DNA from: Kutzneria viridogrisea
GTDB taxonomy: Bacteria > Actinomycetota > Actinomycetes > Mycobacteriales > Pseudonocardiaceae
Length of the DNA stretch: 64,000 nt
Direction: 5' to 3'
Assembly: GCA_014138725.1 (NCBI GenBank)
Contig: JACJID010000006.1
Coordinates: forward strand, 680,001 to 744,000
Numbering within the stretch: position 1 is the stretch's first letter; each line of letters starts with the position of its first letter. Positions 1 to 64,000 of the stretch are shown here, piece after piece. A program made the translations under genes and the position numbers. A model generated the notes under the pieces. The model saw nothing but the letters and a program-made list of their open reading frames with translations. It had not been told where the DNA came from and made no database searches.

Positions 1-945
1 GCGGGCCGCCACATCGGTCCACACCAGGAACAGGGCGCCGAGCAGCGCGCTGGCGGGCAGCACCCTGCGGTGCCCGGCGCCGACCAGCAGCCGCACCAGG
101 TGGGGCAGCATCAGCCCGACGAACCCGATCGCCCCGGCAGCCGCCACCACCGCACCGGTGACCAGGGCCGTCACCAGGTACAGCCCGGTGCGCACCGCCC
201 GCACGTCCACGCCCAGCGTGCCCGCGGCCTCATCGCCCATGGCCAGGGCGTCCAGCGCTTTGGCTTGCACGGCAAGGTATCCGAGCCCGAGCACGGCGGC
301 GATCGCCGGGATGAGCAGGTTCTGCCACGAGGCGCCGCCCAGGCTGCCCAGCAGCCAGAAGATCGCCGTGCGGGCGCCCTCCGCGTTCGGCGCCAGGTAG
401 ATCAGCAGGCTGGTCATCGCGGAGAACACGTAGGCCATGGCCGTACCGGAGAGCACCAGCCGCAGCGCTGGCAGCCGCCCACCGGTCCTGGCCAGCGCGA
501 ACACCGCCAGCATCGCCGCCAGCCCGCCGAGGAAGGCGCCCGCGGTCAGGGCCCAGCTGCCCAGCCAGGCCAGCGCCCCGAACAGCAGCACCGAACTCGC
601 GCCCACCGAGGCCCCGGAGCTCACGCCAAGCAGGAACGGGTCCGCCAGCGCGTTGCGGACCAGTGCCTGCACGGCGACCCCGGTGGCCGCGAGGCAGGCG
701 CCGGCCACCGCGCCCAGCAGCACGCGCGGCGCCCGGACCTGCCACACGATCGCGTCGCCAGGTTGGGTGACACCGTGAGTGGCATGACTGGCCAGTACGG
801 AGAACACCTCGCCGACGGACAGTGACACCGGACCGAGCGCAACCCCGAACAGCAGGGTCACGAGCAGTAGTGAGGCCATCGCGATCAGTAAGAAGGTGAA
901 CCGGGCCCGGGGTGCGAACGGGGCCGAACTGCGTGCAGCAGGCAT
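1..945 (-). CDS. btuC: FecCD-family ABC permease, probably for cobalamin (BtuC-like), partial
   Basis: Membrane permease of a B12/siderophore ABC importer. Its C-terminal end runs off the left window edge (315 codons seen). Reading from ATG at 945 the protein has a hydrophobic N-terminus, then the family hallmarks VRAPRVLLGAVAGACLA, NALADPFLLGVSSGAS, and near the edge GAIGFVGLMLPHLVRLLVG. These are FecCD signatures. A GGAGG lies about 10 nt before the ATG. The 5' region holds a cobalamin riboswitch, so vitamin B12 or a cobinamide is the likely cargo, although iron-siderophore permeases belong to the same family. The ATP-binding partner would lie outside the window. Family assignment is firm; the B12 substrate is inferred from the riboswitch. 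Confidence 0.88.
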   Translation of the reverse strand, partial: MPAARSSAPFAPRARFTFLLIAMASLLLVTLLFGVALGPVSLSVGEVFSVLASHATHGVTQPGDAIVWQVRAPRVLLGAVAGACLAATGVAVQALVRNALADPFLLGVSSGASVGASSVLLFGALAWLGSWALTAGAFLGGLAAMLAVFALARTGGRLPALRLVLSGTAMAYVFSAMTSLLIYLAPNAEGARTAIFWLLGSLGGASWQNLLIPAIAAVLGLGYLAVQAKALDALAMGDEAAGTLGVDVRAVRTGLYLVTALVTGAVVAAAGAIGFVGLMLPHLVRLLVGAGHRRVLPASALLGALFLVWTDVAAR

Positions 946-987
946 CGGGTGCCGGCCTCCAACACCTCGTGGGGGTCTTCGCGTGCC

Positions 988-1150
988 GTGGCCGGTCTCC
1001 TGGCTGACGGGTACTTCGACCACGGCTTGCCTTCCCAGGTGCTGCCACCCAGTGACCCCGGTTCGCGCCGGGTACGCCGTGGACTCCCGATCACAGTGGC
1101 GAGGGCCGCTCCGGTACCGCACCGGATTCCCGTCACCACGGCCTGGTCAC
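988..1150 (-). promoter_or_regulatory. Cobalamin (B12) riboswitch
   Basis: Read on the minus strand, this leader has the conserved cobalamin-aptamer blocks in order: GGGAATCCGGTGCGG, then GCCACTGTGA, and at the 3' end the B12 box GTCAGCCAGGAGACCGGCC. It lies directly upstream of the FecCD permease, with the B12 box about 40 nt from its ATG, a position suited to hiding the ribosome site when B12 is bound. No strong T-rich terminator is seen after it, so translational control is more likely than transcriptional. Ends are approximate. Confidence 0.93.
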
Positions 1151-1260
1151 GGTAAGGAGCCGTCGGCCGCGCTGTCAACGTGACCTGGTTGGGGGACGCG
1201 TGAGTTGACAGGCGGGCGTGCGGTCGGGAGCATTCGCGCAGGCGAGTCGGGGAGTGAGCG

Positions 1261-2262
1261 GTGACCCAGCTGCGTCAGGTCCAGATCGTTGTTCCGGTGG
1301 CGGATTCGGGGTTCGAAAGCCCGTTGCCCCCGTTGACGACAGGTTCGGGAACTGTGGTGCTGCCCTGGCCGAGACCGGCCACCGACCTGTCCTGCGCGCG
1401 CTCCAGAACCGTCCCGGCCCTGGTGCTGGAGAACGAGCTGGTCCGCGTGACCGTCCTCACCGGACTGGGTGGGCGGCTGCATTCGCTGTGGCACAAGGAG
1501 GACGAGCGCGAGCTCTCCGCCAACCTACCGGTGTTCTCCCCGGCGGGCGGCTCGCTGGTGTACGCGGCCACAGTGGACGGTCCCGGCGGGGACCCGGTGC
1601 TGCGGCTGTGGGAGTGGGACCAGGTGCTGGACCTGCCCTACCAGGTCGACTTCTGGCTGCCCGCCGGATCGGACCGGCTGCACGTGGGCACCCGGGTGCG
1701 GGCCGGTGACCCCCGGCCAGGCTGGTGGCGTTTCGCCGACGACGAGCCCGCCGAGCTGCTGTGCGCCGGATCTGGTTGGGGTGCACTGGAACTGTTCAGG
1801 ATGAAGACCTCGCTGCGGCCAACCCCGTTCTCCTGCCTGGGTTTCGAGCAGCAGCCCTGGCTGGACCTGTTGGCGGGCAACATGCCTGCTGGTGATCCGA
1901 ACAGTGCTCCTGGCCGCAGTCTCGTCGGCAGGCACTGGCGCTACCTGCTGGAGCACGCACCGGAGAACTGGCTGTCCGCGTACCACCTGGGCACGGCCCG
2001 CTGGTTCGCCCGCGACCTGGAGGGTGCGGTCGCCGCCTGGCGCCGGTCCATCGAGCTGGCGGTGTCCCCGTGGGCGATCCGCAACCTGGCCGTGGCCGAG
2101 TACCACCGCGGCCACGTGGTGGAGGCCGCCGAGCTGCTGACGGCCGCTGCCTGGTCGGCGCCCCAGGTCCCGCAGCTGTGCGAGGAGGCCCGCGGCCTGC
2201 TGCTCGTCACCGGCCAACCCGCCGAGGCCGACGCCCTGCGCCAAGTCCAGACCCGCCCCTGA
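1261..2262 (+). CDS. Shortened DUF5107/TPR protein
   Basis: Cytoplasmic protein of 333 residues with no signal peptide, starting at GTG after GGGGAG. Residues 50-130 carry DUF5107-like motifs (LENELVRVTVLTGLGGRLHS, then WHKEDERELSANLPVF, and RLWEWDQVLDLPYQVDFWLP). Around 170-190 comes GSGWGALEL, and the last 100 residues are helical and TPR-like (AYHLGTARWFARDLEGAV). From memory of the family, full-length members are roughly twice as long or more. The stretches between these blocks, including the usual WFSGG-IEWN and YWWSNIAVPE regions, are missing here in frame. It may be a reduced, possibly non-enzymatic member. Function unknown; full-length relatives are thought to act on carbohydrates. 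Confidence 0.7.
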   Translation: MTQLRQVQIVVPVADSGFESPLPPLTTGSGTVVLPWPRPATDLSCARSRTVPALVLENELVRVTVLTGLGGRLHSLWHKEDERELSANLPVFSPAGGSLVYAATVDGPGGDPVLRLWEWDQVLDLPYQVDFWLPAGSDRLHVGTRVRAGDPRPGWWRFADDEPAELLCAGSGWGALELFRMKTSLRPTPFSCLGFEQQPWLDLLAGNMPAGDPNSAPGRSLVGRHWRYLLEHAPENWLSAYHLGTARWFARDLEGAVAAWRRSIELAVSPWAIRNLAVAEYHRGHVVEAAELLTAAAWSAPQVPQLCEEARGLLLVTGQPAEADALRQVQTRP

Positions 2263-2297
2263 CCGCGAGTCCCGCAAGCGCAAACACGCCGTACCGG

Positions 2298-2442
2298 AAG
2301 CGCCGACACGCGGTATCGGAAGCGCCGACACGCGGTACCGGAAGCGCCGACACGCGGTACCGGAAGCGCCGACACGCGGGGGACAGCGCGTGTCGGCGCT
2401 TCGCGTACCGCGTGTCGGACGTTCCCGTACGGTGTGTTTGCG
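2298..2442. repeat. 22-bp tandem repeat with inverted copies (class H), convergent gap
   Basis: Four head-to-tail 22-bp units begin at 2298, 2320, 2342 and 2364. Each opens with AAGCGCCGACACGC, and the first three continue GGTAYCGG. The last unit is followed by an inverted 14-bp copy (GCGTGTCGGCGCTT, 2388-2401) that can form a hairpin with it, and by further degenerate inverted copies up to 2442. The array fills the gap between two convergent genes and could act as a bidirectional terminator. A diverged relative occurs at 47158-47305. Confidence 0.85.
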
Positions 2443-3201
2443 TCAGGCGAACGGGCGGATGTGGGCGTTGGCGGCGAGCAGGGCGGCGCGGACCTGGCGT
2501 GCAATCCGCACGGCGCCCGGGGTGTCGCCGTGCACGCACAACGACTGGGGCCGCACGTCCACCTCCGAGCCGTCCACGGCGATCACGGTGCCCTGCAAGG
2601 CCATTCGCGTGCAGCGGGCCACCACCTCCTCGGCGTCGTGCACCACGGCCCCGGGCAGTCGGCGGGACACCAGCGAGCCGTCGGGGTTGTAGGCGCGGTC
2701 CGCGAACGCCTCGCGCACCGTGGTCAGCCCGGCGGCCTCGGCCTGCACGAGCCACTGCGAACCGGGCAGGCCGAGCACCGGCAGTCGCGGGTCGTACAGC
2801 CGCACGGCCTCCACCACGGCGGCGGCCTGCTCGGCGTGCGTGACGATCGCGTTGTACAGCGCGCCGTGCGGCTTCACGTAGCGCACGCGGGTACCGGCGA
2901 TGCGCGCGAACCCGTCCAGCGCCGCGATCTGGTAGACGACGTCGTTGGTCAGCTCCGCGGGCGCCACGTCGATGAACCGCCTGCCGAACCCGGCCAGGTC
3001 CCGGTAGCCGACCTGGGCGCCGATCACCACGCCCCGTTCGGCGGCCTGCTCGGTGATGCGGCGCAGCACGGTGGGGTCGCCCGCGTGGAAGCCGCAGGCC
3101 ACGTTGGCACTGGACACCAGGTCGAGCAGGGCCTCGTCGTCGCCGAGCTGCCAGATGCCGAAGCCCTCACCGAGGTCGGAGTTCAGGTCGATCGCGGTCA
3201 T
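2443..3201 (-). CDS. pxpA: 5-oxoprolinase subunit A (LamB/YcsF family)
   Basis: One subunit of the ATP-dependent enzyme that opens 5-oxoproline to glutamate. The 252-residue protein starts at the ATG at 3201 with the family opening [17 protein letters not shown]. It continues with [14 protein letters not shown] (about residue 40), [17 protein letters not shown], and [11 protein letters not shown] (about 110), which are typical of PxpA. Length matches the family (about 250). PxpB and PxpC are usually adjacent, but none is present on either side, so the partners must lie elsewhere. A further in-frame ATG at 3258 exists but would place a palindrome inside the gene. That palindrome (3231-3256) lies just upstream of the chosen start. 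Confidence 0.92.
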
Positions 3202-3230
3202 GGGGTGCAGTCTCGCACCCGGGGCGCCGT

Positions 3231-3256
3231 GTGCAGAAATAGAGCACTTTCTGCAC
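3231..3256. promoter_or_regulatory. Palindromic operator candidate upstream of pxpA
   Basis: Perfect 9-bp arms GTGCAGAAA and TTTCTGCAC separated by 8 bp (TAGAGCAC). It sits 30 bp before the pxpA ATG, in the divergent gap with the fucosidase. An unusual A/T-rich stretch follows. It is a likely dimeric-repressor site; the regulator is not in the immediate neighbourhood. Confidence 0.55.
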
Positions 3257-3382
3257 AATAGTGCTTGTTAGTAGATGTTACGAACATTAACAGTCGCCAG
3301 AACTCTTGACGGGCACGCGCGCGCACGCCACCATCGGTCAGCGAGAGATCCGATGTCTCCCTGCCGAACGGAGGATCCCCTC

Positions 3383-4903
3383 GTGCGCTTGCCCGGTGCG
3401 CGCAGGATCGCGGGTTGCTTCGTCCTCGCGCTGAGCACCCTGTTCCCCATGCCCGCCAGCACCGCCGAGGAGCAAGTGCCGGTCTCGCCCCAGGTCGTGC
3501 CGATCAGCCCGAACGACACGCCCGCGCAGATCATCGCCAAGGCGGCGCAGGTGGTGCCCTCCCCGCGCCAGCTCGCCTGGCAGCGCCAGGAGCTGACCGC
3601 CTTCGTGCACTTCGGGGTCAACACCTTCACCGGGCGCGAGATCGGCACCGGCCAGGAGAGCCCCGAGGTCTTCCAGCCCGACCAGCTCGACACCGACCAG
3701 TGGATGAACGCCCTGCGGGACGCGGGCTTCCGCAAGGTGATCTTCACCGCCAAGCACCACGACGGCTTCCTGCTCTACCCCTCGCACTACAGCGGCTACG
3801 GGGTCGCGGCCAGTTCCTGGCGTGCGGGCAAGGGCGACGTCGTGCGGGCCTTCACCGACTCCGCCAGGAAGTTCGGCCTCGCCGTCGGCATCTACCTGTC
3901 CCCGGCCGACCTGCACGAGGCGCTGCCCGGTGGCCGCTACGGCAACGGCAGCAGGGCGGTGCCCACGAGCATCCCGGAGAACCCGGCCGACTCGACCGGC
4001 CGCACCTTCCCGGTGACCGCCGACGACTACAACCGGTACTACCTCAACACGCTCTACGAGCTGCTCACCCGGTACGGCAAGGTGGACGAGGTCTGGTTCG
4101 ACGGCTTCAACCCGATCCACGGCAAGTCGCAGACCTACGACTTCCCGGACTGGATCAAGCTCGTGCGCGCGTTGCAGCCCGAGGCCGTGATGTTCGGCGG
4201 GGTCGACCTGCGCTGGGTCGGCAACGAGGACGGCACGGCGCGTACCGGCGAGTTCAGCGTACTTCCCTTCCACGGCAAGGCGGACGGCGCGCAGGACCTG
4301 CCCACTGTGGCCGCCGAGGAGTCCGCGGCCGACCTGGGCAGCGACGCCGTGCTGGCCAAGGCCGGTGGCGGCGACTTCCTCAAGTGGGCGCCCGCGGAGT
4401 GCGACGCGCGGCTGGAGTCCACCTGGTTCTGGCACCCCAACCAACCGCCCAAGTCCCTGGACTCGTTGGTGGACATGTACTTCGACTCCGTGGGCCGCAA
4501 CTGCCAGCTGCTGCTTGACGTGCCGCCGGACGACCACGGCCGGTTCACCGCCGCGGACGTCGCACGGCTGCACGAGTTCGGCGCGCGGATCAGCGGCATG
4601 TTCGCGCACGACCTGGTCCGCTCGACCAGCCGGGAACCGGACGGGTCGTTGGTCGCCGAACTCGTTGGCACCAAACGGGTCGAGGTCGTGTCGGTGGCCG
4701 AGGACCTGCGCGCGGGGCAGCGCGTCACCGGGTTCGAGGCACAGGCGTGGAACGGCTGCGCCTGGTACCCGGTGGCGACTGGCACGGCGGTGGGCAACAA
4801 GCGCTTGCTACGGCTGAGCAAGCCGGTGGACACGAGCAGGCTGCGGGTGCACGTCACCTCGGCCAGGGCCGCGCCGATGATCAAGCTCGGCGCGTACGGC
4901 TAG
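3383..4903 (+). CDS. Secreted alpha-L-fucosidase (GH29)
   Basis: Glycosidase of 506 residues releasing alpha-L-fucose, predicted secreted. The GTG at 3383 is preferred because GGAGG lies just before it and it opens directly into a signal peptide (basic start, then CFVLALSTLFP, cleavage near PASTAEE). An upstream in-frame ATG at 3275 would add a poor, Arg/His-rich extension. GH29 features are clear: LTAFVHFGVNTFTGREIG (about 85), VIFTAKHHDGFLLYPSHYS, and EVWFDGFNP (about 245), whose Asp is the likely nucleophile. The C-terminal about 100 residues form a beta domain. It stands alone; its stop overlaps that of the convergent LuxR gene by 3 nt. Confidence 0.9.
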   Translation: MRLPGARRIAGCFVLALSTLFPMPASTAEEQVPVSPQVVPISPNDTPAQIIAKAAQVVPSPRQLAWQRQELTAFVHFGVNTFTGREIGTGQESPEVFQPDQLDTDQWMNALRDAGFRKVIFTAKHHDGFLLYPSHYSGYGVAASSWRAGKGDVVRAFTDSARKFGLAVGIYLSPADLHEALPGGRYGNGSRAVPTSIPENPADSTGRTFPVTADDYNRYYLNTLYELLTRYGKVDEVWFDGFNPIHGKSQTYDFPDWIKLVRALQPEAVMFGGVDLRWVGNEDGTARTGEFSVLPFHGKADGAQDLPTVAAEESAADLGSDAVLAKAGGGDFLKWAPAECDARLESTWFWHPNQPPKSLDSLVDMYFDSVGRNCQLLLDVPPDDHGRFTAADVARLHEFGARISGMFAHDLVRSTSREPDGSLVAELVGTKRVEVVSVAEDLRAGQRVTGFEAQAWNGCAWYPVATGTAVGNKRLLRLSKPVDTSRLRVHVTSARAAPMIKLGAYG

Positions 4904-5727
4904 GGCAGCAGACCGGCCCGACGTGCGGCTACCACCGCGGCGATCCGGGAATGGCAGTCGAGCTTGCGCATCGCGCTGCGCAGGTACGCCTTGACCGTCT
5001 CGGGCAGCAGGCCCAGCTGGTCGGCGGTGGCTGCGTTGGTCTGCCCCTGGGCCACGCAGGACAGCACGTCCAGCTCCCGCGGCGACAGGCTGGGCGGCTC
5101 CTCACCGGTACGGCTGCCGGAGGCCGAGGCCAGCTTGGCGCACACCTCGTGCACCCGGTGCCGCAGTCCCTGGTCGGTCAGCTCCTGGGCGAGCACGCGC
5201 AGTTCGGCGTGGGCGGAGCGGACCTCCTCCCAGCCGGGACCGCTGCTGGGCGCGGGCTTCTGTGCCTGCTCCATGCGCCTGCGCAGCTCGTCCCGCACGG
5301 CCAGGTTCTGCTCCAGCTCGCGCGCGGCCTCCACGGCCTGGGTGATGATCCGGTCGCCCAGGGGCAGCGCCTGGCGCAGCGCCCCGTAGAGCATGGCGCG
5401 CACCGAACGCTGCACCACCACCGGCACGGCCAGGATCGAGCGCAGCCCCTCGGCGCCCACCGGCCGGTCGTACTGGTGGCTGATGGTCTGCGCGTTGGAG
5501 TAGTCGGTGACGGCCAGCGGCCTGCTCATCGCCAGCGCCTTGCCGCCCAGCCCGCGCCCGGTGCAGACGGCCAGGCCCAGCAGCGAGTTGGTGGTCGTGC
5601 CGGACAGCTCCGACAGGTGCAGCTGGCGACGGTCGGTGACCACCCCGCCGAAGGCGACCGGCAGACCGGTGGCCCCGCGCAGGGCCAGCAGTGTGCGTCG
5701 GATCTCGGCGGCGTCCTCGGCGGTCAT
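4900..5727 (-). CDS. LuxR-type regulator with GAF-like sensor domain
   Basis: DNA-binding regulator of 275 residues. Start is the ATG at 5727 with GGAGG 6-7 nt upstream. The N-terminal about 150 residues resemble a GAF domain (LLGLAVCTGRGLGGKALAMSR, then LRSILAVPVVVQRSVRAML), followed by a helical linker and a LuxR HTH (SLSPRELDVLSCVAQGQTNA, then LLPETVKAYLRSAMRKLDCH). The layout matches regulators of aromatic or lipid catabolism. It is divergent from the acyl-CoA synthetase gene beginning at 5821, with only 93 bp between, so it probably controls that gene. No palindrome stands out in the gap. Confidence 0.88.
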   Translation of the reverse strand: MTAEDAAEIRRTLLALRGATGLPVAFGGVVTDRRQLHLSELSGTTTNSLLGLAVCTGRGLGGKALAMSRPLAVTDYSNAQTISHQYDRPVGAEGLRSILAVPVVVQRSVRAMLYGALRQALPLGDRIITQAVEAARELEQNLAVRDELRRRMEQAQKPAPSSGPGWEEVRSAHAELRVLAQELTDQGLRHRVHEVCAKLASASGSRTGEEPPSLSPRELDVLSCVAQGQTNAATADQLGLLPETVKAYLRSAMRKLDCHSRIAAVVAARRAGLLP

Positions 5728-5820
5728 CTGCTCACCTCCGTGCTCTCGCCCCCGTCCGGGGGTAGCGGGCGTGCTGGGTTCGTCACACCATCGCATCAGA
5801 GTAGGACACGTGGAGGAACT

Positions 5821-7512
5821 GTGGCGCATGCAGCCTTTCGGGAGGCTCGGGACTTTCTGCTCACGCACCGTGAGGACTACGCAGCCGCTCGCGGGTTCCG
5901 CTGGCCCGAGCTGACCGAGTTCAACTGGGCGCTGGACTGGTTCGACGTCATCGCGGCGGACAACGACCGGCCCGCGCTGTGGATCGTGGAGCCCGACGGC
6001 AGCGAGGCCAAGTGGTCCTTCGCGCAGCTGGCGCGCAAGTCCAACCAGGTGGCCAACTGGCTGCGGGCCCAGGGCGTGCGCCGGGGTGACCGGCTGGTGC
6101 TCATGCTGGGCAACCAGGTGGAGTTGTGGGAGACGATCCTGGCCGCGATGAAGCTGGGCGCCGTGGTCATCCCGGCGACCCCGCTGCTGGGCACCGCGGA
6201 CCTGGCCGATCGGATCGAGCGCGGGCACGCGGCGCACGTGGTGACCACCAGCGCCGACGCCCCGAAGTTCGAGGGCGTGCCGGGGGACTACACCCGCATC
6301 GCGGTGGGGGAGCGGGTGCGCGGCTGGCTGCGCTACGCCGACGCCGAGTGGGCCGACCACGAGTTCGAGCCGGACGGGGTCACCCGCGCCGAGGACACGC
6401 TGCTGCTGTACTTCACCTCCGGCACCACGGCCAAGCCGAAGCTGGTGGAGCACAGCCACGTGTCCTATCCGGTCGGGCACCTGTCCACCATGTACTGGAT
6501 CGGGCTGGAACCCGGTGACGTGCACCTGAACATCTCCTCGCCGGGCTGGGCCAAGCACGCGTGGAGCAACGTGTTCGCCCCGTGGAACGCCGAGGCCACG
6601 GTGTTCATCCACAACTACACCCGGTTCGACGCGGCCACCCTGCTCGGGCACATGCAGCGCTGCGGGGTCACCAGCTTCTGCGCCCCGCCGACCGTGTGGC
6701 GCATGCTCATCCAGGCCGACCTGAGTCAGCTGAGCACCCCGCCGCGCAAGGTGGTCGGCGCGGGGGAGCCGCTCAACCCCGAGGTCATCGAGCAGGTGAG
6801 CAGGGCCTGGGGCGTCACCATCCGGGACGGCTTCGGGCAGACCGAGACCACCGTGCAGGTGGCCAACACCCCCGGCCAGCCGGTGAAGCCCGGCTCGATG
6901 GGACGGCCCGTGCCCGGCTACGAGGTGGCGCTGGTCGACCCGGTCACCGGGCAGGTCGGCGACGAGGGCGAGATCTGCGTGGACCTGGCGCACCGCCCGC
7001 TCGGGCTGATGGTCGGCTACCGGGACGACCCCGAGCGCACCGCCGAGTGCATGCGGGACGGCTTCTACCGCACCGGGGACGTGGGCTCCCGCGACGCGGA
7101 GGGCTACCTGACCTACGTGGGCCGGGCCGACGACGTGTTCAAGGCCTCGGACTACCGGATCTCCCCGTTCGAGCTGGAGAGCGTGCTGCTGGAGCACGAG
7201 GCCGTGGCCGAGGCCGCCGTGGTGCCCTCACCGGACCCGCTGCGGCTGGCGGTGCCCAAGGCGTACGTGGTGCTCGCGCCCGGCTGGGCCGCCGACGCGA
7301 GCACCGCTGAGGCGATCTTCGCGCACTCCCGGGCGGAACTGGCCCCGTACAAGAGGATCCGGCGGCTGGAGTTCGCCGAGCTGCCCAAGACGATCTCGGG
7401 CAAGATCCGCCGCGTCGAGCTGCGCGGCAGCGAGCACAACAAGCACGCCGACACCACCCAGCGCCCCGAGGGTGAGCACTGGGAAGAGGACTTCCCAGCC
7501 CTACGGGGTTAG
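5821..7512 (+). CDS. AMP-forming acyl-CoA synthetase (MACS-like)
   Basis: Cytoplasmic ligase of 563 residues activating a carboxylic acid to acyl-AMP and then acyl-CoA. GTG start at 5821 with GGAGG upstream. Core motifs: P-loop LLYFTSGTTAKPKLVEHSH (about 200), ISSPGWAKHAWSNVFAPW (typical of the medium-chain/acetyl-CoA synthetase-like branch), DGFGQTETT (about 340), YRTGDVGSRDAEGYLTYVGR, and the catalytic Lys region LPKTISGKIRRVEL near the C-terminus. Length is normal. The substrate cannot be read from sequence; medium-chain or aromatic acids are plausible. Divergent from, and probably controlled by, the GAF-LuxR gene. Tail-to-tail with the EspR-like gene. Confidence 0.9.
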   Translation: MAHAAFREARDFLLTHREDYAAARGFRWPELTEFNWALDWFDVIAADNDRPALWIVEPDGSEAKWSFAQLARKSNQVANWLRAQGVRRGDRLVLMLGNQVELWETILAAMKLGAVVIPATPLLGTADLADRIERGHAAHVVTTSADAPKFEGVPGDYTRIAVGERVRGWLRYADAEWADHEFEPDGVTRAEDTLLLYFTSGTTAKPKLVEHSHVSYPVGHLSTMYWIGLEPGDVHLNISSPGWAKHAWSNVFAPWNAEATVFIHNYTRFDAATLLGHMQRCGVTSFCAPPTVWRMLIQADLSQLSTPPRKVVGAGEPLNPEVIEQVSRAWGVTIRDGFGQTETTVQVANTPGQPVKPGSMGRPVPGYEVALVDPVTGQVGDEGEICVDLAHRPLGLMVGYRDDPERTAECMRDGFYRTGDVGSRDAEGYLTYVGRADDVFKASDYRISPFELESVLLEHEAVAEAAVVPSPDPLRLAVPKAYVVLAPGWAADASTAEAIFAHSRAELAPYKRIRRLEFAELPKTISGKIRRVELRGSEHNKHADTTQRPEGEHWEEDFPALRG

Positions 7513-7955
7513 GGCGCCTCGCCAGGCTCCTCCAGGGGCGGGAGCTTCTCGATCTTGCGGGCCTGGGACAGCATGGTGAGGATCGAGTCGAGGGTCTCGT
7601 CGGACAGGCCCTCGGCGCGCAGGGCGATGGAGCGGACCCGGTTGTTGCGCAGGGCCGCGGCCAGCTCCAGCTGGCTGTCCACCCTGGCGGCCACCTCCTC
7701 GTTGAGGAAGTACTCGGGCGGCACGCCGAAGAAGCGCGCGAGCGTGCCCAGGGTGCCCTGGGTCAGGTTGCGCTTCTTGCCGGTGGCCAGCTCCCACAGG
7801 TAGGTGCTGGAGATCTTCGTGCCGGAGTGTTCGGCGATCTGCTGGGCCAGCTTGGCGAAGCCCGGCCGGGTGGCCTCGTCCGGGTAGCGCACGGCGATCA
7901 GCCGGGCGAGCTTGGCGGCCAGCTCACCCGCGCTCTCCTCGCTCTGGTCGGTCAT
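7509..7955 (-). CDS. EspR-like XRE-family DNA-binding protein
   Basis: Regulator or nucleoid-associated protein of 148 residues, close to mycobacterial EspR in size and layout. Residues 10-75 form a HTH (LAQQIAEHSGTKISSTYLWEL, then a KKRNLTQGTLGTLARFFGVPPEYF turn region). A short C-terminal domain follows (VRSIALRAEGLSDETLDSIL) corresponding to the EspR dimerisation part. Two inverted repeats TCCGC-N4-GCGGA lie 24 and 120 bp upstream of the ATG, suggesting autoregulation and shared control of the divergent secreted beta-helix gene. Its stop overlaps that of the acyl-CoA synthetase by 4 nt. Confidence 0.87.
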   Translation of the reverse strand: MTDQSEESAGELAAKLARLIAVRYPDEATRPGFAKLAQQIAEHSGTKISSTYLWELATGKKRNLTQGTLGTLARFFGVPPEYFLNEEVAARVDSQLELAAALRNNRVRSIALRAEGLSDETLDSILTMLSQARKIEKLPPLEEPGEAP

Positions 7956-7978
7956 GAGTCCTCGGCTAGGCGGCTACG

Positions 7979-7992
7979 TCCGCTGTGGCGGA
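7979..7992. promoter_or_regulatory. Operator candidate 1 for the EspR-like regulator
   Basis: Perfect inverted repeat TCCGC-TGTG-GCGGA, 24 bp upstream of the EspR-like start. An identically spaced second site lies at 8075-8090, which makes a chance palindrome unlikely. Confidence 0.6.
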
Positions 7993-8029
7993 TTCGATCG
8001 TCACACATTCTCCGTGCTGAACCCACTTG

Positions 8030-8060
8030 TTGACAACTCCACAGGCCCTGTGCCTATTAT
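8030..8060 (+). promoter_or_regulatory. Sigma-70-type promoter toward the beta-helix gene
   Basis: TTGACA (8030-8035) and TATTAT (8055-8060), 19 bp apart, rare A/T-rich matches in this GC-rich window. The second EspR-like operator begins 15 bp downstream, where bound protein would block initiation or early elongation. Confidence 0.55.
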
Positions 8061-8074
8061 CCGCATGCGTGACC

Positions 8075-8090
8075 ATCCGCTGTAGCGGAT
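8075..8090. promoter_or_regulatory. Operator candidate 2 for the EspR-like regulator
   Basis: Perfect inverted repeat ATCCGC-TGTA-GCGGAT with the same 4-bp spacer as the site at 7979-7992. It lies just downstream of the TATTAT box, so it would repress the rightward promoter. Confidence 0.6.
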
Positions 8091-8094
8091 AGCT

Positions 8095-8135
8095 CGGTGG
8101 TGCTGAGGGGTAGAGGGGGCCGTTCAGCACCACCG
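8095..8135 (+). terminator. Long hairpin in the 5' leader of the beta-helix gene
   Basis: Perfect 12-bp arms CGGTGGTGCTGA (8095-8106) and TCAGCACCACCG (8124-8135) with a 17-nt G-rich loop, followed by TTT. It lies between the TTGACA/TATTAT promoter and the gene at 8268. It could be an attenuator, an mRNA-stabilising stem or a terminator of an unseen short RNA. Confidence 0.5.
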
Positions 8136-8267
8136 TTTCCGCCCTTCCGCTCCGAGGTGATCTCGCCTACTGTGATTGCTGATCGCATCCGTGATCAGTG
8201 TTCACGAATATGAACGGTTCCACCGCCGCCGTTTCCAGCGGGACCGCTGGCGGGAGGAAACGCACCC

Positions 8268-9290
8268 ATGACAGTCCACTGGCGCACATCGGTGCTGGCG
8301 GCGATCGGCGCGCTCGCGCTGGCCGCTCTCGGCGTGTCCGGCGCCCACGCGGCAGGCACCACCTACCAGGTCGGCACCGCGGCACAGCTGCGCACGGCGT
8401 TGAGCGCGGCCAAACCGGGCGACACCATCAAGCTCGCCGACGGCGACTACGCCGACCAGTTCCTGGCCACCACCTCCGGTACCGCCGGTGCGCCGATCAC
8501 GCTCACCGGCGGCCCCAGGGCGGTGCTCAGCGACCCGCTGTTCAACCCCGGCGACACCGACTGCCCCTCCGGGCAGACCGGCTACGGGCTGTGGTTGCAG
8601 GGGGCGAGCTACTGGAACCTCAGCGGGTTCACCGTGGCCAACTCGAAGAAGGGCATCGTGCTCGACGGCGCCCAGCACGTCACCATCGACTCGGTCACCG
8701 TGCACGACATCGGCTACGAGGGCGTGCACTTCCGCAAGGGCAGCGCCTACGGTGTGATCAAGAACTCCACGGTCTACAACACCGGTACCGAGCAGCCCGG
8801 CTACGGCGAGGGCGTGTACCTGGGCTCGGCCAACAGCAACTGGGCCTGCTTCGGGGTAGGCGGCGGCCCGGACCCCGGCAACTACATCCAGGTCCTCAAC
8901 AACAGGATCGGGCCCAACGTGGCCGCCGAGGGCGTGGACATCAAGGAGGGCACGCACGACGGGGTGGTCTCCGGCAACGTCCTGGACGGCACCGGGGAGC
9001 GCAACCAGAACTCCGGTGACTCCACCATCGACGTGAAGGGCGACCGCTACACCATCAGCGGCAACACCGTCAGCCACCCCTACACCGACGGGTTCCAGGT
9101 GCACAACGTGTACCAGTCCTACGGCTGCGGCAACACCTTCAGTGACAACAAGTTCACGCTCGGCAGCGCACCGGGCTACGGCATCAACGTCACCGACCAG
9201 AGCAGGTGCAAGTCCACCGCACCCAACCTGGTGCGGGCCTCCAACACCAGCACCGGCGGCAAGGGCCTGACCAACATCCCGCTCAGCTAG
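8268..9290 (+). CDS. Secreted right-handed parallel beta-helix protein
   Basis: Secreted protein of 340 residues. Start ATG at 8268 after GGGAGG. Signal peptide spans about residues 1-29 (hydrophobic LAAIGALALAALGVSGAHAA). The rest reads as a pectate-lyase-like beta-helix: TAAQLRTALSAAKPGDTIKLADG, then Asn-rich turns (NLSGFTVANSKKGIVL, VKNSTVY-type rungs, VLNNRIGPNVAAEGVDIKEG, ISGNTV). Such proteins are usually polysaccharide lyases or hydrolases. The LRTALSAAKPGDTI opening recalls the chondroitinase B/alginate lyase group (PL6), but catalytic residues cannot be assigned, so the substrate is open. The upstream region carries two EspR-like operator candidates and a hairpin. Confidence 0.82.
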   Translation: MTVHWRTSVLAAIGALALAALGVSGAHAAGTTYQVGTAAQLRTALSAAKPGDTIKLADGDYADQFLATTSGTAGAPITLTGGPRAVLSDPLFNPGDTDCPSGQTGYGLWLQGASYWNLSGFTVANSKKGIVLDGAQHVTIDSVTVHDIGYEGVHFRKGSAYGVIKNSTVYNTGTEQPGYGEGVYLGSANSNWACFGVGGGPDPGNYIQVLNNRIGPNVAAEGVDIKEGTHDGVVSGNVLDGTGERNQNSGDSTIDVKGDRYTISGNTVSHPYTDGFQVHNVYQSYGCGNTFSDNKFTLGSAPGYGINVTDQSRCKSTAPNLVRASNTSTGGKGLTNIPLS

Positions 9291-9300
9291 CGGCCCACGT

Positions 9301-9353
9301 GGCGTGAAGGTGGCTTTCACTGCGTCCAGCGCAGTGAAAGCCACCTTCACGCC
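9301..9353. repeat. Inverted-repeat element, class B
   Basis: 24-bp perfect arms (9301-9324 and 9330-9353) with a 5-nt loop TCCAG. The arm core is GTGAAGGTGGCTTTCACTG. It begins 10 bp after the beta-helix stop codon. The same element with a CCCAG loop occurs at 28215-28263. Probably a terminator-like or mobile hairpin. Confidence 0.85.
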
Positions 9354-9386
9354 ACTCCCGCGGGTGCGTCCACGCCGTGGGAACCG

Positions 9387-9416
9387 TTGACAGTCAACCG
9401 AGCGCGCTGTTGCGAT
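9387..9416 (+). promoter_or_regulatory. Promoter of the cysteine leader peptide and importer operon
   Basis: TTGACA (9387-9392) and TGCGAT (9411-9416), spacing 18 bp. The predicted transcript start is about 7 nt downstream, within a few bases of the leader-peptide ATG at 9426, which suggests a leaderless message. Confidence 0.5.
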
Positions 9417-9425
9417 GGGCACGTG

Positions 9426-9494
9426 ATGAACCGGACGGCACTGACGAGGCGGCGGCACGTCGACTTCGCCCGCGTTGCCGTGCAGGCGTGTTGA
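9426..9494 (+). CDS. Leader peptide ending in Cys (actinobacterial cysteine-attenuation type)
   Basis: A 22-residue peptide, MNRTALTRRRHVDFARV followed by AVQAC and a stop. The RRRHVD(L/F)xR core and terminal Cys match the tiny leader peptides found upstream of sulfur-uptake and sulfur-assimilation genes in actinomycetes, where translation through Cys codons senses cysteine. It lies 50 nt before the ABC permease and probably lacks a 5' untranslated leader, since the predicted promoter is almost adjacent. A second member is at 63077. It implies that the downstream importer serves sulfur supply, such as cystine. Function is inferred from the motif. Confidence 0.8.
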   Translation: MNRTALTRRRHVDFARVAVQAC

Positions 9495-9544
9495 TCTCCG
9501 CCTGATCCGTTCCCGTTCCTGTCGTGCCCACGGAGGGCTGTGCC

Positions 9545-10417
9545 ATGTCCGTGTCCGCTCGCCCCGTCCACCTGTCCGCACAACCAGAAGCCGCCGACCT
9601 GCCGGTGGTGCCCGCACGGCACCCGTGGCGCTGGGTCGGTGTGGCCGTGGTGCTGGTGCTGCTCGCCCAGTTCGTGCACGGCCTGGTCACCAACCCGGGC
9701 TGGGACTGGCCCACCTTCGCGGAGTTCTTCACCAGCGGCACGATCCTGCGCGCGGTGGGGGTCACGCTCCAGCTGACCCTGTACGGCACGGTACTCGGCT
9801 TCGCGGCGGGCATCGTGCTGGCGCTGATGCGCTTGTCGCACAGTCCCTTCCTGCGCACGGTCAGCTGGGCCTACGTGTGGGCCTTCCGCTCCATCCCGCT
9901 CATCGTGCAGCTGATCTTCTGGTTCAACGTCTCCTACCTATACCCGAAACTGGGCTTCGGCGTGCCGTTCGGGCCGGTGCTGGTCACGGTGAACACCCTG
10001 GACCTGTTCTCGCCCATGGGCGCGGCGGTGATCGGGCTGGCGCTGCACCAGGCCGCCTACGCCGCGGAGATCATCCGCTCCGGCGTGCTCTCGGTGGACC
10101 CCGGGCAGCGCGAGGCCGCCGCGGCCCTGGGCATCCCGAGGCTGCGGCAGTTCCGCAGGATCGTGTTGCCCCAGGCGATGCGCTCGATCCTGCCCACCGC
10201 GGCCAACGAGGTGATCTCGCTGTTCAAGGGCACCTCGATCGTCTCCGTGGTGGCCATCAGCGAGCTGTTCTACCAGGTCCAGGTGATCTACGGCCGCAAC
10301 GCGCGGGTGGTGGCCCTGCTGATGGTCGCCACGGTCTGGTACATCGTGCTGACCTCCGCCCTGTCGGTGGTCCAGCACTTCGTGGAACGGCACTACGCGA
10401 AGGGATCCAGCCGATGA
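9545..10417 (+). CDS. Polar amino-acid ABC importer, permease (cystine-type candidate)
   Basis: Inner-membrane permease of 290 residues (HisM/TcyB family). ATG at 9545 after GGAGGG. About 55 residues of cytosolic N-terminus (WRWVGVAVVLVLLAQFVHG begins the first helix) precede the BPD_transp_1 domain. Family marks: GVTLQLTLYGTVLGFAAGIV, FRSIPLIVQLIFWFN, the EAA loop REAAAALGIPRLRQFRRIVLPQA (about 195), and NEVISLFKGTSIVSVVAI. It overlaps the ATPase gene (ATGA), so the three importer genes form one operon under the Cys leader peptide. Cargo inferred as cystine or another sulfur amino acid; the family also covers Gln, His and others. Confidence 0.88.
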   Translation: MSVSARPVHLSAQPEAADLPVVPARHPWRWVGVAVVLVLLAQFVHGLVTNPGWDWPTFAEFFTSGTILRAVGVTLQLTLYGTVLGFAAGIVLALMRLSHSPFLRTVSWAYVWAFRSIPLIVQLIFWFNVSYLYPKLGFGVPFGPVLVTVNTLDLFSPMGAAVIGLALHQAAYAAEIIRSGVLSVDPGQREAAAALGIPRLRQFRRIVLPQAMRSILPTAANEVISLFKGTSIVSVVAISELFYQVQVIYGRNARVVALLMVATVWYIVLTSALSVVQHFVERHYAKGSSR

Positions 10418-11178
10418 GCACGGCCATGGTGGAGATCACCGGGGTGCACAAGAGGTTCGGCGCCAACGAGGTGCTGCGGGGCATCACCCTGCGCGTGGCG
10501 GCGGGGGAGGTGGCCGTGGTGCTCGGGCCCTCCGGCTCGGGCAAGTCCACCCTGCTGCGCAGCATCAACCACCTGGAGAAGCTGGACCGCGGCACGGTCA
10601 GCATCGACGGGGAGCTGATCGGCTACCGGCAGCGCGGCGGCAAGCTGCACGAGCTGACCGAGCGCGAGGTGCTGCGCCAGCGTGGGGCGATCGGCTTCGT
10701 GTTCCAGAACTTCAACCTGTTCCCGCACCTGACCGTGCTGGCCAACCTCACCGAGGCCCCGCTGGCCGCGCGCACGAGGAACAGGGCGCAGGCCGAGGCC
10801 AAGGCGCGCGCCCTGCTCGAACGGGTTGGCCTGGCGGACAAGGAATCGGCCTACCCGCGCCAGCTGTCCGGGGGCCAGCAGCAGCGGGTGGCCATCGCCC
10901 GCGCACTGGCGCTGGACCCCAAGGTGGTGCTGTTCGACGAGCCCACCTCGGCCCTGGACCCGGAGCTGGTCGGCGAGGTGCTCGACGTGATGAAGGACCT
11001 GGCCCGCGGCGGCACGACCATGATCGTGGTGACGCACGAGATCGGCTTCGCCCGCGAGGTGGCCGACACCGTGGTGTTCCTGGACGAGGGACGGGTCGTC
11101 GAGCAGGGGCCGCCCGCGCAGGTGATCGACCAGCCGGAACACGACCGCACCAGGGCGTTCCTCGCCAAGGTGCTCTAG
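10414..11178 (+). CDS. Polar amino-acid ABC importer, ATP-binding protein
   Basis: Cytoplasmic ATPase of 254 residues driving the importer. ATG at 10414 overlaps the permease stop by 4 nt. Complete nucleotide-binding set: Walker [10 protein letters not shown] (about 39), Q-loop [13 protein letters not shown], signature [15 protein letters not shown], Walker [16 protein letters not shown], and H-loop [14 protein letters not shown]. The [12 protein letters not shown] and [11 protein letters not shown] strings are typical of the GlnQ/HisP/TcyC branch. Length is standard for that branch. Confidence 0.93.
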
Positions 11179-11194
11179 CCCAGGAGGCACCCCC

Positions 11195-12130
11195 TTGTCC
11201 AGAAAGCTGATCGTCGTGCTGGCGCTGCTGCTGACCGCCTGCGGCACGGCGACCTCCGAGACCACCCCGGCCAGTACCACCAGCGGCATCAACCTGGGCC
11301 CGGACCAGAAGCGGGTGAGCACCGGCAAGGTGGACCGGATCGCCGCCGAGGTCCCCGAGCCGATCCGGGCCAGGGGCACGCTGGAGGTGGTGGCCGACGC
11401 GGGAACCGTGCCGCCACTGAGCTTCTACGCCACCGACGACCACACCCCCATCGGTGTGGAGGAGGACATCGCCTCACTGGTGGCCGACGTGCTCGGGCTC
11501 AAGCCGCACTACACCGTCGTGTCCTGGGAGAACATCTTCGTGGGGCTGGACTCCGGCAAGTACGACGCGGGTTTCTCCAACATCACCGTCACCGAGGCCC
11601 GCAAGGAGAAGTACGACTTCGCCACCTACCGCCTGGACAACGTCTCCTTCGAGGCCCGCAAGGGCTCCGGCTGGCAGGTGAACGGCCCGGCCGACGTCGC
11701 GGGCCGCTCGATCGCGGTCAGCTCCGGAACCAACCAGGAGAAGCTGCTGCTGGACTGGAACGCGCAGAACACCGCGAAGGGCCTCAAGCCGGTGGACGTC
11801 AAGTACTTCCAGAAGGCCACCGACTACTACCTGGCGTTGCAGTCGGGCCGGATCGACGCCTACTTCGGCCCGAACCCGAGTACCGCCTACCATGCGGCCA
11901 CCTCCGGCCAGACCGAGCTCATCGGCACCGTCTCCGGGGCGGGCACGGCCCTACAGGGCAAGATCGCGGCCACGACGAAGAAGGACAACGGGCTGATCAG
12001 GGCCCTGCACGAGGCGCTGTCCGAGGTGATCGCCAACGGCAGCTACGCCCAGGTGCTGCGGCGCTGGGGCCTGTCCAACGAGGCCGTCACCGGCTCCGAG
12101 CTCAACCCGCCCGGGCTGCCCAGGACCTGA
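11195..12130 (+). CDS. Polar amino-acid ABC importer, substrate-binding lipoprotein
   Basis: Extracellular lipoprotein of 311 residues that captures the amino acid. TTG start at 11195 with AGGAGG 8 nt before. Lipobox LLLTAC places the lipidated Cys at about residue 16. The SBP_bac_3 domain spans about 55-300: LEVVADAGTVPPLSFYATDD, then IGVEEDIASLVADVLGLKPHY, SNITVTEARKEKYDFATYR, and ALQSGRIDAYFGPNPSTAYH. It is the third gene of the operon, followed by a hairpin terminator. Specificity cannot be read directly; cystine is inferred from the leader peptide. Confidence 0.9.
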   Translation: MSRKLIVVLALLLTACGTATSETTPASTTSGINLGPDQKRVSTGKVDRIAAEVPEPIRARGTLEVVADAGTVPPLSFYATDDHTPIGVEEDIASLVADVLGLKPHYTVVSWENIFVGLDSGKYDAGFSNITVTEARKEKYDFATYRLDNVSFEARKGSGWQVNGPADVAGRSIAVSSGTNQEKLLLDWNAQNTAKGLKPVDVKYFQKATDYYLALQSGRIDAYFGPNPSTAYHAATSGQTELIGTVSGAGTALQGKIAATTKKDNGLIRALHEALSEVIANGSYAQVLRRWGLSNEAVTGSELNPPGLPRT

Positions 12131-12159
12131 GCCTTTGCTCGGTGTCCGAGCGTAGTCAC

Positions 12160-12195
12160 TGGACCAGACCACCGGCCGCGTGGTCTGGTCCATTT
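12160..12195 (+). terminator. Terminator of the amino-acid importer operon
   Basis: Perfect 13-bp arms TGGACCAGACCAC (12160-12172) and GTGGTCTGGTCCA (12180-12192) with a 7-nt loop, followed by TTT. It starts 30 bp after the binding-protein stop codon. Confidence 0.75.
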
Positions 12196-12329
12196 GGTTG
12201 ACCTGGGGTTTCCCCTTCGGCACATGGCGTAAACCGGACCGCCCTTCGGAGCCCTCCCCTTGTCCCGGCGTGACCGTTGACCTTACAGTCGGTACTAGTA
12301 AAGGCAGTGAACGAGGAAAGTCGGGCGCC

Positions 12330-13547
12330 GTGACGCAGCTGCGAGTCGCGCAGAAGGGCACCAAGCGGTCCCTGCGCGCCCGCAACGACGTGCTGGTGTT
12401 GCAGAGCGTCGCCGCGGGCGGCGGGGAGATCGCCCGCGCGGACATCGTGCGCGAGACCGGTCTGCCCTCGGCCACCGTGTCGGCGATCGTCGGCAACCTG
12501 ATCGACCGGCGGCTGGTCCGCGAGTCCGGGCACGGCGACTCGCGTGGCGGCAAGCCCCGGGTGCTGCTGGAGCTGGACCGCGAGCACCACCGGTTCGTCG
12601 GGGTGCACGTGGGGCGCGGCCGGGTGACGGCCAGCCTGCTGACGCTGTCCGGCCGCCCCGAGCAGACCGTGCGGCTGCCCCACCTGGTCGGCGACGACAC
12701 GCTGACGGTCACCGCGAACGCCGTGCGCAGGCTGGCCGATTCCTTCGACGGGCAGCTCAGCGGGATCGGCGTGGCGGTGCCGGGCATCGTCAGCGGGGAC
12801 GGCGTGATCCGCGAGGCGATCAACTACGGCTGGCGCATGGTGCCGCTGGGCGAGGAGCTGTCCGAGCGCTGCGGGGACACCCCGGTGCACGTGGTCAACG
12901 ACGCCAACGCCGTCGCGCTGTCCGAGGTGGCGCTGAGCAGGCAGTGGGCGGTCACCGTTGTGCTGCTGTGGATCGGCACCGGGGTCGGCGCGGGCATCGT
13001 GCTGGACGGCCGCCTCTACGAGGGCCCGGAGTTCCGCAGCGGGGAGATCGGCCACATCGACGCTGGCGTGTCCACGCGCTGCCGCTGCGGGCTGGTCGGC
13101 TGCCTGGAGACCGTGGCCAGCATGCCCGGCCTGCTCGGTGACGCCAGCGAGCAGGTGGTCGCCGCCTACCTCGGTGGGGCCGACGACGCGGACAGCCGCG
13201 CGCTGGACGAGCGGATCCGGCGCGGGGCAAGGGAACTGGCCCGGCTGGCCTCCATGTTCGCCGCCTCGCTGGACATCACCGAGTTCGTCGTGGGCGGCCC
13301 GATCGTGGCCAGCCCCATCGGACCGCCGCTGCTGCGCGCCACCAACGAGGTGCTCGAGCTGCGCGCCATGCCCGGTTTTCCCGTGGTGTCACTGCGTTTC
13401 TCCACGCTGGGTTCGCACAGCGTGGTCGTCGGAGCCGCGGCGCACGCCATGCGCCAGGAGTTCGGCGTGATGCTGACCATGCCCGGCGAGACCACCGAGC
13501 AGCACCCCAACCGCCCACCGATGCCGGAGGTGCACCGCCATGGCTAA
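12330..13547 (+). CDS. ROK-family transcriptional regulator
   Basis: Sugar-responsive repressor-type protein of 405 residues. GTG at 12330 is chosen for GAGGAAAG upstream and because the N-terminal HTH follows at once (IVRETGLPSATVSAIVGNLIDRRLV, about residues 35-65). An open frame extends upstream to 12180 but crosses the terminator hairpin. The ROK domain shows GIGVAVPGIVSG, DANAVALSEVAL, GTGVGAGIVLDG and the zinc motif GHIDAGVSTRCRCGLVGCLE (about 245-265), where Cys-X-Cys-X4-Cys matches the family. Its target is unknown; no sugar operon is adjacent. The gene overlaps the small transposase-like gene by 8 nt. Confidence 0.9.
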   Translation: MTQLRVAQKGTKRSLRARNDVLVLQSVAAGGGEIARADIVRETGLPSATVSAIVGNLIDRRLVRESGHGDSRGGKPRVLLELDREHHRFVGVHVGRGRVTASLLTLSGRPEQTVRLPHLVGDDTLTVTANAVRRLADSFDGQLSGIGVAVPGIVSGDGVIREAINYGWRMVPLGEELSERCGDTPVHVVNDANAVALSEVALSRQWAVTVVLLWIGTGVGAGIVLDGRLYEGPEFRSGEIGHIDAGVSTRCRCGLVGCLETVASMPGLLGDASEQVVAAYLGGADDADSRALDERIRRGARELARLASMFAASLDITEFVVGGPIVASPIGPPLLRATNEVLELRAMPGFPVVSLRFSTLGSHSVVVGAAAHAMRQEFGVMLTMPGETTEQHPNRPPMPEVHRHG

Positions 13548-13824
13548 CAGCTATCCGCCGGAGTTCCGCTGGAAGGTGCTCGCACTGGTGGCCAGCGGCC
13601 GACCGGTGGTCAAGGTGGCCGCCGAGTTCGGCATCAGCGACCAGACGATCTACAACTGGCGCCGCCAGCACCTGGCGGACAGCGGACAGCTGCCCTCGGT
13701 GGCCAGCTCCACGCGGCCGGAACTGGCCGCCGCGCTGGACCAGATCACCGAGCTGGAGGCGGAGCTGGCCAACCGCAGGCGGGCCGCCCAACTGCTCGCG
13801 ATGAGCCCACCCCGCTCGGCCTGA
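13540..13824 (+). CDS. Orphan IS3-type transposase OrfA-like HTH protein
   Basis: Small protein of 94 residues. Residues 3-45 form an HTH_Tnp_1 domain (YPPEFRWKVLALVASGRPVV, then FGISDQTIYNWRRQ). The C-terminal coiled-coil-like part (LDQITELEAELANRRRAAQLL) matches IS3/IS911 OrfA. There is no OrfB, no catalytic DDE domain and no terminal inverted repeat, so it cannot transpose alone. Its ATG overlaps the ROK stop and its ribosome site GGAGGTG lies inside the ROK gene, giving tight translational coupling. It may be a domesticated DNA-binding partner or simply a remnant. Confidence 0.8.
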   Translation: MANSYPPEFRWKVLALVASGRPVVKVAAEFGISDQTIYNWRRQHLADSGQLPSVASSTRPELAAALDQITELEAELANRRRAAQLLAMSPPRSA

Positions 13825-13859
13825 GTCGGCCGGGCGGGGCGGGCTCGTCGTCTCGTGGA

Positions 13860-14870
13860 TCAGGCCAGGGTCAGGCCGTAGGACTGCAGCTCCAGCTGGA
13901 GCGGGTAGAAGTAGCTGACCGTGGTGTTGCCGCCGGACAGGGTGCCCAGGCCGACCGAGCCGCTGTAGGCCGGGCCGCCGGAGTCACCGTGGTCGGTGTG
14001 CGCCGTGGTGCCGAACTCGTGGCGCAGCACGCCCACGTCGAAGTTGACGGTCTGGTCCACCGAGGTGATCTGGCCGCTGCCGCCGCCGGTGGTCGAGCCC
14101 TGCTTCTGCATGCGCTGGCCCACGGTGGGCTTGCCCGCGCTGGTGATCGCCTGGCCGGTGTTGATCCGGCCGGGGCCGGTGCCGTTGGGCCGGGTCAACA
14201 GCCCGGAGTCGGCCCCGGGGCAGTCGCTGTGCACGATCCTGGCCCCGGTGACGTCCCCGCCGGACCAGGTGCCGCCCAGGTTGGTGCAGTGCCCTGCGGT
14301 GAGCAGGTACGGGGTGCTGCCCTGCTTGACGTTGAAGCCCAGCGAGCAGCGGCCCTGGCTGTTGCGGATGGCGTCCCCGTCCGCGATGTGCAGCTCCAGT
14401 CGGCCGGTCTGGTGCTCGATGCGCGCGGTGTCGCCCAGGCGCTGGGCCGCGGCGGTCACCTTGTCGCGGCTGGCCTTGCTGGCGGCGTCGTAGATCGTGA
14501 CGACGACCTGGTTGCTCACCGGGTCGATGCCCCAGGCGGTCTGCGGCACGTCGGTGATCGCGTCCAGGCTGGCCTTGGCGCTGTTCAGCGTGGCCAGGCT
14601 GTGCTTGACGGTCCTGGCGACCAGGCCGTGGGACTGCACGGCCTTGGCCGCGGCCGAGTCCAGCACCGTGACCACGGCCGTGGTGCCGTCGAGGTAGTAG
14701 CCGCCGGTTGACGTGCCAAGCGCGTCCGAGACCTGTTCGGCCTGGTTGATGGCCGTGCTCTGGGCCTGTGCGAACTCGGCCGTGCCGGGCTGGGCGGCGT
14801 TGGCGGCCGGGACGCCGAGCGCCGAGACGGCCAGGGCCGCGACGCCGACGAGTGCCTTCTTGCTGATCAT
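13860..14870 (-). CDS. Secreted streptogrisin-type S1 serine protease
   Basis: Extracellular chymotrypsin-fold protease of 336 residues made as a pre-pro-enzyme. ATG at 14870 with AGGAGG upstream. Signal peptide about 1-27 (VGVAALAVSALGVPAANAA), an alpha-lytic-type propeptide to about 155, then the protease. Catalytic triad visible: His in YLLTAGHCTN, Asp in GADSGLL, Ser in HGDSGGPAY. Cys pairs around the His and in DCPG fit streptogrisins. The C-terminus ends shortly after the fold, so there is no chitin- or cellulose-binding domain. Transcribed alone. Confidence 0.92.
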   Translation of the reverse strand: MISKKALVGVAALAVSALGVPAANAAQPGTAEFAQAQSTAINQAEQVSDALGTSTGGYYLDGTTAVVTVLDSAAAKAVQSHGLVARTVKHSLATLNSAKASLDAITDVPQTAWGIDPVSNQVVVTIYDAASKASRDKVTAAAQRLGDTARIEHQTGRLELHIADGDAIRNSQGRCSLGFNVKQGSTPYLLTAGHCTNLGGTWSGGDVTGARIVHSDCPGADSGLLTRPNGTGPGRINTGQAITSAGKPTVGQRMQKQGSTTGGGSGQITSVDQTVNFDVGVLRHEFGTTAHTDHGDSGGPAYSGSVGLGTLSGGNTTVSYFYPLQLELQSYGLTLA

Positions 14871-15057
14871 GAGCGGTCCTCCTGTGCAGGGAGAGCAGGA
14901 CTGCATGGGCAGGTACTGTCCACAGTGGACTTGTTTGTACGTAAGGGAAAACTGTTTACCTCACGTAGTTCTCACCTCGGACTCACCGGAATATAGCGAG
15001 GGTTCGACAGGGTGTCACCCGACGATCGGAGGGTTGGCTGTCAAGCGGCCGAAGGGA

Positions 15058-15352
15058 CTAGTTCTGGTGTCCGGCGAGGGTGCGCACGGCGGAATCGCCC
15101 ACCGGCACGCGCAGCGCGCCGATCGTGTTGAGCCGGTAGAGCCGCTCGACCTGGTCCAGGGCGTTCCCTCCACCGAGCCGCGCAGCGTCTCGCCCGCCCG
15201 TGTGACCGACTCGGTCACCGACCAGTCCTGGGTGACGTCCAGCCGCGGTCGCGCGGCGAGCCCGTCCAGGTCCTCCAGTGTGCGCGGATCACGTGCCGTG
15301 GCAACGACTTCGTGCCCGTGCGTCCCGCCTCCACCAGCTTGCGTAGCCTGGC
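15058..15352 (-). pseudogene. Degraded short-chain dehydrogenase (SDR) fragment
   Basis: No intact gene spans this stretch, but minus-strand translation shows SDR sequence broken by frame changes. First comes LRKLVEAG (helix after a Rossmann turn). In another frame comes HEVVATARDPRTLEDLDG then LDVTQDWSVTESVTRAGETL (strand with the cofactor-selecting Arg-Asp, and the typical LDVT). In a third frame comes LDQVERLYRLNTIGALRV, the usual stretch after the NNAG motif. NNAG itself, the Ser-Tyr-Lys catalytic part and the N-terminal glycine motif are gone. It therefore carries at least two frameshifts plus deletions. Ends are approximate. Confidence 0.72.
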
Positions 15353-15380
15353 CGTTCGGCGATCTTGCACTCTCAGGGCA

Positions 15381-17015
15381 TCAGCCCCGCACCCGCCCGC
15401 CGTCCACCTCGATGTGCCGGGTGGTGTGCACGGCCTCCAACATGCGCCGGTCGTGGGTCACCAGCAGCAGCGTGCCGGGGTAGTCCGCCAGCGCCGACTC
15501 CAGCTGCTCGATCGCCGGCAGGTCCAGGTGGTTGGTGGGCTCGTCGAGCACCAGCAGGTTCACCCCGCGCGCCTGCAACAGGGCCAGCGCGGCACGGGTC
15601 CGCTCACCGGGGGAGAGCGTGTCCGCGGGCCGCAGCACGTGTGCCGCGGCGAGCCCGAACTTGGCCAGCAGGGTGCGCACCTCGGCCGGGGCCATGTCCG
15701 GCACGGCCGGGCGGAACGAGTCCAGCAGGGTGTCCGTGCCGAAGAACAGCGCGCGGGCCTGGTCCACCTCGCCGACGACAACCCCGTGACCCAGCGCGGA
15801 ACTGCCACTGGCCAACGGGATGCGGCCGAGCAGGGCACCCAGCAGGGTGGACTTGCCCGACCCGTTCGCCCCGGTGATGGCGATCCTGTCCGCCCAGTCC
15901 ACCTGGAGGTCCACCGGCCCGAGCGTGAAGTCCCCGCGCCGCACCACGGCCCCGCGCAGGGTGGCCACCACCGAGCCCGAGCGTGGGGCGGCGGCGATCT
16001 CCATGCGCAGCTGCCACTCCTTGCGCGGCTCCTCGACCACCTCCAGCCGCTCGAGCAGCCGCTCGGTCTGGCGGGCCTTGGCCACCTGCTTCTCGGTGGC
16101 CTCGCTGCGGAACTTGCGGCCGATCTTGTCGTTGTCGGTGGCCTTGCGCCGCGCGTTCTTGACGCCCTTCTCCATCCAGGACCGCTGCGTGCGGGCGCGG
16201 GCCTCCAGCGCGGCCTTGGTGTCGGCGAACTCCTCGTACTGCTCTCGGGCGTGCCTGCGGGCGACCTCCCGCTCCTCCAGGTACGCCGCGTAACCGCCGC
16301 CGTAGGTGTTGACCTGCTGCTGGGCCAGGTCCAGCTCCACCACGCTGGTCACCGTCCTGGCCAGGAACTCGCGGTCGTGGCTGACCAGCACGGTGCCCGC
16401 GCGCAGGCCGGTGACGAACTTCTCCAGCCGCTCCAGCCCGTCCAGGTCCAGGTCGTTGGTGGGCTCGTCGAGCAGGAACACGTCGTAGCGGCTGAGCAGC
16501 AGCGAGGCCATGCCGACACGGGCCGCCTGACCGCCCGAGAGCGAGCTCATCGGCTGGTCCAGGCGCACCGCCAGCCCCAGCTCGGCCACCACCTCGTCCA
16601 CCCGCTCGTCCAGGTCGGCCCCGCCGAGGGCGAGCCAGCGCTCCAGGCTGACCGCATACGCGTCCTCGGCACCCGGCTTGCCCTCACCCAGGGCCTCGGC
16701 CTCGGCGTCCATCCGCCGCTGGGCCTCGGTGACCCCGGTGCGCCTGCCCAGGAAGTCCCGCACCGACTCGCCGGGCCGCCGCTCGGTCTCCTGCGGCAGG
16801 TGGCCGACCGTGGCCGTGGGCGGGGTGAGCCGCACGCTGCCCTGCTCGGCCGGGATCAACCCGCCCAGCGTGCGCAGCAGCGTGGACTTGCCCGCGCCGT
16901 TGGCGCCGACCAGCCCGATCACGTCACCCGGTGCGACGACCAGGTCAAGTCCGGAGAACAGGACACGGTCACCGTGCCCAGCAGCGAGGTCCTTGGCTAC
17001 CAGTGTTGCGCTCAT
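15381..17015 (-). CDS. ABC-F family ATPase (ribosome-associated)
   Basis: Soluble twin-ATPase of 544 residues. ABC-F proteins bind the ribosomal E site and act as translation factors or antibiotic-resistance (ribosome-protection) proteins; no membrane segments are present. Two full nucleotide-binding domains: Walker A VGANGAGKSTLLR (about 37) and [13 protein letters not shown] (about 370), signatures LSGGQAARVGMASLLL and LSPGERTRAALALL, Walker B LLDEPTNDLDLDGL and VLDEPTNHLDLPAI. Between them is the Arg/Lys-rich linker (about 240-320). Its ATG overlaps the stop of a 52-codon repeat-derived ORF, which in turn overlaps the P-type ATPase stop. Whether it gives resistance cannot be told. Confidence 0.92.
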   Translation of the reverse strand: MSATLVAKDLAAGHGDRVLFSGLDLVVAPGDVIGLVGANGAGKSTLLRTLGGLIPAEQGSVRLTPPTATVGHLPQETERRPGESVRDFLGRRTGVTEAQRRMDAEAEALGEGKPGAEDAYAVSLERWLALGGADLDERVDEVVAELGLAVRLDQPMSSLSGGQAARVGMASLLLSRYDVFLLDEPTNDLDLDGLERLEKFVTGLRAGTVLVSHDREFLARTVTSVVELDLAQQQVNTYGGGYAAYLEEREVARRHAREQYEEFADTKAALEARARTQRSWMEKGVKNARRKATDNDKIGRKFRSEATEKQVAKARQTERLLERLEVVEEPRKEWQLRMEIAAAPRSGSVVATLRGAVVRRGDFTLGPVDLQVDWADRIAITGANGSGKSTLLGALLGRIPLASGSSALGHGVVVGEVDQARALFFGTDTLLDSFRPAVPDMAPAEVRTLLAKFGLAAAHVLRPADTLSPGERTRAALALLQARGVNLLVLDEPTNHLDLPAIEQLESALADYPGTLLLVTHDRRMLEAVHTTRHIEVDGGRVRG

Positions 17016-17170
17016 CGCCGCACCTCGCTGACGCTCGGCGCAGCGCTGCGCGCCGGCCCTGCGTTGAATGGTTCGCTCGCAAGCTCGCTCACGAGCCGCA
17101 CCTCGCTGACGCTCGGCGCGTGCTTCGCGCAGGGCCCTGTGTTGGTTGGTTCGCTCGCAAGCTCGCTCAT
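17012..17170 (-). CDS. Repeat-derived small ORF (SELASE element, two tandem copies), coupled to ABC-F
   Basis: A 52-codon ORF made of two tandem copies of about 26 codons. Copy one (17093-17170) starts MSELASEPTNTGP and ends APSVSEVRL. Copy two (17012-17092) starts VSELASEPFNAGP and ends APSVSEVRR-stop. Its start overlaps the P-type ATPase stop (TGATG) and its stop overlaps the ABC-F start (ATGA), so ribosomes could pass through all three. A related ORF in the same position before a LuxR gene is at 44703, and the first half is fused to a PAP2 protein at 40765. No domain is recognised; the peptide may serve only to keep translation running across an inserted repeat. Confidence 0.7.
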   Translation of the reverse strand: MSELASEPTNTGPCAKHAPSVSEVRLVSELASEPFNAGPARSAAPSVSEVRR

Positions 17171-19530
17171 CAGACCCGTGATGCTACTTGGGACCTCCGG
17201 CCCAGCCAGCGCTCCAGCCACAGCACGAGGGTCAGCAGCGCGGCCATGCCCACCGCGATGCCCAGGGCCACCAGGTCGTCACCGGGGTTGGCGAAGTTCA
17301 GTTGGAACTGGTCCCGGCTCCACGGCACCGCCGTGACCAGCGCGAAGCCCGCCACCATCAGCAGCACCAGGCCCGCGCGCAGCCAGGTCCACGGCCGGGC
17401 GACCAGGGCCAGCGCCCACAGCGAGGTGAGGAACAGCGCGAGCGTGGCGGTGCTCTGGTTGGCGGTCAGGTCCGAGCCGGGGTTGTTGTAGGCCAGCCAG
17501 TACGAGCCGAAGGTGGCCGCGGCGCAGGCCAGCCCGGCGGGCACGGCGAAGCGCAGCACGCGCGGCACGAAGCCGGGGCGGGCCCGCTCGGTGTTGGGCG
17601 CCAGCGCGAGCAGGAAGCCGGGGATGCCGATGGTCAGCGCGCCGATCAGCGTGACGTGCCTGGGCAGGAACGGGAAGGGCAACCCGGCCACGCCGATCAG
17701 CAGCGCCAGCGCCACCGAGTAGAAGGTCTTGGTGAGGAACAGGTTCGCCACCCGCTCCACGTTGTTGAGCACCCGTCGGCCCTCGGCGACCACGTGCGGC
17801 AGCGAGGCGAAGGAGTCGTCCATCAGCACGACCTTGGCCACCGAGCGGGTGGCCCCGCTGCCGCTGCCCATGGCCACGCCCAGGTCGGCGTCCTTGAGCG
17901 CCAGCACGTCGTTGACCCCGTCACCGGTCATCGCCACCACGTGGCCCTTGGACTGCAACGCGGCCACGAACTCGCGCTTCTGCTGCGGGGAGACCCGGCC
18001 GAACACCGAGTGGGTCTCCATGACCTCGGCCAGCTCCGCCCGATCGGTCGGCAGGGTCCTGGCGTCCACCGGGTCCTGCGCGCCGGGAATGCCCAGCCCC
18101 GCGGCCACCGCACCCACCGAGGCCGCGTTGTCGCCCGAGATCACCTTGATCGCCACGCCCTGTTCGGCGAAGTAGCGCAGGGTCTGCTCCGCCTCGGGGC
18201 GGATCCGCTGCGCCAGCACCACCAGTGCCACCGCCTCGGCGTGCTCGAAGTCGTTCAGGTCGCCGACCTTGCCCAGCACGAGCACGCGAAGTCCCTGCGA
18301 GGCAAGCTCATCGGCACCGGCCCGGTGCGCGTCCTCAGTGGACAGCAGCACATCGGCCGCGCCCATCACCCAGGACCCCTGTCCGGCGAACGAGGCCCCG
18401 CTCCACTTGCGCGCCGAGGAGAACGCCACCGAGTCGGTGACCGTCCACCCCGGATCGCCCGGCACGCCGCGCGCGATGGCCTGCATCGTCGGGTTCGGCC
18501 TGGGCTCGGCGGCGATGAGCGCGCCCACCGCGTCGCGCGCGCCCTGCTCGTCACCGGAGAGCACGCGCAGTTCCTTCAGGTCCATCGTGGCGTCGGTGAG
18601 CGTGCCGGTCTTGTCCAGGCACAGCACGTCGACCCGGGCCAGCACCTCCACCGCGGGCAGCTCCTGCACCATCGTGCGCCGCCTGCCCAGCCGCAGCACG
18701 CCCACCGTGAACGCGATGCTGGTCATCAGCACCAGGCCCTCGGGGATCATCGGCACCACGCCCGCCACGCTGCCCACCACGGCCTTGGCGAAGCTGTCGG
18801 CCGCGTTGAGCTGGCTGATCGCCAGCAGGACGCCCACCGGCAGGATCAGCCAGGTGATGTAGCCCAGGAACTTGTTGATGCCGGTCTGGAGCTCGGACTT
18901 GGCCATGCTGAACCGGCTCGCCTCCTGCACGAGCTGGGCCGCGTAGCTGCCGTCGCCCACGGCGGTCGCGGTGAACGCGCCACCGCCGGACACCACGAAG
19001 CTGCCCGACTTCACCGTGTCGCCCACGACCTTGACCACCGGGTCGGACTCGCCGGTCAGCAGGGACTCGTCCACCTCCAGCGCCGTGGCCTCGTCCAGCA
19101 CCCCGTCCACCGGGATCCGGTCACCGGTGCCCAGCAGCACGACCTCACCGAGCACCACGTCGGTGGGGGCGATCGCGGTCTCCGCCCCGTCGCGCCGGAC
19201 CCGGACCGGTTCCTGGCCCAGCACCGCGAGCCTGCCCAGCACCTGCTTGGCCCGCAGCTCCTGCACGATGCCGATCAGGCTGTTGACCAGGATCACCAGC
19301 CCGAACAGGCCGTCCTGCGGCGCCCCGAAGATCATCACGAGCACGAACAGGGCGCCCACGATCGCGTTGAACCTGGTGAGCAGGTTCGCCCGCAGGATCT
19401 GGCCGAAGGTGCGCCCACCGTCCTTGCTGGTGCGGTTCACCTCGCCGCGCGCGATCCGCTCGGCCACCTCCGCCGAGGTCAGCCCCGGACTGAGGGTGTC
19501 TTGGGTTTCAGCGCGCGCGATGGAGTCCAC
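17170..19530 (-). CDS. P-type cation-transporting ATPase (CtpE-like)
   Basis: Inner-membrane ion pump of 786 residues. Motifs in order: actuator LTGESDPV (about 170), membrane motif MIPEGLVLMTS (about 260), phosphorylation site CLDKTGTLT (about 305), and hinge MTGDGVNDVLALKDADLGVAM (about 550), then a C-terminal membrane bundle. PEGL rather than CPC/CPX argues against a heavy-metal pump. The LGRRRTMVQELPAVEVLARVD stretch and overall layout resemble mycobacterial CtpE, a calcium-related pump. GTG at 19530 is chosen; an ATG at 19569 would add a Cys/His-rich stretch. Divergent from a GNAT gene. Last codons overlap the SELASE ORF, linking it to ABC-F. Confidence 0.85.
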   Translation of the reverse strand: MDSIARAETQDTLSPGLTSAEVAERIARGEVNRTSKDGGRTFGQILRANLLTRFNAIVGALFVLVMIFGAPQDGLFGLVILVNSLIGIVQELRAKQVLGRLAVLGQEPVRVRRDGAETAIAPTDVVLGEVVLLGTGDRIPVDGVLDEATALEVDESLLTGESDPVVKVVGDTVKSGSFVVSGGGAFTATAVGDGSYAAQLVQEASRFSMAKSELQTGINKFLGYITWLILPVGVLLAISQLNAADSFAKAVVGSVAGVVPMIPEGLVLMTSIAFTVGVLRLGRRRTMVQELPAVEVLARVDVLCLDKTGTLTDATMDLKELRVLSGDEQGARDAVGALIAAEPRPNPTMQAIARGVPGDPGWTVTDSVAFSSARKWSGASFAGQGSWVMGAADVLLSTEDAHRAGADELASQGLRVLVLGKVGDLNDFEHAEAVALVVLAQRIRPEAEQTLRYFAEQGVAIKVISGDNAASVGAVAAGLGIPGAQDPVDARTLPTDRAELAEVMETHSVFGRVSPQQKREFVAALQSKGHVVAMTGDGVNDVLALKDADLGVAMGSGSGATRSVAKVVLMDDSFASLPHVVAEGRRVLNNVERVANLFLTKTFYSVALALLIGVAGLPFPFLPRHVTLIGALTIGIPGFLLALAPNTERARPGFVPRVLRFAVPAGLACAAATFGSYWLAYNNPGSDLTANQSTATLALFLTSLWALALVARPWTWLRAGLVLLMVAGFALVTAVPWSRDQFQLNFANPGDDLVALGIAVGMAALLTLVLWLERWLGRRSQVASRV

Positions 19531-19613
19531 GTACCCATGATGACGACGAATCGGGCATTGCGCACACACGGGGGGTACTCCCGTGCGCGGATCCTTGCCG
19601 TCATGATCGGGGC

Positions 19614-20159
19614 ATGCTCTCGTTCGCCGACAAGCCCACGCTCACCGGTGAGCTGGTGACCCTGCGCCCGGTCGAGGTCCACGACGCCGTGCACCTGGCC
19701 GGGATCGAGCCGGAGACGCTGCGGCTCACCGGCAGCCACCGCACCCACGACCTGCCCGCGCTCGAGCGCTGGTACGCCACCCGCGCCGAGCACACCGACC
19801 GGCTGGACCTGGCCATCGTGGAACGGGCCACCGGCGAGGTGGCGGGTGAGGTGGTGCTCAACAACCTCGACCTGGACAACCACTCGTGCTCGTTCCGCAT
19901 CCTGCTGGTCGGGGCGCGGTTCTACGGGCGTGGCCTCGGCAGTGAGGCGACCCGGCTCGTGCTCGGCCACGCCTTCGAGGTGGTCGGCGTGCACCGGGTG
20001 GAACTGGAGGTCTACTCGTTCAACCCGAGGGCTCGCAGGGTGTACGAGAAGGCGGGCTTCGTGCACGAGGGCATCAAGCGGCACGCCCTGCTCTGGCTCG
20101 GCGAGTGGGTCGACGCCGAGATCATGTCCGTGCTGGCGGAGGAGTGGGCGGCCCGCTGA
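19614..20159 (+). CDS. GNAT N-acetyltransferase (RimJ/RimL-like)
   Basis: Acetyl-CoA-dependent acetyltransferase of 181 residues. It starts MLSFADKPTLTGELVTLRPV, the usual opening of the Acetyltransf_3 group. The acetyl-CoA loop is RFYGRGLGSEATRLVLGHAF (about 105-125), and NPRARRVYEKAGFVHEG closes the fold. No clear ribosome site precedes the ATG, so leaderless translation from the divergent gap with the ATPase gene is likely. Substrate unknown. A strong hairpin overlaps its stop codon. Confidence 0.88.
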   Translation: MLSFADKPTLTGELVTLRPVEVHDAVHLAGIEPETLRLTGSHRTHDLPALERWYATRAEHTDRLDLAIVERATGEVAGEVVLNNLDLDNHSCSFRILLVGARFYGRGLGSEATRLVLGHAFEVVGVHRVELEVYSFNPRARRVYEKAGFVHEGIKRHALLWLGEWVDAEIMSVLAEEWAAR

Positions 20160-20203
20160 GCGGGGCTCGCCGGGGGCGTGGAACTCCCCCGGCGAGCCCC
20201 GCT
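20159..20203. terminator. Bidirectional hairpin terminator
   Basis: Perfect 18-bp arms (20159-20176 and 20186-20203, core GGGGCTCGCCGGGGG) with a 9-nt loop, between convergent GNAT and trypsin-like genes. It begins at the last base of the GNAT stop codon. No T-run follows, as is common in GC-rich actinomycetes. Confidence 0.75.
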
Positions 20204-20215
20204 CGGTCCAACCCG

Positions 20216-20237
20216 ACTGACTGAAAATTCAGTCAGT
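20216..20237. repeat. Palindrome ACTGACTGAA-AA-TTCAGTCAGT
   Basis: 10-bp perfect arms around AA, overlapping the last codons of the trypsin-like gene. An almost identical palindrome, GACTGAATTCTCAGTC with flanks, occurs inside the HelD-like gene at about 27708-27728. It may be a small repeat or a protein-binding motif. Confidence 0.45.
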
Positions 20238-20994
20238 GGCGGTCGACGCGTACCGCGCCGCCGGTGACCTGGCCGATCCAGCTGCTGTAGGCCGAGACGT
20301 CGGTGTAGATGTTCTCGCTGGTGCCACATGGGTCCTGGCCGCCGCTGGTGGCGCCGACCAGTGCCCAGCCGGAACCGGACTTCACGATCGCCGGTCCGCC
20401 CGAGTCGCCGTGGCACGCGCTGGCGTTGCGCTTGCCGTCGAAGCACAGCTTGCCGGTCATGTCGCCCCACCAGGAGCAGCGCTCGGAGTCGAGCACGCCC
20501 AGCTCCACCTGCTTGAGCCGGCGTGGCGAGCCCTGCCCGTTCGGGTTCTCCGCGCCCCAGCCCAGCATCCGCACCGTCGAACCCGGTTGCGGGGTGCTGC
20601 CGATCTGGACCGGTGCCTGGCTGGCCGCCCGGTCCAGGTGCAGCAGGGCGATGTCGTTGTTCAGCCGGGAGTTGTCGAAGTCGGGGTGCACCACGACCTC
20701 GGTGATCCGGGCGTAGGTGCCGCCCGAGGTGCGGTCGTTGGAACCGATGCGCACCGCGTAGGCCGAGGCGTCCTGCTGGGCGCAGTGCCCGGCGGTGACC
20801 AGCCACTGCGCGGAGATCAGGCTCGCTCCGCAGTAGTGGTCGAACTGGCCGGGCACCTGTAGTGACGCGGCGAACGGGTAGTTCTCGGTGGCGGTGGTCC
20901 CGCCGATGATGGTCGGTGCGGCGGTGGCGGTCTGCGTGCTGACCACCAGTCCGGCCAGAACGGCCAGCAGGGTGCCGATCTTGCGCAGCCTCAT
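20233..20994 (-). CDS. Secreted trypsin-fold serine protease (chymotrypsin-like pocket)
   Basis: Extracellular S1A protease of 253 residues. Signal peptide about 1-25, a very short propeptide, then the mature N-terminus IIGGTTATENYPFAASL. Triad: His in LVTAGHCAQ (about 68), Asp in LNNDIALLHL (about 115), Ser in CHGDSGGPAIV (about 200). The residue at the bottom of the S1 pocket, six before the active Ser, is Ser (SACHGDS) rather than the trypsin Asp, so cleavage after large hydrophobic residues is predicted. Three disulfides are plausible. Stands alone, facing the GNAT gene across a hairpin. Confidence 0.92.
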   Translation of the reverse strand: MRLRKIGTLLAVLAGLVVSTQTATAAPTIIGGTTATENYPFAASLQVPGQFDHYCGASLISAQWLVTAGHCAQQDASAYAVRIGSNDRTSGGTYARITEVVVHPDFDNSRLNNDIALLHLDRAASQAPVQIGSTPQPGSTVRMLGWGAENPNGQGSPRRLKQVELGVLDSERCSWWGDMTGKLCFDGKRNASACHGDSGGPAIVKSGSGWALVGATSGGQDPCGTSENIYTDVSAYSSWIGQVTGGAVRVDRH

Positions 20995-21106
20995 CGAGGC
21001 CCCTTTCCCCAGGGATTCGCAGGGTTCACCGGACCGGCGCAGGAGCCGGAACGGATAACCGGATCATCAGGGAGAAAGGGCCCGAAAGGCCCATCTCAGC
21101 TGCACA

Positions 21107-22111
21107 TCAACCTGAGTTATGCCCAAGTTCGCCGAGCACGAGCGCGGCGTCCAGATCCGCGTGCGCCTTGGGGTTGTCCGCCCACCACTTCGCGTAGTAC
21201 GGGTTGCGGTCCACAGAGGTCCGGTAGGCCCGCGCCGCGCTGGTGAAGAACTCCCGCCGGTAGTGGGCGAACGGCCCGTCCGCCTTGGTGGCCACGTACA
21301 TCGTGGTGGTGAACGGGTCCCCGCGCAGCTGGCGGATGGCGATTCCGTCGGCGGAACGCGAGGCGGGCGCGGCCGGTGCGACGGCGCCGGAGAGCACCAG
21401 TGCGCGAGCAGTGCTCACTTCTGTGGCGTAGTGCGTTCGGCGCGGGCTGAAACCGGCGGCGCGGCAGGCCGAATCCAGTGCGTGCCGCAGGCTGTCCGTC
21501 TCCGGCGGCGGGGTGACCCAGTCGAACCCGGCCAGCTCCGCGAGCTCGATCGACTCGTGCGCGGCGAGCGGGTGGTCCTCCGCGATCATCACGAACTGCG
21601 GCTCGACGAGCAGCTCGCGCAGCTCGATGCCGCGCAGCTCGGCCGCGTCCAGCCCGTCGAAACCGAAGATCACCGCGAAGTGGATGCGGTCGCCCGCGAG
21701 CATCTCCAGCAGCGGGGCGGCGTGCGTCTCCACCCGCGCCTGCACGTCCTTGCCGCCGGTCAGCGCCTTGAGCTGGGTCACCAGCTCGCCGAGGAACAGC
21801 ACCGGCTCGGTGCCCACCGTCAGCAGGGCCTGCCCGTCCGGCTGGCGTGGGCCCTTCGCGACCTGCACGAGCTGGTCGAGGTCGGCCAGGATCTGCCCGG
21901 CCAGCGCCACCACCTCGCGGCCCAGTGCGGTCGGCCGGGTGCCCGCCGCGGTGCGCTCGAACAGCTGCCCGCCGAGGAACTTCTCGATCCGGTGCAGCTG
22001 GGCGGTCAGCGCGGGCTGGGTCAGTCCCAGCGCGGCGGCCGCCTTGGTCACGCTGTTGGACTCCGCGATCGCACACATCGTGCGCAGGTGTCGCAGCTCA
22101 AGGCCGTTCAC
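21107..22111 (-). CDS. LysR-family transcriptional regulator
   Basis: DNA-binding regulator of 334 residues. GTG at 22111 is chosen: GGGAGGTGG precedes it and the next codons give NGLELRHLRTMCAIAESNSV, the classic LysR start. The HTH covers residues 1-60 (KAAAALGLTQPALTAQLHRIEKFLGGQLFER), followed by the co-inducer domain. An open frame continues upstream to 22279 but is not needed. It has no divergent partner: the adjacent GH87 gene runs the same way and lies upstream across an inverted-repeat element. Target unknown. Confidence 0.88.
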   Translation of the reverse strand: MNGLELRHLRTMCAIAESNSVTKAAAALGLTQPALTAQLHRIEKFLGGQLFERTAAGTRPTALGREVVALAGQILADLDQLVQVAKGPRQPDGQALLTVGTEPVLFLGELVTQLKALTGGKDVQARVETHAAPLLEMLAGDRIHFAVIFGFDGLDAAELRGIELRELLVEPQFVMIAEDHPLAAHESIELAELAGFDWVTPPPETDSLRHALDSACRAAGFSPRRTHYATEVSTARALVLSGAVAPAAPASRSADGIAIRQLRGDPFTTTMYVATKADGPFAHYRREFFTSAARAYRTSVDRNPYYAKWWADNPKAHADLDAALVLGELGHNSG

Positions 22112-22344
22112 GAGGTGGGCCACCTCCCGGTCCGCGCATGGCGCAAGGCGTGATCGGCCAACCATAAGCCATGGTGATGGGCCAATGGGATGGGAACAGT
22201 TGGGCCGAACCGTGCAGACTGTTGTCCCCAACACCGGTCGGGGCCGAGGTCCGCGCAGCCACCCTGCCACGCGCGGCACTGCTCGTGAAGGCCCGGGACG
22301 GCGGCTGCCGCGTGCTCTGCGGGGGTAGGCACGCGACGTCGTAT

Positions 22345-22397
22345 GCCATGAAAGTGCCGTTCGTGGCGTTCAACGCCACGAACGGCACTTTCATGGC
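22345..22397. repeat. Inverted-repeat element, class A
   Basis: 26-bp perfect arms (22345-22370 and 22372-22397) around a single base, starting GCCATGAAAGTGCCGTTC. It lies 6 bp after the stop of the GH87 gene (minus strand), in terminator position. Class A relatives are at 36605-36657 and 40077-40133. Confidence 0.85.
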
Positions 22398-22402
22398 AAG
22401 TC

Positions 22403-25400
22403 CTATGCGCCGTTGATCGTGAAAGTGCTCGTCGTGTTCCTGACGTTCTGGTAGTTGTTGCTCAGCTTCAGGTTGGTGAAGGTCACCGAGCCCACCGCCG
22501 GACCCTGGTTGGCCTCCGGCATCTCGTTGGCCCACAGCCCGAAGCCGGACTTGGCGTCGAAGGCGTCACCGCTGCGCTGCGCCCCGGAGATGGACACGTT
22601 GGTGAACGTGGTGTCCTTGATCGGGAACTGCGGCTGGCCGCCGACGTAGTTGGTCTGGAACATGATGCCGCTGTAGGTCGGGTCGACGATGTCCACGTCG
22701 CTGACCCGGATGCCCTGGAACACCTTGGACGCGGAGAAGGCCCAGATCGCCGGGAAGGTCTGCCCGCCCCAGAAGTGGCCGCCCGCCCGCACCAGGGAGA
22801 TGTTCTGCAACTGGGTGGGCGGGTCGGCGCCGAACCCGTTCATCGGGTACCCGAAGTCCAGCGAGCTGATCGTGATCCCGGAGTACGCGAGGGTGTCGGC
22901 GATGTAGATGTTGCGGAAGGTGTTGGCGTAACCGCCGTACACCGCCACGCCCGCGGCCCGCCAGGTCAGCGTGCTGGACAGGTTCTCGTACAGGTTGTCC
23001 TTCTCGTCGGCGCCCCCCGCGTCGATGGCGGAGAACAGCGCGAAGCTGTCGTCGCCGGTGGCGCGGGCGTCGTTGTTGAACACGTGGTTGTTGGTGCTGC
23101 CGTTGGTCATGTTGACGCCGTCGGCGAAGGTGTCCCGGATGCGCGAGTTGGAGATGGAGACGTAGTCGGTGTTCGCGCCCCAGTACATGCAGACCATGTG
23201 CTCGACCCAGATGTTGTCGATGGTCATGTTCGCCACGTTGGCGAAGTCGAACACCTTGCCCGGGCCGTCGATGCGCGAGGTGTAGTTGCCGAAGTAGGCG
23301 AACCCGGCGAATGTCGAGCCGTTGGCGGTGGCGTCGGCCCGGAAGCCCACGTCGGTGTTGTCCTGTGTGGACGGTGCGCGGAACCGGGTGAACCAGGGCC
23401 CAGCGCCGACCACCTTGATCGCCTTGCCGTACACCTGGAACTTCTGCGCGGTGTCGTAGTCGCCCGGGGGCAGGTAGACGCCGACCGCGTTGCTGTCCTG
23501 CCGTGCCTTGTCCAGCGCGTTCTGTACGTCCTGGTGGCCGAACCCGGTGGGCACGACGTACCTGGCCGGGTCCGGGTTGGCCTGCGCGCCGGCCTGTTCC
23601 AGGTTGATGCAGTCGATCGCGAAGGTGCCGTTGTTCGCGGCGTCCTTCTGCAGGCGGATCTTGCTGCCCTGCGGCACCGTGGTGCCGAGCAGGAGGTTGG
23701 CCTCGTCGTAGACGTGCCTCGGCGCACCGGCACCCGGCGAGTTGCTCGGGCCGGACTCCGAGCCGTACAGCCAGGCGTACTTGGAGGTCAGGCTGATCGG
23801 CTTGAGGAACTTGCCGTCGACGTAGACGTTCAGGGTGGCGTCCGTGCCGTCCGGGATGGAGAACCTGGTCACCAGGGTGTTCGTGCTGGCCCTGGTGGTG
23901 AACTCCATGTAGCTGCCGGTGCTGTTCAGTGTCACCGCCTTTCGGCCGGACGCCTCACCGGCCAGGTCGCCGATCGTCCTGTTCGGACCGATAACCTGCG
24001 CCCCGCCGCCGAGCACGCCGTCCTCGGCCTCGTACATGTCGTAGGGCATGTTGGCGCCCCGCCCGACGAACAGGGACTTGGTGCTGGTGTTGTTGCCCTG
24101 CTTGACCGGCAGCTCGTTGGTGTCGTTGTCCAGCACCACCTTCACCGTGTACCGGCCGTTGACCGCGGCCCAGCCGCCGAGGTTGACCGGACCCGCCGTG
24201 GCACCGGGCGCGATGGTGCCGGTGTAGGCGCCGGTGAGCGTGCGCACCGTGCCACCGTTGGCATCCAACAGGGTCAGCGTGATCCCGTGCGAGCCGGCGG
24301 CCGAGGCGACGCTGCCCTGGTTGCGGATGCCCACGGAGAAGGCGACCTGGTTGCCCGCGGACGGGTTGTCCGGGGTCCAGGACACCGAGGAGGCGATCAG
24401 GTCGGAGCTGGCCACCGGGGTGACGACCAGTGCGCTCGGGCTGGTGTAGTTGTTGTTCGACTCGTTCTGCTCGATCACCCTGTTGGACTCGTCCACCTTG
24501 GCGGTGAGCTGGTAGCTGCCCGCGTCACGGGTGCCGATGTCCGCCGAGACCTGCGCCGATGCGCCCGCCGCCAGCGCGCCGACCTGACCGGTGCCGACCT
24601 TGGTCGTACCGAGGTAGAAGTTCACATCGCTTGCGCCAGAAGGAAGAGTGCCCGCGTTGCGGACCGTGGCGCTCACCGTGACCGGCGTGTTCTCCACCGG
24701 CGCGGCGGGGGTCCACGAGGTGTCCGTGACGGTCAGGTCCGGGTTCGCCGAGGGCGTGCCGATCACCTGGAACTCCGCGACCTGACCACCGGGCGCGCCG
24801 GAGTTGGCGTCGATCCGCAGCTGTACCTCGGCGGCCGTGGCGGTGACCGGGATGGTCACGAGGTTGCTGCTGGCCGGGTCGAAGGTGTAGGTCGCCTGGC
24901 CCACCAGCGAGGTGAAGGCCTGCGAGTTCTGGTCGCGGCCGAGCACCTGGAGGCTCTGGGTCCGCTTGCCCCATGCCGGGTCCGGGTTGAGCTTGACCAC
25001 CACTGAGCTGATGTCCGCGTTGGCGCCCAGGTTCACCGACAGCGTGCCGGGGAAGCCGGTGCTCTCCCAGTAGGTGGTGACGCTGTCGTCGTTGGCGTTG
25101 GTCTCCACGAAGGTCTGCGCGTGCGAGCTGGCGGTGATCGGCTTGCCCACGGCCAGGTTCTTGCCGTTGCCGCCGCCGCTGCCCTGCCGGGTCACCGCGT
25201 TGCTGTTCGCCGACTGGTTGCCCGCGGCGTCCCTGGCCCGCACGAAGTAGCTGACCGCCGTGCCCGCGGGCTGCGTGTCGGTGTAGGTCAGCGCGGAACC
25301 GGCCACGCTGGTGCGCAACGTGTTGTTGGCGTACACGTCGTAGCCGGTGACGCCCACGTTGTCGCTCGCGGCGTTCCAGGTGAGCTTGATCTGCCCGGAA

Positions 25401-25972
25401 GCCGGTTCGGTGTAGGCCAGGTTGGTCGGCGCACTCGGTGGGGTCGTGTCGACGCCGCCGCTGGGGCCGTACACCTCGAACTCGGACAGCTGACCCGCTG
25501 GCCAGCCGGTGTTCGCGGTGATCGCCAACCGCACGAAGCGGGTGGTGACCGCGCCGAACTGGAGGCCGACCGTGTTGCCGTTCGCCGGGTCGAAGACGTG
25601 CTGAGCAGAGGGCAGCACGTCGGTGAAGTCCTCGCCGTTCGCGCTGGCGCGCACGGCGAAGGTCTGCGTGCGGGCCTCCCAGGTGGCGGGGAGCTTCAGC
25701 ACGAGGTGGTCCACCGGCACCGTGGCGCCGAGATCGACCTGGATCCACTGCGGGAACACGTTGTTCGTGCTCTCCCAGTAGCTGGCCTGGTTGCCGTCTC
25801 CAGCGTTGGCGGCTGCGTAGGGGCTGGTCGAACTGCTCGCGGTGACCGTCCCGCCCTGGGCGAGGTTGCGGGCACCGGAGGCGGGGGCCGACAGCCCGAC
25901 AGCGGTCAGCGTGACGACGGTCGTGGTCAGCAGCAGGGCGGCCAACCGGGGGAGGAGGCGTCTGGTTGTCAT
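22403..25972 (-). CDS. Secreted multidomain alpha-1,3-glucanase / mycodextranase-like (GH87)
   Basis: Large extracellular glycoside hydrolase of 1,189 residues, probably cutting alpha-1,3- or mixed alpha-glucan such as fungal wall glucan. Layout, approximate: signal peptide 1-34; discoidin (F5/8 C) 36-170; fibronectin III 172-262; second discoidin-like 270-410; two CARDB-type beta domains 412-640; carbohydrate-binding module (MYEAEDGVLGGG) 648-800; right-handed beta-helix catalytic domain 805-1189. GH87-type Asp residues are visible in SRIRDTFADGVNMT and ARATGDDSFALFS. ATG at 25972 follows GGGAGG-like sequence after an A/T-rich operator region. It is transcribed alone. The substrate is inferred from family architecture; dextranase-like activity on nigeran is an alternative. 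Confidence 0.86.
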   Translation of the reverse strand: MTTRRLLPRLAALLLTTTVVTLTAVGLSAPASGARNLAQGGTVTASSSTSPYAAANAGDGNQASYWESTNNVFPQWIQVDLGATVPVDHLVLKLPATWEARTQTFAVRASANGEDFTDVLPSAQHVFDPANGNTVGLQFGAVTTRFVRLAITANTGWPAGQLSEFEVYGPSGGVDTTPPSAPTNLAYTEPASGQIKLTWNAASDNVGVTGYDVYANNTLRTSVAGSALTYTDTQPAGTAVSYFVRARDAAGNQSANSNAVTRQGSGGGNGKNLAVGKPITASSHAQTFVETNANDDSVTTYWESTGFPGTLSVNLGANADISSVVVKLNPDPAWGKRTQSLQVLGRDQNSQAFTSLVGQATYTFDPASSNLVTIPVTATAAEVQLRIDANSGAPGGQVAEFQVIGTPSANPDLTVTDTSWTPAAPVENTPVTVSATVRNAGTLPSGASDVNFYLGTTKVGTGQVGALAAGASAQVSADIGTRDAGSYQLTAKVDESNRVIEQNESNNNYTSPSALVVTPVASSDLIASSVSWTPDNPSAGNQVAFSVGIRNQGSVASAAGSHGITLTLLDANGGTVRTLTGAYTGTIAPGATAGPVNLGGWAAVNGRYTVKVVLDNDTNELPVKQGNNTSTKSLFVGRGANMPYDMYEAEDGVLGGGAQVIGPNRTIGDLAGEASGRKAVTLNSTGSYMEFTTRASTNTLVTRFSIPDGTDATLNVYVDGKFLKPISLTSKYAWLYGSESGPSNSPGAGAPRHVYDEANLLLGTTVPQGSKIRLQKDAANNGTFAIDCINLEQAGAQANPDPARYVVPTGFGHQDVQNALDKARQDSNAVGVYLPPGDYDTAQKFQVYGKAIKVVGAGPWFTRFRAPSTQDNTDVGFRADATANGSTFAGFAYFGNYTSRIDGPGKVFDFANVANMTIDNIWVEHMVCMYWGANTDYVSISNSRIRDTFADGVNMTNGSTNNHVFNNDARATGDDSFALFSAIDAGGADEKDNLYENLSSTLTWRAAGVAVYGGYANTFRNIYIADTLAYSGITISSLDFGYPMNGFGADPPTQLQNISLVRAGGHFWGGQTFPAIWAFSASKVFQGIRVSDVDIVDPTYSGIMFQTNYVGGQPQFPIKDTTFTNVSISGAQRSGDAFDAKSGFGLWANEMPEANQGPAVGSVTFTNLKLSNNYQNVRNTTSTFTINGA

Positions 25973-26014
25973 GGGCGTACCTCGCAGTGGGGAGGGGCCG
26001 GAGGCAAACACTTA

Positions 26015-26027
26015 CAGCAAGTTGCTG
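26015..26027. promoter_or_regulatory. Palindrome CAGCAA-G-TTGCTG upstream of the GH87 gene
   Basis: 6-bp arms with one central base, 43 bp before the glucanase ATG, within an A/T-rich patch (TTGCTGAAAATTTGCG) that stands out from the background. It is a plausible repressor site for carbon-source control; the binding protein is unknown. Confidence 0.45.
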
Positions 26028-26143
26028 AAAATTTGCGTAATGCTGTATTGGTTTTGCAGGGAGTTGCCACAGGGTTACAGACGCACTTCGGCCACGTCAA
26101 TGGTTGGTCGGGCAATCGCCCGAGTGGCGGCTCGAACCGGAGA

Positions 26144-28138
26144 TCAGCGAGCGGCGGCGAGCGCGGCGGGCAGTTCACCCGTGTGCAGGATGGTCAGCCT
26201 GGAGATCGCTCGGGTCAGCGCGATGTAGAGCAGCCGGAGCCCGTCCTGCCCGGCGGCGGTGATCAGTTCCGGCTCCAGCACCACCACGTGGTCGAACTCC
26301 AGGCCCTTGGCCAGGCTCGCGGGCACCAGGGAGAACTTGTGCTCCGCCTCGTCCTCGTGCGGCAGCCCGGCGGTGATGCCCGCCGCGGCCAGCCGCCTGC
26401 GGACCGCGGTGAACCGGTCGTCGGCCAGCACCACGCCCACGCTGTCCGGGTGCTGCTCGGCGGCCCGCAGCAGTTCCACCAGCGAGTCCGCGGTGTCCTC
26501 GCTGGCCTGGACCTCCAGCGCGCCCGGCACGTGCCGTCCCGAGACGGTCGGCGGCAGCTCGGGGGAGATCTCCGGCAGCAGGGAGTTGGCCACCCGCACG
26601 ATGTCGCGCGGCACCCGGTAGCTGGTCGTCAGTTGCAGCACCCGGCTCGGCACGCCCAGGTGTTCGGCCACCGCCCGCCAGCTGCCCGCCGCCCACGGGG
26701 TGGTGCGCTGCGCCATGTCCCCGAGCAGGGTGGCCGAGTCCACGCAGCGGCGCATGATCGCGCGCAGTTGCAGCGGGGACAGGTCCTGGGCCTCGTCGAT
26801 GACCACGTGGCCGAATCGGGTCGGCGGCTCGACCAGGCTGGCCAGCTCGTCGAGCAGGAAGCGGTCCGCCAGCGACCACTTCGCCCGGCCGACCGAGGCG
26901 GGAGCGCTGGGCCACAACAACAATCGCTGTTCCTCGGCGGTGAGCACGCCCTCGGCGGCGCGGCCGAGCAGGTCGGCGTCGGAGAACAGGTCGACCAGCA
27001 CCTGGGCCGGGTTCACCGTGGGCCACACCGAGGCGGCCAGCTCGCGCACCGACTTCGCGCGGGCGATCCGCCGCATGTCCGCGTCGCTGGGGGCGTGTCC
27101 CCGCGTCTCCAGCTCGCGCCGCACGTGCGCGGTGATCCGCTCGATCAGGTGCGCCCTGGCCCGTGCAACCGGAACCCGTTGTGCCACCAGGTCTTCGCTG
27201 AGCTCGCGCACGGTCTCCGGGTGGATCCGCACGTAGGGGCTCGACTCGCGGACCACCGTGTCCTCGGTGGGCAGGCGCACGCCCGCCCACAGCGCCGCGG
27301 CGAGCACCTGTGCCATCCGCGCGTCGCCCTTCAGCGCCGCGACCTCCGCCGTCTCCGGTACCGGTTTCCGCTTCGCCGCAACGAGTTCGTCCACCGACAG
27401 GTGCACGACCTGGCTCTCGCCCAGTGCGGGCAGCACCCGGCTGATGTAGCGCACGAACAGGTCGTTCGGCCCCACCACCAGCACCCCGCTGCGCCGCAGC
27501 TTCGTGTGCTCGAACAACAGGTAGGCGGCGCGGTGCAGGCCGACCGCCGTCTTGCCGGTGCCCGGACCGCCCTGCACGATCAGCGTGCTGGCCAGTTCGG
27601 TGCGCACGATCTCGTCCTGGTCGGGCTGGATCGTGGCCACGATGTCGCGCATCGGTCCGACGTGGGTGCGCTCGATCTCGGCGATGACCAGCTCACTCAG
27701 CCCTGCACTGACTGAATTCTCAGTCAGCGGCTCGTCGTCGAAGCTGGTCAGCGCCCCGTCGGCGGCGAACCCGAACCGCCTCCTGCGGGTGACCTCCATC
27801 GGCTGCCCGGGGCTGGCCCGGTAGAAGCGCGCCGCCATGGGGGTCCGCCAGTCGATGACCACCGGCTCGTCCTGCTCGTCACTGACGTGGCGGCGTCCGA
27901 TGTAGCAGGGCCGCGGCTCCGGGCCGTCGATGCGCCCGAAGAACAGCGGCGACTTGTTCTCGTCGCGCAGTTGCTCGGCCCGCCACTCCAGCCAGGCCAC
28001 CGCCTCCTCGTCCCCCGGACGCGCGCGGGCGCGCTCGGCGAGTTCGAGTAGTTGCGCGCGGCTGCTGCGCAGACACGCGTGCGCGTGGACCAGGTATTGC
28101 TGTTCGGCGCGGAGTTCTTCTTCGGCGTGCGAGCTCAC
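26144..28138 (-). CDS. helD: HelD/HelR-type RNA polymerase-recycling ATPase
   Basis: UvrD-like motor protein of 664 residues that removes stalled RNA polymerase from DNA. Some actinobacterial members (HelR) also displace rifamycins. An N-terminal coiled coil (EEELRAEQQYLVHAHACL) is followed by the HelD hallmark YIGRRHVSDEQDEPVVIDWR (about 79-98) and RFYRASPGQP. Walker A GGPGTGKTAVGLHRAAYLL is near 190-208, the DEAQ box is in VIDEAQDLSPLQLRAI, and the C-terminal motif is LLYIALTRAISRLTILHTGEL. GTG at 28138 follows a GGGGGGA run. No convincing rifamycin-associated inverted repeat is seen upstream. Whether it confers rifamycin tolerance is open. Confidence 0.88.
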   Translation of the reverse strand: MSSHAEEELRAEQQYLVHAHACLRSSRAQLLELAERARARPGDEEAVAWLEWRAEQLRDENKSPLFFGRIDGPEPRPCYIGRRHVSDEQDEPVVIDWRTPMAARFYRASPGQPMEVTRRRRFGFAADGALTSFDDEPLTENSVSAGLSELVIAEIERTHVGPMRDIVATIQPDQDEIVRTELASTLIVQGGPGTGKTAVGLHRAAYLLFEHTKLRRSGVLVVGPNDLFVRYISRVLPALGESQVVHLSVDELVAAKRKPVPETAEVAALKGDARMAQVLAAALWAGVRLPTEDTVVRESSPYVRIHPETVRELSEDLVAQRVPVARARAHLIERITAHVRRELETRGHAPSDADMRRIARAKSVRELAASVWPTVNPAQVLVDLFSDADLLGRAAEGVLTAEEQRLLLWPSAPASVGRAKWSLADRFLLDELASLVEPPTRFGHVVIDEAQDLSPLQLRAIMRRCVDSATLLGDMAQRTTPWAAGSWRAVAEHLGVPSRVLQLTTSYRVPRDIVRVANSLLPEISPELPPTVSGRHVPGALEVQASEDTADSLVELLRAAEQHPDSVGVVLADDRFTAVRRRLAAAGITAGLPHEDEAEHKFSLVPASLAKGLEFDHVVVLEPELITAAGQDGLRLLYIALTRAISRLTILHTGELPAALAAAR

Positions 28139-28214
28139 GGTTCGTCCCCCCCAAGGCGGGGCAGACTACCGAGGGCTGCTCATCGCGGCGAACTGTTTTC
28201 GGCGGCTGGGGTGA

Positions 28215-28263
28215 CGTGAAGGTGGCTTTCACTGCGCCCAGCGCAGTGAAAGCCACCTTCACG
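28215..28263. repeat. Inverted-repeat element, class B
   Basis: 22-bp perfect arms (28215-28236 and 28242-28263) with loop CCCAG; core GTGAAGGTGGCTTTCACTG, identical to the element at 9301-9353. It lies 12 bp downstream of the stop of the MBL gene, which is on the minus strand. Confidence 0.85.
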
Positions 28264-28274
28264 CCACTACTCGG

Positions 28275-29144
28275 TCACCAGCGGACGGCGGTGAAGTCGA
28301 TTGGTTGGGGCCGCATGGCCCTGACCCGCTCGGTCAGTCCCCGCAGGCGCCTGCTCATCTCGGCCGCCGGTAGGTGCCTGCGGTCCCCGTGGCCCGGGAA
28401 CAGCCACTCGAAGCGCAGCCCGTCCACCGACCGCTCCAGCGAGGCGGCCAGCGCCTCGACCGAGTACCAGGTGACGCTCTCCGCGATCTCCACGTCCGCG
28501 GTGGTGCGCGACCAGTACAGGCTGTCCCCGCTGAAGCAGGACCGCTCGTCGGCGACGTACAGCACGCTGCCCTCGGTGTGCCCGGGCAGCGGGTGCGCGA
28601 CCACGCCCTCGGCGACCTCGATCGGCTCGATCCCGGTCAGGACCTCGTCCGCGTCCGGGGCCGCTTCGAGATCACCTTCGTGAATCCACAGCCGCGCGCC
28701 GAATCGGTCCGCATAACGCCGACCGTGTGCCGCGTGGTCCCGATGAGTAAGCAGGACTTCGGTCACCGGTCCGAACCGCTCATATCGCTGCGCCAGTGAT
28801 TCGCTCCACCGCGGAGTGTCGATCATCAGGTTTCCGCCGGGGCGTCGCAGCAGATAGGAATTGGCCCCCGCCGTCCGCGTCGAGTTGTGCCCGCACAGGT
28901 ACGCGCCCTCGGTCAGCGGCAGCGGGTACGGGTCGAGTTCAGGGTCCAACCCGCGCGCGTGGCGGCGGATCGACCTGGTGGGACAGGCGTACGCCGCGGC
29001 GTGCAGCGTGCGCTCCTCCGCCTCGTCCCGTGGCTGGCGCAGCACTTCCGAACGGCCCGCCACCTCACCGATCAGACCGGGCGCCAACTGCCGGGCGACG
29101 TCGCAGTTGGTGCACCGCTCATCCACGAACCAACCTGACTGCAT
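28275..29144 (-). CDS. Ferredoxin-like / metallo-beta-lactamase-fold fusion protein
   Basis: Cytoplasmic protein of 289 residues joining two parts. Residues 5-65 hold a ferredoxin-like half (RCTNCDVARQLAP, then AAYACPTRSIRRH), with three Cys placed as in single-cluster ferredoxins. Residues 85-280 are an MBL fold: LLTHRDHAAHGRRYADRFGA, then LPGHTEGSVLYVADERSCFSGDSLYW, and LFPGHGDRRHLP. The metal motif reads T-H-R-D-H rather than His-X-His-X-Asp-His, so one usual metal ligand is replaced. That variant occurs in ferredoxin-linked MBL proteins of bacteria and plants, whose substrate is unknown. ATG at 29144 follows GGGGGAG. Confidence 0.83.
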   Translation of the reverse strand: MQSGWFVDERCTNCDVARQLAPGLIGEVAGRSEVLRQPRDEAEERTLHAAAYACPTRSIRRHARGLDPELDPYPLPLTEGAYLCGHNSTRTAGANSYLLRRPGGNLMIDTPRWSESLAQRYERFGPVTEVLLTHRDHAAHGRRYADRFGARLWIHEGDLEAAPDADEVLTGIEPIEVAEGVVAHPLPGHTEGSVLYVADERSCFSGDSLYWSRTTADVEIAESVTWYSVEALAASLERSVDGLRFEWLFPGHGDRRHLPAAEMSRRLRGLTERVRAMRPQPIDFTAVRW

Positions 29145-29304
29145 TTTCGCTCCCCCTTCTCGCGTATTTCATGAATACCACACGCCTCGCCCGGGGAAGA
29201 AGGCGAAAACCCCCTTGACTTCAATCGGAATAGCCGCTCTGACGCGACCCCCTTGACGGATTCCGCGTATTGTGATCAAAACTAAAACGCCGTTACAAAA
29301 CCGG

Positions 29305-29362
29305 TCCGGGGGTCCAGGGGGCGGAGCCCTCCTGGCTTGGGGCGTGGGGCGAGAGCCCCACA
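29305..29362. repeat. GC-rich repeat-like stretch with small hairpins
   Basis: Sequence of the GGGGGTCCAGGGGGCGGAGCCC type, with small stems CCAGG-GGG.../...CCC-CCTGG and GTGGGGC-GAGA-GCCCCAC (29344-29361). It lies beyond the tRNA-His terminator. The type is familiar from many high-GC genomes as an intergenic repeat; its role is unknown and there is no gene here. Confidence 0.4.
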
Positions 29363-29370
29363 GTCATAGG

Positions 29371-29408
29371 AAAAGGGGACCGGCGCGAGCAGCGCCGGTC
29401 CCCTTTTC
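29371..29408 (-). terminator. Terminator of the orn-tRNA-His unit
   Basis: 16-bp perfect stem with arms AAAAGGGGACCGGCGC (29371-29386) and GCGCCGGTCCCCTTTT (29392-29407) and a 5-nt loop. It carries A/T runs on both sides, so it works as an intrinsic terminator in either direction. On the minus strand it begins just after the tRNA 3' end. Confidence 0.85.
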
Positions 29409-29411
29409 TCG

Positions 29412-29484
29412 GGTGAGTGACGGGATTTGAACCCGCGACACCTGGGATCACAACCCAGTGCTCTGCCAACTGAGCTACACCCAC
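29412..29484 (-). tRNA. tRNA-His(GTG)
   Basis: Minus-strand cloverleaf. Acceptor GTGGGTG pairs with CACTCAC with one G-U pair. D-arm GCTCAGTTGGCAGAGC, anticodon arm CTGGGTTGTGATCCCAG with anticodon GTG, and T-arm GCGGGTTCAAATCCCGT. The discriminator is C73, and the base just 5' of the acceptor (29485) is G, so the extra G-1 of histidine tRNA is encoded. CCA is not encoded. It follows orn, an arrangement common in actinobacteria. Confidence 0.97.
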
Positions 29485-29555
29485 CATGTCCTGCCGACCG
29501 TCTCCGGCGGCGACTGGCATAGCGTAGCGCACGCCCGCCGAGGCTCAAAAACGGG

Positions 29556-30167
29556 TCAGCCGATCCCGTCGGCGCGCAGCAGTTCGGCGGCCACTGCCTG
29601 GGCTTGTTCGCTGCTGGGGCCGGGCTGGGGCACGAAGGCGGTGCCGCGGTAGTAGGCCAGTTCGCGGATGGACTCGCGGATGTCGGCCAGCGCGCGGTGG
29701 GCCAGGCCCTTGCCGGGCTGCGCGTAGTAGATGCGCGGGTACCAGCGCCGGCACAGCTCCTTGATGGAGGACACGTCGACCATGCGGTAGTGCAGGTGCG
29801 CGTCGAGTGCGGGCATGTCGCGGGCGATGAAGCCGCGGTCGGTGGCGATGGAGTTGCCCGCGAGCGGGGCGGTGCGCGGGTCGGGCACGTACTGGCGGAT
29901 GTAGTCGAGCACGAGCTGCTCGGCCTGTTCCAGGGTGATCGGGGACTGGCGTACCTCCTCGGTGAGGCCCGAGTTGGCGTGCATCTGGCGGACCACGTCG
30001 GGCATGCCGTCCAGCGCGGCGTCATCGGCGTGGATCACCACGTCCACGCCCTCGCCAAGGACGTTCAGCTCGGCATCGGTGACCAGGGCGGCGATCTCGA
30101 TCAGGGCGTCCTTGCCCAGATCGAGCCCGGTCATCTCGCAGTCAATCCACACCAGACGATCAGTCAC
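29556..30167 (-). CDS. orn: Oligoribonuclease
   Basis: 3'-5' exonuclease of 203 residues that degrades RNA dinucleotides and short oligos, the last step of RNA turnover, and also linearised cyclic-di-GMP (pGpG). DEDDh motifs are complete: [22 protein letters not shown] (Asp and Glu near 9-11), [15 protein letters not shown] (Asp near 113), [18 protein letters not shown], and [14 protein letters not shown] (His and Asp near 160-165). Length is typical. It is followed on the same strand by tRNA-His and a terminator, and is divergent from the HerA-like gene. Confidence 0.96.
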
Positions 30168-30274
30168 CCAGCAGAGCCTAGACCGCCACGGGCCGTAATC
30201 GGCTGAACGCGCGCGATCGGGCCGTCCTGTCTACCCTCGATTGCGCCGATCGGTGGAACCCGCAGGAGGCCGCA

Positions 30275-31801
30275 GTGTCCGCATTCGAGGAGATCACCGC
30301 TGGTTACGCCACCGAGGGCGGTGCACTGGAGCTGGGGGCGGCGGTAGTGGACGGCAGGGCCGAGGCCACCGCCAGGGTGCGGCTGCCGCTGGCGACGCTG
30401 AACCGGCACGGCCTGGTGGCGGGCGCCACGGGCACCGGAAAGACCAAGACCCTGCAACTGATGGCCGAGCAGCTGTCGGCGGCGGGCGTGCCGGTGGTGA
30501 TGGCCGACATGAAGGGGGACCTGTCCGGGCTGTCGGCGCCGGGCGCGGGCGGGGACAAGGTGGCCAAGCGGGCGCGGGAGACGGGGGACGACTGGGCGGC
30601 CGCGGGCTTCCCGGTGCAGTTCCTGTCGCTGGGAACCGGCGGGTCCAGTGTGCCGATCCGGGCGACGATCACCAGCTTCGGGCCGATCCTGCTGTCGAAG
30701 GTGCTGGGGCTCAACGACACCCAGGAGTCCACCCTCGGCCTGATCTTCCACTGGGCGGACTCGCGGAGCCTGCCGCTGCTGGACACCAAGGACCTGCGGG
30801 CGGTCATCCAGCACCTGACCAGCGACGAGGGCAAGGAGGACCTGAAGGGGCTGGGCGGGGTGTCCTCGGCCACGGCGGGCGTGATCCTGCGGTCGCTGCT
30901 CAACCTGGAGTCGCAGGGCGGGGACACGTTCTTCGGCGAGCCGGAGCTGGACCCCGCGGACCTGATGCGCTCCGAGGAGGGGCGCGGGGTGATCAGCCTG
31001 CTGGAGCTGGCCGAGTTGCAGGGCAAGCCCGCGCTGTTCTCCACCTTCCTGATGTGGCTGCTCGCGGCGCTGTTCCACGAGTTGCCCGAGGAGGGTGACC
31101 TGGACAAGCCGAAGCTGGTGTTCTTCTTCGACGAGGCGCACCTGCTGTTCGCCGACGCCTCGAAGGCGTTCCTGGAGCAGATCGTGCAGACGGTGAAGCT
31201 GATCCGCTCGAAGGGGGTGGGCGTCTTCTTCTGCACGCAGCTGCCCACCGACATCCCCAACGCGGTGCTGTCCCAGCTCGGCGCCAGGGTGCAGCACGCG
31301 CTGCGGGCCTTCACCCCGGACGACCAGAAGGCGTTGGCGCAGACCGTGAAGACCTACCCGACCACGCCGCACTACGACCTGAGCAAGGCGCTGACCTCGC
31401 TGGGCATCGGCGAGGCCGTGGTCACCGTGCTCAGCGAGCAGGGCGCGCCCACGCCGGTGGCCTGGACCAGGTTGCGCCCGCCGAGGTCGCTGATGGCCTC
31501 CATCGGCGCGGACGCGATCAAGCAGGCGGCCGGGGCCTCCCCGCTGGCGGCCAAGTACGCGGAGACCATCGACCGGGAGTCGGCGTACGAGAAGTTGCTG
31601 GCCAAGGTGACCCCGCCCGCACGGCAGGAGCCTGAGTCGGCGCCCGAGCCGGAGCAGCCTCGCAAGCAGGACAGGGACGAGCCGGGCCTGTTCGGCCAGG
31701 TGCTGGGCAGCCCGGCGGTGAAGTCCTTCCTGCGCTCCGCGGGCAGCGCGCTGGGCCGGGAGATCACCCGCGGCCTGTTCGGCACCGGCAAACGGCGTTG
31801 A
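30275..31801 (+). CDS. HerA-like ATPase, DUF853/YjgR family
   Basis: Soluble AAA-type ATPase of 508 residues. GTG at 30275 with AGGAGG 6-7 nt before. Walker A GATGTGKTKTLQLMAEQL (about 50), VVMADMKGDLSGL, Walker B LVFFFDEAHLLFADASKAFL (about 285), and sensor region VGVFFCTQLPTDIPNAVLSQLG. The C-terminal 80 residues are charged and probably flexible (PESAPEPEQPRK). Family members are hexameric DNA-motor-like proteins with no settled function; the Pfam name is DUF853 (helicase HerA-like C-terminal). Length is normal. Confidence 0.88.
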   Translation: MSAFEEITAGYATEGGALELGAAVVDGRAEATARVRLPLATLNRHGLVAGATGTGKTKTLQLMAEQLSAAGVPVVMADMKGDLSGLSAPGAGGDKVAKRARETGDDWAAAGFPVQFLSLGTGGSSVPIRATITSFGPILLSKVLGLNDTQESTLGLIFHWADSRSLPLLDTKDLRAVIQHLTSDEGKEDLKGLGGVSSATAGVILRSLLNLESQGGDTFFGEPELDPADLMRSEEGRGVISLLELAELQGKPALFSTFLMWLLAALFHELPEEGDLDKPKLVFFFDEAHLLFADASKAFLEQIVQTVKLIRSKGVGVFFCTQLPTDIPNAVLSQLGARVQHALRAFTPDDQKALAQTVKTYPTTPHYDLSKALTSLGIGEAVVTVLSEQGAPTPVAWTRLRPPRSLMASIGADAIKQAAGASPLAAKYAETIDRESAYEKLLAKVTPPARQEPESAPEPEQPRKQDRDEPGLFGQVLGSPAVKSFLRSAGSALGREITRGLFGTGKRR

Positions 31802-31806
31802 CGCAG

Positions 31807-31837
31807 ACGTTTGCAAAGTGGCAGGCTTTGCAAACGT
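31807..31837. promoter_or_regulatory. Palindromic operator overlapping the ArsR-like start codon
   Basis: Perfect 12-bp arms ACGTTTGCAAAG and CTTTGCAAACGT with a 7-bp spacer. The right arm runs into the predicted GTG start at 31836 and the left arm begins 6 bp after the HerA stop. Its length and position fit an autoregulatory ArsR-type site. Confidence 0.75.
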
Positions 31838-32348
31838 GGACGAGGAGGAGCTGTCCGGGCACCCGGTGCGGGCCGCGCTGCTGGCGCTGCTGGCCGAGCG
31901 CGGCACGCTGACCTCCACCGAGGCCGCGCGCGAGCTGGGCGAGAGCTCCGGCCTGTGTTCCTTCCACCTGCGCCAACTGGCCAAGCACGGCCTCCTGGAG
32001 GAGGTCGCGGGCGCCCGCGGCCGGGTCCGCCCGTGGCGGCTGCGCGAGCGGGCGGCAGTGGCAGCCGAGCAGTTCGACCGGCTGGCCAGGGAACTGGAGG
32101 ACGAGGGCTTCCGGCGCTGGCAGCAGGGCCGTGCGAACGCGCCTGAGCAGTGGCGTCAGGACGAGGCGTTCAGCGCCGTGCTGCACCTGAGCCCCGATCA
32201 GCTTCCGCAGGTGGCGGCGGAGATCCGCGCGGTGCTCGCCCGGTACGCCTCGCCCCGTCCAGGCACCGGCCCGGTGGCCGGTGTCGTCCGACTGTTCCCA
32301 CTGCTCCCGGTCCCACTGCCCCTGGAGAACGAGAAGCCATGTCCGTGA
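31836..32348 (+). CDS. ArsR-like winged-helix regulator
   Basis: Regulator of 170 residues. GTG at 31836 is chosen because it sits at the end of the operator and opens VDEEELSGHPVRAALLALLA, the usual ArsR start; a GTG at 31818 lies inside the palindrome. The HTH covers about 10-75 (TSTEAARELGESSGLCSFHLRQLAKHGLLEEV). The helical C-terminus is longer than in metal-sensing ArsR proteins, and no metal-binding Cys motif is present. The last 10 nt overlap the peptide deformylase gene, so both are translated together. The 12-bp palindrome suggests self-repression; def would then be under the same control. Confidence 0.8.
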   Translation: MDEEELSGHPVRAALLALLAERGTLTSTEAARELGESSGLCSFHLRQLAKHGLLEEVAGARGRVRPWRLRERAAVAAEQFDRLARELEDEGFRRWQQGRANAPEQWRQDEAFSAVLHLSPDQLPQVAAEIRAVLARYASPRPGTGPVAGVVRLFPLLPVPLPLENEKPCP

Positions 32349-32857
32349 AAGACCTCCGCTACTTCGGCGACCCGGTGCTGACCAGCCCGTCAGATCCGGT
32401 GACCAGGTTCGACAAGTCGCTGCGCGCGCTGGTCGAGGACCTGCTGGACACCGTGCGCAGGCCGGGCCGCGCGGGGCTGGCCGCACCGCAGATCGGGGTC
32501 GGCCTGCGGGCGTTCAGCTACAACGTGGATGGCAAGATCGGCTACGTGCTCAACCCGGAGGTCGTGGAGCTCTCCGAACAGCGGCAGGACGGGCCGGAGG
32601 CCTGCTTGTCCGTGCCTGGCCTGGGTTTTCCCACCGAGCGCGCGATGTACGCGGTGGTGCGCGGGGTGAACGTGGACAACGAGCCGGTGGAGGTCAGCGG
32701 CGAGGGGCTGATGGCCCGCTGCCTGCAACACGAGACCGACCACCTCAACGGCATGCTGTACCTGGACCGGCTGGACAAGGCCACCCGGCGGCAGGCGCTG
32801 CGCCAGGTGCGGGAGTCGGACTGGTTCGGAGTCGACACGCGCGTGAAACACGGCTGA
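32339..32857 (+). CDS. def: Peptide deformylase
   Basis: Metalloenzyme of 172 residues removing the formyl group from new proteins. Motif 1 is GLAAPQIGVGLRAFSY (about 43), motif 2 EACLSVPGLGFPTER with the Cys ligand, motif 3 LQHETDHLNGMLYLDRL with both His ligands and the catalytic Glu. The usual EGCLS reads EACLS here, a variant seen in secondary actinomycete deformylases. The gene starts inside the ArsR-like gene (10-nt overlap). The partner fmt is absent, so this may be an extra copy. Confidence 0.93.
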   Translation: MSVKDLRYFGDPVLTSPSDPVTRFDKSLRALVEDLLDTVRRPGRAGLAAPQIGVGLRAFSYNVDGKIGYVLNPEVVELSEQRQDGPEACLSVPGLGFPTERAMYAVVRGVNVDNEPVEVSGEGLMARCLQHETDHLNGMLYLDRLDKATRRQALRQVRESDWFGVDTRVKHG

Positions 32858-32914
32858 CCCAAAGGGGTCCTAGTGTCCATGGTGGACATACGACCCCGTG
32901 GGGAGGCAATCCGG

Positions 32915-33094
32915 ATGTCAACGCCCTGCACCATCTGCGGTGCCGACCGAGCCCAGTCCCCGTCCGACTTCTTCTGCTCCGACCAGTGCCAGCGCGAGTG
33001 GCACGGCAGGCAGGTGGACCCGTTGGTCACCGACCTGGGCACCTGGCTGCCCACACACATGGTGCGTGCGGCGGCCAGTTGGCGCGCGGCGTGA
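32915..33094 (+). CDS. Small zinc-ribbon-like protein, unknown function
   Basis: Protein of 59 residues. ATG at 32915 is chosen for GGGGAGG 8-9 nt upstream; in-frame GTG/ATG codons from 32873 lack this. It contains two Cys pairs, CTICGADRAQSPSDFFCSDQC, with C-X2-C and C-X3-C spacing typical of a zinc knuckle of the kind found on hypothetical actinobacterial proteins. The rest is polar and ends with a short helix. It follows def by 57 bp and may be cotranscribed with it. Confidence 0.7.
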   Translation: MSTPCTICGADRAQSPSDFFCSDQCQREWHGRQVDPLVTDLGTWLPTHMVRAAASWRAA

Positions 33095-34654
33095 TCAGCG
33101 CAGCAGGCGCTTGAGCACCTTCCCGGTCGAGTTGCGCGGCAGCTCGTCCAGGAAGGTCACCTCACGCGGCACGCAGTAGCGCGCCAGCCTGCCGCGCACG
33201 TGGTCCCGAACTGACTCGGCGGTCAATTCGGCGCCCTCGGTCAGTACGACGAAGGCCGCCAGCCGCTGGCCGAACTCGGCGTCGGGCACCCCGACCACCG
33301 CGACCTCACGCACCTGTGGCAGCGCGGCGATGGCGTCCTCGGTGGCGCGCGGGTACACGTTCTCCCCACCGGAGACGATCATCTCGTCGTCCCTGCCGAC
33401 CACGAACAGCCTGCCCTCGGCGTCCAGGTGCCCCAGGTCCCCGGTGGACATCAGGCCCTCGCGGACCTCCTTGCCCGAGCCGTTGGTGTAGCCCTCGAAC
33501 AGCATGTCGTTGCCCACGAAGATGCGGCCCACACCGCCCTGCGGCACAGGTGCCCCCGCCTCGTCCAGGATCGCCAGGCGGGTGCCCAGCGGGGGCCTGC
33601 CCGCGGTGGACGGGGCCGCGTGCAGGTCCTCCGGGGTGGCGATCGTCGCCCAGGAGACCTCGGTGGAGCCGTACAGGTTGTAGAGCACGGGCCCGAACTC
33701 GCGCTGGAACTGCTGGGCCACCGGGGCGGGCAGGGCCGAACCGCTGGAGGCCACGACGCGCAGCGCCGGCAGGGGACGTGGCGCCCCGTGCAGGTCCAGG
33801 ATCCGTTGCAGCATCACCGGTACCGCAAAGAGTGACGTGCACTTGTTGCTGGCCAAGGCATCCACAGTGGACTTGGGGTCGAACCTGCGGTGCAGCACCA
33901 ACGTGGCGCCCAGCACCACACCGATCTGGAACGCCGCGAGCCCCCAGGTGTGGAACAGCGGGGCGCTGATCAGTGAGACCTCACCGCTGTGCAAGGGGAT
34001 CCGGGACAGCAGTGCGGCGGCGGGGGACAGGCTGGCCGGTTCGGGTCGGCGGGCGCCCTTCGGCGTGCCGGTGGTGCCGGAGGTCAGCACGATCAGCCGC
34101 CCGCGCGGTGGGCGCCTTGGCAGCGGGGTGGCCGCCGAGGAGTCGATCAGCCCTTGCAGGGTGCCCTGGTCGGGCGGTCCGTCCGTCCACGCGACAACCG
34201 TTGTCACGCCGGGGAAATCCCCCGCGAACTCCTCGTCCGCGATCAGCGTGGTGACCTGCTGGTCGCTCAGCACCGCGCGCAACTGCGCCGTGGCCAGCCC
34301 GGTGTTGAGCAGCACGGTGTTCGCGCCCAGCTTCGCGCAGGCCATCGCGGCCTCGATGAACCCGCGGTGGTTGCGGCACAACAGACCCACGGTGCTGCCC
34401 GCGCGCACGCCCCGGCCGGTGAGCCCGTGCGCGAGCCGGGTCGTACGCTCCTCGACCTCGCGATAGCTCAGGCTGCCCAGTTCGTCGATGATCGCGATCC
34501 GGTCCGGGTGCCGTGCCGCGCCCACGGCGTAGCCGAAGGGCAGGGTGAGGTCCCAGCGCAGGTAGCCGCCGACCACGCCGAGCAGGCGGTCCGGCCGCAT
34601 TGGGCGCACGATTCCCGCGCGTACCAACGTGACCAGTTCGCGCACCGCGTTCAC
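33095..34654 (-). CDS. Fatty acyl-CoA/AMP ligase (FadD-like)
   Basis: Adenylating enzyme of 519 residues activating a fatty acid. Motifs: VLTSGTTGTPKGARRPEP (about 200), LYNLYGSTEVSWATIATPEDLH (about 330), MSTGDLGHLDAEGRLFVVGRDDEMIVSGGENVYP (about 420), and LPRNSTGKVLKRLLR with the catalytic Lys at the C-terminus. The long basic N-terminus (LVRAGIVRPMRPDRLLGV) resembles mycobacterial FadD12-type enzymes. GTG at 34654 overlaps the TGA of the upstream two-SDR reductase, so both belong to one operon and probably one pathway making fatty aldehydes or alcohols. Confidence 0.88.
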   Translation of the reverse strand: MNAVRELVTLVRAGIVRPMRPDRLLGVVGGYLRWDLTLPFGYAVGAARHPDRIAIIDELGSLSYREVEERTTRLAHGLTGRGVRAGSTVGLLCRNHRGFIEAAMACAKLGANTVLLNTGLATAQLRAVLSDQQVTTLIADEEFAGDFPGVTTVVAWTDGPPDQGTLQGLIDSSAATPLPRRPPRGRLIVLTSGTTGTPKGARRPEPASLSPAAALLSRIPLHSGEVSLISAPLFHTWGLAAFQIGVVLGATLVLHRRFDPKSTVDALASNKCTSLFAVPVMLQRILDLHGAPRPLPALRVVASSGSALPAPVAQQFQREFGPVLYNLYGSTEVSWATIATPEDLHAAPSTAGRPPLGTRLAILDEAGAPVPQGGVGRIFVGNDMLFEGYTNGSGKEVREGLMSTGDLGHLDAEGRLFVVGRDDEMIVSGGENVYPRATEDAIAALPQVREVAVVGVPDAEFGQRLAAFVVLTEGAELTAESVRDHVRGRLARYCVPREVTFLDELPRNSTGKVLKRLLR

Positions 34655-36546
34655 GAGGCGTCCCGCTGCCGACCTTCGGGGACCACGCGGTACACCACGT
34701 TGAGCAGGCGGTCGGCCAGCTTGGGCGCCAGCGCGTAGCCCAGCGCCGCGAACACCCCGAACGGCTTGTTCACCGCCTTGGGCCGCTTGACCAACGCGCG
34801 GACCACCAGTGCCGCGGCCTGCTCGGGACTGGCGGCGGGGAACCGGTCGTACACCTTGGTGGGACCGATCATCGGGGTGCGCACCAGCGGCATGTGCACC
34901 GTGGTGAAGGTGATGCCGTGGCCCAGCGTCTCGGTGGCGGCGACCGCGCTGAACTCGTCCAGCGCCGCCTTGGACGCCAGGTAGGCGGAGAAGCGCGGGG
35001 TGTTGGTCTGCACGCCCATGGAGGAGATGTTCACGATGTGGCCGAACCTGCGCTGCTTGAAGTGCGGCAGCAGGGCGAGGATCAGCCGCACCGGGGCGAA
35101 GTAGTTGATGGCCATCGTGCGCTCGAAGTCGTGCTGGCGGTCCAGCGAGCGCGACAGCGAGCGCCGGATCGAGCGGCCCGCGTTGTTCACCAGCATGTCC
35201 ACCGCGGGCTGCTCGTCCAGGATGCGCTTGACCAGGGTGCGCACCGACTCGGTGTCGGTCAGGTCGCAGGGGTACACGAAGGCCGAGCCGCCGCGTCCGG
35301 TGATCTCCGCGCGGACCTGCTCCAGTTCCTCGGTGCGCCGGGCCACCAGCAGTGGGATCGCGCCCAGCCCGGCCACGGCGAAGGCGGTGGCGCGGCCGAT
35401 GCCCGAGGAGGCGCCGGTGATCACGATGCGCTTGCCGTCCAGTGGACCGCGTGGCCCCGGCCTGCGGGCGCGCAGCGGGTCCAGGTGCCGCGACCAGTAG
35501 TCGAGCAGCACCTTGGCGTAGGAGTCGAACTCCGGTACTTCGAGATCGCCCAGCGCCGCACGGGTCGCCGTGGAGTCGAACTCCGCCGTGAAAGTCAGGT
35601 GTGGCAACACTTCCGGCGGAATCCCGAACACCGAGCGCAGTCCCGGCATCCGCCGTGCACTGCGCGCCACCGAACCCGTCAGCCTGCGGGTGGCCTTCGC
35701 GGTGGGCAGCCGGGAGGGCGCGCTGGCCACGATCCTGGGTGCGCCGGTGGCCTTGGCCAGCGCGTTGTAGACCGCCACCAGGGACTGCGGGCGCGGGGCC
35801 GTCAGGTGGAAGGTGCTGCCGCTGGGGTGCTCGGCGTGCAGGAGCCGGTCCAGCGCCTCGACCACGTAGTCCACCGGAACCAGGTTGGTGGCGCCCAGGT
35901 CGGCGCCGACCAGCGGCAGGAAGCCGGGCAGCTTGGCGACCCCGGTCAGCGCCGGGAAGAAGTAGTACGGCCCGTCGATCTTGTCCATCTCGCCGGTGCG
36001 CGAGTCGCCGACCACCGCGGCCGGGCGGTACACCCGCCAGGGAACCGAGTCCTGCTCGCGAACCAGCTTCTCCGACTCGAACTTCGTGCGGTGGTAGGGC
36101 GAGGGCAGCCGCTGGCCCAGGTCGAAGTCGGTCTCCCGGAACGGGCCCTCGTGCTCACCGGCCACCGCCACCGAGGACACGTGGTGCAGGCAGCCCGCGC
36201 CGACACGAGCCGCGAACTCGATCACGTGTGCCGTGCCTCGCACGTTGACCGCCTCGTTGAGCTCGTCCCCGGTGCGCATGTCGTACACCGCGCCCAGGTG
36301 GATCACGTGGTCGACCCGGTCGGGCAGGTCGGTCTCGGCGATGCCCAGCCCCGGGGCCGTCAGGTCCCCCGGCACCGGCACCACCTTCTCCGCGGCGGGC
36401 CAGGCCGAGGCGATCTCCGCGATGCGCCCCCTCGACCCGGGCCGGACCAGCACGTACACGGTGTCGCACCCGGGGCGGGCCAGCAGGCGCCCGATCAGGC
36501 GCCTGCCGATGAACCCGGTGCCGCCGGTGACGAAGTAGCTGCTCAT
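34651..36546 (-). CDS. Two-SDR fatty acyl-CoA reductase (mycobacterial AcrA1/FcrA-like)
   Basis: Protein of 631 residues with two Rossmann enzymes in line. N-terminal half (1-370): NAD_binding_4 acyl-reductase type, starting MSSYFVTGGTGFIGRRLI with YHRTKFESEKLV as the Tyr-X3-Lys-like site. C-terminal half (375-631): classical SDR, GKRIVITGASSGIGRATAFA, LVNNAG (about 455), and the catalytic YLASKAALDEF (about 525). This layout is that of mycobacterial and marine bacterial reductases that convert acyl-CoA to aldehyde and on to fatty alcohol. GGGAGGTG precedes ATG 36546. Product fate (wax ester or lipid) is not visible here. Confidence 0.87.
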   Translation of the reverse strand: MSSYFVTGGTGFIGRRLIGRLLARPGCDTVYVLVRPGSRGRIAEIASAWPAAEKVVPVPGDLTAPGLGIAETDLPDRVDHVIHLGAVYDMRTGDELNEAVNVRGTAHVIEFAARVGAGCLHHVSSVAVAGEHEGPFRETDFDLGQRLPSPYHRTKFESEKLVREQDSVPWRVYRPAAVVGDSRTGEMDKIDGPYYFFPALTGVAKLPGFLPLVGADLGATNLVPVDYVVEALDRLLHAEHPSGSTFHLTAPRPQSLVAVYNALAKATGAPRIVASAPSRLPTAKATRRLTGSVARSARRMPGLRSVFGIPPEVLPHLTFTAEFDSTATRAALGDLEVPEFDSYAKVLLDYWSRHLDPLRARRPGPRGPLDGKRIVITGASSGIGRATAFAVAGLGAIPLLVARRTEELEQVRAEITGRGGSAFVYPCDLTDTESVRTLVKRILDEQPAVDMLVNNAGRSIRRSLSRSLDRQHDFERTMAINYFAPVRLILALLPHFKQRRFGHIVNISSMGVQTNTPRFSAYLASKAALDEFSAVAATETLGHGITFTTVHMPLVRTPMIGPTKVYDRFPAASPEQAAALVVRALVKRPKAVNKPFGVFAALGYALAPKLADRLLNVVYRVVPEGRQRDAS

Positions 36547-36604
36547 GACACCTCCCTGGTTCAGATAATGCCACTACCTACCCGTGAGTAGGAAGCCTGG
36601 GCAT

Positions 36605-36657
36605 GCCATGAAAGTGCCGTTCACTGCGCTCAACGCCAGCAACGGCACTTTCATGGC
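36605..36657. repeat. Inverted-repeat element, class A (decayed centre)
   Basis: 17-bp perfect arms GCCATGAAAGTGCCGTT (36605-36621) and its complement (36641-36657), with a 19-nt centre where the usual stem has lost pairing. It lies in the divergent gap between the two-SDR gene and the small membrane protein gene. Confidence 0.8.
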
Positions 36658-36681
36658 CCCCCCGGCCCGTACCATCGCCCC

Positions 36682-36879
36682 GTGAAGGAGTTCCAGGCCA
36701 GGCCCGTGCACCTGCTGTTCGGTCTGCTGGCGGTCGTCTGCGCGGTGATCAGCGCGAGTTCGGTGCAGGACACGCCGCTGCGCGTGGGCTGGATCACGAT
36801 CGGGCTGGCGGGTCTGGTGTGGCTGGGCTTCGTGGGCGCGGCCCTGCGGCGTCAGCGCAGGCGGCGCTCCAACACCTGA
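36682..36879 (+). CDS. Small two-helix membrane protein
   Basis: Predicted inner-membrane protein of 65 residues. Two hydrophobic stretches, about 10-26 (LLFGLLAVVCAVISASS) and 36-55 (GWITIGLAGLVWLGFVGAAL), and a basic tail RRQRRRRSNT that is probably cytosolic. GTG start at 36682 with no ribosome site, so possibly leaderless. Its 3' end overlaps the convergent GNAT gene by 28 nt. No family is recognised. Confidence 0.65.
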   Translation: MKEFQARPVHLLFGLLAVVCAVISASSVQDTPLRVGWITIGLAGLVWLGFVGAALRRQRRRRSNT

Positions 36880-37346
36880 CCGGGCCAGTCGCCCACGGTG
36901 AAGGGGTCGGTGGCGGTGAAGCCCGCCGACTCGTAGAACGCGACCAGCGCGCGGTCGTCCCCGGCGTAACAGTCCACCCGTAGCCGGGTGACGCCGAGCC
37001 TGCGCCCCTCGGCCTCGGCCTGGGCCAGCAGCAGGCGCCCGGCTCCGCGGGCGGCGGGGAACTGGCCGCCGACCAGGCCCCGGATGTACAGCTCGGGCAC
37101 GTCGGCGGGCGGCACGTAGGACAGGGCCTCGCCGACGGCGAGCGCGCCGGCGACCCGGCCGTCCGCCTCGGCGATCCAGGACTGCCCGTTCATCCAGCCC
37201 CGCACGGTCGCCACCCGCGTCGGGTTGGTGGAGAACGGTTCGGTGCCCCACTGCCCGGTGCGGCCCTGGGCGACCAGCCAGCGCACGGCCTCGTCCAGCA
37301 GGCCCAGCACGGCCTGGCTGTCGGCCGGGCCGCCGGGGCGGATCAC
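36852..37346 (-). CDS. GNAT N-acetyltransferase
   Basis: Acetyltransferase of 164 residues: VIRPGGPADSQAVLGLLDEA opens the fold, the acetyl-CoA loop is GQFPAARGAGRLLLAQAEAEGR (about 92-113), and RLRVDCYAGDDRALVAFYESAGF follows. WLVAQGRTGQWGTEPF near residue 25 is a trait of one actinobacterial subgroup. GTG at 37346 lies 11 bp after the preceding small gene's stop; a CTG upstream could also serve. The open frame continues to 37538 but overlaps that gene throughout. Substrate unknown. Confidence 0.82.
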   Translation of the reverse strand: MIRPGGPADSQAVLGLLDEAVRWLVAQGRTGQWGTEPFSTNPTRVATVRGWMNGQSWIAEADGRVAGALAVGEALSYVPPADVPELYIRGLVGGQFPAARGAGRLLLAQAEAEGRRLGVTRLRVDCYAGDDRALVAFYESAGFTATDPFTVGDWPGQVLERRLR

Positions 37347-37357
37347 CAGTTCGGGGC

Positions 37358-37552
37358 TCAGGGGGCGTCCGATGCGTTGACCACGGCGTCGCGCAGTGCC
37401 GCGCGCAGGCGGCCGACCTCCAGCGGGGCCAGCACCGCCGTCTCGCCCGGCGGCGCGACGACCACAACGTGTCCCTGGCTGACGAACACCGTGAGATCCC
37501 GGCGTCGGCCAGCCACGTCTCGGCAGGTCACCAACCACTCCTTGCGGTCCAT
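37358..37552 (-). CDS. Small conserved-type protein, unknown function
   Basis: Protein of 64 residues starting MDRKEWLVTCRDVAGRRRDL, with a beta-rich middle (TVFVSQGHVVVVAPPGE) and a short helix (VGRLRAALRDAVVNA). GGAGG lies 12 nt before the ATG and a second GGAGG is immediately adjacent. It precedes the GNAT gene by 11 bp and so probably forms an operon with it. No domain recognised. The pattern resembles small actinobacterial proteins of unknown role. Confidence 0.65.
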   Translation of the reverse strand: MDRKEWLVTCRDVAGRRRDLTVFVSQGHVVVVAPPGETAVLAPLEVGRLRAALRDAVVNASDAP

Positions 37553-37748
37553 GTCCTCCGACCTCCAGTCAGTCTGCGTCAGTGCAGTTCCCGGACCACT
37601 CGCGCGGGCGCTCGCTGCGGTGTGACGCGCTTCGGCCGACGACGTGACGCGGGTTTCGCGCTTCAATCGAAGGCGACCTGCCGGACGGGCCACACCACCC
37701 GCAAGCCTCGCACGAATGGGGTCACAACTGTCACTCGAGAGGATGAAG

Positions 37749-38966
37749 ATGATCGAATTGCAACGCATTGTCATCGTGGGATCGGGTCTGGGGGGCGCCA
37801 CCGCCGCCGCCACGCTCAGGGAAAACGGTTTCGGCGGTCAGGTCCTGCTCATCGGCCAGGAAAAGCACCAACCCTATGAACTGCCCGCGCTGTCCAAGGG
37901 GGTGCTGCTGGGCAGTGCCGAGCGCCCCGACCTGGTGCGCACTCCCGACTTCTACCGGGACAAGCACGTGGACCTGTTGCCGTCCACGGAGGTCAGCCAG
38001 ATCCGGCCACGCGAACGGGTGGTGGTCGCGGGCGGGGTGCCGCACCGCTACGACCGGCTGCTGCTGGCCACCGGCTCGCGGCCGAGAACCCCGCCCGTGC
38101 CGGTCCACGGCGTGTCGGGGGTGCACGTGCTGCGCACGGTGGAGGACGCGCTGGCCATCCGCGACGGACTGGTCGCCGGGGCCCGCGTGGTGATCGTGGG
38201 CGCGGGCTGGATCGGCTGTGAGGTCGCGGCCGCCGCGCGGGCCCACGACGCGGAGGTCATCGTGGTCGACTCGCAGCCGCTGCCCCTGCTGCGCGCGCTC
38301 GGGCCGACCGTGGCCGCCGTGTTCCGCGACCTGCACGCCGCACACGGGGTGAACTGGCGGCTGGGCGCCGAGGTGGCGGGGCTGGTCGGCGACCGGGACG
38401 GGGTGCGGGCGGTGCGCCTGGCCGACGGCACCGAGCTGGCCGCCGACCTGGTGGTGCTGGGCGTGGGCGCGGCGCCCCGGGTGGAGCTGGCGCGCGCCGC
38501 GGGGCTGGAGCTGGCCGCGGGCGGGGTCGCGGTGGACGCCATGCTGCGCACCTCCGCCCCGGACGTGTTCGCCGTCGGCGACATCGCCGCGCACCAGCAC
38601 CCGCGCTACGGGCAGTGGGTCCGGGTCGAGCACTGGGCCAACGCCAAGGACCAGGGCGCGCTGGTCGCGGCGAACCTGGTCGGCGGTTGCGCCACCTACG
38701 CGTCCAGCCCGTACTTCTTCTCCGACCAGTACGACCTGGGCCTGGAGTACCGGGGGCTGGCCGATCTCGAGCGGGATCAGCTGGTGGTGCGCGGGGATCT
38801 GGCCGCCCGCGAGTTCATCGCCTTCTGGCTGCGCGGGGGGCGGGTCCGTGCGGCCATGAACGTGAACATGTGGGACGACGGGGACGCCCTTTCGGCCCTC
38901 GTGGACCGGCAGGCCGTGGTGGACCTCGGTCAGCTGGTTTCCGCGGAGCTCAATGCCCTGGACTAG
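37749..38966 (+). CDS. NAD(P)H:ferredoxin reductase-type flavoprotein
   Basis: FAD-dependent reductase of 405 residues of the putidaredoxin/rhodocoxin reductase type, passing electrons from NAD(P)H to a ferredoxin for a P450 or oxygenase. FAD motif IVIVGSGLGGATAAATLRENG (about 8), NAD motif VVIVGAGWIGCEVAAAA (about 145), second FAD motif DVFAVGDIAAHQHPRYG (about 275), and the Reductase_C domain to the end. ATG 37749 follows GAGAGG; an in-frame ATG 6 nt earlier is possible. No ferredoxin or P450 gene lies beside it. Confidence 0.88.
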   Translation: MIELQRIVIVGSGLGGATAAATLRENGFGGQVLLIGQEKHQPYELPALSKGVLLGSAERPDLVRTPDFYRDKHVDLLPSTEVSQIRPRERVVVAGGVPHRYDRLLLATGSRPRTPPVPVHGVSGVHVLRTVEDALAIRDGLVAGARVVIVGAGWIGCEVAAAARAHDAEVIVVDSQPLPLLRALGPTVAAVFRDLHAAHGVNWRLGAEVAGLVGDRDGVRAVRLADGTELAADLVVLGVGAAPRVELARAAGLELAAGGVAVDAMLRTSAPDVFAVGDIAAHQHPRYGQWVRVEHWANAKDQGALVAANLVGGCATYASSPYFFSDQYDLGLEYRGLADLERDQLVVRGDLAAREFIAFWLRGGRVRAAMNVNMWDDGDALSALVDRQAVVDLGQLVSAELNALD

Positions 38967-39013
38967 ATCGCTACGATCAACTCACCGATTGTTGAAATTC
39001 TTGGGGGTTGGTC

Positions 39014-40077
39014 GTGCGCAGTCGTGTCGTCTATCCGGTTCCTGAGTTCCCCTCGCCGATGGGCGGGGTCCGCGTCCTGCACCGGCACGTCGAACTGCTC
39101 GTCGAGGCCGGGGTGGACGCCTTCGTGTGGCTGCCCACCGAGGGCTACCGCTACGGGTGGTTCGACAGCCCCGCACCCCGCCTGTACGGGGCCGAACTGG
39201 CGCTGACCGAGCACGACCTGCTCGTCGTGCCGGAGGGCGGTGTGCGGCCCGGGGTTGACCCGGCGCCGGGCGCCCGCAAGGTGATCTTCAACCAGAACCA
39301 CTTCCTGAGCTACCTCAACTTCGAGCCCGACCAGCCCTATCCCGGCTGGCAGCCCGCACCGGGGGTCTGGGTCGTCTCCCAGGAGAGCGCCGAGGTGCTC
39401 GCCGCCACCGAGCCCGAGCTGCCCTGCTCGCTCATCCCGAACCCGCTGGACCTGGACCTGTTCCGGCCCGCGGCCCAACGGGTGCGGCGCATCGCCTGGA
39501 TGCCGCGCAAGCGCCCGCTGGAGGCCAAGCTGCTCGAACGCGCGCTGCGCGCCGACCCGCGCAGCGCCGGGGTCGAGCTGGTCGCGTTGCAGGGCCTGCC
39601 GGAGACCGAGGTGGCCAGGATCCTCGGCGAGTCCTCGGCGAGTCCTCGGTGTTCCTCGCGCTCGGCCTGTACGAGGGCTTCGGCCTGCCCATCGCCGAGG
39701 CGCTCGCCTCGGGCTGCCTGGTCCTCGGCTACGCGGCCGGCGGCGGGCAGGAGCTGTTCGAGGCCCCCGGCACCTGGCAGCTGCCCGACCAGCGGCCCAC
39801 CATGCTCGCCGACGCCGCGCTGTCCATGGTCGTGGACGGGCTGCCGGACGAGGACGGGGTGCGCGCGGCCGCGCGGGACTGGGTCGCGCAGCGGTACACC
39901 GCGCAGACCGCGACCAAGGCACTGCGGACCGCCGTGGACGAGGCCATGGCCCAGCCCGGTGCGGCCTGCACCGCCGTGCACCCGATGAACCTGTCCGACC
40001 CCGAGCTCGGCGCGGGCATCATGCGCAACTTCCTGCGGGCCTTCGGCATGCCCGAGCTGCCGGTCGGCCCCCGCTGA
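39014..40077 (+). pseudogene. Glycosyltransferase gene split by an 11-bp tandem duplication
   Basis: A glycosyltransferase group-1-like protein of about 350 residues if repaired. The first frame (39014-39647) reads VRSRVVYPVPEFPSPMGGVR, then HVELLVEAGVDAFVWLP, IFNQNHFLSYLNF and PNPLDLDLFRPAAQR. At 39626-39647 the 11-bp unit GGCGAGTCCTC is repeated, shifting the frame. Removing one copy restores RILGESSVFLALGLYEGFG then LPIAEALASGCLVLGYAAGG, the donor-binding GT-B motif, through to the stop at 40077. As sequenced it makes a truncated protein with a scrambled tail. GTG 39014 follows a GGGGG run. A slippage-reversible switch or an assembly error are both possible. Confidence 0.8.
39626..39647. 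repeat. 11-bp tandem duplication causing a frameshift
   Basis: Two head-to-tail copies of GGCGAGTCCTC (39626-39636 and 39637-39647) inside the glycosyltransferase gene. Loss of one copy restores one continuous reading frame with an intact GT-B motif. Confidence 0.85.
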
Positions 40078-40133
40078 TGTCATGAAAGTGCCGTTCGAGA
40101 CATCCAGTGTCTCGAACGGCACTTTCATGACAT
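40077..40133. repeat. Inverted-repeat element, class A
   Basis: 26-bp perfect arms (40077-40102 and 40108-40133) with loop TCCAG; core ATGAAAGTGCCGTTCGAGAC. It fills the gap between the convergent glycosyltransferase and PAP2 genes, beginning in the last base of the glycosyltransferase stop codon. Confidence 0.87.
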
Positions 40134-40138
40134 GTCGG

Positions 40139-40765
40139 TCAGGGGAGGGCCATGACGCCGAAGTAGACCAGGCCGCCCGCGATCACGCCGAGGGCGGCGC
40201 CGCTGAGGACCTGCGCGGTGGTGTGGTCGGCCAACTCCACCCGTGACCAGGCGACCAGCACGGCGAGCAGGCCCGCCAGCAGCAGCCACGGGCCGTACGC
40301 GATGGCCAGCATCACCACGGCGCCCGCGGACACCGCGGCGTGGATCGAGATCTTGAACCGGGCGCCGAAGGTGATCGCCAGGCTGATCATCAGGGTCCCC
40401 AGCATCGCGGCGGTCAGCGCGATCAGCTCGCGCGGGGCACCGAACACCAGCAGCAGCACCCAGCCGGTGGCCAGCGAGGCGATGCACGCCAGCAGCGGGA
40501 CCCAGCGGCCCTCGCGGTTGGTCACGTGGTGGCCGTCCCAGCGGCCGCCGCGCGCCCCGCGCACGATGATCGCCATCGGGATCAGCGACCCGGTCAGCGC
40601 GATCAGCGCGCCCCACAGCACGGTGGGCAGCAGGGCCTGGGTGGCGTGCCACGCGATGGCGATCGGCAGCGCGCACACCCAGACCCAGGGCGCGAGTACT
40701 TCAGTGGCCAGCCGGGCGAGGACCCGGCGGGCAGTGCTGGTTGGTTCGCTCGCAAGCTCGCTCAC
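40139..40765 (-). CDS. PAP2-family membrane phosphatase-like protein with SELASE N-terminus
   Basis: Membrane protein of 208 residues with about six helices. PAP2 marks are partial: ARFKISIHAAVS (Lys and Ser-X-His-like region, about 140) and WSRVELADHTTAQVLSGA (about 180), where Ser-Arg-X5-His is kept but the usual Asp four residues later is replaced. It could act on lipid or prenyl phosphates, or be inactive. The first residues, SELASEPTSTA after the GTG start, are the SELASE repeat fused in frame, probably added to an older start nearer VLARLATEVLAPW. It starts 9 bp after the MFS stop, so the two form an operon. Confidence 0.75.
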   Translation of the reverse strand: MSELASEPTSTARRVLARLATEVLAPWVWVCALPIAIAWHATQALLPTVLWGALIALTGSLIPMAIIVRGARGGRWDGHHVTNREGRWVPLLACIASLATGWVLLLVFGAPRELIALTAAMLGTLMISLAITFGARFKISIHAAVSAGAVVMLAIAYGPWLLLAGLLAVLVAWSRVELADHTTAQVLSGAALGVIAGGLVYFGVMALP

Positions 40766-40774
40766 GAACCAGAA

Positions 40775-42208
40775 TCATGCCGCCACGGGCTCGGCGGCGG
40801 TCTGGGCGGCGGCCGTCATGGTGGAGGCGGCGTCCTTGTCCCGGATCAGCAGCGCGTAGCCCGCGGCCGCCAGCGACAGCGCGGCGGCGACCAGGAAGGC
40901 CACGTGGTAGGCGGTCAGGTCGGGGGTGCCGCCCGCGGCGTGCGCCGGGGTGCCGACCGCGGCCAGCACGCTGCCCAGCACCGCGACGCCGATCGCGGCA
41001 CCGGCCTGCCTGCCCGAGTTGAACAGGGTGGAGGCCCCACCGGTCTTGTGCGCGGGCAGCGTGGCGAAGGCGGCGGTCTGGCCGGGGTTGAACTGGTTGG
41101 AGATGGACACGCCCAGGTAGAACATGATCAGCATGGCCACCCAGCGCGGGCTGTCCGGGCCGATCGTGGCCAGCAGGGCCATGCTCGCCGCGGTGTTCAC
41201 CAGTGCGATCGCGATGTGCCTGCGCGGGCCGAACCGGGTGTAGATCCGGCTGGCGACCTGCGTGCCGAGCACCACACCGACGGCCTCGGGAAAGGTGTTC
41301 AGGCCGGTGTCCAGCGCGGAGGCGCCGATCCCGTCCTGGTACATCAGCGGGAACACGAACAGCACGCCGAGGAAGGCCGCCGTGGAGATCAGGGTCATCA
41401 CGTTGATGGTGCGGAACATCCGGTCGGCGAACAGGCGCAGGTCCAGCATCGGCTCGGGCACGCGCAGTTCCACCACGACCATCACGGCCAGCAGCACCAG
41501 CCCGCTCAGACCGGTGGCCAGGATGACCGGGGAGGTCCAGCCCTGCGAGGCGCCCTCGGTCAGCGCGTACATCAGCAGCGCGAAACCGGAGCCGGACAGC
41601 AGGAAACCGGCCAGGTCGAACCGGCCCGCGGTGGGCTCGCGGTACTCGGTGAGCAGCAGCAGGCCGAACACGAAGGCGGCGATGCCGATCGGCACGTTGA
41701 CGTAGAACACCCAGCGCCAGGACAGGGTGTCCACCAACAGCCCGCCCAGCACCGGTCCCAGCGCGGGGGCCACGGCGGTGGGCAGGATCAGCACGCGCAT
41801 CGCGCGCATCCGCTCGTGCAGGGCGAACACCCGGAACAGCATCGCCATGCCGACCGGGGCGAGCATGCCGCCACCGACGCCCTGAAGGATGCGGAACGCG
41901 ACCAGCTGCGGCAGGTTCTGCGCGAGCCCGGACAGGGCGGAGGCCAGGGTGAACACGGCCAGCGCGAACAGGAAGACCCGCTTGGTGCCCAGCCGGTCAC
42001 CCAGCCAGCCGGAGGCCGGGATCACCATGGCCAGGCTGAGCAGGTAGCCGACCACGATCGTGCCGGTCTCGGTGGGTGCGACGCCGAACTGGGCGCTGAT
42101 GGTGGGCAGGGCGACGTTGATGATCGTGGTGTCGAGGATGTTCAGGAACATGGCCGCCACGAAGACGACACTCACGACGATCTTCGGACTCAGACGGCGT
42201 GCGGGCAC
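40775..42208 (-). CDS. MFS drug efflux transporter (DHA2/EmrB-QacA type)
   Basis: Inner-membrane proton antiporter of 477 residues, 14-helix type. Motifs: VFVAAMFLNILDTTIINVALP (motif D1 with LDTTIINVALP), GWLGDRLGTKRVFLFAL (motif A), and RILQGVGGGMLAPVGMAML then LGPVLGGLLVDTLSWRWVF (motif C). GTG at 42208 is chosen because the open frame upstream to 42253 crosses an operator-like palindrome. Substrates of this family are antiseptics, dyes and antibiotics. It is followed by the PAP2-like gene 9 bp later. Confidence 0.9.
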   Translation of the reverse strand: MPARRLSPKIVVSVVFVAAMFLNILDTTIINVALPTISAQFGVAPTETGTIVVGYLLSLAMVIPASGWLGDRLGTKRVFLFALAVFTLASALSGLAQNLPQLVAFRILQGVGGGMLAPVGMAMLFRVFALHERMRAMRVLILPTAVAPALGPVLGGLLVDTLSWRWVFYVNVPIGIAAFVFGLLLLTEYREPTAGRFDLAGFLLSGSGFALLMYALTEGASQGWTSPVILATGLSGLVLLAVMVVVELRVPEPMLDLRLFADRMFRTINVMTLISTAAFLGVLFVFPLMYQDGIGASALDTGLNTFPEAVGVVLGTQVASRIYTRFGPRRHIAIALVNTAASMALLATIGPDSPRWVAMLIMFYLGVSISNQFNPGQTAAFATLPAHKTGGASTLFNSGRQAGAAIGVAVLGSVLAAVGTPAHAAGGTPDLTAYHVAFLVAAALSLAAAGYALLIRDKDAASTMTAAAQTAAEPVAA

Positions 42209-42235
42209 GGCGGGGACCCCCTGGCAGAACGTTTG

Positions 42236-42246
42236 GTTGTAGCAAC
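42236..42246. promoter_or_regulatory. Operator candidate GTTG-TAG-CAAC upstream of the MFS gene
   Basis: Small palindrome in a TTGTTGC/AACAAA-rich patch 28 bp before the efflux gene start, flanked by outer half-sites TGGTTG and CAACCA. It resembles MarR/TetR operators. No such regulator is encoded next to it. Confidence 0.45.
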
Positions 42247-42292
42247 AAAACATTCAACCAGAGGAGGCAACCGGGTATTCCCGGTTCGGGGA

Positions 42293-42718
42293 TCAGGCCA
42301 GGTCGTGCGGCATGAGGGTGGTCAGCGCGTCGTCCACGCTGACCCAGCTGTTCTCCGTGCCCGGCAGCACCACGTCGTAGGTGCGGTCCAGGAAGTCGGC
42401 CAGCTCCTGCGCGGAGGCCTCGAACATGGCCAGGCCGGCCGGGGAGCTCACCACGACCACGACCAGCTCGATGTCGTCCACGGCGGGGCGGATGCGCACG
42501 TCCCCGGTGCCCGCCTCGGCGATCAGGCCGTCGGCCAGCAGGTCGCGGGCGAAGCACCACTCCACCCAGCCGGTGGGGCCGGAGCGGAAGGCGGCTGTCA
42601 CCGCGTACGGGTCACGGGTGTCGTAGCGGAGTTCGACCTCGACGGGGACCGAAGGTGCATCGGGCACCAGGAGGTCCAGCACCGCCATCGAGCGGAGCGT
42701 CATGTGGTCGTTACGCAT
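42293..42718 (-). CDS. SsgA-family sporulation/cell-division regulator (SALP)
   Basis: Protein of 141 residues of the SsgA/SsgB family, which localises FtsZ and steers septation and wall growth in sporulating actinomycetes. Diagnostic run: VEVELRYDTRDPYAVTAAF, then WVEWCFARDLLADGLIAEAG, GDVRIRP, VVVVSSPAG, LADFLDRTYDVVLPGTE. ATG at 42718 follows GAGGGG; a GTG at 42727 is too close to the ribosome site. It indicates a mycelial, sporulating host. Which paralogue it is cannot be told. Confidence 0.92.
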   Translation of the reverse strand: MRNDHMTLRSMAVLDLLVPDAPSVPVEVELRYDTRDPYAVTAAFRSGPTGWVEWCFARDLLADGLIAEAGTGDVRIRPAVDDIELVVVVVSSPAGLAMFEASAQELADFLDRTYDVVLPGTENSWVSVDDALTTLMPHDLA

Positions 42719-42983
42719 CGTGTTCACCCCTCAGCTTCCCGACACCTGCACGCGGCCAAGAGTGGCACCGTCGTCTCCAGATCCTGTCCACGTTCACTCA
42801 ATGTCGCCCCCAGGCGGCTTTGCTGCTCCAATCTGTCACTCATCTGGGGGTGGGTCCAGGGGGAACGGTGATTCACCGTACGAAAGTGCGCCGAGATGAC
42901 CTATTCAGGGGAACGGCAAGGGGTGGTGATTGTGACCGGGGTCATGTGTCGGCCCTTCGGTGACTCGGGCGCATGATGACCAG

Positions 42984-43493
42984 ATGGCTGACACCGGCTG
43001 CAAAGTGCGTTCCGCAACCATTGAGGATCTGGCCGCGGTGGCGGAGATCTATCGCCCGTACGTGGAGTCCACCGCTATCTCATTCGAGCAGGAAGCGCCC
43101 ACCTCGCAGCAGTGGCGCGCGCGTTTCGACAACGTTGTAAACGCCGGTCTGCCGTTCCTGGTCGCCGAGGCGGACGGGGTCGTGCTCGGTTACGCCTACT
43201 GCTCGCCCTGGCGCACGCGGCCCGCCTACCGCCGCAGCGTGGAGAGCACCATCTACCTGTCGGGGGCCGCGCGCGGACGTGGTCTGGGCGGTCGGCTCTA
43301 CATCGAGCTGCTCGAGGCCTGTCGCGAGTGGGGTGCGCACCGGGTGATCGGCGTGGTCGCCGACTCGGGTGACCCCTCCTCGCTGCGGTTGCACACCAGG
43401 CTGGGCTTCCGCGAGGTCGGCAGGCTGACCGAGGTCGGCCACAAGTTCGGCCGCACCTGGGACACCGTCCTGTTCGAGCGTCGGTTGGGCTGA
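42984..43493 (+). CDS. GNAT acetyltransferase, phosphinothricin-acetyltransferase (PAT) type
   Basis: Acetyltransferase of 169 residues matching the Pat/Bar/YncA group in length and motifs: VRSATIEDLAAVAEIYRPYV (about 8), STAISFEQEAPTSQQW (the Thr-Val-X-Phe-Glu-like site), GYAYCSPWRTRPAYRRSVES (substrate site), and ARGRGLGGRLYIELLEACRE (acetyl-CoA loop). Members acetylate phosphinothricin, methionine sulfoximine or sulfone. ATG 42984 is chosen; a GTG at 42960 is the alternative. Transcribed alone. Confidence 0.88.
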   Translation: MADTGCKVRSATIEDLAAVAEIYRPYVESTAISFEQEAPTSQQWRARFDNVVNAGLPFLVAEADGVVLGYAYCSPWRTRPAYRRSVESTIYLSGAARGRGLGGRLYIELLEACREWGAHRVIGVVADSGDPSSLRLHTRLGFREVGRLTEVGHKFGRTWDTVLFERRLG

Positions 43494-43607
43494 ACGGCGG
43501 TACCGCGTGGCGTGACACGCCGGTAAGGCGGAAAACGGTCATTTGGTGATCTTGCTGACACACTGGACCCGATTGCCTGTGGTCCGGCGTGCGGGAGGAC
43601 TCAAGCG

Positions 43608-44618
43608 ATGGCCGACATCAGCACGGTGTTGCACCGGGCCGCGGAACTGACCGCCAACGGCAAGGGGCGCAAGGCGGTGGCCCTGCTCCGGCCGGTGGCG
43701 GTCGCGCACCCCCGGCAGCAGGAGGTGTGGTGCCGGCTGGCCGCCGCCCACCTGGACCGGGGCGATCCCGGCGCCGCGCTGGACGCGGTGCGCAGGGCGC
43801 TGCGGCTGACCGGGGACCGGGCCTGGGCGCACCGGCTGGCCAGCCGCGCGCTGAGCAGGATGGGCCGGCACGAGGAGGCGGTCTCCGCGGCACGGCACGC
43901 GCTGCGTGAGGCTCCCTCGGACGGGCGCTGCCAGTTGGCGCTGGCCGAGGCGCTCGGGTCCGCCGACCGCTGGGACGAGGCCCTGTCGGCCGCCAGGCGG
44001 GCGGTCGAGTTGGACCCGGCCCAGATCCGCTGCTACCTCGTGCTGGGCGACGCGGCGACGCGCCTGCGCCAGTGGACCACGGCCGAGCGGGCCTACCGCG
44101 CCGCGCTGCGGCACAAGCCGGGGGATGCTCGCATTCGCGCGCAGCTCACCAGGCTGCGCCAGGCCCGCTCCGGTGGCGCCCGTCCCGAACCGTCCGTGAC
44201 GCCCACCCGGCCCAGGCGCGATCCGGTCGGCAGGGCAGGTGCCGAGCGGTTGTTCTGGCACGCCGGTCGGCAGGTGTCCAGCACCGCCGTGATCTCCGCG
44301 CTGATGCTGTTGATCTCCGGCCTGCCCCGGCCGACCCAGCCGCTGGCCTGGTTCGGGCTCGCGCTGCCGGTGGTCGTCCTGCTGGCGGCGCTGGTCGTGC
44401 TGGTGCGCACCCCCTCGGGCGGCCGGTGGGCGATGCTCACCGCCCCGTGCCGCAACCCCGCCATGCTGGTGACCTGCGCCCTGGTCGGCGCGAGCCTGGG
44501 CCTGACCCTGTTGTGGGCCTTCCAGGTGCGGCTGGGCTCCACCTCGGTGGAGGTCCTGCTGCTGGCCACCGCCTGTGCGGTGGGCGCCGCCGCACTGTGC
44601 TTCGCCAAGGGGAGCTGA
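43608..44618 (+). CDS. TPR protein with C-terminal membrane helices
   Basis: Protein of 336 residues. Residues 1-185 are tetratricopeptide repeats (WCRLAAAHLDRGDPGAALDA, HRLASRALSRMGRHEEAVSA, CYLVLGDAATRLRQWTTAER), a charged linker follows to about 220, and the C-terminal 115 residues hold four predicted helices (AVISALMLLISGL, WFGLALPVVVLLAALVVLV, MLVTCALVGASLGLTLLWAF, VLLLATACAVGAAALCF). It is probably a membrane-anchored scaffold. No function is recognised. GGGAGGA precedes the ATG. An 84-bp gap separates it from the SELASE ORF and LuxR gene. Confidence 0.75.
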   Translation: MADISTVLHRAAELTANGKGRKAVALLRPVAVAHPRQQEVWCRLAAAHLDRGDPGAALDAVRRALRLTGDRAWAHRLASRALSRMGRHEEAVSAARHALREAPSDGRCQLALAEALGSADRWDEALSAARRAVELDPAQIRCYLVLGDAATRLRQWTTAERAYRAALRHKPGDARIRAQLTRLRQARSGGARPEPSVTPTRPRRDPVGRAGAERLFWHAGRQVSSTAVISALMLLISGLPRPTQPLAWFGLALPVVVLLAALVVLVRTPSGGRWAMLTAPCRNPAMLVTCALVGASLGLTLLWAFQVRLGSTSVEVLLLATACAVGAAALCFAKGS

Positions 44619-44702
44619 CCGACCGCACAAGCGCGGGACAAGCGGCGCGTCAGCCGCGCACGGCATGCTCACACTTGATCATGCCGACGCGGAGGTGGGG
44701 CC

Positions 44703-44783
44703 GTGAGCGAGCTTGCGAGCGAATCATCGAGCACCGCGCCCTCGGGAGTGCGCGCGCCGAGCGTCGGCGAGGTGTGCGCATGA
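44703..44783 (+). CDS. Repeat-derived small ORF (SELASE element), coupled to LuxR gene
   Basis: A 26-residue ORF starting VSELASESSSTAPSG and ending APSVGEVCA. A clear GGAGG lies about 8 nt upstream, and its TGA overlaps the ATG of the LuxR-type gene (ATGA). This is the same arrangement as at 17012-17170 before the ABC-F gene, with a single copy here. The peptide has no recognised domain; the shared feature is that the repeat supplies the ribosome entry for the next gene. Confidence 0.65.
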   Translation: MSELASESSSTAPSGVRAPSVGEVCA

Positions 44784-45718
44784 CCGGGCTGGGGCTGGAC
44801 GAGGACGCCGAGGCCGTCTACCAGGCCGCGCTGCGCAGGCCGCGCTGGCGGGTGGCCGAGCTGGCCCGCTACCTGGACCGGCCCGAGCCCGCGGTCGGCA
44901 CGGTGGTGGAGCGGCTGCGTGCCGACGGGCTGCTCGTCACCTCCGCCGAACAGGCCGCCTCGGTGCGCGCGGTGGAGCCCTGTCTGGCGCTGCCCGCGCT
45001 GGCCGCGAGCCGGGTGTGGGGGCTCAGCGCGGGCGTGACCCGCCCGCAGGCGGCGGCCATCGCCCGGTTCATCGCCCAGCACGAGCAGTCCGCCGCCGCC
45101 GAACCCGAGTCGGGCGGCCTGGACGCGATCGGCTCCCTGGTGGAGCGGCTGGTCGCCGGGGCGCGGCACGAGGTGGTGCTGCTCAGCCCGCTGCACCGTC
45201 CCGGCTCGTTCGAGTTCTCCACGCTGATCGCCGAGGCCGTGCTGCGCCGTGGCGCCGTGCTGCGCTGCCTGTGGCGTACGGAGCTGGTGCGCCAGCACAG
45301 CCTCGCGGCCTACGCCAACTGGCTGCGCGCCCGCGGTGCGCAGCCCAGGGTGGTGCCCACGCTGCCGATCAACGCCGTGCTCGTGGACCGCAGCGTCGCC
45401 GTGGTGCTGCGGGAACGCGGGGCCGTGGTCAACCGCACGGCGGCCACGGTCGCCCCGCTGTGCGCGCTGGCCGACCAGCTGTGGGCGCGGGGCACCACGG
45501 TCTACGGCGGGGCCACCCCGCAGCCCGCGGGGCAGGCGCCCCGGCACCGCAGGGTGCTGCGGTTGCTCGCCGAGGGGCTGACCGACGACGCGATCGCCCG
45601 CCAGGTGGGGGTCAGCGTGCGCACGGTGCGCAACGACATGGCCGCGGCGATGGTCAGCCTGGACGCACGCAGCCGCTTCCAGGCGGGGGTGCGGGCGGCC
45701 CAGCTCGGCCTGCTCTAG
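44780..45718 (+). CDS. TrmB-like / LuxR C-terminal regulator
   Basis: Regulator of 312 residues. An N-terminal winged helix of the TrmB/DprA type (DEDAEAVYQAALRRPRWRVA, then ELARYLDRPEPAVGTVVERLR) is followed by a middle domain resembling phospholipase-D-like effector regions (ARHEVVLLSPLHRPGSFEFS). A C-terminal LuxR HTH ends the protein (VLRLLAEGLTDDAIARQVGV, then SVRTVRNDMAAAMVSLDARSR). This three-part layout is common in Streptomyces and Amycolatopsis pathway regulators. Its start overlaps the SELASE ORF stop. Target unknown; no obvious pathway adjoins it. Confidence 0.87.
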   Translation: MTGLGLDEDAEAVYQAALRRPRWRVAELARYLDRPEPAVGTVVERLRADGLLVTSAEQAASVRAVEPCLALPALAASRVWGLSAGVTRPQAAAIARFIAQHEQSAAAEPESGGLDAIGSLVERLVAGARHEVVLLSPLHRPGSFEFSTLIAEAVLRRGAVLRCLWRTELVRQHSLAAYANWLRARGAQPRVVPTLPINAVLVDRSVAVVLRERGAVVNRTAATVAPLCALADQLWARGTTVYGGATPQPAGQAPRHRRVLRLLAEGLTDDAIARQVGVSVRTVRNDMAAAMVSLDARSRFQAGVRAAQLGLL

Positions 45719-45822
45719 CCCGTCCACTGTGGAGCCCTCCGCCGAACGTGGCACTGCCGGTTCCGACGAATGATCACTACGGCGGTGCCCGCGATCCCCG
45801 TTCTGCCCGTATCGTTCGGCAG

Positions 45823-47157
45823 ATGCGTCATGATCAGCACGGCGTGCCGCTGACGGCGGCGACCCCCACCGCCGTGGCGGAGTTCGACCGCGCTGTGGAC
45901 TCCCTGCTGCACCTGCGCGCCGATGTCGGCGACCTGGCCGAGCGGGCCGTGGCCGAGGACCCGCTGCTGCCGGTGGGCAACGCGCTGCGCGTGTACCTGT
46001 CCGTGCTGAGCACCGACCCGCAGCTCGTGGTGGCCACCACCGACGAGTTCGCCAAGTTCACCAGCCTGGCCGACCCGGCCGCGATGACCGAGACCGAGCG
46101 GCTGCACCTGGGCGCGGCGGGCCGCCTGCTGCAGGGCGACCTGACCGGTGCCGCCGAGCTGCTGACCGAGGTCAGCGCGCGGCAGCCCCGGGACGCCCTC
46201 GCGCTGGCGATCGGCCACCAGCTGGACTTCCTGCTCGGTGCGGCCGGGTCGCTGCGCGACCGGATCGGCGCCGTGCTGCCCTCGTGGAGCGTCGCCGACC
46301 CGCACTTCGCGAACCTGCTCGGCATGTACGCCTTCGGCCTGGAGGAGTGCGGGCACTGGGCGGAGGCCGAGCAGACCGGGCTGCGCGCGATGGCCATGGA
46401 CGCCGCCGACGTGTGGAGCATCCACGCCGTCGGGCACACCCACGAGATGCGCGGGCGCCACGCCGAGGGCATCACCCTGTTCGACCAGCGCCGCGAGGAC
46501 TGGGACGGGGCCAACCTGATGCGCGTGCACATCTGGTGGCACTACTGCCTGTTCCTGCTCGAAGCCGGTGACCCGGACCGCGCGCTGGCGATCTACGACG
46601 CGGAGCTGGCGCCCAGCGGGTCGGAGGGCCTGCTGGAGGTGCTCAACGGGGCGAGCCTGCTGTGGCGGATGCGCCTGGCGGACCTCCCGGTGGCCGACCG
46701 CTGGCCCGCGCTGGCCGCGACCTGGCCCGCGCGCATGTCCACCCCGTTCTCCGCGTTCAATGACATGCACGCGGTGATGTGCTACGTCGGCGCGGGGGAC
46801 GAGCGCGCCGCCGAGGAGCTGATCGCCGACCGCAGGCGCTACCTCGGGCAGGTCTCCGGCAGCGTCACCAACGCGGCGATGACCGCACGGGTCGGGCTGC
46901 CGGTGTGCGAGGCGCTGCTGGCGTTCGGCCGCGAACGCTACGCCGAGGCCGTGGACCTGCTCTGGCCGGTGCGCCGCCGGGTGCACGAGTTCGGCGGCAG
47001 CCACGCCCAGCGCGACGTCGTGCAGCGCACCCTGGTCGAGGCCGCGCTGCGGTCCGGGCGCACCGAGCAGGCGCGGGTGCTGGTCGGCGAGCGGGTCAGC
47101 CTGCGCCCCGACAGCCCGTACAACCAGCTGAAGCTGAGCCAGCTGCGCCAACCCTGA
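45823..47157 (+). CDS. TTC38-like tetratricopeptide protein
   Basis: Soluble helical protein of 444 residues. ATG at 45823 is chosen because MRHDQHGVPLTAATPTAVAE is the usual opening of TTC38 family members; a much longer frame upstream overlaps the LuxR gene. Typical stretches: AIGHQLDFLLGAAGSLRDR, FGLEECGHWAEAEQTGLRAM, WSIHAVGHTHEMRGRHAEGI, HIWWHYCLFLLEAGDPDRAL. The family is conserved from actinobacteria to animals without a settled role. No ribosome site is evident, so it may be leaderless. It is followed by a class H repeat. Confidence 0.82.
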   Translation: MRHDQHGVPLTAATPTAVAEFDRAVDSLLHLRADVGDLAERAVAEDPLLPVGNALRVYLSVLSTDPQLVVATTDEFAKFTSLADPAAMTETERLHLGAAGRLLQGDLTGAAELLTEVSARQPRDALALAIGHQLDFLLGAAGSLRDRIGAVLPSWSVADPHFANLLGMYAFGLEECGHWAEAEQTGLRAMAMDAADVWSIHAVGHTHEMRGRHAEGITLFDQRREDWDGANLMRVHIWWHYCLFLLEAGDPDRALAIYDAELAPSGSEGLLEVLNGASLLWRMRLADLPVADRWPALAATWPARMSTPFSAFNDMHAVMCYVGAGDERAAEELIADRRRYLGQVSGSVTNAAMTARVGLPVCEALLAFGRERYAEAVDLLWPVRRRVHEFGGSHAQRDVVQRTLVEAALRSGRTEQARVLVGERVSLRPDSPYNQLKLSQLRQP

Positions 47158-47305
47158 AGCGCGTGTCGGACGTCCCGGTACGGCGTGTCGGCGCTGCCGG
47201 GACGGTGTGTTCGCGCTTCCGGTACGAGTTCCCGGCAGCTGGGAAACCGGCCGCCAAGTACGGACACGCGGTGCGCGAAGCGCCGACACGCGAGGGCTTG
47301 GGCTC
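47158..47305. repeat. Diverged class H repeat array, convergent gap
   Basis: Several degenerate units of the CGTGTCGG-core type on one strand (47161, 47186 and nearby), followed by inverted copies ACACGCGGTGCGCGAAG and CGCCGACACGCG near 47265-47295. Same family as the array at 2298-2442. It lies between the convergent TTC38-like and PucR genes, again in terminator position. Confidence 0.7.
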
Positions 47306-48434
47306 AGTTCAGGCGGATCGCCCGCATCGCGGCGACCAGTTCGGCCACCTGGATCGGGTGGTCCCAGCTCAGGCCGGTCAGCTCGCTGATCCGGTTCAGC
47401 CGGTGCCGCACCGTGTTGCGGTGGCAGTACAGGGCCGCCGCCGTGTCCCCGGTGGACCCGCCCGACTCGCACCAGGCCCAGGCCGTGTCCAGCAGCAGCG
47501 CCCGGTCCCGCTCGGGCAGTGCCCGCAACGGCGCGAGCACCAGGTGCGCCAGGTGCAGCGCCGTGCCACCGGCCCCGGCGATCATCGTGGCCAGCGGCCG
47601 GTCCCCGTAGGCGGCCCACTGCCTGCTGCCGGGCTCGATCGCGGCCAGCGCGAGCCGGGCCTGGCGAGCCGCGTCCGCGGTGCGGTCGATCCGGTCGTAG
47701 GGCTGGCTCACCCCCACCCGGCCCCGGGTGTCGAACTCGGGGAGGGCGGGTCGGCCCACCGAGAGCACACCGAGCTCCTCACCGGCCGTGCGCCGCCACA
47801 CCACGGGTCCGCCGAGCGCCTCGGCCAGCTCGCCCGGCAGGGCACCCGGCTCGGCGGCCAGCACGCAGAACCAGCCCTGCCGGGGCAGGCCCAGCGCGTC
47901 GGCGCTCGCCCAGACCGTTGTGCCGGTGCTCAACAGCGCGTCCACCAGCTCGTTGTGCTCGCGCTCCGTGCGCAGGGTCTGATCTGCCACGACGTCCCGG
48001 TACGCGCCCTGCACGACCTCGGAGAACTCGTCGAGCCCCAGCCACAGGGTCTCGGCGTGGTTGAGCAGCGCCTCACGGGTGCGCGGGCCCCGCTCGTCGG
48101 CGGCCCCGCGCAGCGCGTTCCAGATGAACCGGGCGCCAACCCGGTAGCTGTGCAACAGGGTCGCCAGCGGAACTCCCTGCTCAGCGCGTCGGCGGCCGTT
48201 CTCGCGCGGGGCCGTGTCGTCGAACGGCTCGCGCGCGGCCAGCCCGCGGAAGGCCTGCGCGAGGTTGTCGCGGCAGGTCAGGTACAGGTCCTCGGCGGCA
48301 ACCACGGCGCTGTCGCCCAGCACCGGTTCGGCGGCGCTGACGATCTCGGCGAGCTCGCGCGCGAGCTCGGGCAGCCGCTCCAGCATGCTGTCGGCGAGCT
48401 CCACGAGCAGCGGATCGGGCGGGTCCGTGTGCAC
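47304..48434 (-). CDS. PucR-family transcriptional regulator
   Basis: Regulator of 376 residues. A helical N-terminal sensor region (MLERLPELARELAEIVSAAE, VPLATLLHSYRVGARFIW), a GGDEF-like middle, then the C-terminal PucR HTH (YCHRNTVRHRLNRISELTGL near 345). GTG at 48434 (VHTDPPDPLLVELADSM) is chosen over longer frames. A perfect 16-bp palindrome lies 7 bp upstream, between this gene and the divergent 2-hydroxyacid oxidase. It probably autoregulates and controls that operon, a common role for PucR activators of catabolic genes. Confidence 0.87.
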   Translation of the reverse strand: MHTDPPDPLLVELADSMLERLPELARELAEIVSAAEPVLGDSAVVAAEDLYLTCRDNLAQAFRGLAAREPFDDTAPRENGRRRAEQGVPLATLLHSYRVGARFIWNALRGAADERGPRTREALLNHAETLWLGLDEFSEVVQGAYRDVVADQTLRTEREHNELVDALLSTGTTVWASADALGLPRQGWFCVLAAEPGALPGELAEALGGPVVWRRTAGEELGVLSVGRPALPEFDTRGRVGVSQPYDRIDRTADAARQARLALAAIEPGSRQWAAYGDRPLATMIAGAGGTALHLAHLVLAPLRALPERDRALLLDTAWAWCESGGSTGDTAAALYCHRNTVRHRLNRISELTGLSWDHPIQVAELVAAMRAIRLN

Positions 48435-48440
48435 AGCTGA

Positions 48441-48456
48441 TTGTGCACGTGCACAA
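48441..48456. promoter_or_regulatory. PucR operator candidate TTGTGCAC-GTGCACAA
   Basis: Perfect 16-bp palindrome in the 89-bp gap between divergent pucR-like and lactate-oxidase-like genes. A further TGTGCACA lies just left at 48428-48435, spanning the PucR start. The pair suggests cooperative binding. Confidence 0.7.
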
Positions 48457-48523
48457 CGGGCGGGTGTCAACGGTGTCAGTGCAGCCATGGCGTCGGGCGC
48501 GGCACCGGAGCAGGATCGACACC

Positions 48524-49687
48524 ATGACGCAGGCTTTCGGCGGGTACCAGAACGAGATCTACCTCCAGGGCATGGGCGGCACCCGGCCCGCGTTCAGCAC
48601 CGACGCCACCCGGCTGGAGGAGGCGGCGCGGGGCAAGCTGGAGCCGGAACCGTTCTGGTACGTCGCGGGCGGCGCGGGCTCGGGCGCGACGATGCGTGCC
48701 AACCGCGAGGCGTTCGACCGCTGGCGGCTCGTGCCGCGCATGCTGCGCGAGGTCAGCGAGCGCGACCTGAGCACGACTCTGTTCGGCACGCGGCTGGCCT
48801 CCCCGGTGCTGCTGGCGCCGGTCGGCGTGCAGGGCATCGTGCACCCCGACGGCGAGCTGGCCACCGCACGGGCCGCCGCCGCGCTGGACGTGCCGATGAT
48901 CCTGTCCACCGCCTCCTCGACCGGTATGGCGGAGGTCGCCGAGGCCAACGGGGACGGCCACCGCTGGTACCAGCTGTACTGGCCGCACGATGACGAGGTG
49001 ACCCTGTCCCTGCTCGACCGGGCCAAGCGCGCCGGGTTCACCGCGCTGGTGGTCACCCTGGACACCTGGACCCTGGCCTGGCGCCCGCACGACCTGGACA
49101 ACGCGTACCTGCCCTTCCTCAAGGGCACCGGCCTGGCCATCCCGTTCGGCGACCCGGCCTTCCTCGCGGGGCTGGCCAAGCCGCCCGCCGAGGACCTGCC
49201 CGCCGCGATCCTGCGCTGGCTGCCCATGTTCAACGGTCGCTCGCACACCTGGGAGCAGCTGTCCCTGCTGCGCGAGAACTGGGACGGCCCGATCGTGCTC
49301 AAGGGCATCCAGGACGTGGCCGACGCGCGCCGCGCGGTGGACGCGGGCATGGACGGCATCGTGGTGTCCAACCACGGCGGTCGGCAGGTGGACGGCGCGA
49401 TCGCCGCGCTGGACGCGCTGCCCGCGGTGGCCGGGGCCGTCGGGGACCAGCTGACCGTGCTGTTCGACTCCGGCATCCGCACCGGCGCCGACGTGATCAA
49501 GGCGATCGCGCTGGGCGCCAAGGCGGTGCTGCTGGCCAGGCCGTACGTCTACGGGCTGGCGCTGGACGGGGAGGCCGGGGTGCGGCACGTGCTGCGCAGC
49601 CTGCTGGCCGACCTGGACCTGACCCTGGGGCTGGCCGGTCACCGCAGCGTGGCCGAGCTGGGCGCCGACTGTCTGCAGCGGATCTGA
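48524..49687 (+). CDS. FMN-dependent 2-hydroxyacid oxidase (lactate 2-monooxygenase-like)
   Basis: Flavoenzyme of 387 residues with the start QNEIYLQGMGG typical of mycobacterial lactate 2-monooxygenase, which converts L-lactate to acetate and CO2. Conserved parts: WYVAGGAGSGATMRANREAF (about 45), LLAPVGVQGIVHPDGELATA, ILSTASSTGMAEVA, WYQLYWPHD, and the catalytic His in GIVVSNHGGRQVDGAIAALDA (about 275), then FDSGIRTGADVIKAIALGA. It is followed 6 bp later by a D-2-hydroxyacid dehydrogenase gene. Substrate could also be mandelate or another 2-hydroxyacid. Probably PucR-controlled. Confidence 0.88.
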   Translation: MTQAFGGYQNEIYLQGMGGTRPAFSTDATRLEEAARGKLEPEPFWYVAGGAGSGATMRANREAFDRWRLVPRMLREVSERDLSTTLFGTRLASPVLLAPVGVQGIVHPDGELATARAAAALDVPMILSTASSTGMAEVAEANGDGHRWYQLYWPHDDEVTLSLLDRAKRAGFTALVVTLDTWTLAWRPHDLDNAYLPFLKGTGLAIPFGDPAFLAGLAKPPAEDLPAAILRWLPMFNGRSHTWEQLSLLRENWDGPIVLKGIQDVADARRAVDAGMDGIVVSNHGGRQVDGAIAALDALPAVAGAVGDQLTVLFDSGIRTGADVIKAIALGAKAVLLARPYVYGLALDGEAGVRHVLRSLLADLDLTLGLAGHRSVAELGADCLQRI

Positions 49688-49693
49688 GAGGTC

Positions 49694-50695
49694 GTGACGG
49701 TGAGGGCTTTGGTCGTGCTGCCCGCGCACGTGGGCGGGATTAAGTTGGCCGGTGCGGTGGCGGCCGGACTGGGCGAGGAGTTCGAGACCACGGCGGTGGA
49801 GGCGGCGGGGGACGACCCGCGGGCCCTGCGCGAGGCGGAGGTGATCGTCACGGCGCTGGCCCCGGTCACCGCCGAACACCTGGCGCAGGCGGAGAAGCTG
49901 CGCTTCGTGCAGTGCGCCAGCCACGGCTTCGACCACGTGGATCTGGACGCCGCCGCCGAACGCGGCATCAGCGTGAGCAACATCGGCTCCACCGACGCCG
50001 AGGCGCAGGACGTGGCCGAGCACGCGCTCTGCCTGATCCTGGCGCTGGCCAAACAGCTCATCCCCGGGCACAACGCGTTGCGCGAGGGCAACTGGATCCT
50101 GCCCGCGCTCATGCCCGGCATCACGGAGCTGTTCGGCAAGACCCTGGGCGTCGTGGGCTTCGGCGCCATCGGTCAGCAGTTGGCCCGCCGCGCCGCGGCC
50201 TTCGACATGAAGCTGGTCTACACCGACACCAAGGACGTGGCCAACCCGTACGGGGCCCAGCGGCTGGAACTGGACGAACTGCTCGCCCAGGCCGACTACG
50301 TGTCGCTGCACCTGCCGCTGACCGACCGGACCCGGCACATCCTCGACGCCCGGCGGATCGCGCTGATGAAGCCGACCGCCATCGTGGTGAACACCGCGCG
50401 CGGCGGGCTGATCGACCAGGACGCGCTGGCCCAGGCGCTGACCGAGGGCAGGCTCGGCGGCGCGGGCCTGGACGTGTTCGACCCGGAGCCGCCCGGGGCC
50501 GACCTGGCCCTGCTGCGCGCGCCGAACGTGGCGCTGTCCCCGCACACCGCGGGCGTCACCAGGGAGACCACCCTGCGCATCGCCAACGCGGCGCTGGTCA
50601 ACGTGCGGCGTTTCGCCGGGGGTGAGCCGCCACTGGATGTGGTGAACAGCCCGGTGCAGCGGGTTCAACCTGCGAAAACCCACCCAAAGCGGTGA
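49694..50695 (+). CDS. D-isomer-specific 2-hydroxyacid dehydrogenase
   Basis: NAD(P)-dependent dehydrogenase of 333 residues. Rossmann motif GKTLGVVGFGAIGQQLARRAAA (about 150), catalytic Arg in VVNTARGGLIDQDAL, Glu in LDVFDPEPPGADLAL, and His in VALSPHTAGVTRETT, the complete Arg-Glu-His set. GTG at 49694 lies 6 bp after the oxidase gene, so the two genes form an operon. Together they could process both enantiomers of a 2-hydroxyacid or shuttle a 2-oxoacid. Specificity (lactate, glyoxylate, phosphoglycerate-like) is not readable. Confidence 0.9.
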   Translation: MTVRALVVLPAHVGGIKLAGAVAAGLGEEFETTAVEAAGDDPRALREAEVIVTALAPVTAEHLAQAEKLRFVQCASHGFDHVDLDAAAERGISVSNIGSTDAEAQDVAEHALCLILALAKQLIPGHNALREGNWILPALMPGITELFGKTLGVVGFGAIGQQLARRAAAFDMKLVYTDTKDVANPYGAQRLELDELLAQADYVSLHLPLTDRTRHILDARRIALMKPTAIVVNTARGGLIDQDALAQALTEGRLGGAGLDVFDPEPPGADLALLRAPNVALSPHTAGVTRETTLRIANAALVNVRRFAGGEPPLDVVNSPVQRVQPAKTHPKR

Positions 50696-50777
50696 AAAAG
50701 GCTGATCTTGTGCGGTCCGCCCGCCGCTGCGGTGTCACGCTCAGAGCGGGGGATGGACCGGACAGGAGGTCACCGCG

Positions 50778-51764
50778 GTGCACACCACGCGACTGGGCCG
50801 GGTCCTGGTACTTGCCGTGCTGTTGCTCGGCGTGAGCGGGACGGGGGCCGCGGCCGATCCGGCGCCGCCACCCGTGCCGCTGCCAGGCGGTTCCAACTAC
50901 GACTTCTACTACCTCCAGGGCTGCTACCGCGAGCCGTACCACGTGGTCAACGGCTTCAACAGGGCGCCGGACATCATCCGGTACCAGCTGGGGGAGATGC
51001 GCAAGGCCGGGCAGAGCAGGCTGACCATCGGCATCTTCCACCACCGGGGCCCCGACTCCGGCACGATCATGGACTCCACCGGCGGCAAGCTGTCCGACCA
51101 GAACCGCAGGAACCTCACCGACCTGCTCGCCGCGGTCAAGCAGGCGGGCTTCGCCGAGGTCGCGGTGGCCTTCAACAGCCTGTCCCCGAACAGCCCCAGC
51201 GGGTGGTCGTCCTGGCAGCCCGACCTGTACCAGGAGAACTGGCAGCTCATCCAGGACCTGCACCCGGTGATCGCGGGCGCGGGCCTGCCCTACCGCGTGG
51301 ACCTGGGCAACGAGCTGACCGCCTCGGCGGGGCAGAAGGTCGTGCTCCAGTACGACCAGCAGCTCTGGAAGGACTACACGGCCAAGTTCGGCCGCAACGA
51401 CTCGGTGGGCTTCTCGGTCAACAGCAACGATCCCAACCAGGTCGGCTCCGTGGGCCAGATCTACGGGACGACCCCGCCGCCCCTGTTCGACATCCACGTC
51501 TACGACCAGGAGTACGAGCGGTTCCTGGCCGCCGACACGGCCCTGCGGCAGGCGGGCTACACCACCCAGCCGATCATCGTCGGCGAGTCCTTCTACAACG
51601 ACAAGGCCGCCGCCGAGGGCTTCGCCAAGGCCAGCAAGCAGACCGGGCGGCAGATCTACTACCTCACCCAGTGGCCCAAGACCCGGGCCAACGTCACCCA
51701 GTGCGACCAGGTGGACGTGGCCCCGCCCGCCGACTTCTCCGCTTACAAGGCCGCCGGGTTCTGA
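50778..51764 (+). CDS. Secreted GH-A-clan glycosidase-like TIM-barrel protein
   Basis: Secreted protein of 328 residues: signal peptide about 1-27 (VLVLAVLLLGVSGTGAAADP), then a single barrel-like domain. DLGNELTAS (about 175) places Asn-Glu as the acid/base pair and PIIVGESFYND (about 268) the second Glu, which is the GH-A clan pattern. The rest (GSNYDFYYLQGCYREPYHVV at the mature N-terminus) is not assigned to a numbered family. It may be a hydrolase of GH39/GH5 type. GTG start with AGGAGG. Its 3' end overlaps the convergent acyltransferase gene by 22 nt. Confidence 0.72.
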   Translation: MHTTRLGRVLVLAVLLLGVSGTGAAADPAPPPVPLPGGSNYDFYYLQGCYREPYHVVNGFNRAPDIIRYQLGEMRKAGQSRLTIGIFHHRGPDSGTIMDSTGGKLSDQNRRNLTDLLAAVKQAGFAEVAVAFNSLSPNSPSGWSSWQPDLYQENWQLIQDLHPVIAGAGLPYRVDLGNELTASAGQKVVLQYDQQLWKDYTAKFGRNDSVGFSVNSNDPNQVGSVGQIYGTTPPPLFDIHVYDQEYERFLAADTALRQAGYTTQPIIVGESFYNDKAAAEGFAKASKQTGRQIYYLTQWPKTRANVTQCDQVDVAPPADFSAYKAAGF

Positions 51765-52837
51765 CGCACCGCGGCGACCGGTTCGGCAGGCTTGACCGGC
51801 TTGACAGGCTTGTGGCGCAGCGCGGGCTTCTCCACCCAGCGCCAACTCGCCGCCGCCAGCGCCAGCACGATCACGGCCGTCAGCAGGGCGTTGAGCCACG
51901 GGTTGAGCAGCCCCGCCTGGGCGAGGATCTGCTGCACGGGGAAACCGAGCAGGTAGGTGCCGTAGGACAGGTCGTAGCCCTTGGTGGGCTGGTGCAGGGC
52001 GGCAGGCGCGCGGAAGGCCACGGTGAAGGTCGCCACCGCGATGAACAGGATCGAGCCGAGCACGGCGGCCGGGGTCACCCACAGCGCCGCCCAGACCACG
52101 GCCGCGGCAGCCAGCGCCCACCACGGCGGCGGGGTCGTGCCGCGGAACGCCCGGAAGGCCATGCCCAGCGCGAAGTAGGCGATCGGCACCGCGGTGTCCC
52201 AGCCGAGCAGGAAGGGCACCAGCGGGCCGGTGTAGCCGGTGGCCTCGATGGCCGTGGCGACCACACAGGCGGCCACCGCGATCGTGGCGAGCACCCAGCG
52301 GCGGCGCAGCGCCCCGAGCAGCCCGAGCACGACCACCGCCACGTAGCAGAGCACCTCGACGCGGATCGTCCACAGTGAACCGTCCACCGCGCCGGGGAAC
52401 GGGTTGCCCGCGAACACTCCCGGCAGGTCGTACTGCATGGGGATGATCAACAGGTTGCCGCCCAGGAACTTCCATGTCCCCGGGTTGGCGAGGTAGTCGC
52501 GCAGGCTCAGCTGGGTGCACAGCGGGCCGAGCACCAGCGCGAGCACCAGGATCACCAGCACGTACGCGGGGTAGATCCGCAGGAAGCGGCGCCCGGCGAA
52601 CCGGCGCGGGGACGGGTCGCTGAGCCAGCTGCCCGCCACCAGGTAGCCGCTGAGCAGGAAGAACACCCCGACACCCGCGGCCCCGGCATCGGTGCCGCTC
52701 AGCGCGGTCAGCGGGTCGGTGTGCCCGGTGAGCACCCAGCTGTGGCCGAACACCACCAGCAGCGCCGCGACCAGTCGGAGCAGGTCGAACGCGTTGCCGC
52801 GCCGCAGTGCCGCAGAAATTGTGCCCACGTCGTTCAT
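51743..52837 (-). CDS. Acyltransferase-3 family membrane protein (OafA/YrhL type)
   Basis: Membrane acyltransferase of 364 residues with about ten helices. Opening FDLLRLVAALLVVFGHSWVL contains the conserved Arg and the catalytic His (about residue 32). FFLLSGYLVAGSW and RRFLRIYPAYVLVILV match the family, as do DGSLWTIRVEVLCYV and SYGTYLLGFPVQQIL. Such enzymes transfer acetyl or longer acyl groups to cell-surface sugars or secondary metabolites. The C-terminal 25 residues are basic and Pro-rich. Acceptor unknown. Confidence 0.88.
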   Translation of the reverse strand: MNDVGTISAALRRGNAFDLLRLVAALLVVFGHSWVLTGHTDPLTALSGTDAGAAGVGVFFLLSGYLVAGSWLSDPSPRRFAGRRFLRIYPAYVLVILVLALVLGPLCTQLSLRDYLANPGTWKFLGGNLLIIPMQYDLPGVFAGNPFPGAVDGSLWTIRVEVLCYVAVVVLGLLGALRRRWVLATIAVAACVVATAIEATGYTGPLVPFLLGWDTAVPIAYFALGMAFRAFRGTTPPPWWALAAAAVVWAALWVTPAAVLGSILFIAVATFTVAFRAPAALHQPTKGYDLSYGTYLLGFPVQQILAQAGLLNPWLNALLTAVIVLALAAASWRWVEKPALRHKPVKPVKPAEPVAAVRQNPAAL

Positions 52838-52953
52838 CCTTGCTGCCGACCGGCCCGGGTCCGGGAAGGCTAGCGCCCGTGACCGTTGGGCAACCGGTGA
52901 GGCCCATGCGGAGTCTCCCCGGCCGGAAGTGATCCACTTCAGGGAGAACGAGA

Positions 52954-53454
52954 ATGCACATCACCCTGGTGCGCGCGGCCGCGGCCGCCGCACTCGCACT
53001 GACCGCCGTCGCCGGGCCCGCCTCGGCGGCCGATGACGACACCGTGATCGGCCCGGACGGCTTCGGCCCGCTCAAGGTCGGCATGAGCCTGGCCGACGCC
53101 AAGGCCACGGGCAAGGTCCGCGACGCGGTCGGCGGCAACGAGTTGTGCCGCGGCTACAACTGGACCTACTCCGAGGGGCCGATGTTGATCATCTCGGCCA
53201 AGTTCGGCGTGTACTCCGTCGCCGGCTCGGCCCCGGACGCCCACACCCCGGAGGGCGTGCGGGTCGGGTCGACCACCGAGCAGGTGCGCACGGCATACCC
53301 GAAGGCCACCACCAGTGCGAGCAACGGGGTTGAGGTGTTCATAACGCCCACCCCGCAGAACCCGGACAACCGGTACGTCTTCGGCCTGCGCGACGGCAAG
53401 GTCGTCGGCTTCGCGCTGCAGTCGGTCGACGCGCACGACTGCGCGGCGGGTTGA
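52954..53454 (+). CDS. Small secreted protein, unknown function
   Basis: Exported protein of 166 residues. Signal peptide about 1-25 (AAAAAALALTAVAGPASAAD), then GFGPLKVGMSLADAKATGKV and a two-Cys domain (LCRGYNWTY and the near-terminal HDCAAG, a probable disulfide). The pattern VGMSLADA...TPEGVRVGSTTEQVRTAYP repeats twice, resembling small actinobacterial secreted domains of unknown role. AGGGAGAA precedes the ATG. No neighbour explains it. Confidence 0.75.
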   Translation: MHITLVRAAAAAALALTAVAGPASAADDDTVIGPDGFGPLKVGMSLADAKATGKVRDAVGGNELCRGYNWTYSEGPMLIISAKFGVYSVAGSAPDAHTPEGVRVGSTTEQVRTAYPKATTSASNGVEVFITPTPQNPDNRYVFGLRDGKVVGFALQSVDAHDCAAG

Positions 53455-53510
53455 CCTGTGGTGAGGGGCGTCCGCCGGGCGCCCCTCACCCGCGCGGGTA
53501 AGGTCGGGCG

Positions 53511-54092
53511 GTGAACCCCGTGGACCACCTCGTGTACGCCACCCCAGACCTGGACGGCACCCTGCGCGAGCTGGCCGCGCGCGGGCTGCGACTGAGCCCC
53601 GGTGGGCCGCACACCGGTCTGGGCACCCGCAACCACCTCGCCGATCTCGGCGAAGGGCGCTACCTGGAGGTGATCGGCCCCGACCCCGAGCAGGACGGGC
53701 CGCCGCTGACCTTCGGCATCGCCGAGCTGACCGCCCCGCGCCTGGCGACCTGGGCCGTGCGCGTGCCCGACCTGGACCGCCTCGCCGCCCACCCCGTCGC
53801 GATGTCCCGCCAGCGGCCCGACGGCGTCACCCTGTCGTGGCGGCTCGCCTTCCCGCAGGACAGCCTGCACGGGCTCGTGCCGTTCCTGATCGACTGGGGC
53901 GCCAGCGAACACCCTTCCGCCACGGCCGCGCCGGGCGCACGCCTGCTCAGGTTGCACGGCGGCCACCCCGAGCCGGAGTTCGTCCGCGCGCGCCTGACCG
54001 AGGTCGGCGCCGACCTGGACCTGGTCCGCGCCGACGAGCCCTGGCTGGCCGCCGTGATCGCCACGCCCTCGGGTGAGGTCGAACTGCGCTGA
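53511..54092 (+). CDS. VOC-superfamily glyoxalase-like protein
   Basis: Protein of 193 residues with the Glyoxalase_3-like start VDHLVYATPDLDGTLRELAA. The metal-ligand pattern His near residue 5, GTRNHLADLGEGRYLEVIG (about 42-60) and RLAFPQDSLHGLVPFLIDWG (about 115) fits the VOC fold. Substrate unknown; these are often dioxygenase-, isomerase- or resistance-type enzymes. GTG start at 53511, with no strong ribosome site. It is followed by three tandem hairpin elements. Confidence 0.85.
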   Translation: MNPVDHLVYATPDLDGTLRELAARGLRLSPGGPHTGLGTRNHLADLGEGRYLEVIGPDPEQDGPPLTFGIAELTAPRLATWAVRVPDLDRLAAHPVAMSRQRPDGVTLSWRLAFPQDSLHGLVPFLIDWGASEHPSATAAPGARLLRLHGGHPEPEFVRARLTEVGADLDLVRADEPWLAAVIATPSGEVELR

Positions 54093-54120
54093 GGGGGTGT
54101 GCCGGCTCGCCCCCCAGCCG

Positions 54121-54175
54121 CGTCACATAGGTGCCCTTCATGACGGTCAACGTCTCAAAGGGCACCTATGTGACG
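54121..54175. repeat. Inverted-repeat element, class C (1 of 3)
   Basis: 18-bp perfect arms CGTCACATAGGTGCCCTT (54121-54138) and AAGGGCACCTATGTGACG (54158-54175), loop 19 nt. First of three related elements packed into the gap between convergent genes. Confidence 0.83.
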
Positions 54176-54222
54176 GCGGGGCGAGCGAGCCGCCGCGCGA
54201 CGCAGCCGTCCTGTCGTGTCAC

Positions 54223-54265
54223 GAAGGTGCCCTTGACGACGTTGGGTGTCCTGAACGGCACCTTC
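54223..54265. repeat. Inverted-repeat element, class C (2 of 3, decayed)
   Basis: Only 9-bp arms GAAGGTGCC and GGCACCTTC remain paired (54223-54231 and 54257-54265). The centre TTGACGACGTTGGGTGTCC no longer pairs. Evidently the same element in decay. Confidence 0.65.
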
Positions 54266-54307
54266 ATGGCGTGCGAGGTGTGGCGGCGACCCGTGCCCCA
54301 CCGCCGC

Positions 54308-54350
54308 GAAGGTGCCCTTTGCGACACCCAACGTCTCAAAGGGCACCTTC
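54308..54350. repeat. Inverted-repeat element, class C (3 of 3)
   Basis: 13-bp perfect arms GAAGGTGCCCTTT (54308-54320) and AAAGGGCACCTTC (54338-54350), loop 17 nt. It lies 17 bp downstream of the DAHP synthase stop codon (54368, minus strand). Confidence 0.78.
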
Positions 54351-54367
54351 ATGGCATTGGCACCCCG

Positions 54368-55456
54368 TCAGCGGGCGCCGCTCAGCGAGTCCGCGCGCCG
54401 CGAGGCCACGGCGGCGGCCAGGTCGCGCAGCACGGAAACCGTGACGTCCCAACCCATGCACGCGTCGGTGACGCTCTGCCCGTAGGTCAGCGAGGTGGCC
54501 TCGCCGAGGGTGAGCTCCTGGCGGCCCGGCACGAGGAAGCTCTCCAGCATGAGGCCGACGACGCCCCGTTCCCCGGCGGCCACGCGCGCGGCGATGTCGG
54601 CGGCGACGGCGGGCTGGCGCAGGTGGTCCTTGCCGCTGTTGCCGTGGCTGCCGTCGACGATGACCCGGCCGGGCAGCCCGGCGGAGTCGAGCCGTGCCAG
54701 GGTGTGCTCGACGCTGGCCCGGTCGTAGTTGGGGCCCGCGGAGCTGCCGCGCAGGATGACGTGGCAGTCGGGGTTGCCGCTGGTGGAGAAGATCGCGGCG
54801 AGCCCGTCGTCGGTGACGCCGGGGAACACGTGGCTGCTGGCGGCGGCCTTGACGGCGTCCACGGCGGCCTGCACGTCGCCCTCGGTGGAGTTCTTGATAC
54901 CGATGGGCATGGACAGCCCGCTGCACAGCTGGCGGTGCACCTGGCTCTGCGCGGTGCGGGCGCCGATGGAGCCCCAGCTGACGGTGTCGGCGATGTACTG
55001 CGGGGTGATCGGGTCGAGGAACTCGCAGCCCACCGGCAGGCCCAGCGCGAGGATGTCCAGCAGCAGGGCGCGTGCGGCGCGCAGCCCGTGGTTGACGTCG
55101 AAGCTGCCGTCCAGGTTCGGGTCGTTGATCAAACCCTTCCAGCCCAGGGTGGTGCGCGGCTTCTCGAAGTAGACCCGCATCACCACGCACAGGTCCTCGG
55201 ACAGCTCGGCGGACAGCGCGGCGAGCCTGCGGGCGTACTCCAGGCCCGCGGCGGGATCGTGCACGGAGCACGGGCCCACCACCACGAGTAGTCGGTCATC
55301 GGCGCCGTCGAGCACGCGGGTGACCGCGGTGCGGCTCTGCACCACCACGGCACGGCCCGCGTCGGTGAGCGGTAGTTCGTCGCGCAGCAGGGCGGGGGAC
55401 ACCATCGGGCGAACCCCGGCGATGCGCTGGTTGTGGACCTGGTCGGTACTGGACAC
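54368..55456 (-). CDS. aroG: 3-deoxy-7-phosphoheptulonate synthase, class I
   Basis: First enzyme of the shikimate pathway, condensing phosphoenolpyruvate and erythrose-4-phosphate, 362 residues. AroFGH-type motifs: VVVGPCSVHDPAAGLEYA (about 60), MRVYFEKPRTTLGWKGLINDP (about 95), GARTAQSQVHRQLCSGLSMP (about 165), GIKNSTEGD, VIVDGSHGNSGKD, and EATSLTYGQSVTDACMGWD near the end. Actinomycetes usually rely on a class II enzyme, so this class I copy is probably an additional one. GTG 55456 follows GAGGAG. The leader contains an aromatic peptide and an attenuator. Confidence 0.95.
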   Translation of the reverse strand: MSSTDQVHNQRIAGVRPMVSPALLRDELPLTDAGRAVVVQSRTAVTRVLDGADDRLLVVVGPCSVHDPAAGLEYARRLAALSAELSEDLCVVMRVYFEKPRTTLGWKGLINDPNLDGSFDVNHGLRAARALLLDILALGLPVGCEFLDPITPQYIADTVSWGSIGARTAQSQVHRQLCSGLSMPIGIKNSTEGDVQAAVDAVKAAASSHVFPGVTDDGLAAIFSTSGNPDCHVILRGSSAGPNYDRASVEHTLARLDSAGLPGRVIVDGSHGNSGKDHLRQPAVAADIAARVAAGERGVVGLMLESFLVPGRQELTLGEATSLTYGQSVTDACMGWDVTVSVLRDLAAAVASRRADSLSGAR

Positions 55457-55521
55457 GGTGCTGCTCCTCGTCTCGCAGACCGATCCACTCCGTCGCCGGT
55501 CTGCCTGTATCTGGGCAAACA

Positions 55522-55550
55522 AAAAGGCAGAGGTCGTGGGACCCCTGCCT
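55522..55550 (-). terminator. Attenuator terminator upstream of aroG
   Basis: Minus-strand hairpin: GGCAGGGGT, loop CCCACG, ACCTCTGCC (one G-U pair), followed by TTTTTGTTT. It is a proper intrinsic terminator placed 66 nt before the DAHP synthase start and 27 nt after the leader-peptide stop codon. A competing pairing is available upstream between GAGCCGG and CCGGCTC. Confidence 0.85.
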
Positions 55551-55577
55551 GAGCCGGCTCTGGATGGCTTGTCGCGG

Positions 55578-55655
55578 TCAGCGCGTGGTCGCACCGCCGG
55601 GCCCACCCAGGGCCGGCTCGCTAAACCACGGATAACGACGCACGAGGTGGAGCAT
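55578..55655 (-). CDS. Aromatic leader peptide controlling aroG by attenuation
   Basis: A 25-residue peptide starting MLHLVRRYPWFSEPALG, with Tyr, Trp and Phe codons close together (codons 8, 10, 11), followed by Gly-rich codons and TGA. Scarcity of any aromatic aminoacyl-tRNA would stall a ribosome there. The mRNA after it contains GAGCCGG and CCGGCTC blocks that can pair instead of the terminator at 55522-55550. A single leader reading all three aromatic amino acids fits a general aromatic-pathway enzyme. Function is inferred from the arrangement. Confidence 0.78.
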   Translation of the reverse strand: MLHLVRRYPWFSEPALGGPGGATTR

Positions 55656-55734
55656 ACCCGATGTTGACGACCCCGGTTTAATGGGTCAGTATCAGTCCAT
55701 TGAAGCGGGACCCCCGATGCGGAAGGCTGGCCGG

Positions 55735-57099
55735 ATGTCGCGAAGCGAAGGTCTGCTCACCGTCGACGAACTGCGCGAGCTGGTCGCCGACGGCACAGTC
55801 GACACCGTGCTGGTGGCCATCGCCGACATGCAGGGCAGGTTGCAGGGCAAGCGTTGCGCCGCGAAGTACTTCCTGGACACGGTGCTGGAACACGCCACCG
55901 AGGGCTGCAACTACCTGCTCGCGGTGGACGTGGAGATGAACACCGTCAGCGGCTACCAGGTGTCCTCCTGGGAGCGTGGTTACGGGGACTTCGTGATGCG
56001 CCCCGACCTGTCCACCCTGCGGCTGACCCCGTGGCTGCCGGGCACCGCCCTGGTCATGTGCGACGTGGAGTGGGAGGACGGCAGCCCGGTCACCGTCTCG
56101 CCGCGCCAGGTGCTGCGCCGCCAGCTCGACCGGCTCGCCGAGCGCGGGCTGGCCGCCTTCGTGGGTACCGAGCTGGAGTTCATCGTCTTCGACGACAGCT
56201 ACGAGCAGGCACACGACCTGGGCTACCGGGACCTGCGCCCGGCCAACCAGTACAACGTGGACTACTCCCTGCTGGGCACCTCGCGCATCGAGCCGCTGCT
56301 GCGCCGCATCCGCAACGAGATGGCGGGCGCGGGCATGGTCGTGGAGTCGGCCAAGGGCGAGTGCAACCTCGGCCAGCACGAGATCGTCTTCCGCTACGAC
56401 GAGGCACTGTCCACCTGCGACGGTCACAGCCTCTACAAGAACGGGGCCAAGGAGATCGCCGCGCAGGAGGGCCGCGCGCTGACCTTCATGGCCAAGTACA
56501 ACGAGCGCGAGGGCAACTCCTGCCACATCCACCTCAGCCTGCGCGGCACCGACGGGGAGCTGACCTTCGCCGGGGACGGTCCGCACGGCATGTCCGTGCA
56601 GGCGCAGCGGTTCATCGCCGGGCAGCTCGCCTGCCTGCGCGAGCTGACCCTGCTGTTCGCGCCGAACGTCAACTCGTACAAGCGTTTCGTGCCGGGAAGC
56701 TTCGCGCCGACGGCCGTGGCCTGGGGCCGGGACAACCGGACCTGCGCCCTGCGACTGGTCGGCCACGGGGCGGGCCTGCGCGTGGAGAACCGCGTGCCCG
56801 GCGGGGACGTCAACCCCTACCTGGCGGTGGCGGCACTGATCGCGGCCGGTCTGCACGGCATCGACAACGAGCTGGAGCTCCAGCCGGAGCTGACCGGCAA
56901 CGCCTACACCTCCGGGGCGCCGACCGTGCCCTCGACCCTGCGTGAGGCCGCCGACCTGTTCTCCGCCAGCGAGTTGGCCCGCACGGCCTTCGGCGAGGAC
57001 GTGGTCGCCCACTACGGCAACGCGGCACGGGTGGAGCTGGCCGCCTTCGAGTCCGCCGTCACCGACTGGGAGCGGGTCCGTGGCTTCGAACGGCTCTGA
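55735..57099 (+). CDS. Glutamine synthetase-like gamma-glutamyl-amine ligase (GlnA3/PuuA type)
   Basis: ATP-dependent ligase of 454 residues of the GS fold that probably joins glutamate to an amine, not ammonia, because it heads a Puu-like operon. Motifs: GYGDFVMRPDLSTLRLTPW (about 80), FVGTELEFIVFD (about 140), VESAKGECNLGQHEIVFRY (about 200), NSCHIHLSLRG (about 260), and the ATP/Glu site NRTCALRLVGHGAGLRVENRV (about 335). ATG 55735 is chosen for GGAAGG upstream; ATG codons at 55717 and 55681 are alternatives. Substrate could be putrescine, spermidine or ethanolamine. Confidence 0.85.
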   Translation: MSRSEGLLTVDELRELVADGTVDTVLVAIADMQGRLQGKRCAAKYFLDTVLEHATEGCNYLLAVDVEMNTVSGYQVSSWERGYGDFVMRPDLSTLRLTPWLPGTALVMCDVEWEDGSPVTVSPRQVLRRQLDRLAERGLAAFVGTELEFIVFDDSYEQAHDLGYRDLRPANQYNVDYSLLGTSRIEPLLRRIRNEMAGAGMVVESAKGECNLGQHEIVFRYDEALSTCDGHSLYKNGAKEIAAQEGRALTFMAKYNEREGNSCHIHLSLRGTDGELTFAGDGPHGMSVQAQRFIAGQLACLRELTLLFAPNVNSYKRFVPGSFAPTAVAWGRDNRTCALRLVGHGAGLRVENRVPGGDVNPYLAVAALIAAGLHGIDNELELQPELTGNAYTSGAPTVPSTLREAADLFSASELARTAFGEDVVAHYGNAARVELAAFESAVTDWERVRGFERL

Positions 57100-57817
57100 T
57101 TCGAGCGGCTCCGGGCGCAGGCCGGTCATCGGCGTCACCACGTATCTGGAGCGAACCCGTTACGGCGCTTGGGATGTCGAGGCCGCGGTGCTGGCCCGCA
57201 CCTACGTGGACGTGGTCGCCGCGGCGGGCGGCAACCCCGTGCTGCTGCCGCCGCTGGACGACTGGCAGGCCGAGAGCGTGGCCTTCCTGGACGGCCTGGT
57301 GCTGGCCGGTGGCGCCGACGTGGACCCGGCCCGCTACGGCCAGCGGCCGCACCCGCGCACCGGTAACCTGCGGCCGGACCGCGACGCGGCGGAGTTCGCG
57401 CTGGCGCGGGCCGCGCTGGAGGTGGACCTGCCGATGATCGGGGTGTGCCGTGGCATGCAGGTGCTCAACGCCGTGCTCGGCGGCACGCTCGTGCAGCACG
57501 TGCCGGACGTGACCGGCGCGACCACGCACCAGCCAGCGGTGGGCCAGTTCGCGAACAATCCCGTGTCGCTGGTGCCCGGCAGCAGGCTCGCCGAGATCCT
57601 GGGGCCGAGCGCGGTCGTGTCCTGCTCGCACCACCAGGCGATCGACCGGCTCGGCGCGGGCCTGACCGTGGCGGCCACCGCGGCCGACGGCACGATCGAG
57701 GCGGTGGAACTGTCCACAGCGGACTTCGTGCTCGGCGTGCAGTGGCATCCCGAGCAGGACGCGGAAGTGCGGCTGTTCAAGGCTTTGGTGGACAACACCA
57801 GGAGGAGTGACCGGTGA
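57080..57817 (+). CDS. Gamma-glutamyl-gamma-aminobutyrate hydrolase-type amidotransferase (PuuD-like)
   Basis: Class I glutamine-amidotransferase-like hydrolase of 245 residues that would release glutamate from the gamma-glutamyl intermediate. VIGVTTYLERTRYGAWDVEA opens the fold, GLVLAGGADVDPARYG (about 75) forms the oxyanion side, the catalytic Cys sits in MIGVCRGMQVLNAVLGG (about 122), and the His in FVLGVQWHPEQDAE. GTG 57080 is chosen for GGGAG upstream; it overlaps the GS-like gene by 20 nt. Second gene of the operon. Confidence 0.9.
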   Translation: MASNGSDSSGSGRRPVIGVTTYLERTRYGAWDVEAAVLARTYVDVVAAAGGNPVLLPPLDDWQAESVAFLDGLVLAGGADVDPARYGQRPHPRTGNLRPDRDAAEFALARAALEVDLPMIGVCRGMQVLNAVLGGTLVQHVPDVTGATTHQPAVGQFANNPVSLVPGSRLAEILGPSAVVSCSHHQAIDRLGAGLTVAATAADGTIEAVELSTADFVLGVQWHPEQDAEVRLFKALVDNTRRSDR

Positions 57818-59175
57818 GTTTCGACGTGATCAACCCCGCGACCGAGGAGTTGGTCCGGAGCGTCGAGCTGGCGACGCTGGCCGAGACCGACGCGGCCATC
57901 GCCCGCGCCCAGGCCGCGCTGCCCGCGTGGCGTGCGGTCGCGCCGGGGGACCGGGCCCGCCTGCTGCGGCGCTTCGCCGAGGCCATCGACGCCGACCGCG
58001 AGTACCTCGCCCAGCTGGAGGTCACCAACTCCGGGCACACCATCGGCAACGCCCGCTGGGAGGCGGGCAACGCGCGCGACGTGGTGCAGTACTACGCGGC
58101 GGCGCCGGAACGCCTGTTCGGCAGGCAGATCCCGGTCGCGGGCGGGGTCAACGTGACCTTCAGCGAGCCGCTGGGCGTGGTCGGGGTCATCGTGCCGTGG
58201 AACTTCCCGATGCCCATCGCCGCCTGGGGGTTCGCCCCGGCGCTCGCGGCGGGCAACACGGTGCTGGTCAAGCCCGCCGAGCTGACCCCGCTGACCGCGT
58301 TGCGACTGGCCGAGCTGGCCAGGCAGGCGGGCATTCCCGAGGACGTGTTCCAGGTGCTGCCCGGTAAGGGATCCGTTGTGGGACAGCGCTTCGTGACGCA
58401 CCCCGCGGTGCGCAAGGTGGTGTTCACCGGGTCCACCACCGTGGGCAAGCAGATCATGTCCGGCTGCGCGGACCAGGTGAAGCGGGTGACCCTGGAGCTG
58501 GGCGGCAAGAGCGCCAACCTGGTGTTCGCCGACGCGGACCTGGAGAAGGCCGCCGCCACCGCGCCGTACGGGGTGTTCGACAACGCGGGGCAGGACTGCT
58601 GCGCGCGGTCCCGGATCCTGGTGCAGCGCAGCGTGTACGACCGGTTCATGGAACTGCTGGAGCCCGCGGTCAAGGGCGTCAAGGTGGGCGATCCCGGCAG
58701 CGAGGACTCCGAGATGGGACCGCTGATCTCCGCCGCGCACAAGGAGAAGGTCGCCTCCTACGTGCCCGAGGACGCGCCGGTGGCCTTCCGGGGAACCGCC
58801 CCGGACGGCCCCGGCTTCTGGTTCCCGCCAACGGTGTTGACCCCGTCGTCCACACAGGACCGATCGGTGGTCGAGGAGATCTTCGGGCCGGTGGTCGTGG
58901 TGCTGCCGTTCGAGGATGAGGCGGACGCGGTGCGCATCGCCAACGACAGCGAGTACGGGCTGTCCGGTTCGATCTGGACCCGTGACGTGGCGAGGGCTCT
59001 GCGCGTCTCGCGCGGGGTGGAGGCCGGGAACCTGTCGGTCAACTCGCACTCCTCGGTGCGCTACTGGACGCCCTTCGGCGGGTTCAAGCAGTCCGGGCTC
59101 GGTCGCGAGCTCGGTCCAGACGCGGTCGCGGCCTTCACCGAGACCAAGAACGTGTTCATCTCCACGGAGGAATGA
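57814..59175 (+). CDS. NAD(P)-dependent aldehyde dehydrogenase (PuuC-like role)
   Basis: ALDH of 453 residues oxidising the amino-aldehyde formed in the pathway. Catalytic Cys in FDNAGQDCCARSRILVQ (about 268) and Glu in VKRVTLELGGKSANLVFADAD (about 235). Cofactor site IVPWNFPMPIAAWGFAPALAAG (about 130), and FTGSTTVGKQI. GTG 57814 overlaps the preceding stop (GTGA). Length is a little short at the N-terminus but normal for the family. Confidence 0.93.
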   Translation: MSFDVINPATEELVRSVELATLAETDAAIARAQAALPAWRAVAPGDRARLLRRFAEAIDADREYLAQLEVTNSGHTIGNARWEAGNARDVVQYYAAAPERLFGRQIPVAGGVNVTFSEPLGVVGVIVPWNFPMPIAAWGFAPALAAGNTVLVKPAELTPLTALRLAELARQAGIPEDVFQVLPGKGSVVGQRFVTHPAVRKVVFTGSTTVGKQIMSGCADQVKRVTLELGGKSANLVFADADLEKAAATAPYGVFDNAGQDCCARSRILVQRSVYDRFMELLEPAVKGVKVGDPGSEDSEMGPLISAAHKEKVASYVPEDAPVAFRGTAPDGPGFWFPPTVLTPSSTQDRSVVEEIFGPVVVVLPFEDEADAVRIANDSEYGLSGSIWTRDVARALRVSRGVEAGNLSVNSHSSVRYWTPFGGFKQSGLGRELGPDAVAAFTETKNVFISTEE

Positions 59176-59179
59176 GGAT

Positions 59180-59947
59180 ATGGCTGAGCGTTTGGCCGGT
59201 CGGGTCGCCGTCGTCACCGGCGGCGGCAGCGGCATCGGGTTGGCCTCCGTGCGGCGGCTGGCCGCAGAGGGGGCGCGGGTCGTGGTCGCCGACATCGACG
59301 CGGTGTCCGGCTCGGCGGCGGCCAAGGAGGTGGACGGCCTGTTCGTGCAGGTGGACGTCACCGACGAGGCCGAGGTGCAGGCCCTGTTCGACAAGGCGGT
59401 GGACAGCTACGGCTCGCTGGACATCGCGTTCAACAACGCCGGGATCTCCCCGCCCGAGGACGACTCGATCCTGACCACCGGCATCGAGGCGTGGCAGCGG
59501 GTGCAGCAGGTCAACCTGACCTCGGTGTACCTGTGCTGCAAGTACGCGCTGCCGCACATGCGGCGGCAGGGCAAGGGCTCGATCATCAACACGGCCTCGT
59601 TCGTGGCCGTGATGGGCGCGGCCACCTCGCAGATCTCCTACACCGCCTCCAAGGGCGGGGTGCTGGCGATGAGCCGCGAGCTGGGTGTGCAGTTCGCCCG
59701 CGAGGGCATCCGGGTCAACGCGCTGTGCCCCGGCCCGGTGAACACCCCGCTGCTCAAGGAGTTGTTCGCCAAGGACCCGGAGCGGGCCGCGCGCCGCCTG
59801 GTGCACGTGCCGCTGGGCCGGTTCGCCGAGCCGGAGGAGATCGCGGGCGCCGTGGCGTTCCTGGCCAGCGACGACTCCTCCTTCATCACCGCCTCGCAGT
59901 TCCTGGTCGACGGCGGCATCTCCGGCGCGTACGTCACCCCGCTGTAG
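59180..59947 (+). CDS. SDR-family oxidoreductase
   Basis: Classical short-chain dehydrogenase of 255 residues. Cofactor motif VAVVTGGGSGIGLASVRRLA (about 8), Asp selecting NAD in VVVADID (about 38), NNAGISPPED (about 87), catalytic Ser and YTASKGGVLAMS (about 155), and PGPVNTPLL. It lies 4 bp after the ALDH gene with GAGGA as ribosome site. As fourth gene of the operon it probably handles the aldehyde/alcohol or 3-oxoacyl step; the exact reaction is unknown. Its stop touches the GntR start. Confidence 0.92.
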   Translation: MAERLAGRVAVVTGGGSGIGLASVRRLAAEGARVVVADIDAVSGSAAAKEVDGLFVQVDVTDEAEVQALFDKAVDSYGSLDIAFNNAGISPPEDDSILTTGIEAWQRVQQVNLTSVYLCCKYALPHMRRQGKGSIINTASFVAVMGAATSQISYTASKGGVLAMSRELGVQFAREGIRVNALCPGPVNTPLLKELFAKDPERAARRLVHVPLGRFAEPEEIAGAVAFLASDDSSFITASQFLVDGGISGAYVTPL

Positions 59948-60652
59948 GTGGACACCGCGGGTGACGCGCTGTTCCGCCCGGTGCGGACGGGCAACGCGTT
60001 CGAGGAGACGGTGGAACGGCTGCTCCAGGCGATCCGGCTGGGTGTCGTGCCGCCGGGGGAGCGGCTGCCCGCCGAACGGGAGCTGGCCGCCCGCCTCGGG
60101 GTCAGCCGCGTCACCCTGCGCGAGGCCCTGCACGCGTTGCAGGAGGCCGGTTTCGTGGAGTCCCGCCGCGGTCGCTACGGCGGGACCTTCATCAGCGCGA
60201 GCCTGCCGGTGGGCGGCGGTCCCGTGCCGCCGCCCTCGGTGGGCTCGCTGGAGGACGCGCTGACCCTGCGCACCGCGCTGGAGGCCGGGGCCGCCGAGGC
60301 CGCGGCGGCGCGCGTCCTGTCCGGCTACGACCGGGACCACCTGCGCGCCCGCCTCGCCGAGTGCGAGTCGGCCGAGCTGACCGACTACCGGCGCAAGGAC
60401 TCGCGGCTGCACCTGGCCATCGCCGAGGTGACCGGTTCGGCCTCGCTGACCTCCGCGGTGGCCGACGTGCGGATGCGGCTGAACGAGCTGCTGGACGGCA
60501 TCCCGTTGCTGCCCCGCAACATCGAGCACTCCAACCAGCAGCACGCGGTGATCGTGGCCGCGGTGCTGGACGGGGACCCGGCCGCGGCGCGCTCGGCGAT
60601 GACCGAGCACCTGGACGGCACGGCGGCCCTGCTGCGCGGCTTCCTCAGCTGA
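59948..60652 (+). CDS. GntR/FadR-family regulator (FCD domain)
   Basis: Regulator of 234 residues. N-terminal winged helix (LPAERELAARLGVSRVTLREALHALQEAGFVESR, about 38-75) and a C-terminal FCD all-helical ligand domain (SLEDALTLRTALEAGAAEAA, HLAIAEVTGSASL, NEQH-like SNQQHAVIVAAVLDG). GTG start immediately after the SDR stop codon, with no gap, making it the last gene of the amine operon and its likely regulator. Confidence 0.9.
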   Translation: MDTAGDALFRPVRTGNAFEETVERLLQAIRLGVVPPGERLPAERELAARLGVSRVTLREALHALQEAGFVESRRGRYGGTFISASLPVGGGPVPPPSVGSLEDALTLRTALEAGAAEAAAARVLSGYDRDHLRARLAECESAELTDYRRKDSRLHLAIAEVTGSASLTSAVADVRMRLNELLDGIPLLPRNIEHSNQQHAVIVAAVLDGDPAAARSAMTEHLDGTAALLRGFLS

Positions 60653-60714
60653 GAGGCTTTGCTGGGCCGAACGGGCGAGTCGCGTTGCTCGCGGGAAGCG
60701 TTGACGGGCCCCGG

Positions 60715-60728
60715 TGGAAGCGCTCTCA
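60715..60728 (+). promoter_or_regulatory. CebR-like operator upstream of the GH16 gene
   Basis: TGGAAGCGCTCTCA resembles the LacI-family (CebR) palindrome TGGGAGCGCTCCCA with two mismatches, 67 bp before the glucanase ATG. It suggests cello- or laminari-oligosaccharide control. The repressor gene is not in this window. Confidence 0.6.
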
Positions 60729-60738
60729 TCAAGGGGTC

Positions 60739-60770
60739 ACCGCCGCTGGCCCCTTGACGGGGGCGGCGGT
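60739..60770 (+). repeat. Leader hairpin upstream of the GH16 gene
   Basis: 8-bp arms ACCGCCGC (60739-60746) and GCGGCGGT (60763-60770) flanking a CCCCTTGACGGGG-like inner stem. It lies between the CebR-like box and the ribosome site AAGGAGG. It may be a stabilising or attenuating stem. Confidence 0.45.
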
Positions 60771-60795
60771 CCCTGCCGTGACAAGGAGGTCACCG

Positions 60796-62145
60796 ATGAC
60801 TGCCCGTGCACGCCTGCTCGCCGCCGCGGCCGCCTTCCTGGCCATGCTCCCCGCCGCCGTGGCCATCACCGTCTCCGCCCAGCAGACCGCCTCCGCCGCA
60901 CCCGCGCCACCACCAGGCTTCACCACGGTGTGGACCGAGGACTTCAGCGGCGAGGCCGGGTCCCGGGTCAACGGCGCCAACTGGCTGTACGACACCGGAA
61001 CCAGCTATCCCGGCGGTGCCGCCCAGTGGGGCACCCACGAGATCGAGACGATGACCGACTCCACCAGCAACGTCTACCTGGACGGTGCCGGTCACCTGGC
61101 GATCAAGCCGATCCGCGACGGCAACGGCAACTGGACCTCCGGCCGCATCGAGACCCAGCGCACCGACTTCCAGCCGCCGCCCGGCGGGGTGCTGCGGGTG
61201 GAGGGCTCCCTGCGACAGCCCAACGTGAACACCGGCAACGGAGCCGGGTACTGGCCCGCGTTCTGGATGCTCGGCGCGCCGTTCCGAGGGGTCTACACGA
61301 ACTGGCCCGGCATCGGCGAGCTGGACATCATGGAGGACATCAACGGGCGCAGCTCGGAGTTCTCCACCCTGCACTGCGGGGTCGCGCCCGGCGGGCCCTG
61401 CAACGAGTTCACCGGCCTCGGCAGCGGTGAGCGGCCCTGCGGCGGCTGCCAGACCGGGTTCCACACCTACGCCGTGGAACTGGACTACGGCACCAGCCCG
61501 CAGCAGCTGCGCTACTACCTGGACGGCAACAACTTCTTCACCATCAACGCCAACCAGGTGGACGCGACCACCTGGAACAACGCCACCCAGCACGGGTTCT
61601 TCGTCATCCTCAACGTGGCCATCGGCGGGGACTTCCCGGCGGCCTTCGGCGGCGGCCCCAACGGGTCCACCGTGTCCGGCGAGCCGATGCTGGTCGACTA
61701 CGTGACCGTGTCCACCAAGGGCGGCAGCGGCGGCACCACGAACCCGCCGACCAGCCAGCCGGGCGGCTCCACCGCGTACAACACGATCGCCGCCAGCGCG
61801 CACGCCGACGCCAGCGGCGGGCTGGACCTGAACCGGCTCGGCAACGGGGCGTGGGCCAAGTACCCGGCGCTGGACTTCGGCAGCACCCCGGCGACCCAGT
61901 TCCGCGCGCAGGCGGCCTCCGGCGCGGCCAGCGGGGTCAGCGGCCTGGTCGAGGTGCGCCTGGACAGCCGGGACAACGCGCCGATCGGCAGTTTCGCCAT
62001 AGCCAGCACCGGGGGCTGGGACAGTTGGCGCACGATCCCGGCCAACATCAGCTCGGTGACCGGGGTGCACGACGTGTACCTCACCTTCACCAGCGGGCAG
62101 CCTGCCCCGTTCGTGAGTCTCAATTCGTTCGGCTTCGGGCACTGA
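60796..62145 (+). CDS. Secreted GH16 beta-glucanase with C-terminal CBM6-like domain
   Basis: Extracellular endo-beta-1,3(4)-glucanase or laminarinase of 449 residues. Signal peptide about 1-37 (AAAAAFLAMLPAAVAITV), GH16 domain about 40-310, with the catalytic core GIGELDIMEDINGRSSEFST (Glu-X-Asp-X-X-Glu, about 173-178) and HTYAVELDYGTSPQQLRYYL. A Gly/Thr/Ser/Pro-rich linker (GGSGGTTNPPTSQPGGS) leads to a CBM6-like module to the end (ALDFGS, LVEVRLDSRDNAPIG, VHDVYLTFTSG). ATG 60796 with AAGGAGG. Controlled by a CebR-like site. Confidence 0.93.
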   Translation: MTARARLLAAAAAFLAMLPAAVAITVSAQQTASAAPAPPPGFTTVWTEDFSGEAGSRVNGANWLYDTGTSYPGGAAQWGTHEIETMTDSTSNVYLDGAGHLAIKPIRDGNGNWTSGRIETQRTDFQPPPGGVLRVEGSLRQPNVNTGNGAGYWPAFWMLGAPFRGVYTNWPGIGELDIMEDINGRSSEFSTLHCGVAPGGPCNEFTGLGSGERPCGGCQTGFHTYAVELDYGTSPQQLRYYLDGNNFFTINANQVDATTWNNATQHGFFVILNVAIGGDFPAAFGGGPNGSTVSGEPMLVDYVTVSTKGGSGGTTNPPTSQPGGSTAYNTIAASAHADASGGLDLNRLGNGAWAKYPALDFGSTPATQFRAQAASGAASGVSGLVEVRLDSRDNAPIGSFAIASTGGWDSWRTIPANISSVTGVHDVYLTFTSGQPAPFVSLNSFGFGH

Positions 62146-62166
62146 TCCGGGCGTACCTTCTTCTGC

Positions 62167-63033
62167 GTGAGCACCACCGAACAGCGCGTGGCCGACCAGG
62201 GCCTGGTCGGCCCGCGCTCGGTGACCTGGCAGCTGCACGCCGACCCGGCGATGTGGCTGGCCGGGATCACCAGCCTGTTCCTACAGGCCCTGCACCCGCT
62301 GGCCGCCGCGGGCGTGGTGCAGAACTCGAACTTCCGCGAGGACCCGCTGGGCAGGCTGGAGCGCACCGCGCGGTTCGTCGGCCTGAGCACCTACGGTCCC
62401 ACCCAGGACGTGCACAAGGCCGCCGAGCGGGTCCGCGCACTGCACCGGACCCTGCGCGGCAAGGATCCGGAGACCGGCCGGGTGTTCCGCGTGGACGAGC
62501 CCGAGCTGCTGCTGTGGGTGCACTGCGCCGAGGTGTCGACCTTCCTCACCGTGGTGCACCGCGCGGGGTTGCGGCTGAGCAAGCCGCAGGCCGACCGTTA
62601 CCTGCGCGAGCAGCGCGCCTCGGCGGCCCTGGTGGGCCTGCACCCCGAGGACGTGCCGGGCAGCACCGAGGAGATGAGCCGGTACTTCCGGCGGGCCAGG
62701 CCCGAGCTGAAACACGGCGAGAACTCCGCCGTGGTGTACCGGTTCCTGCACCGGCCGCCGTTGCAGGGCCCGCTGCGCCACGGCCTGCCCGTGTACGAGC
62801 CCGCCGTGGCACACCTCGCGTACTCACTGCTGCCCTCGTGGGCGATCCGGCTCTACGGCGAGCCCGCCTACCCGCCGGTGGTCGCCAGCGCCATGCTGCG
62901 GGCCGCCCGCACCGGTGCCCTGCTGATCCCCGCCTCGATCCGCTGGCGCTCGCCCACCGGCTACCTGCCCCGGGCCATCCGCCGGCTCGGCCCGGACGCG
63001 CGGCCCTCTGCCCGGTTGCTGCCCGAGTGCTGA
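62167..63033 (+). CDS. MpaB-family oxygenase-like protein (DUF2236)
   Basis: Haem-type oxygenase-fold protein of 288 residues related to MpaB and rubber latex-clearing protein. WQLHADPAMWLAGITSLFLQ then ALHPLAAAGVVQNSNFREDPLGR (about 35-65) is the family hallmark, followed by RTARFVGLSTYG, LLLWVHCAEVSTFLTVVHRA (about 115, with the conserved His), and YFRRARPEL. GTG start only 22 bp after the GH16 stop, without a ribosome site, so probably leaderless. Reaction unknown. Confidence 0.85.
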   Translation: MSTTEQRVADQGLVGPRSVTWQLHADPAMWLAGITSLFLQALHPLAAAGVVQNSNFREDPLGRLERTARFVGLSTYGPTQDVHKAAERVRALHRTLRGKDPETGRVFRVDEPELLLWVHCAEVSTFLTVVHRAGLRLSKPQADRYLREQRASAALVGLHPEDVPGSTEEMSRYFRRARPELKHGENSAVVYRFLHRPPLQGPLRHGLPVYEPAVAHLAYSLLPSWAIRLYGEPAYPPVVASAMLRAARTGALLIPASIRWRSPTGYLPRAIRRLGPDARPSARLLPEC

Positions 63034-63040
63034 GACGGCC

Positions 63041-63069
63041 TTGTCGGTCCAGGTGCCCTCGCCTAGCGT
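63041..63069 (+). promoter_or_regulatory. Promoter of the second cysteine leader peptide
   Basis: TTGTCG (63041-63046) and TAGCGT (63064-63069), 17 bp apart. The transcript would begin about at the ATG at 63077, so a leaderless peptide is expected. Confidence 0.5.
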
Positions 63070-63076
63070 CGATCAC

Positions 63077-63154
63077 ATGGCGCAAGCGGATCTGCTCTGC
63101 ACGAGGCAGCACGTGGACCTTTGCCACATGTCCAGCGCGCTCTGTCCCGACTGA
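63077..63154 (+). CDS. Cys-rich leader peptide (sulfur-responsive attenuation type)
   Basis: A 25-residue peptide starting MAQADLLCTRQHVDLCHM and ending SSALCPD. The TRxHVDLxxxSSALC pattern is the characteristic actinomycete leader peptide of sulfur genes, here with three Cys codons. It lies 42 nt before the SsuE-like FMN reductase, so cysteine supply probably regulates that gene. A diverged relative with one Cys is at 9426. Inferred from motif and position. Confidence 0.85.
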   Translation: MAQADLLCTRQHVDLCHMSSALCPD

Positions 63155-63196
63155 CCCGGCCCCCACCACACCCGAGTCCTAGCCAGGGAGTCAGCC

Positions 63197-63751
63197 GTGT
63201 CCAGCGTGCTCGTCCTGTCCGGAAGCCCGTCCCGTTCCTCCAAGACCGCCCGCGTCGGCGACCACATCGTCGACCGGCTCGGTGTCGGCGGGGTGCGCGC
63301 CAGCCACGTCCGGCTGCGCGAACTGCCCGCCGAGGCCCTGCTCGCCGCCGACACCGCGCACCCCGGCATCGCCGAGGTCACCGAGGCCCTGGCCGAGGCC
63401 GACGGGGTCGTGCTGGCCACGCCCACCTACAAGGCCGCCTACTCCGGTCTGCTCAAGGTGTTCCTGGACCTGCTGCCCCAGTTCGGCCTCGCGGGCAAGA
63501 CCGTGCTGCCCATCGCCACCGGCGGCACCATCGCCCACGTGCTCGCACTGGACTACGGGCTGCGCCCGGTGCTCCAGTCGCTGGCGCCCCGGCACGTCAT
63601 CCAGAGCTACTTCCTGCTCGACCAGCACCTGGAGGTCGCGCCAACCGGGGTGCTCGCCATCAAGCCCGAGACCGAGCGCACGCTCGCCGAGATCGTCGAC
63701 GAGTTCCGGCACGCGTTGATCACCTCGCGGCCCTTCCAGCGGACCGCCTGA
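63197..63751 (+). CDS. ssuE: NAD(P)H-dependent FMN reductase (SsuE-like)
   Basis: Flavin reductase of 184 residues supplying FMNH2, in sulfonate desulfurisation to SsuD. Flavodoxin-like opening VLVLSGSPSRSSKTARVGD (FMN phosphate loop), VLATPTYKAAYSGLLKVFLDLLP (about 78-100), where Tyr-Lys-Ala-X-Tyr-Ser-Gly is the SsuE pi-helix region, and LPIATGGTIAHVLALDYGLR. GTG 63197 with AGGGAG upstream. The Cys-rich leader peptide supports a sulfur role. SsuD is not visible in the window; it may lie beyond the right edge. Confidence 0.9.
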   Translation: MSSVLVLSGSPSRSSKTARVGDHIVDRLGVGGVRASHVRLRELPAEALLAADTAHPGIAEVTEALAEADGVVLATPTYKAAYSGLLKVFLDLLPQFGLAGKTVLPIATGGTIAHVLALDYGLRPVLQSLAPRHVIQSYFLLDQHLEVAPTGVLAIKPETERTLAEIVDEFRHALITSRPFQRTA

Positions 63752-63773
63752 GCCCGGTTCGTACAGTGGTGCC

Positions 63774-64000
63774 ATGGCTTCCCGTGGCGTGCTGCTGACC
63801 GTCGCCTGCGCCCTGGGTCTGCTCGGCTCACTCGCCGCGCTGGCCTGGGGCGTGCTCGTGCTCGCCGACGGCCGGGAGCTGCTGCGCCCGGTCATCGCCG
63901 AGTTCATCGACGTGCAGTTGGACGGCACCGGGGTCCTCAACCCCGAGGACTTCCTCAACGACGCGTACACCCTGTTCTTCGGCCGCGCCACGTTGTGGCT
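63774..64000 (+). CDS. Membrane protein, unknown function, partial at window end
   Basis: The ATG at 63774 opens MASRGVLLTVACALGLLGSL, a strong hydrophobic segment (about 6-28), then an extracytoplasmic-looking stretch (LRPVIAEFIDVQLDGTGVLN) before the edge. 75 codons are visible. Family not recognised; the right part is missing. Confidence 0.6.
   Translation, partial: MASRGVLLTVACALGLLGSLAALAWGVLVLADGRELLRPVIAEFIDVQLDGTGVLNPEDFLNDAYTLFFGRATLW

Follow-up and report, generated by a model that had tools for sequence, protein, structure and literature searches.

The closest described counterparts of the repeats considered here are the MIRUs (mycobacterial interspersed repetitive units; Supply et al. 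1997), which PMC12548453 presents as repeats with apparent mobility that have their insertion sites at start codons and contain an internal ORF coupled to the gene at -4 nt. In M. tuberculosis, the senX3-regX3 intergenic region holds MIRUs of 77 bp and 53 bp, and the MIRUs of this junction are stated to be confined to M. leprae and the M. tuberculosis complex (PMC4213456). The size of a MIRU unit is given as about 40-100 bp in parts of PMC2734929 and PMC4213456. The initial annotation of the DNA analysed here regarded a repeat that inserts before genes and preserves translation as a little-described device, a view that does not stand, since MIRUs are already portrayed in PMC12548453 as apparently mobile start-codon repeats with a coupled ORF. 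A literature search, from which most subscription journals were absent, returned no description of the present repeat family outside mycobacteria.

The double repeat between a P-type ATPase and an ABC-F gene

The window, i.e., the whole stretch of 64,000 nt of Kutzneria viridogrisea DNA that was analysed, contains on its minus strand a P-type (E1-E2) ATPase ORF, a 52-codon leader ORF and a gene that is read as encoding an ABC-F type protein, for which Pfam itself gives ABC_tran (Table 1). These frames had been annotated as joined by overlapping stops and starts, and the coordinates agree with this and with the length of the small ORF: the TGA of the ATPase occupies 17172-17170 and its A is the first base of the ATG at 17170 (TGATG), and the leader TGA at 17014-17012 overlaps the ABC-F ATG at 17015 (ATGA). 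Pfam recognizes E1-E2_ATPase (7.3e-41) and Hydrolase (2e-18) in the segment 17173-19533. The leader consists, again as first described, of two tandem units spaced 78 nt, and the second unit bears a Shine-Dalgarno-like GAGGTG 5 nt 5' of the ABC-F ATG. In five other Kutzneria genomes the orthologous ABC-F start lacks the repeat and, thus, represents an empty site; the relative G003 reads ...ccctgATGAGCGCGACACTCGTAGCC, and the window genome has both units at that ATG.

A recurrence of the repeat at two other gene starts of the window had also been claimed and is borne out, one of them having a full unit on the plus strand and the other only the 5' part, at 40765 on the minus strand. The 208-aa ORF that begins within this 5' part gave no match in a Pfam search at E<=1e-5.

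Table 1. Coordinates of the repeat units and of the adjoining genes in the window.
Feature	Position	Strand	Remarks
P-type (E1-E2) ATPase ORF	17170..19569	-	true start codon uncertain
First (upstream) unit of the tandem pair	17093..17170	-	
Second repeat unit	17015..17092	-	covariance model R1, E 1.1e-24
52-codon leader ORF, both units	17012..17170	-	ends in the ATGA overlap with the ABC-F start
Predicted hairpin CGCTGCGCC..GGTGCGGCG	17016..17045	-	covers the Shine-Dalgarno of the second unit; fold and arm pairing
ABC-F type ATP-binding protein gene (as read)	15381..17015	-	behind the repeat; Pfam ABC_tran 3.7e-42
Full repeat unit	44703..44780	+	26-codon leader; stop 44781-44783 overlaps the ATG at 44780
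Regulator gene (LuxR-type HTH), 312 codons	44780..45718	+	behind the repeat; Pfam GerE 2.3e-7
5' piece of the repeat	40743..40765	-	supplies the GTG start and first codons of the downstream ORF
208-aa ORF	40139..40765	-	begins MSELASEP from the repeat

Other repeated or structured sequences occur in the same stretch. A second repeat of about 55 nt, a near-perfect palindrome (GCCATGAAAGTGCCGTTC...GAACGGCACTTTCATGGC), is found at 22343-22397, 36603-36657 and 40077-40131, with weaker copies at 9299, 28211, 54120, 54216 and 54301; its pattern has 214 forward and 216 reverse matches genome-wide (reversed control 0), a count in which each palindrome may appear twice. Short tandem and inverted arrays at 2269-2442 and 47153-47292 are formed by a third repeat, whose period is 22 nt (CGCGTGTCGGCGCTTCCGGTAC) and which is matched genome-wide 113 times in forward and 115 times in reverse orientation, the control giving 0. 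Moreover, a cobalamin riboswitch (84.4 bits) lies at 973-1155 on the minus strand.

A repeat family at gene starts of the K. viridogrisea genome

The K. viridogrisea genome carries about 80 copies of the ~77-bp element. A 21-nt motif of its 5' end has 46 matches with at most 2 mismatches (reversed control 0), while the covariance model R1, built from 17 copies, has 87 matches at E<=1, of which the best 80 were examined; as this search scored 150 candidates, the copy number is a lower bound. The consensus reads RTGAGCGAGCTTGCGAGCGAAYCAT...GCCGAGCGYCAGCGAGGTGCGGCG followed by ATGA, and the anatomy comprises an RTGA, a leader (in most cases of 26 codons), then a Shine-Dalgarno-like core and finally a stop that overlaps the start of the next gene, again as RTGA.

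The arrangement envisaged for the window, which would preserve translation, proves to be the rule. In 56 of the 80 model matches, the RTGA at the end of the leader leads into an ORF of 50 or more codons; another 14 copies have a stop-free frame of more than 100 codons, 8 have no start codon at the first position of the model and 2 are of other kinds. The ORFs that follow the coupled copies exhibit a gene-like codon-position GC in 55 cases out of 56, the remaining one being a unit inside an array. Leaders of coupled copies are of 26 codons in 38 cases, of 12 to 28 codons in altered units and of 50, 52 or 78 codons in tandem units, the start-to-start distance being 77 nt for 26-codon coupled copies and 78 nt for frame-continuous tandem units. 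Arrays contain 2-3 units, e.g., C8:55262-55497, C3:36553-36787 or the pair in the window (17015-17170). On the upstream side, a long ORF stops at the element's own RTGA in 31 of the 51 coupled copies that are first in their array. Genes behind copies include those for aspartate-semialdehyde dehydrogenase and GMP synthase and the gene after that for CTP synthase; NCBIfam gives above-cut-off matches for these three enzymes and for aspartate kinase. At two loci (L053 and L050; C4:1022149 and C5:256853), the right end GTGATGAGC offers two overlapping start codons for the downstream gene.

Copies scattered at random positions and frames would have spoken against a repeat that inserts before genes and preserves translation, and the 46 copies found by the 5' motif, with the downstream sequence ignored, present a different picture: 37 are RTGA-coupled to an ORF, 8 run on as a long frame, and the remaining one, C3:597327, which is outside the model matches, also runs on into a long gene-like frame. 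With one of the 8 lying antisense in a gene, 45 of the 46 stand at the head of a frame that is either coupled or continuous. The element could, however, land on any RTGA and be left by purifying selection only at harmless sites, with no targeting and no benefit for the host, start codons being simply the places where a leader with its own Shine-Dalgarno does the least damage. This reading is a real possibility, if somewhat short of an even one. One run-on copy survives in antisense orientation within the ORF of an MFS-like transporter, which stays open across it (L016:723-2177; C2 near 1452254), the codon-position GC of the copy being that of an antisense frame, as selection without targeting would allow; decayed and fused copies are present as well, copy #24 having lost one base and also its coupling and copy #17 the ATG of the gene, so that the frame runs on, and the presence of the element at a site varies among relatives. 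The ratio of 45 to 1 among the motif-found copies weighs on the other side, together with the consideration, an argument and not a count, that non-coding RTGA sequences away from starts should be equally harmless.

Filled and empty sites in related genomes

The N-termini of 30 proteins encoded behind copies were searched in five other Kutzneria genomes, yielding 100 upstream stretches for 21 sites, from which site 73 was left out of the empty-site counts as the aligned segment is not the orthologue. Of the 95 orthologous starts at the 20 sites, 90 lack the element, 4 carry it and 1 bears a 5' piece, as scored by fuzzy motifs in the upstream stretch, by which a very diverged copy could pass as empty. 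The flanks of the empty sites meet at the start codon. Thus, the proposal of a mobile repeat that inserts before genes is upheld by filled and empty sites, as is an insertion exactly at start codons. At two sites some relatives carry the element while others lack it, which indicates that copies are also lost or stem from older insertions.

At the junction between the genes of aspartate kinase and aspartate-semialdehyde dehydrogenase, the relative G001 has gggcg directly followed by ATGAGC, and the own genome has gggcg, ATGAGC, the element and a further ATGAGC (...gggcgATGAGCGAGC...GCGGCGATGAGC...). Of the 19 sites that could be scored, 16 have an element whose first base equals that of the relatives' start codon, and at 3 the two disagree (Fisher p 0.005; hand tally); site 53, where the relatives disagree, was left out of this table. 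Nine sites combine a GTG in the relatives with a G as the first base of the element; at 4 of them (sites 6, 31, 45 and 78) the start at the right end is ATG, which points to an insertion of 77 bp between the R and the TGA of the start codon. The RTGA rule is not visible at site 45, as a T and not an A comes after the start codon of the relatives. Both sides of the insertion read RTGA, which fits either a duplication of TGA or the insertion of 77 bp after R.

The same data bear on the idea that the leader is an ancestral ORF inherited with each gene rather than a mobile sequence. Of six Kutzneria genomes, three, with the own genome among them, carry the element at a kinase-regulator junction (L157, L158 and L076), and three lack it there. 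This junction is read as senX3-regX3, a putative assignment, as NCBIfam gives only general below-cut-off matches for the kinase (PnpS/PhoR-like) and the regulator (YycF/MtrA/PhoB-like). The related copies that three Kutzneria genomes share at this senX3-regX3-like junction are what common inheritance would predict. However, the 90 empty starts lie within one genus and closely similar copies precede unrelated genes, so that the empty starts refute an ancestral origin for the majority of the 20 sites and leave it, as a general explanation, exceedingly improbable.

Leader peptide, Shine-Dalgarno core and hairpin

The initial annotation doubted whether the peptide itself matters, and this doubt proves justified. 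All 38 own leader peptides of 26 codons differ from one another, as do 63 of the 64 from elsewhere. Variation at codon positions 1, 2 and 3 amounts to 0.197, 0.238 and 0.215 in own codons 2-12, and to 0.240, 0.265 and 0.281 in codons 13-26, where the third position is slightly the most variable; a consistent third-position excess of variation is not seen. Moreover, the 3' half of the leader is read in another frame in other lineages, its length being kept. Because the peptides vary freely while length and overlaps are maintained, the leader ORF looks like a device for the delivery of ribosomes. A functional role of the peptide would fit the likeness of the 5' codons (SELASE) in many copies and the open state of the frame, but the diversity of the peptides, the lack of a consistent third-position excess and the use of different frames for the 3' half in different lineages largely refute it, leaving it very unlikely.

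Among the leaders of 78 nt, 37 of the 38 own ones and 59 of the 64 from elsewhere possess a GGAG, GAGG or AGGA core 4-11 nt upstream of the gene start that follows. Over this core, positions 48-56 pair with positions 69-77 in a predicted hairpin. In the 38 own elements, which comprise 28 distinct arm pairs, the arms pair at 8.11 of 9 positions within copies and at 6.64 when exchanged between copies (maximum of 3000 permutations 7.57), the corresponding figures for the total of 89 distinct arm pairs being 6.11 and 5.03 (maximum 5.47); since the copies are related, the permutation is a rough control only. Registers slid by 1-3 gave no value above their own permutation maximum, and folding energies of single copies were no better than those of shuffles (z 0.04 to 0.65). 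The evidence for the hairpin over the Shine-Dalgarno is thus its covariation, seen when pairing is compared between related copies.

These features also bear on a mainly transcriptional role, in which the element would provide the genes behind it with a promoter or operator. Some credit is lent to this role by PMC4213456, in which the senX3-regX3 intergenic region of M. tuberculosis, with its MIRUs, is reported to drive senX3-independent expression of regX3. Nevertheless, a promoter would not be expected to show precise stop-start overlaps, a conserved length of the leader or a fixed spacing of the Shine-Dalgarno, and such a role is regarded as improbable.

Distribution across Actinomycetes

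Model R1 finds copies in 7 of 7 Kutzneria genomes (E<=0.01), in 79 of 200 genomes and 28 of 46 genera of the family (E<=0.001), in 124 of 298 genomes and 35 of 77 genera of the order (E<=1e-4), and in 15 of 296 genomes and 10 of 115 genera of the class sample (E<=1e-6), 12 of these 15 genomes being outside the order. Copy numbers in the family, order and class searches are lower bounds, as only 15-23 candidates were scored per genome. Carriers of the 5' half include Kibdelosporangium, Pseudonocardia, Saccharothrix, Amycolatopsis, Actinosynnema and Labedaea, and further Rhodococcus rhodnii, Micromonospora, Actinoplanes, Catenuloplanes and Geodermatophilus.

In named genomes, 72 loci were found by the 5' half alone (19 of them from other Kutzneria; one duplicate stretch was removed), which permits the distance to the next start to be compared in related genomes, as had been suggested. 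Full coupling is seen in 58 of the 72 copies, and a leader of exactly 26 codons in 49; 4 copies extended beyond the DNA that was fetched, and of the 68 whose stop lies within it 63 end in RTGA. For comparison, 5964 random RTGA sites gave 710 coupled ones under a loose criterion and 108 with 24-28 codons. In other genera, 20 of 20 copies obey the RTGA rule with leaders of 25-27 codons, a set picked from high-scoring matches and, thus, biased to intact copies. Plasmid and phage collections gave no blastn match with one copy as query, and carriage on plasmids or phages was rejected on this search with a single query copy.

Proposed mechanism and implications

The data are probably best explained by a mobile element that is small (~77 bp) and non-autonomous and enters an RTGA start between the R and the TGA, whereupon the leader would be translated and the gene restarted. 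Of this reading, the dispersed copies, the empty sites, the position at start codons, the kept length and overlaps, the unconserved peptide, the Shine-Dalgarno core and the covariation of the hairpin were observed directly. The anatomy further suggests how translation of the leader, opening of the hairpin and reinitiation may proceed. After insertion, the old Shine-Dalgarno of the gene, or the terminating ribosome of the upstream gene, would serve the element's own RTG. Ribosomes would then read the leader of ~26 codons and open the hairpin that covers the element's Shine-Dalgarno core, stop at the TGA that overlaps the RTG of the gene and restart on the gene, the leader peptide being presumably a by-product.

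If so, start-codon-landing and translation-preserving repeats are not peculiar to bacteria of the tuberculosis complex and are common across the order, and they reach core genes. The many natural pairs of filled and empty sites lend themselves to tests of translational coupling, and the family also bears on the annotation of start codons in carrier genomes. Moreover, an answerable question is posed, namely what moves a 77-bp element onto start codons. More speculatively, and with rather low probability, MIRUs and the present family may be branches of one old actinobacterial class that actively targets R/TGA starts, perhaps via the exposed initiation region of the DNA or via an RNA intermediate, with the hairpin-masked Shine-Dalgarno making scores of genes obligately coupled and, thus, a ready-made post-transcriptional regulon.

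Comparison with known systems

The present element resembles MIRUs in the size of its unit (77 nt from start to start and 78 nt in tandem), in an internal ORF that overlaps its neighbours (downstream in 56 of 80 and upstream in 31 of 51 copies), in being dispersed, mobile and located at start codons, and in tandem copies at some loci, here as 2-3-unit arrays. Both kinds are, moreover, present at a senX3-regX3 junction, which in Kutzneria is the senX3-regX3-like one of three genomes. The element differs from MIRUs in its covarying arms (48-56/69-77), whereas MIRUs reportedly lack dyad symmetry, and in its presence in many genera of the order and a few outside. In 4 of 9 probably mycobacterial genomes, a leader ends on the start of RegX3, with 18 codons in three of them and 21 in one. 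These leaders are read as putatively MIRU-like from their place and from a length of 53 nt. Model R1 gives no match at the MIRU-like leader units of these genomes (L198-L201), a weak match in L198 lying elsewhere, and the resemblance between the MIRU-like units and the present element is confined to the short 3' end and was seen by eye only. Because R1 does not recognize the MIRU-like units, the present family is taken as a separate, wider and hairpin-bearing variant; the element seems to work like a MIRU but is not recognized as one by its sequence.

REP elements with RAYT transposases also occur as many short hairpin-bearing copies per genome. The present element shares this feature but differs in its position at start codons and in the absence of Y1_Tnp (PF01797) from the seven repeat-carrying Kutzneria genomes (0 of 7; 5 of 14 control genomes are positive), on which mobilization by a RAYT was rejected. 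Rickettsia palindromic elements and bacterial MITEs are likewise small non-autonomous repeats, many of which have open frames that can be fused in frame to genes, but they are, according to PMC2229807, of ~100-200 bp, mostly with terminal inverted repeats, and inserted between or inside genes, whereas the present element lies on start codons with a stop-start overlap. Lastly, translationally coupled short upstream ORFs deliver ribosomes to an overlapping start in the same way, as PMC12548453 describes, the difference being that the short ORF of the present family arrives as part of a mobile repeat.
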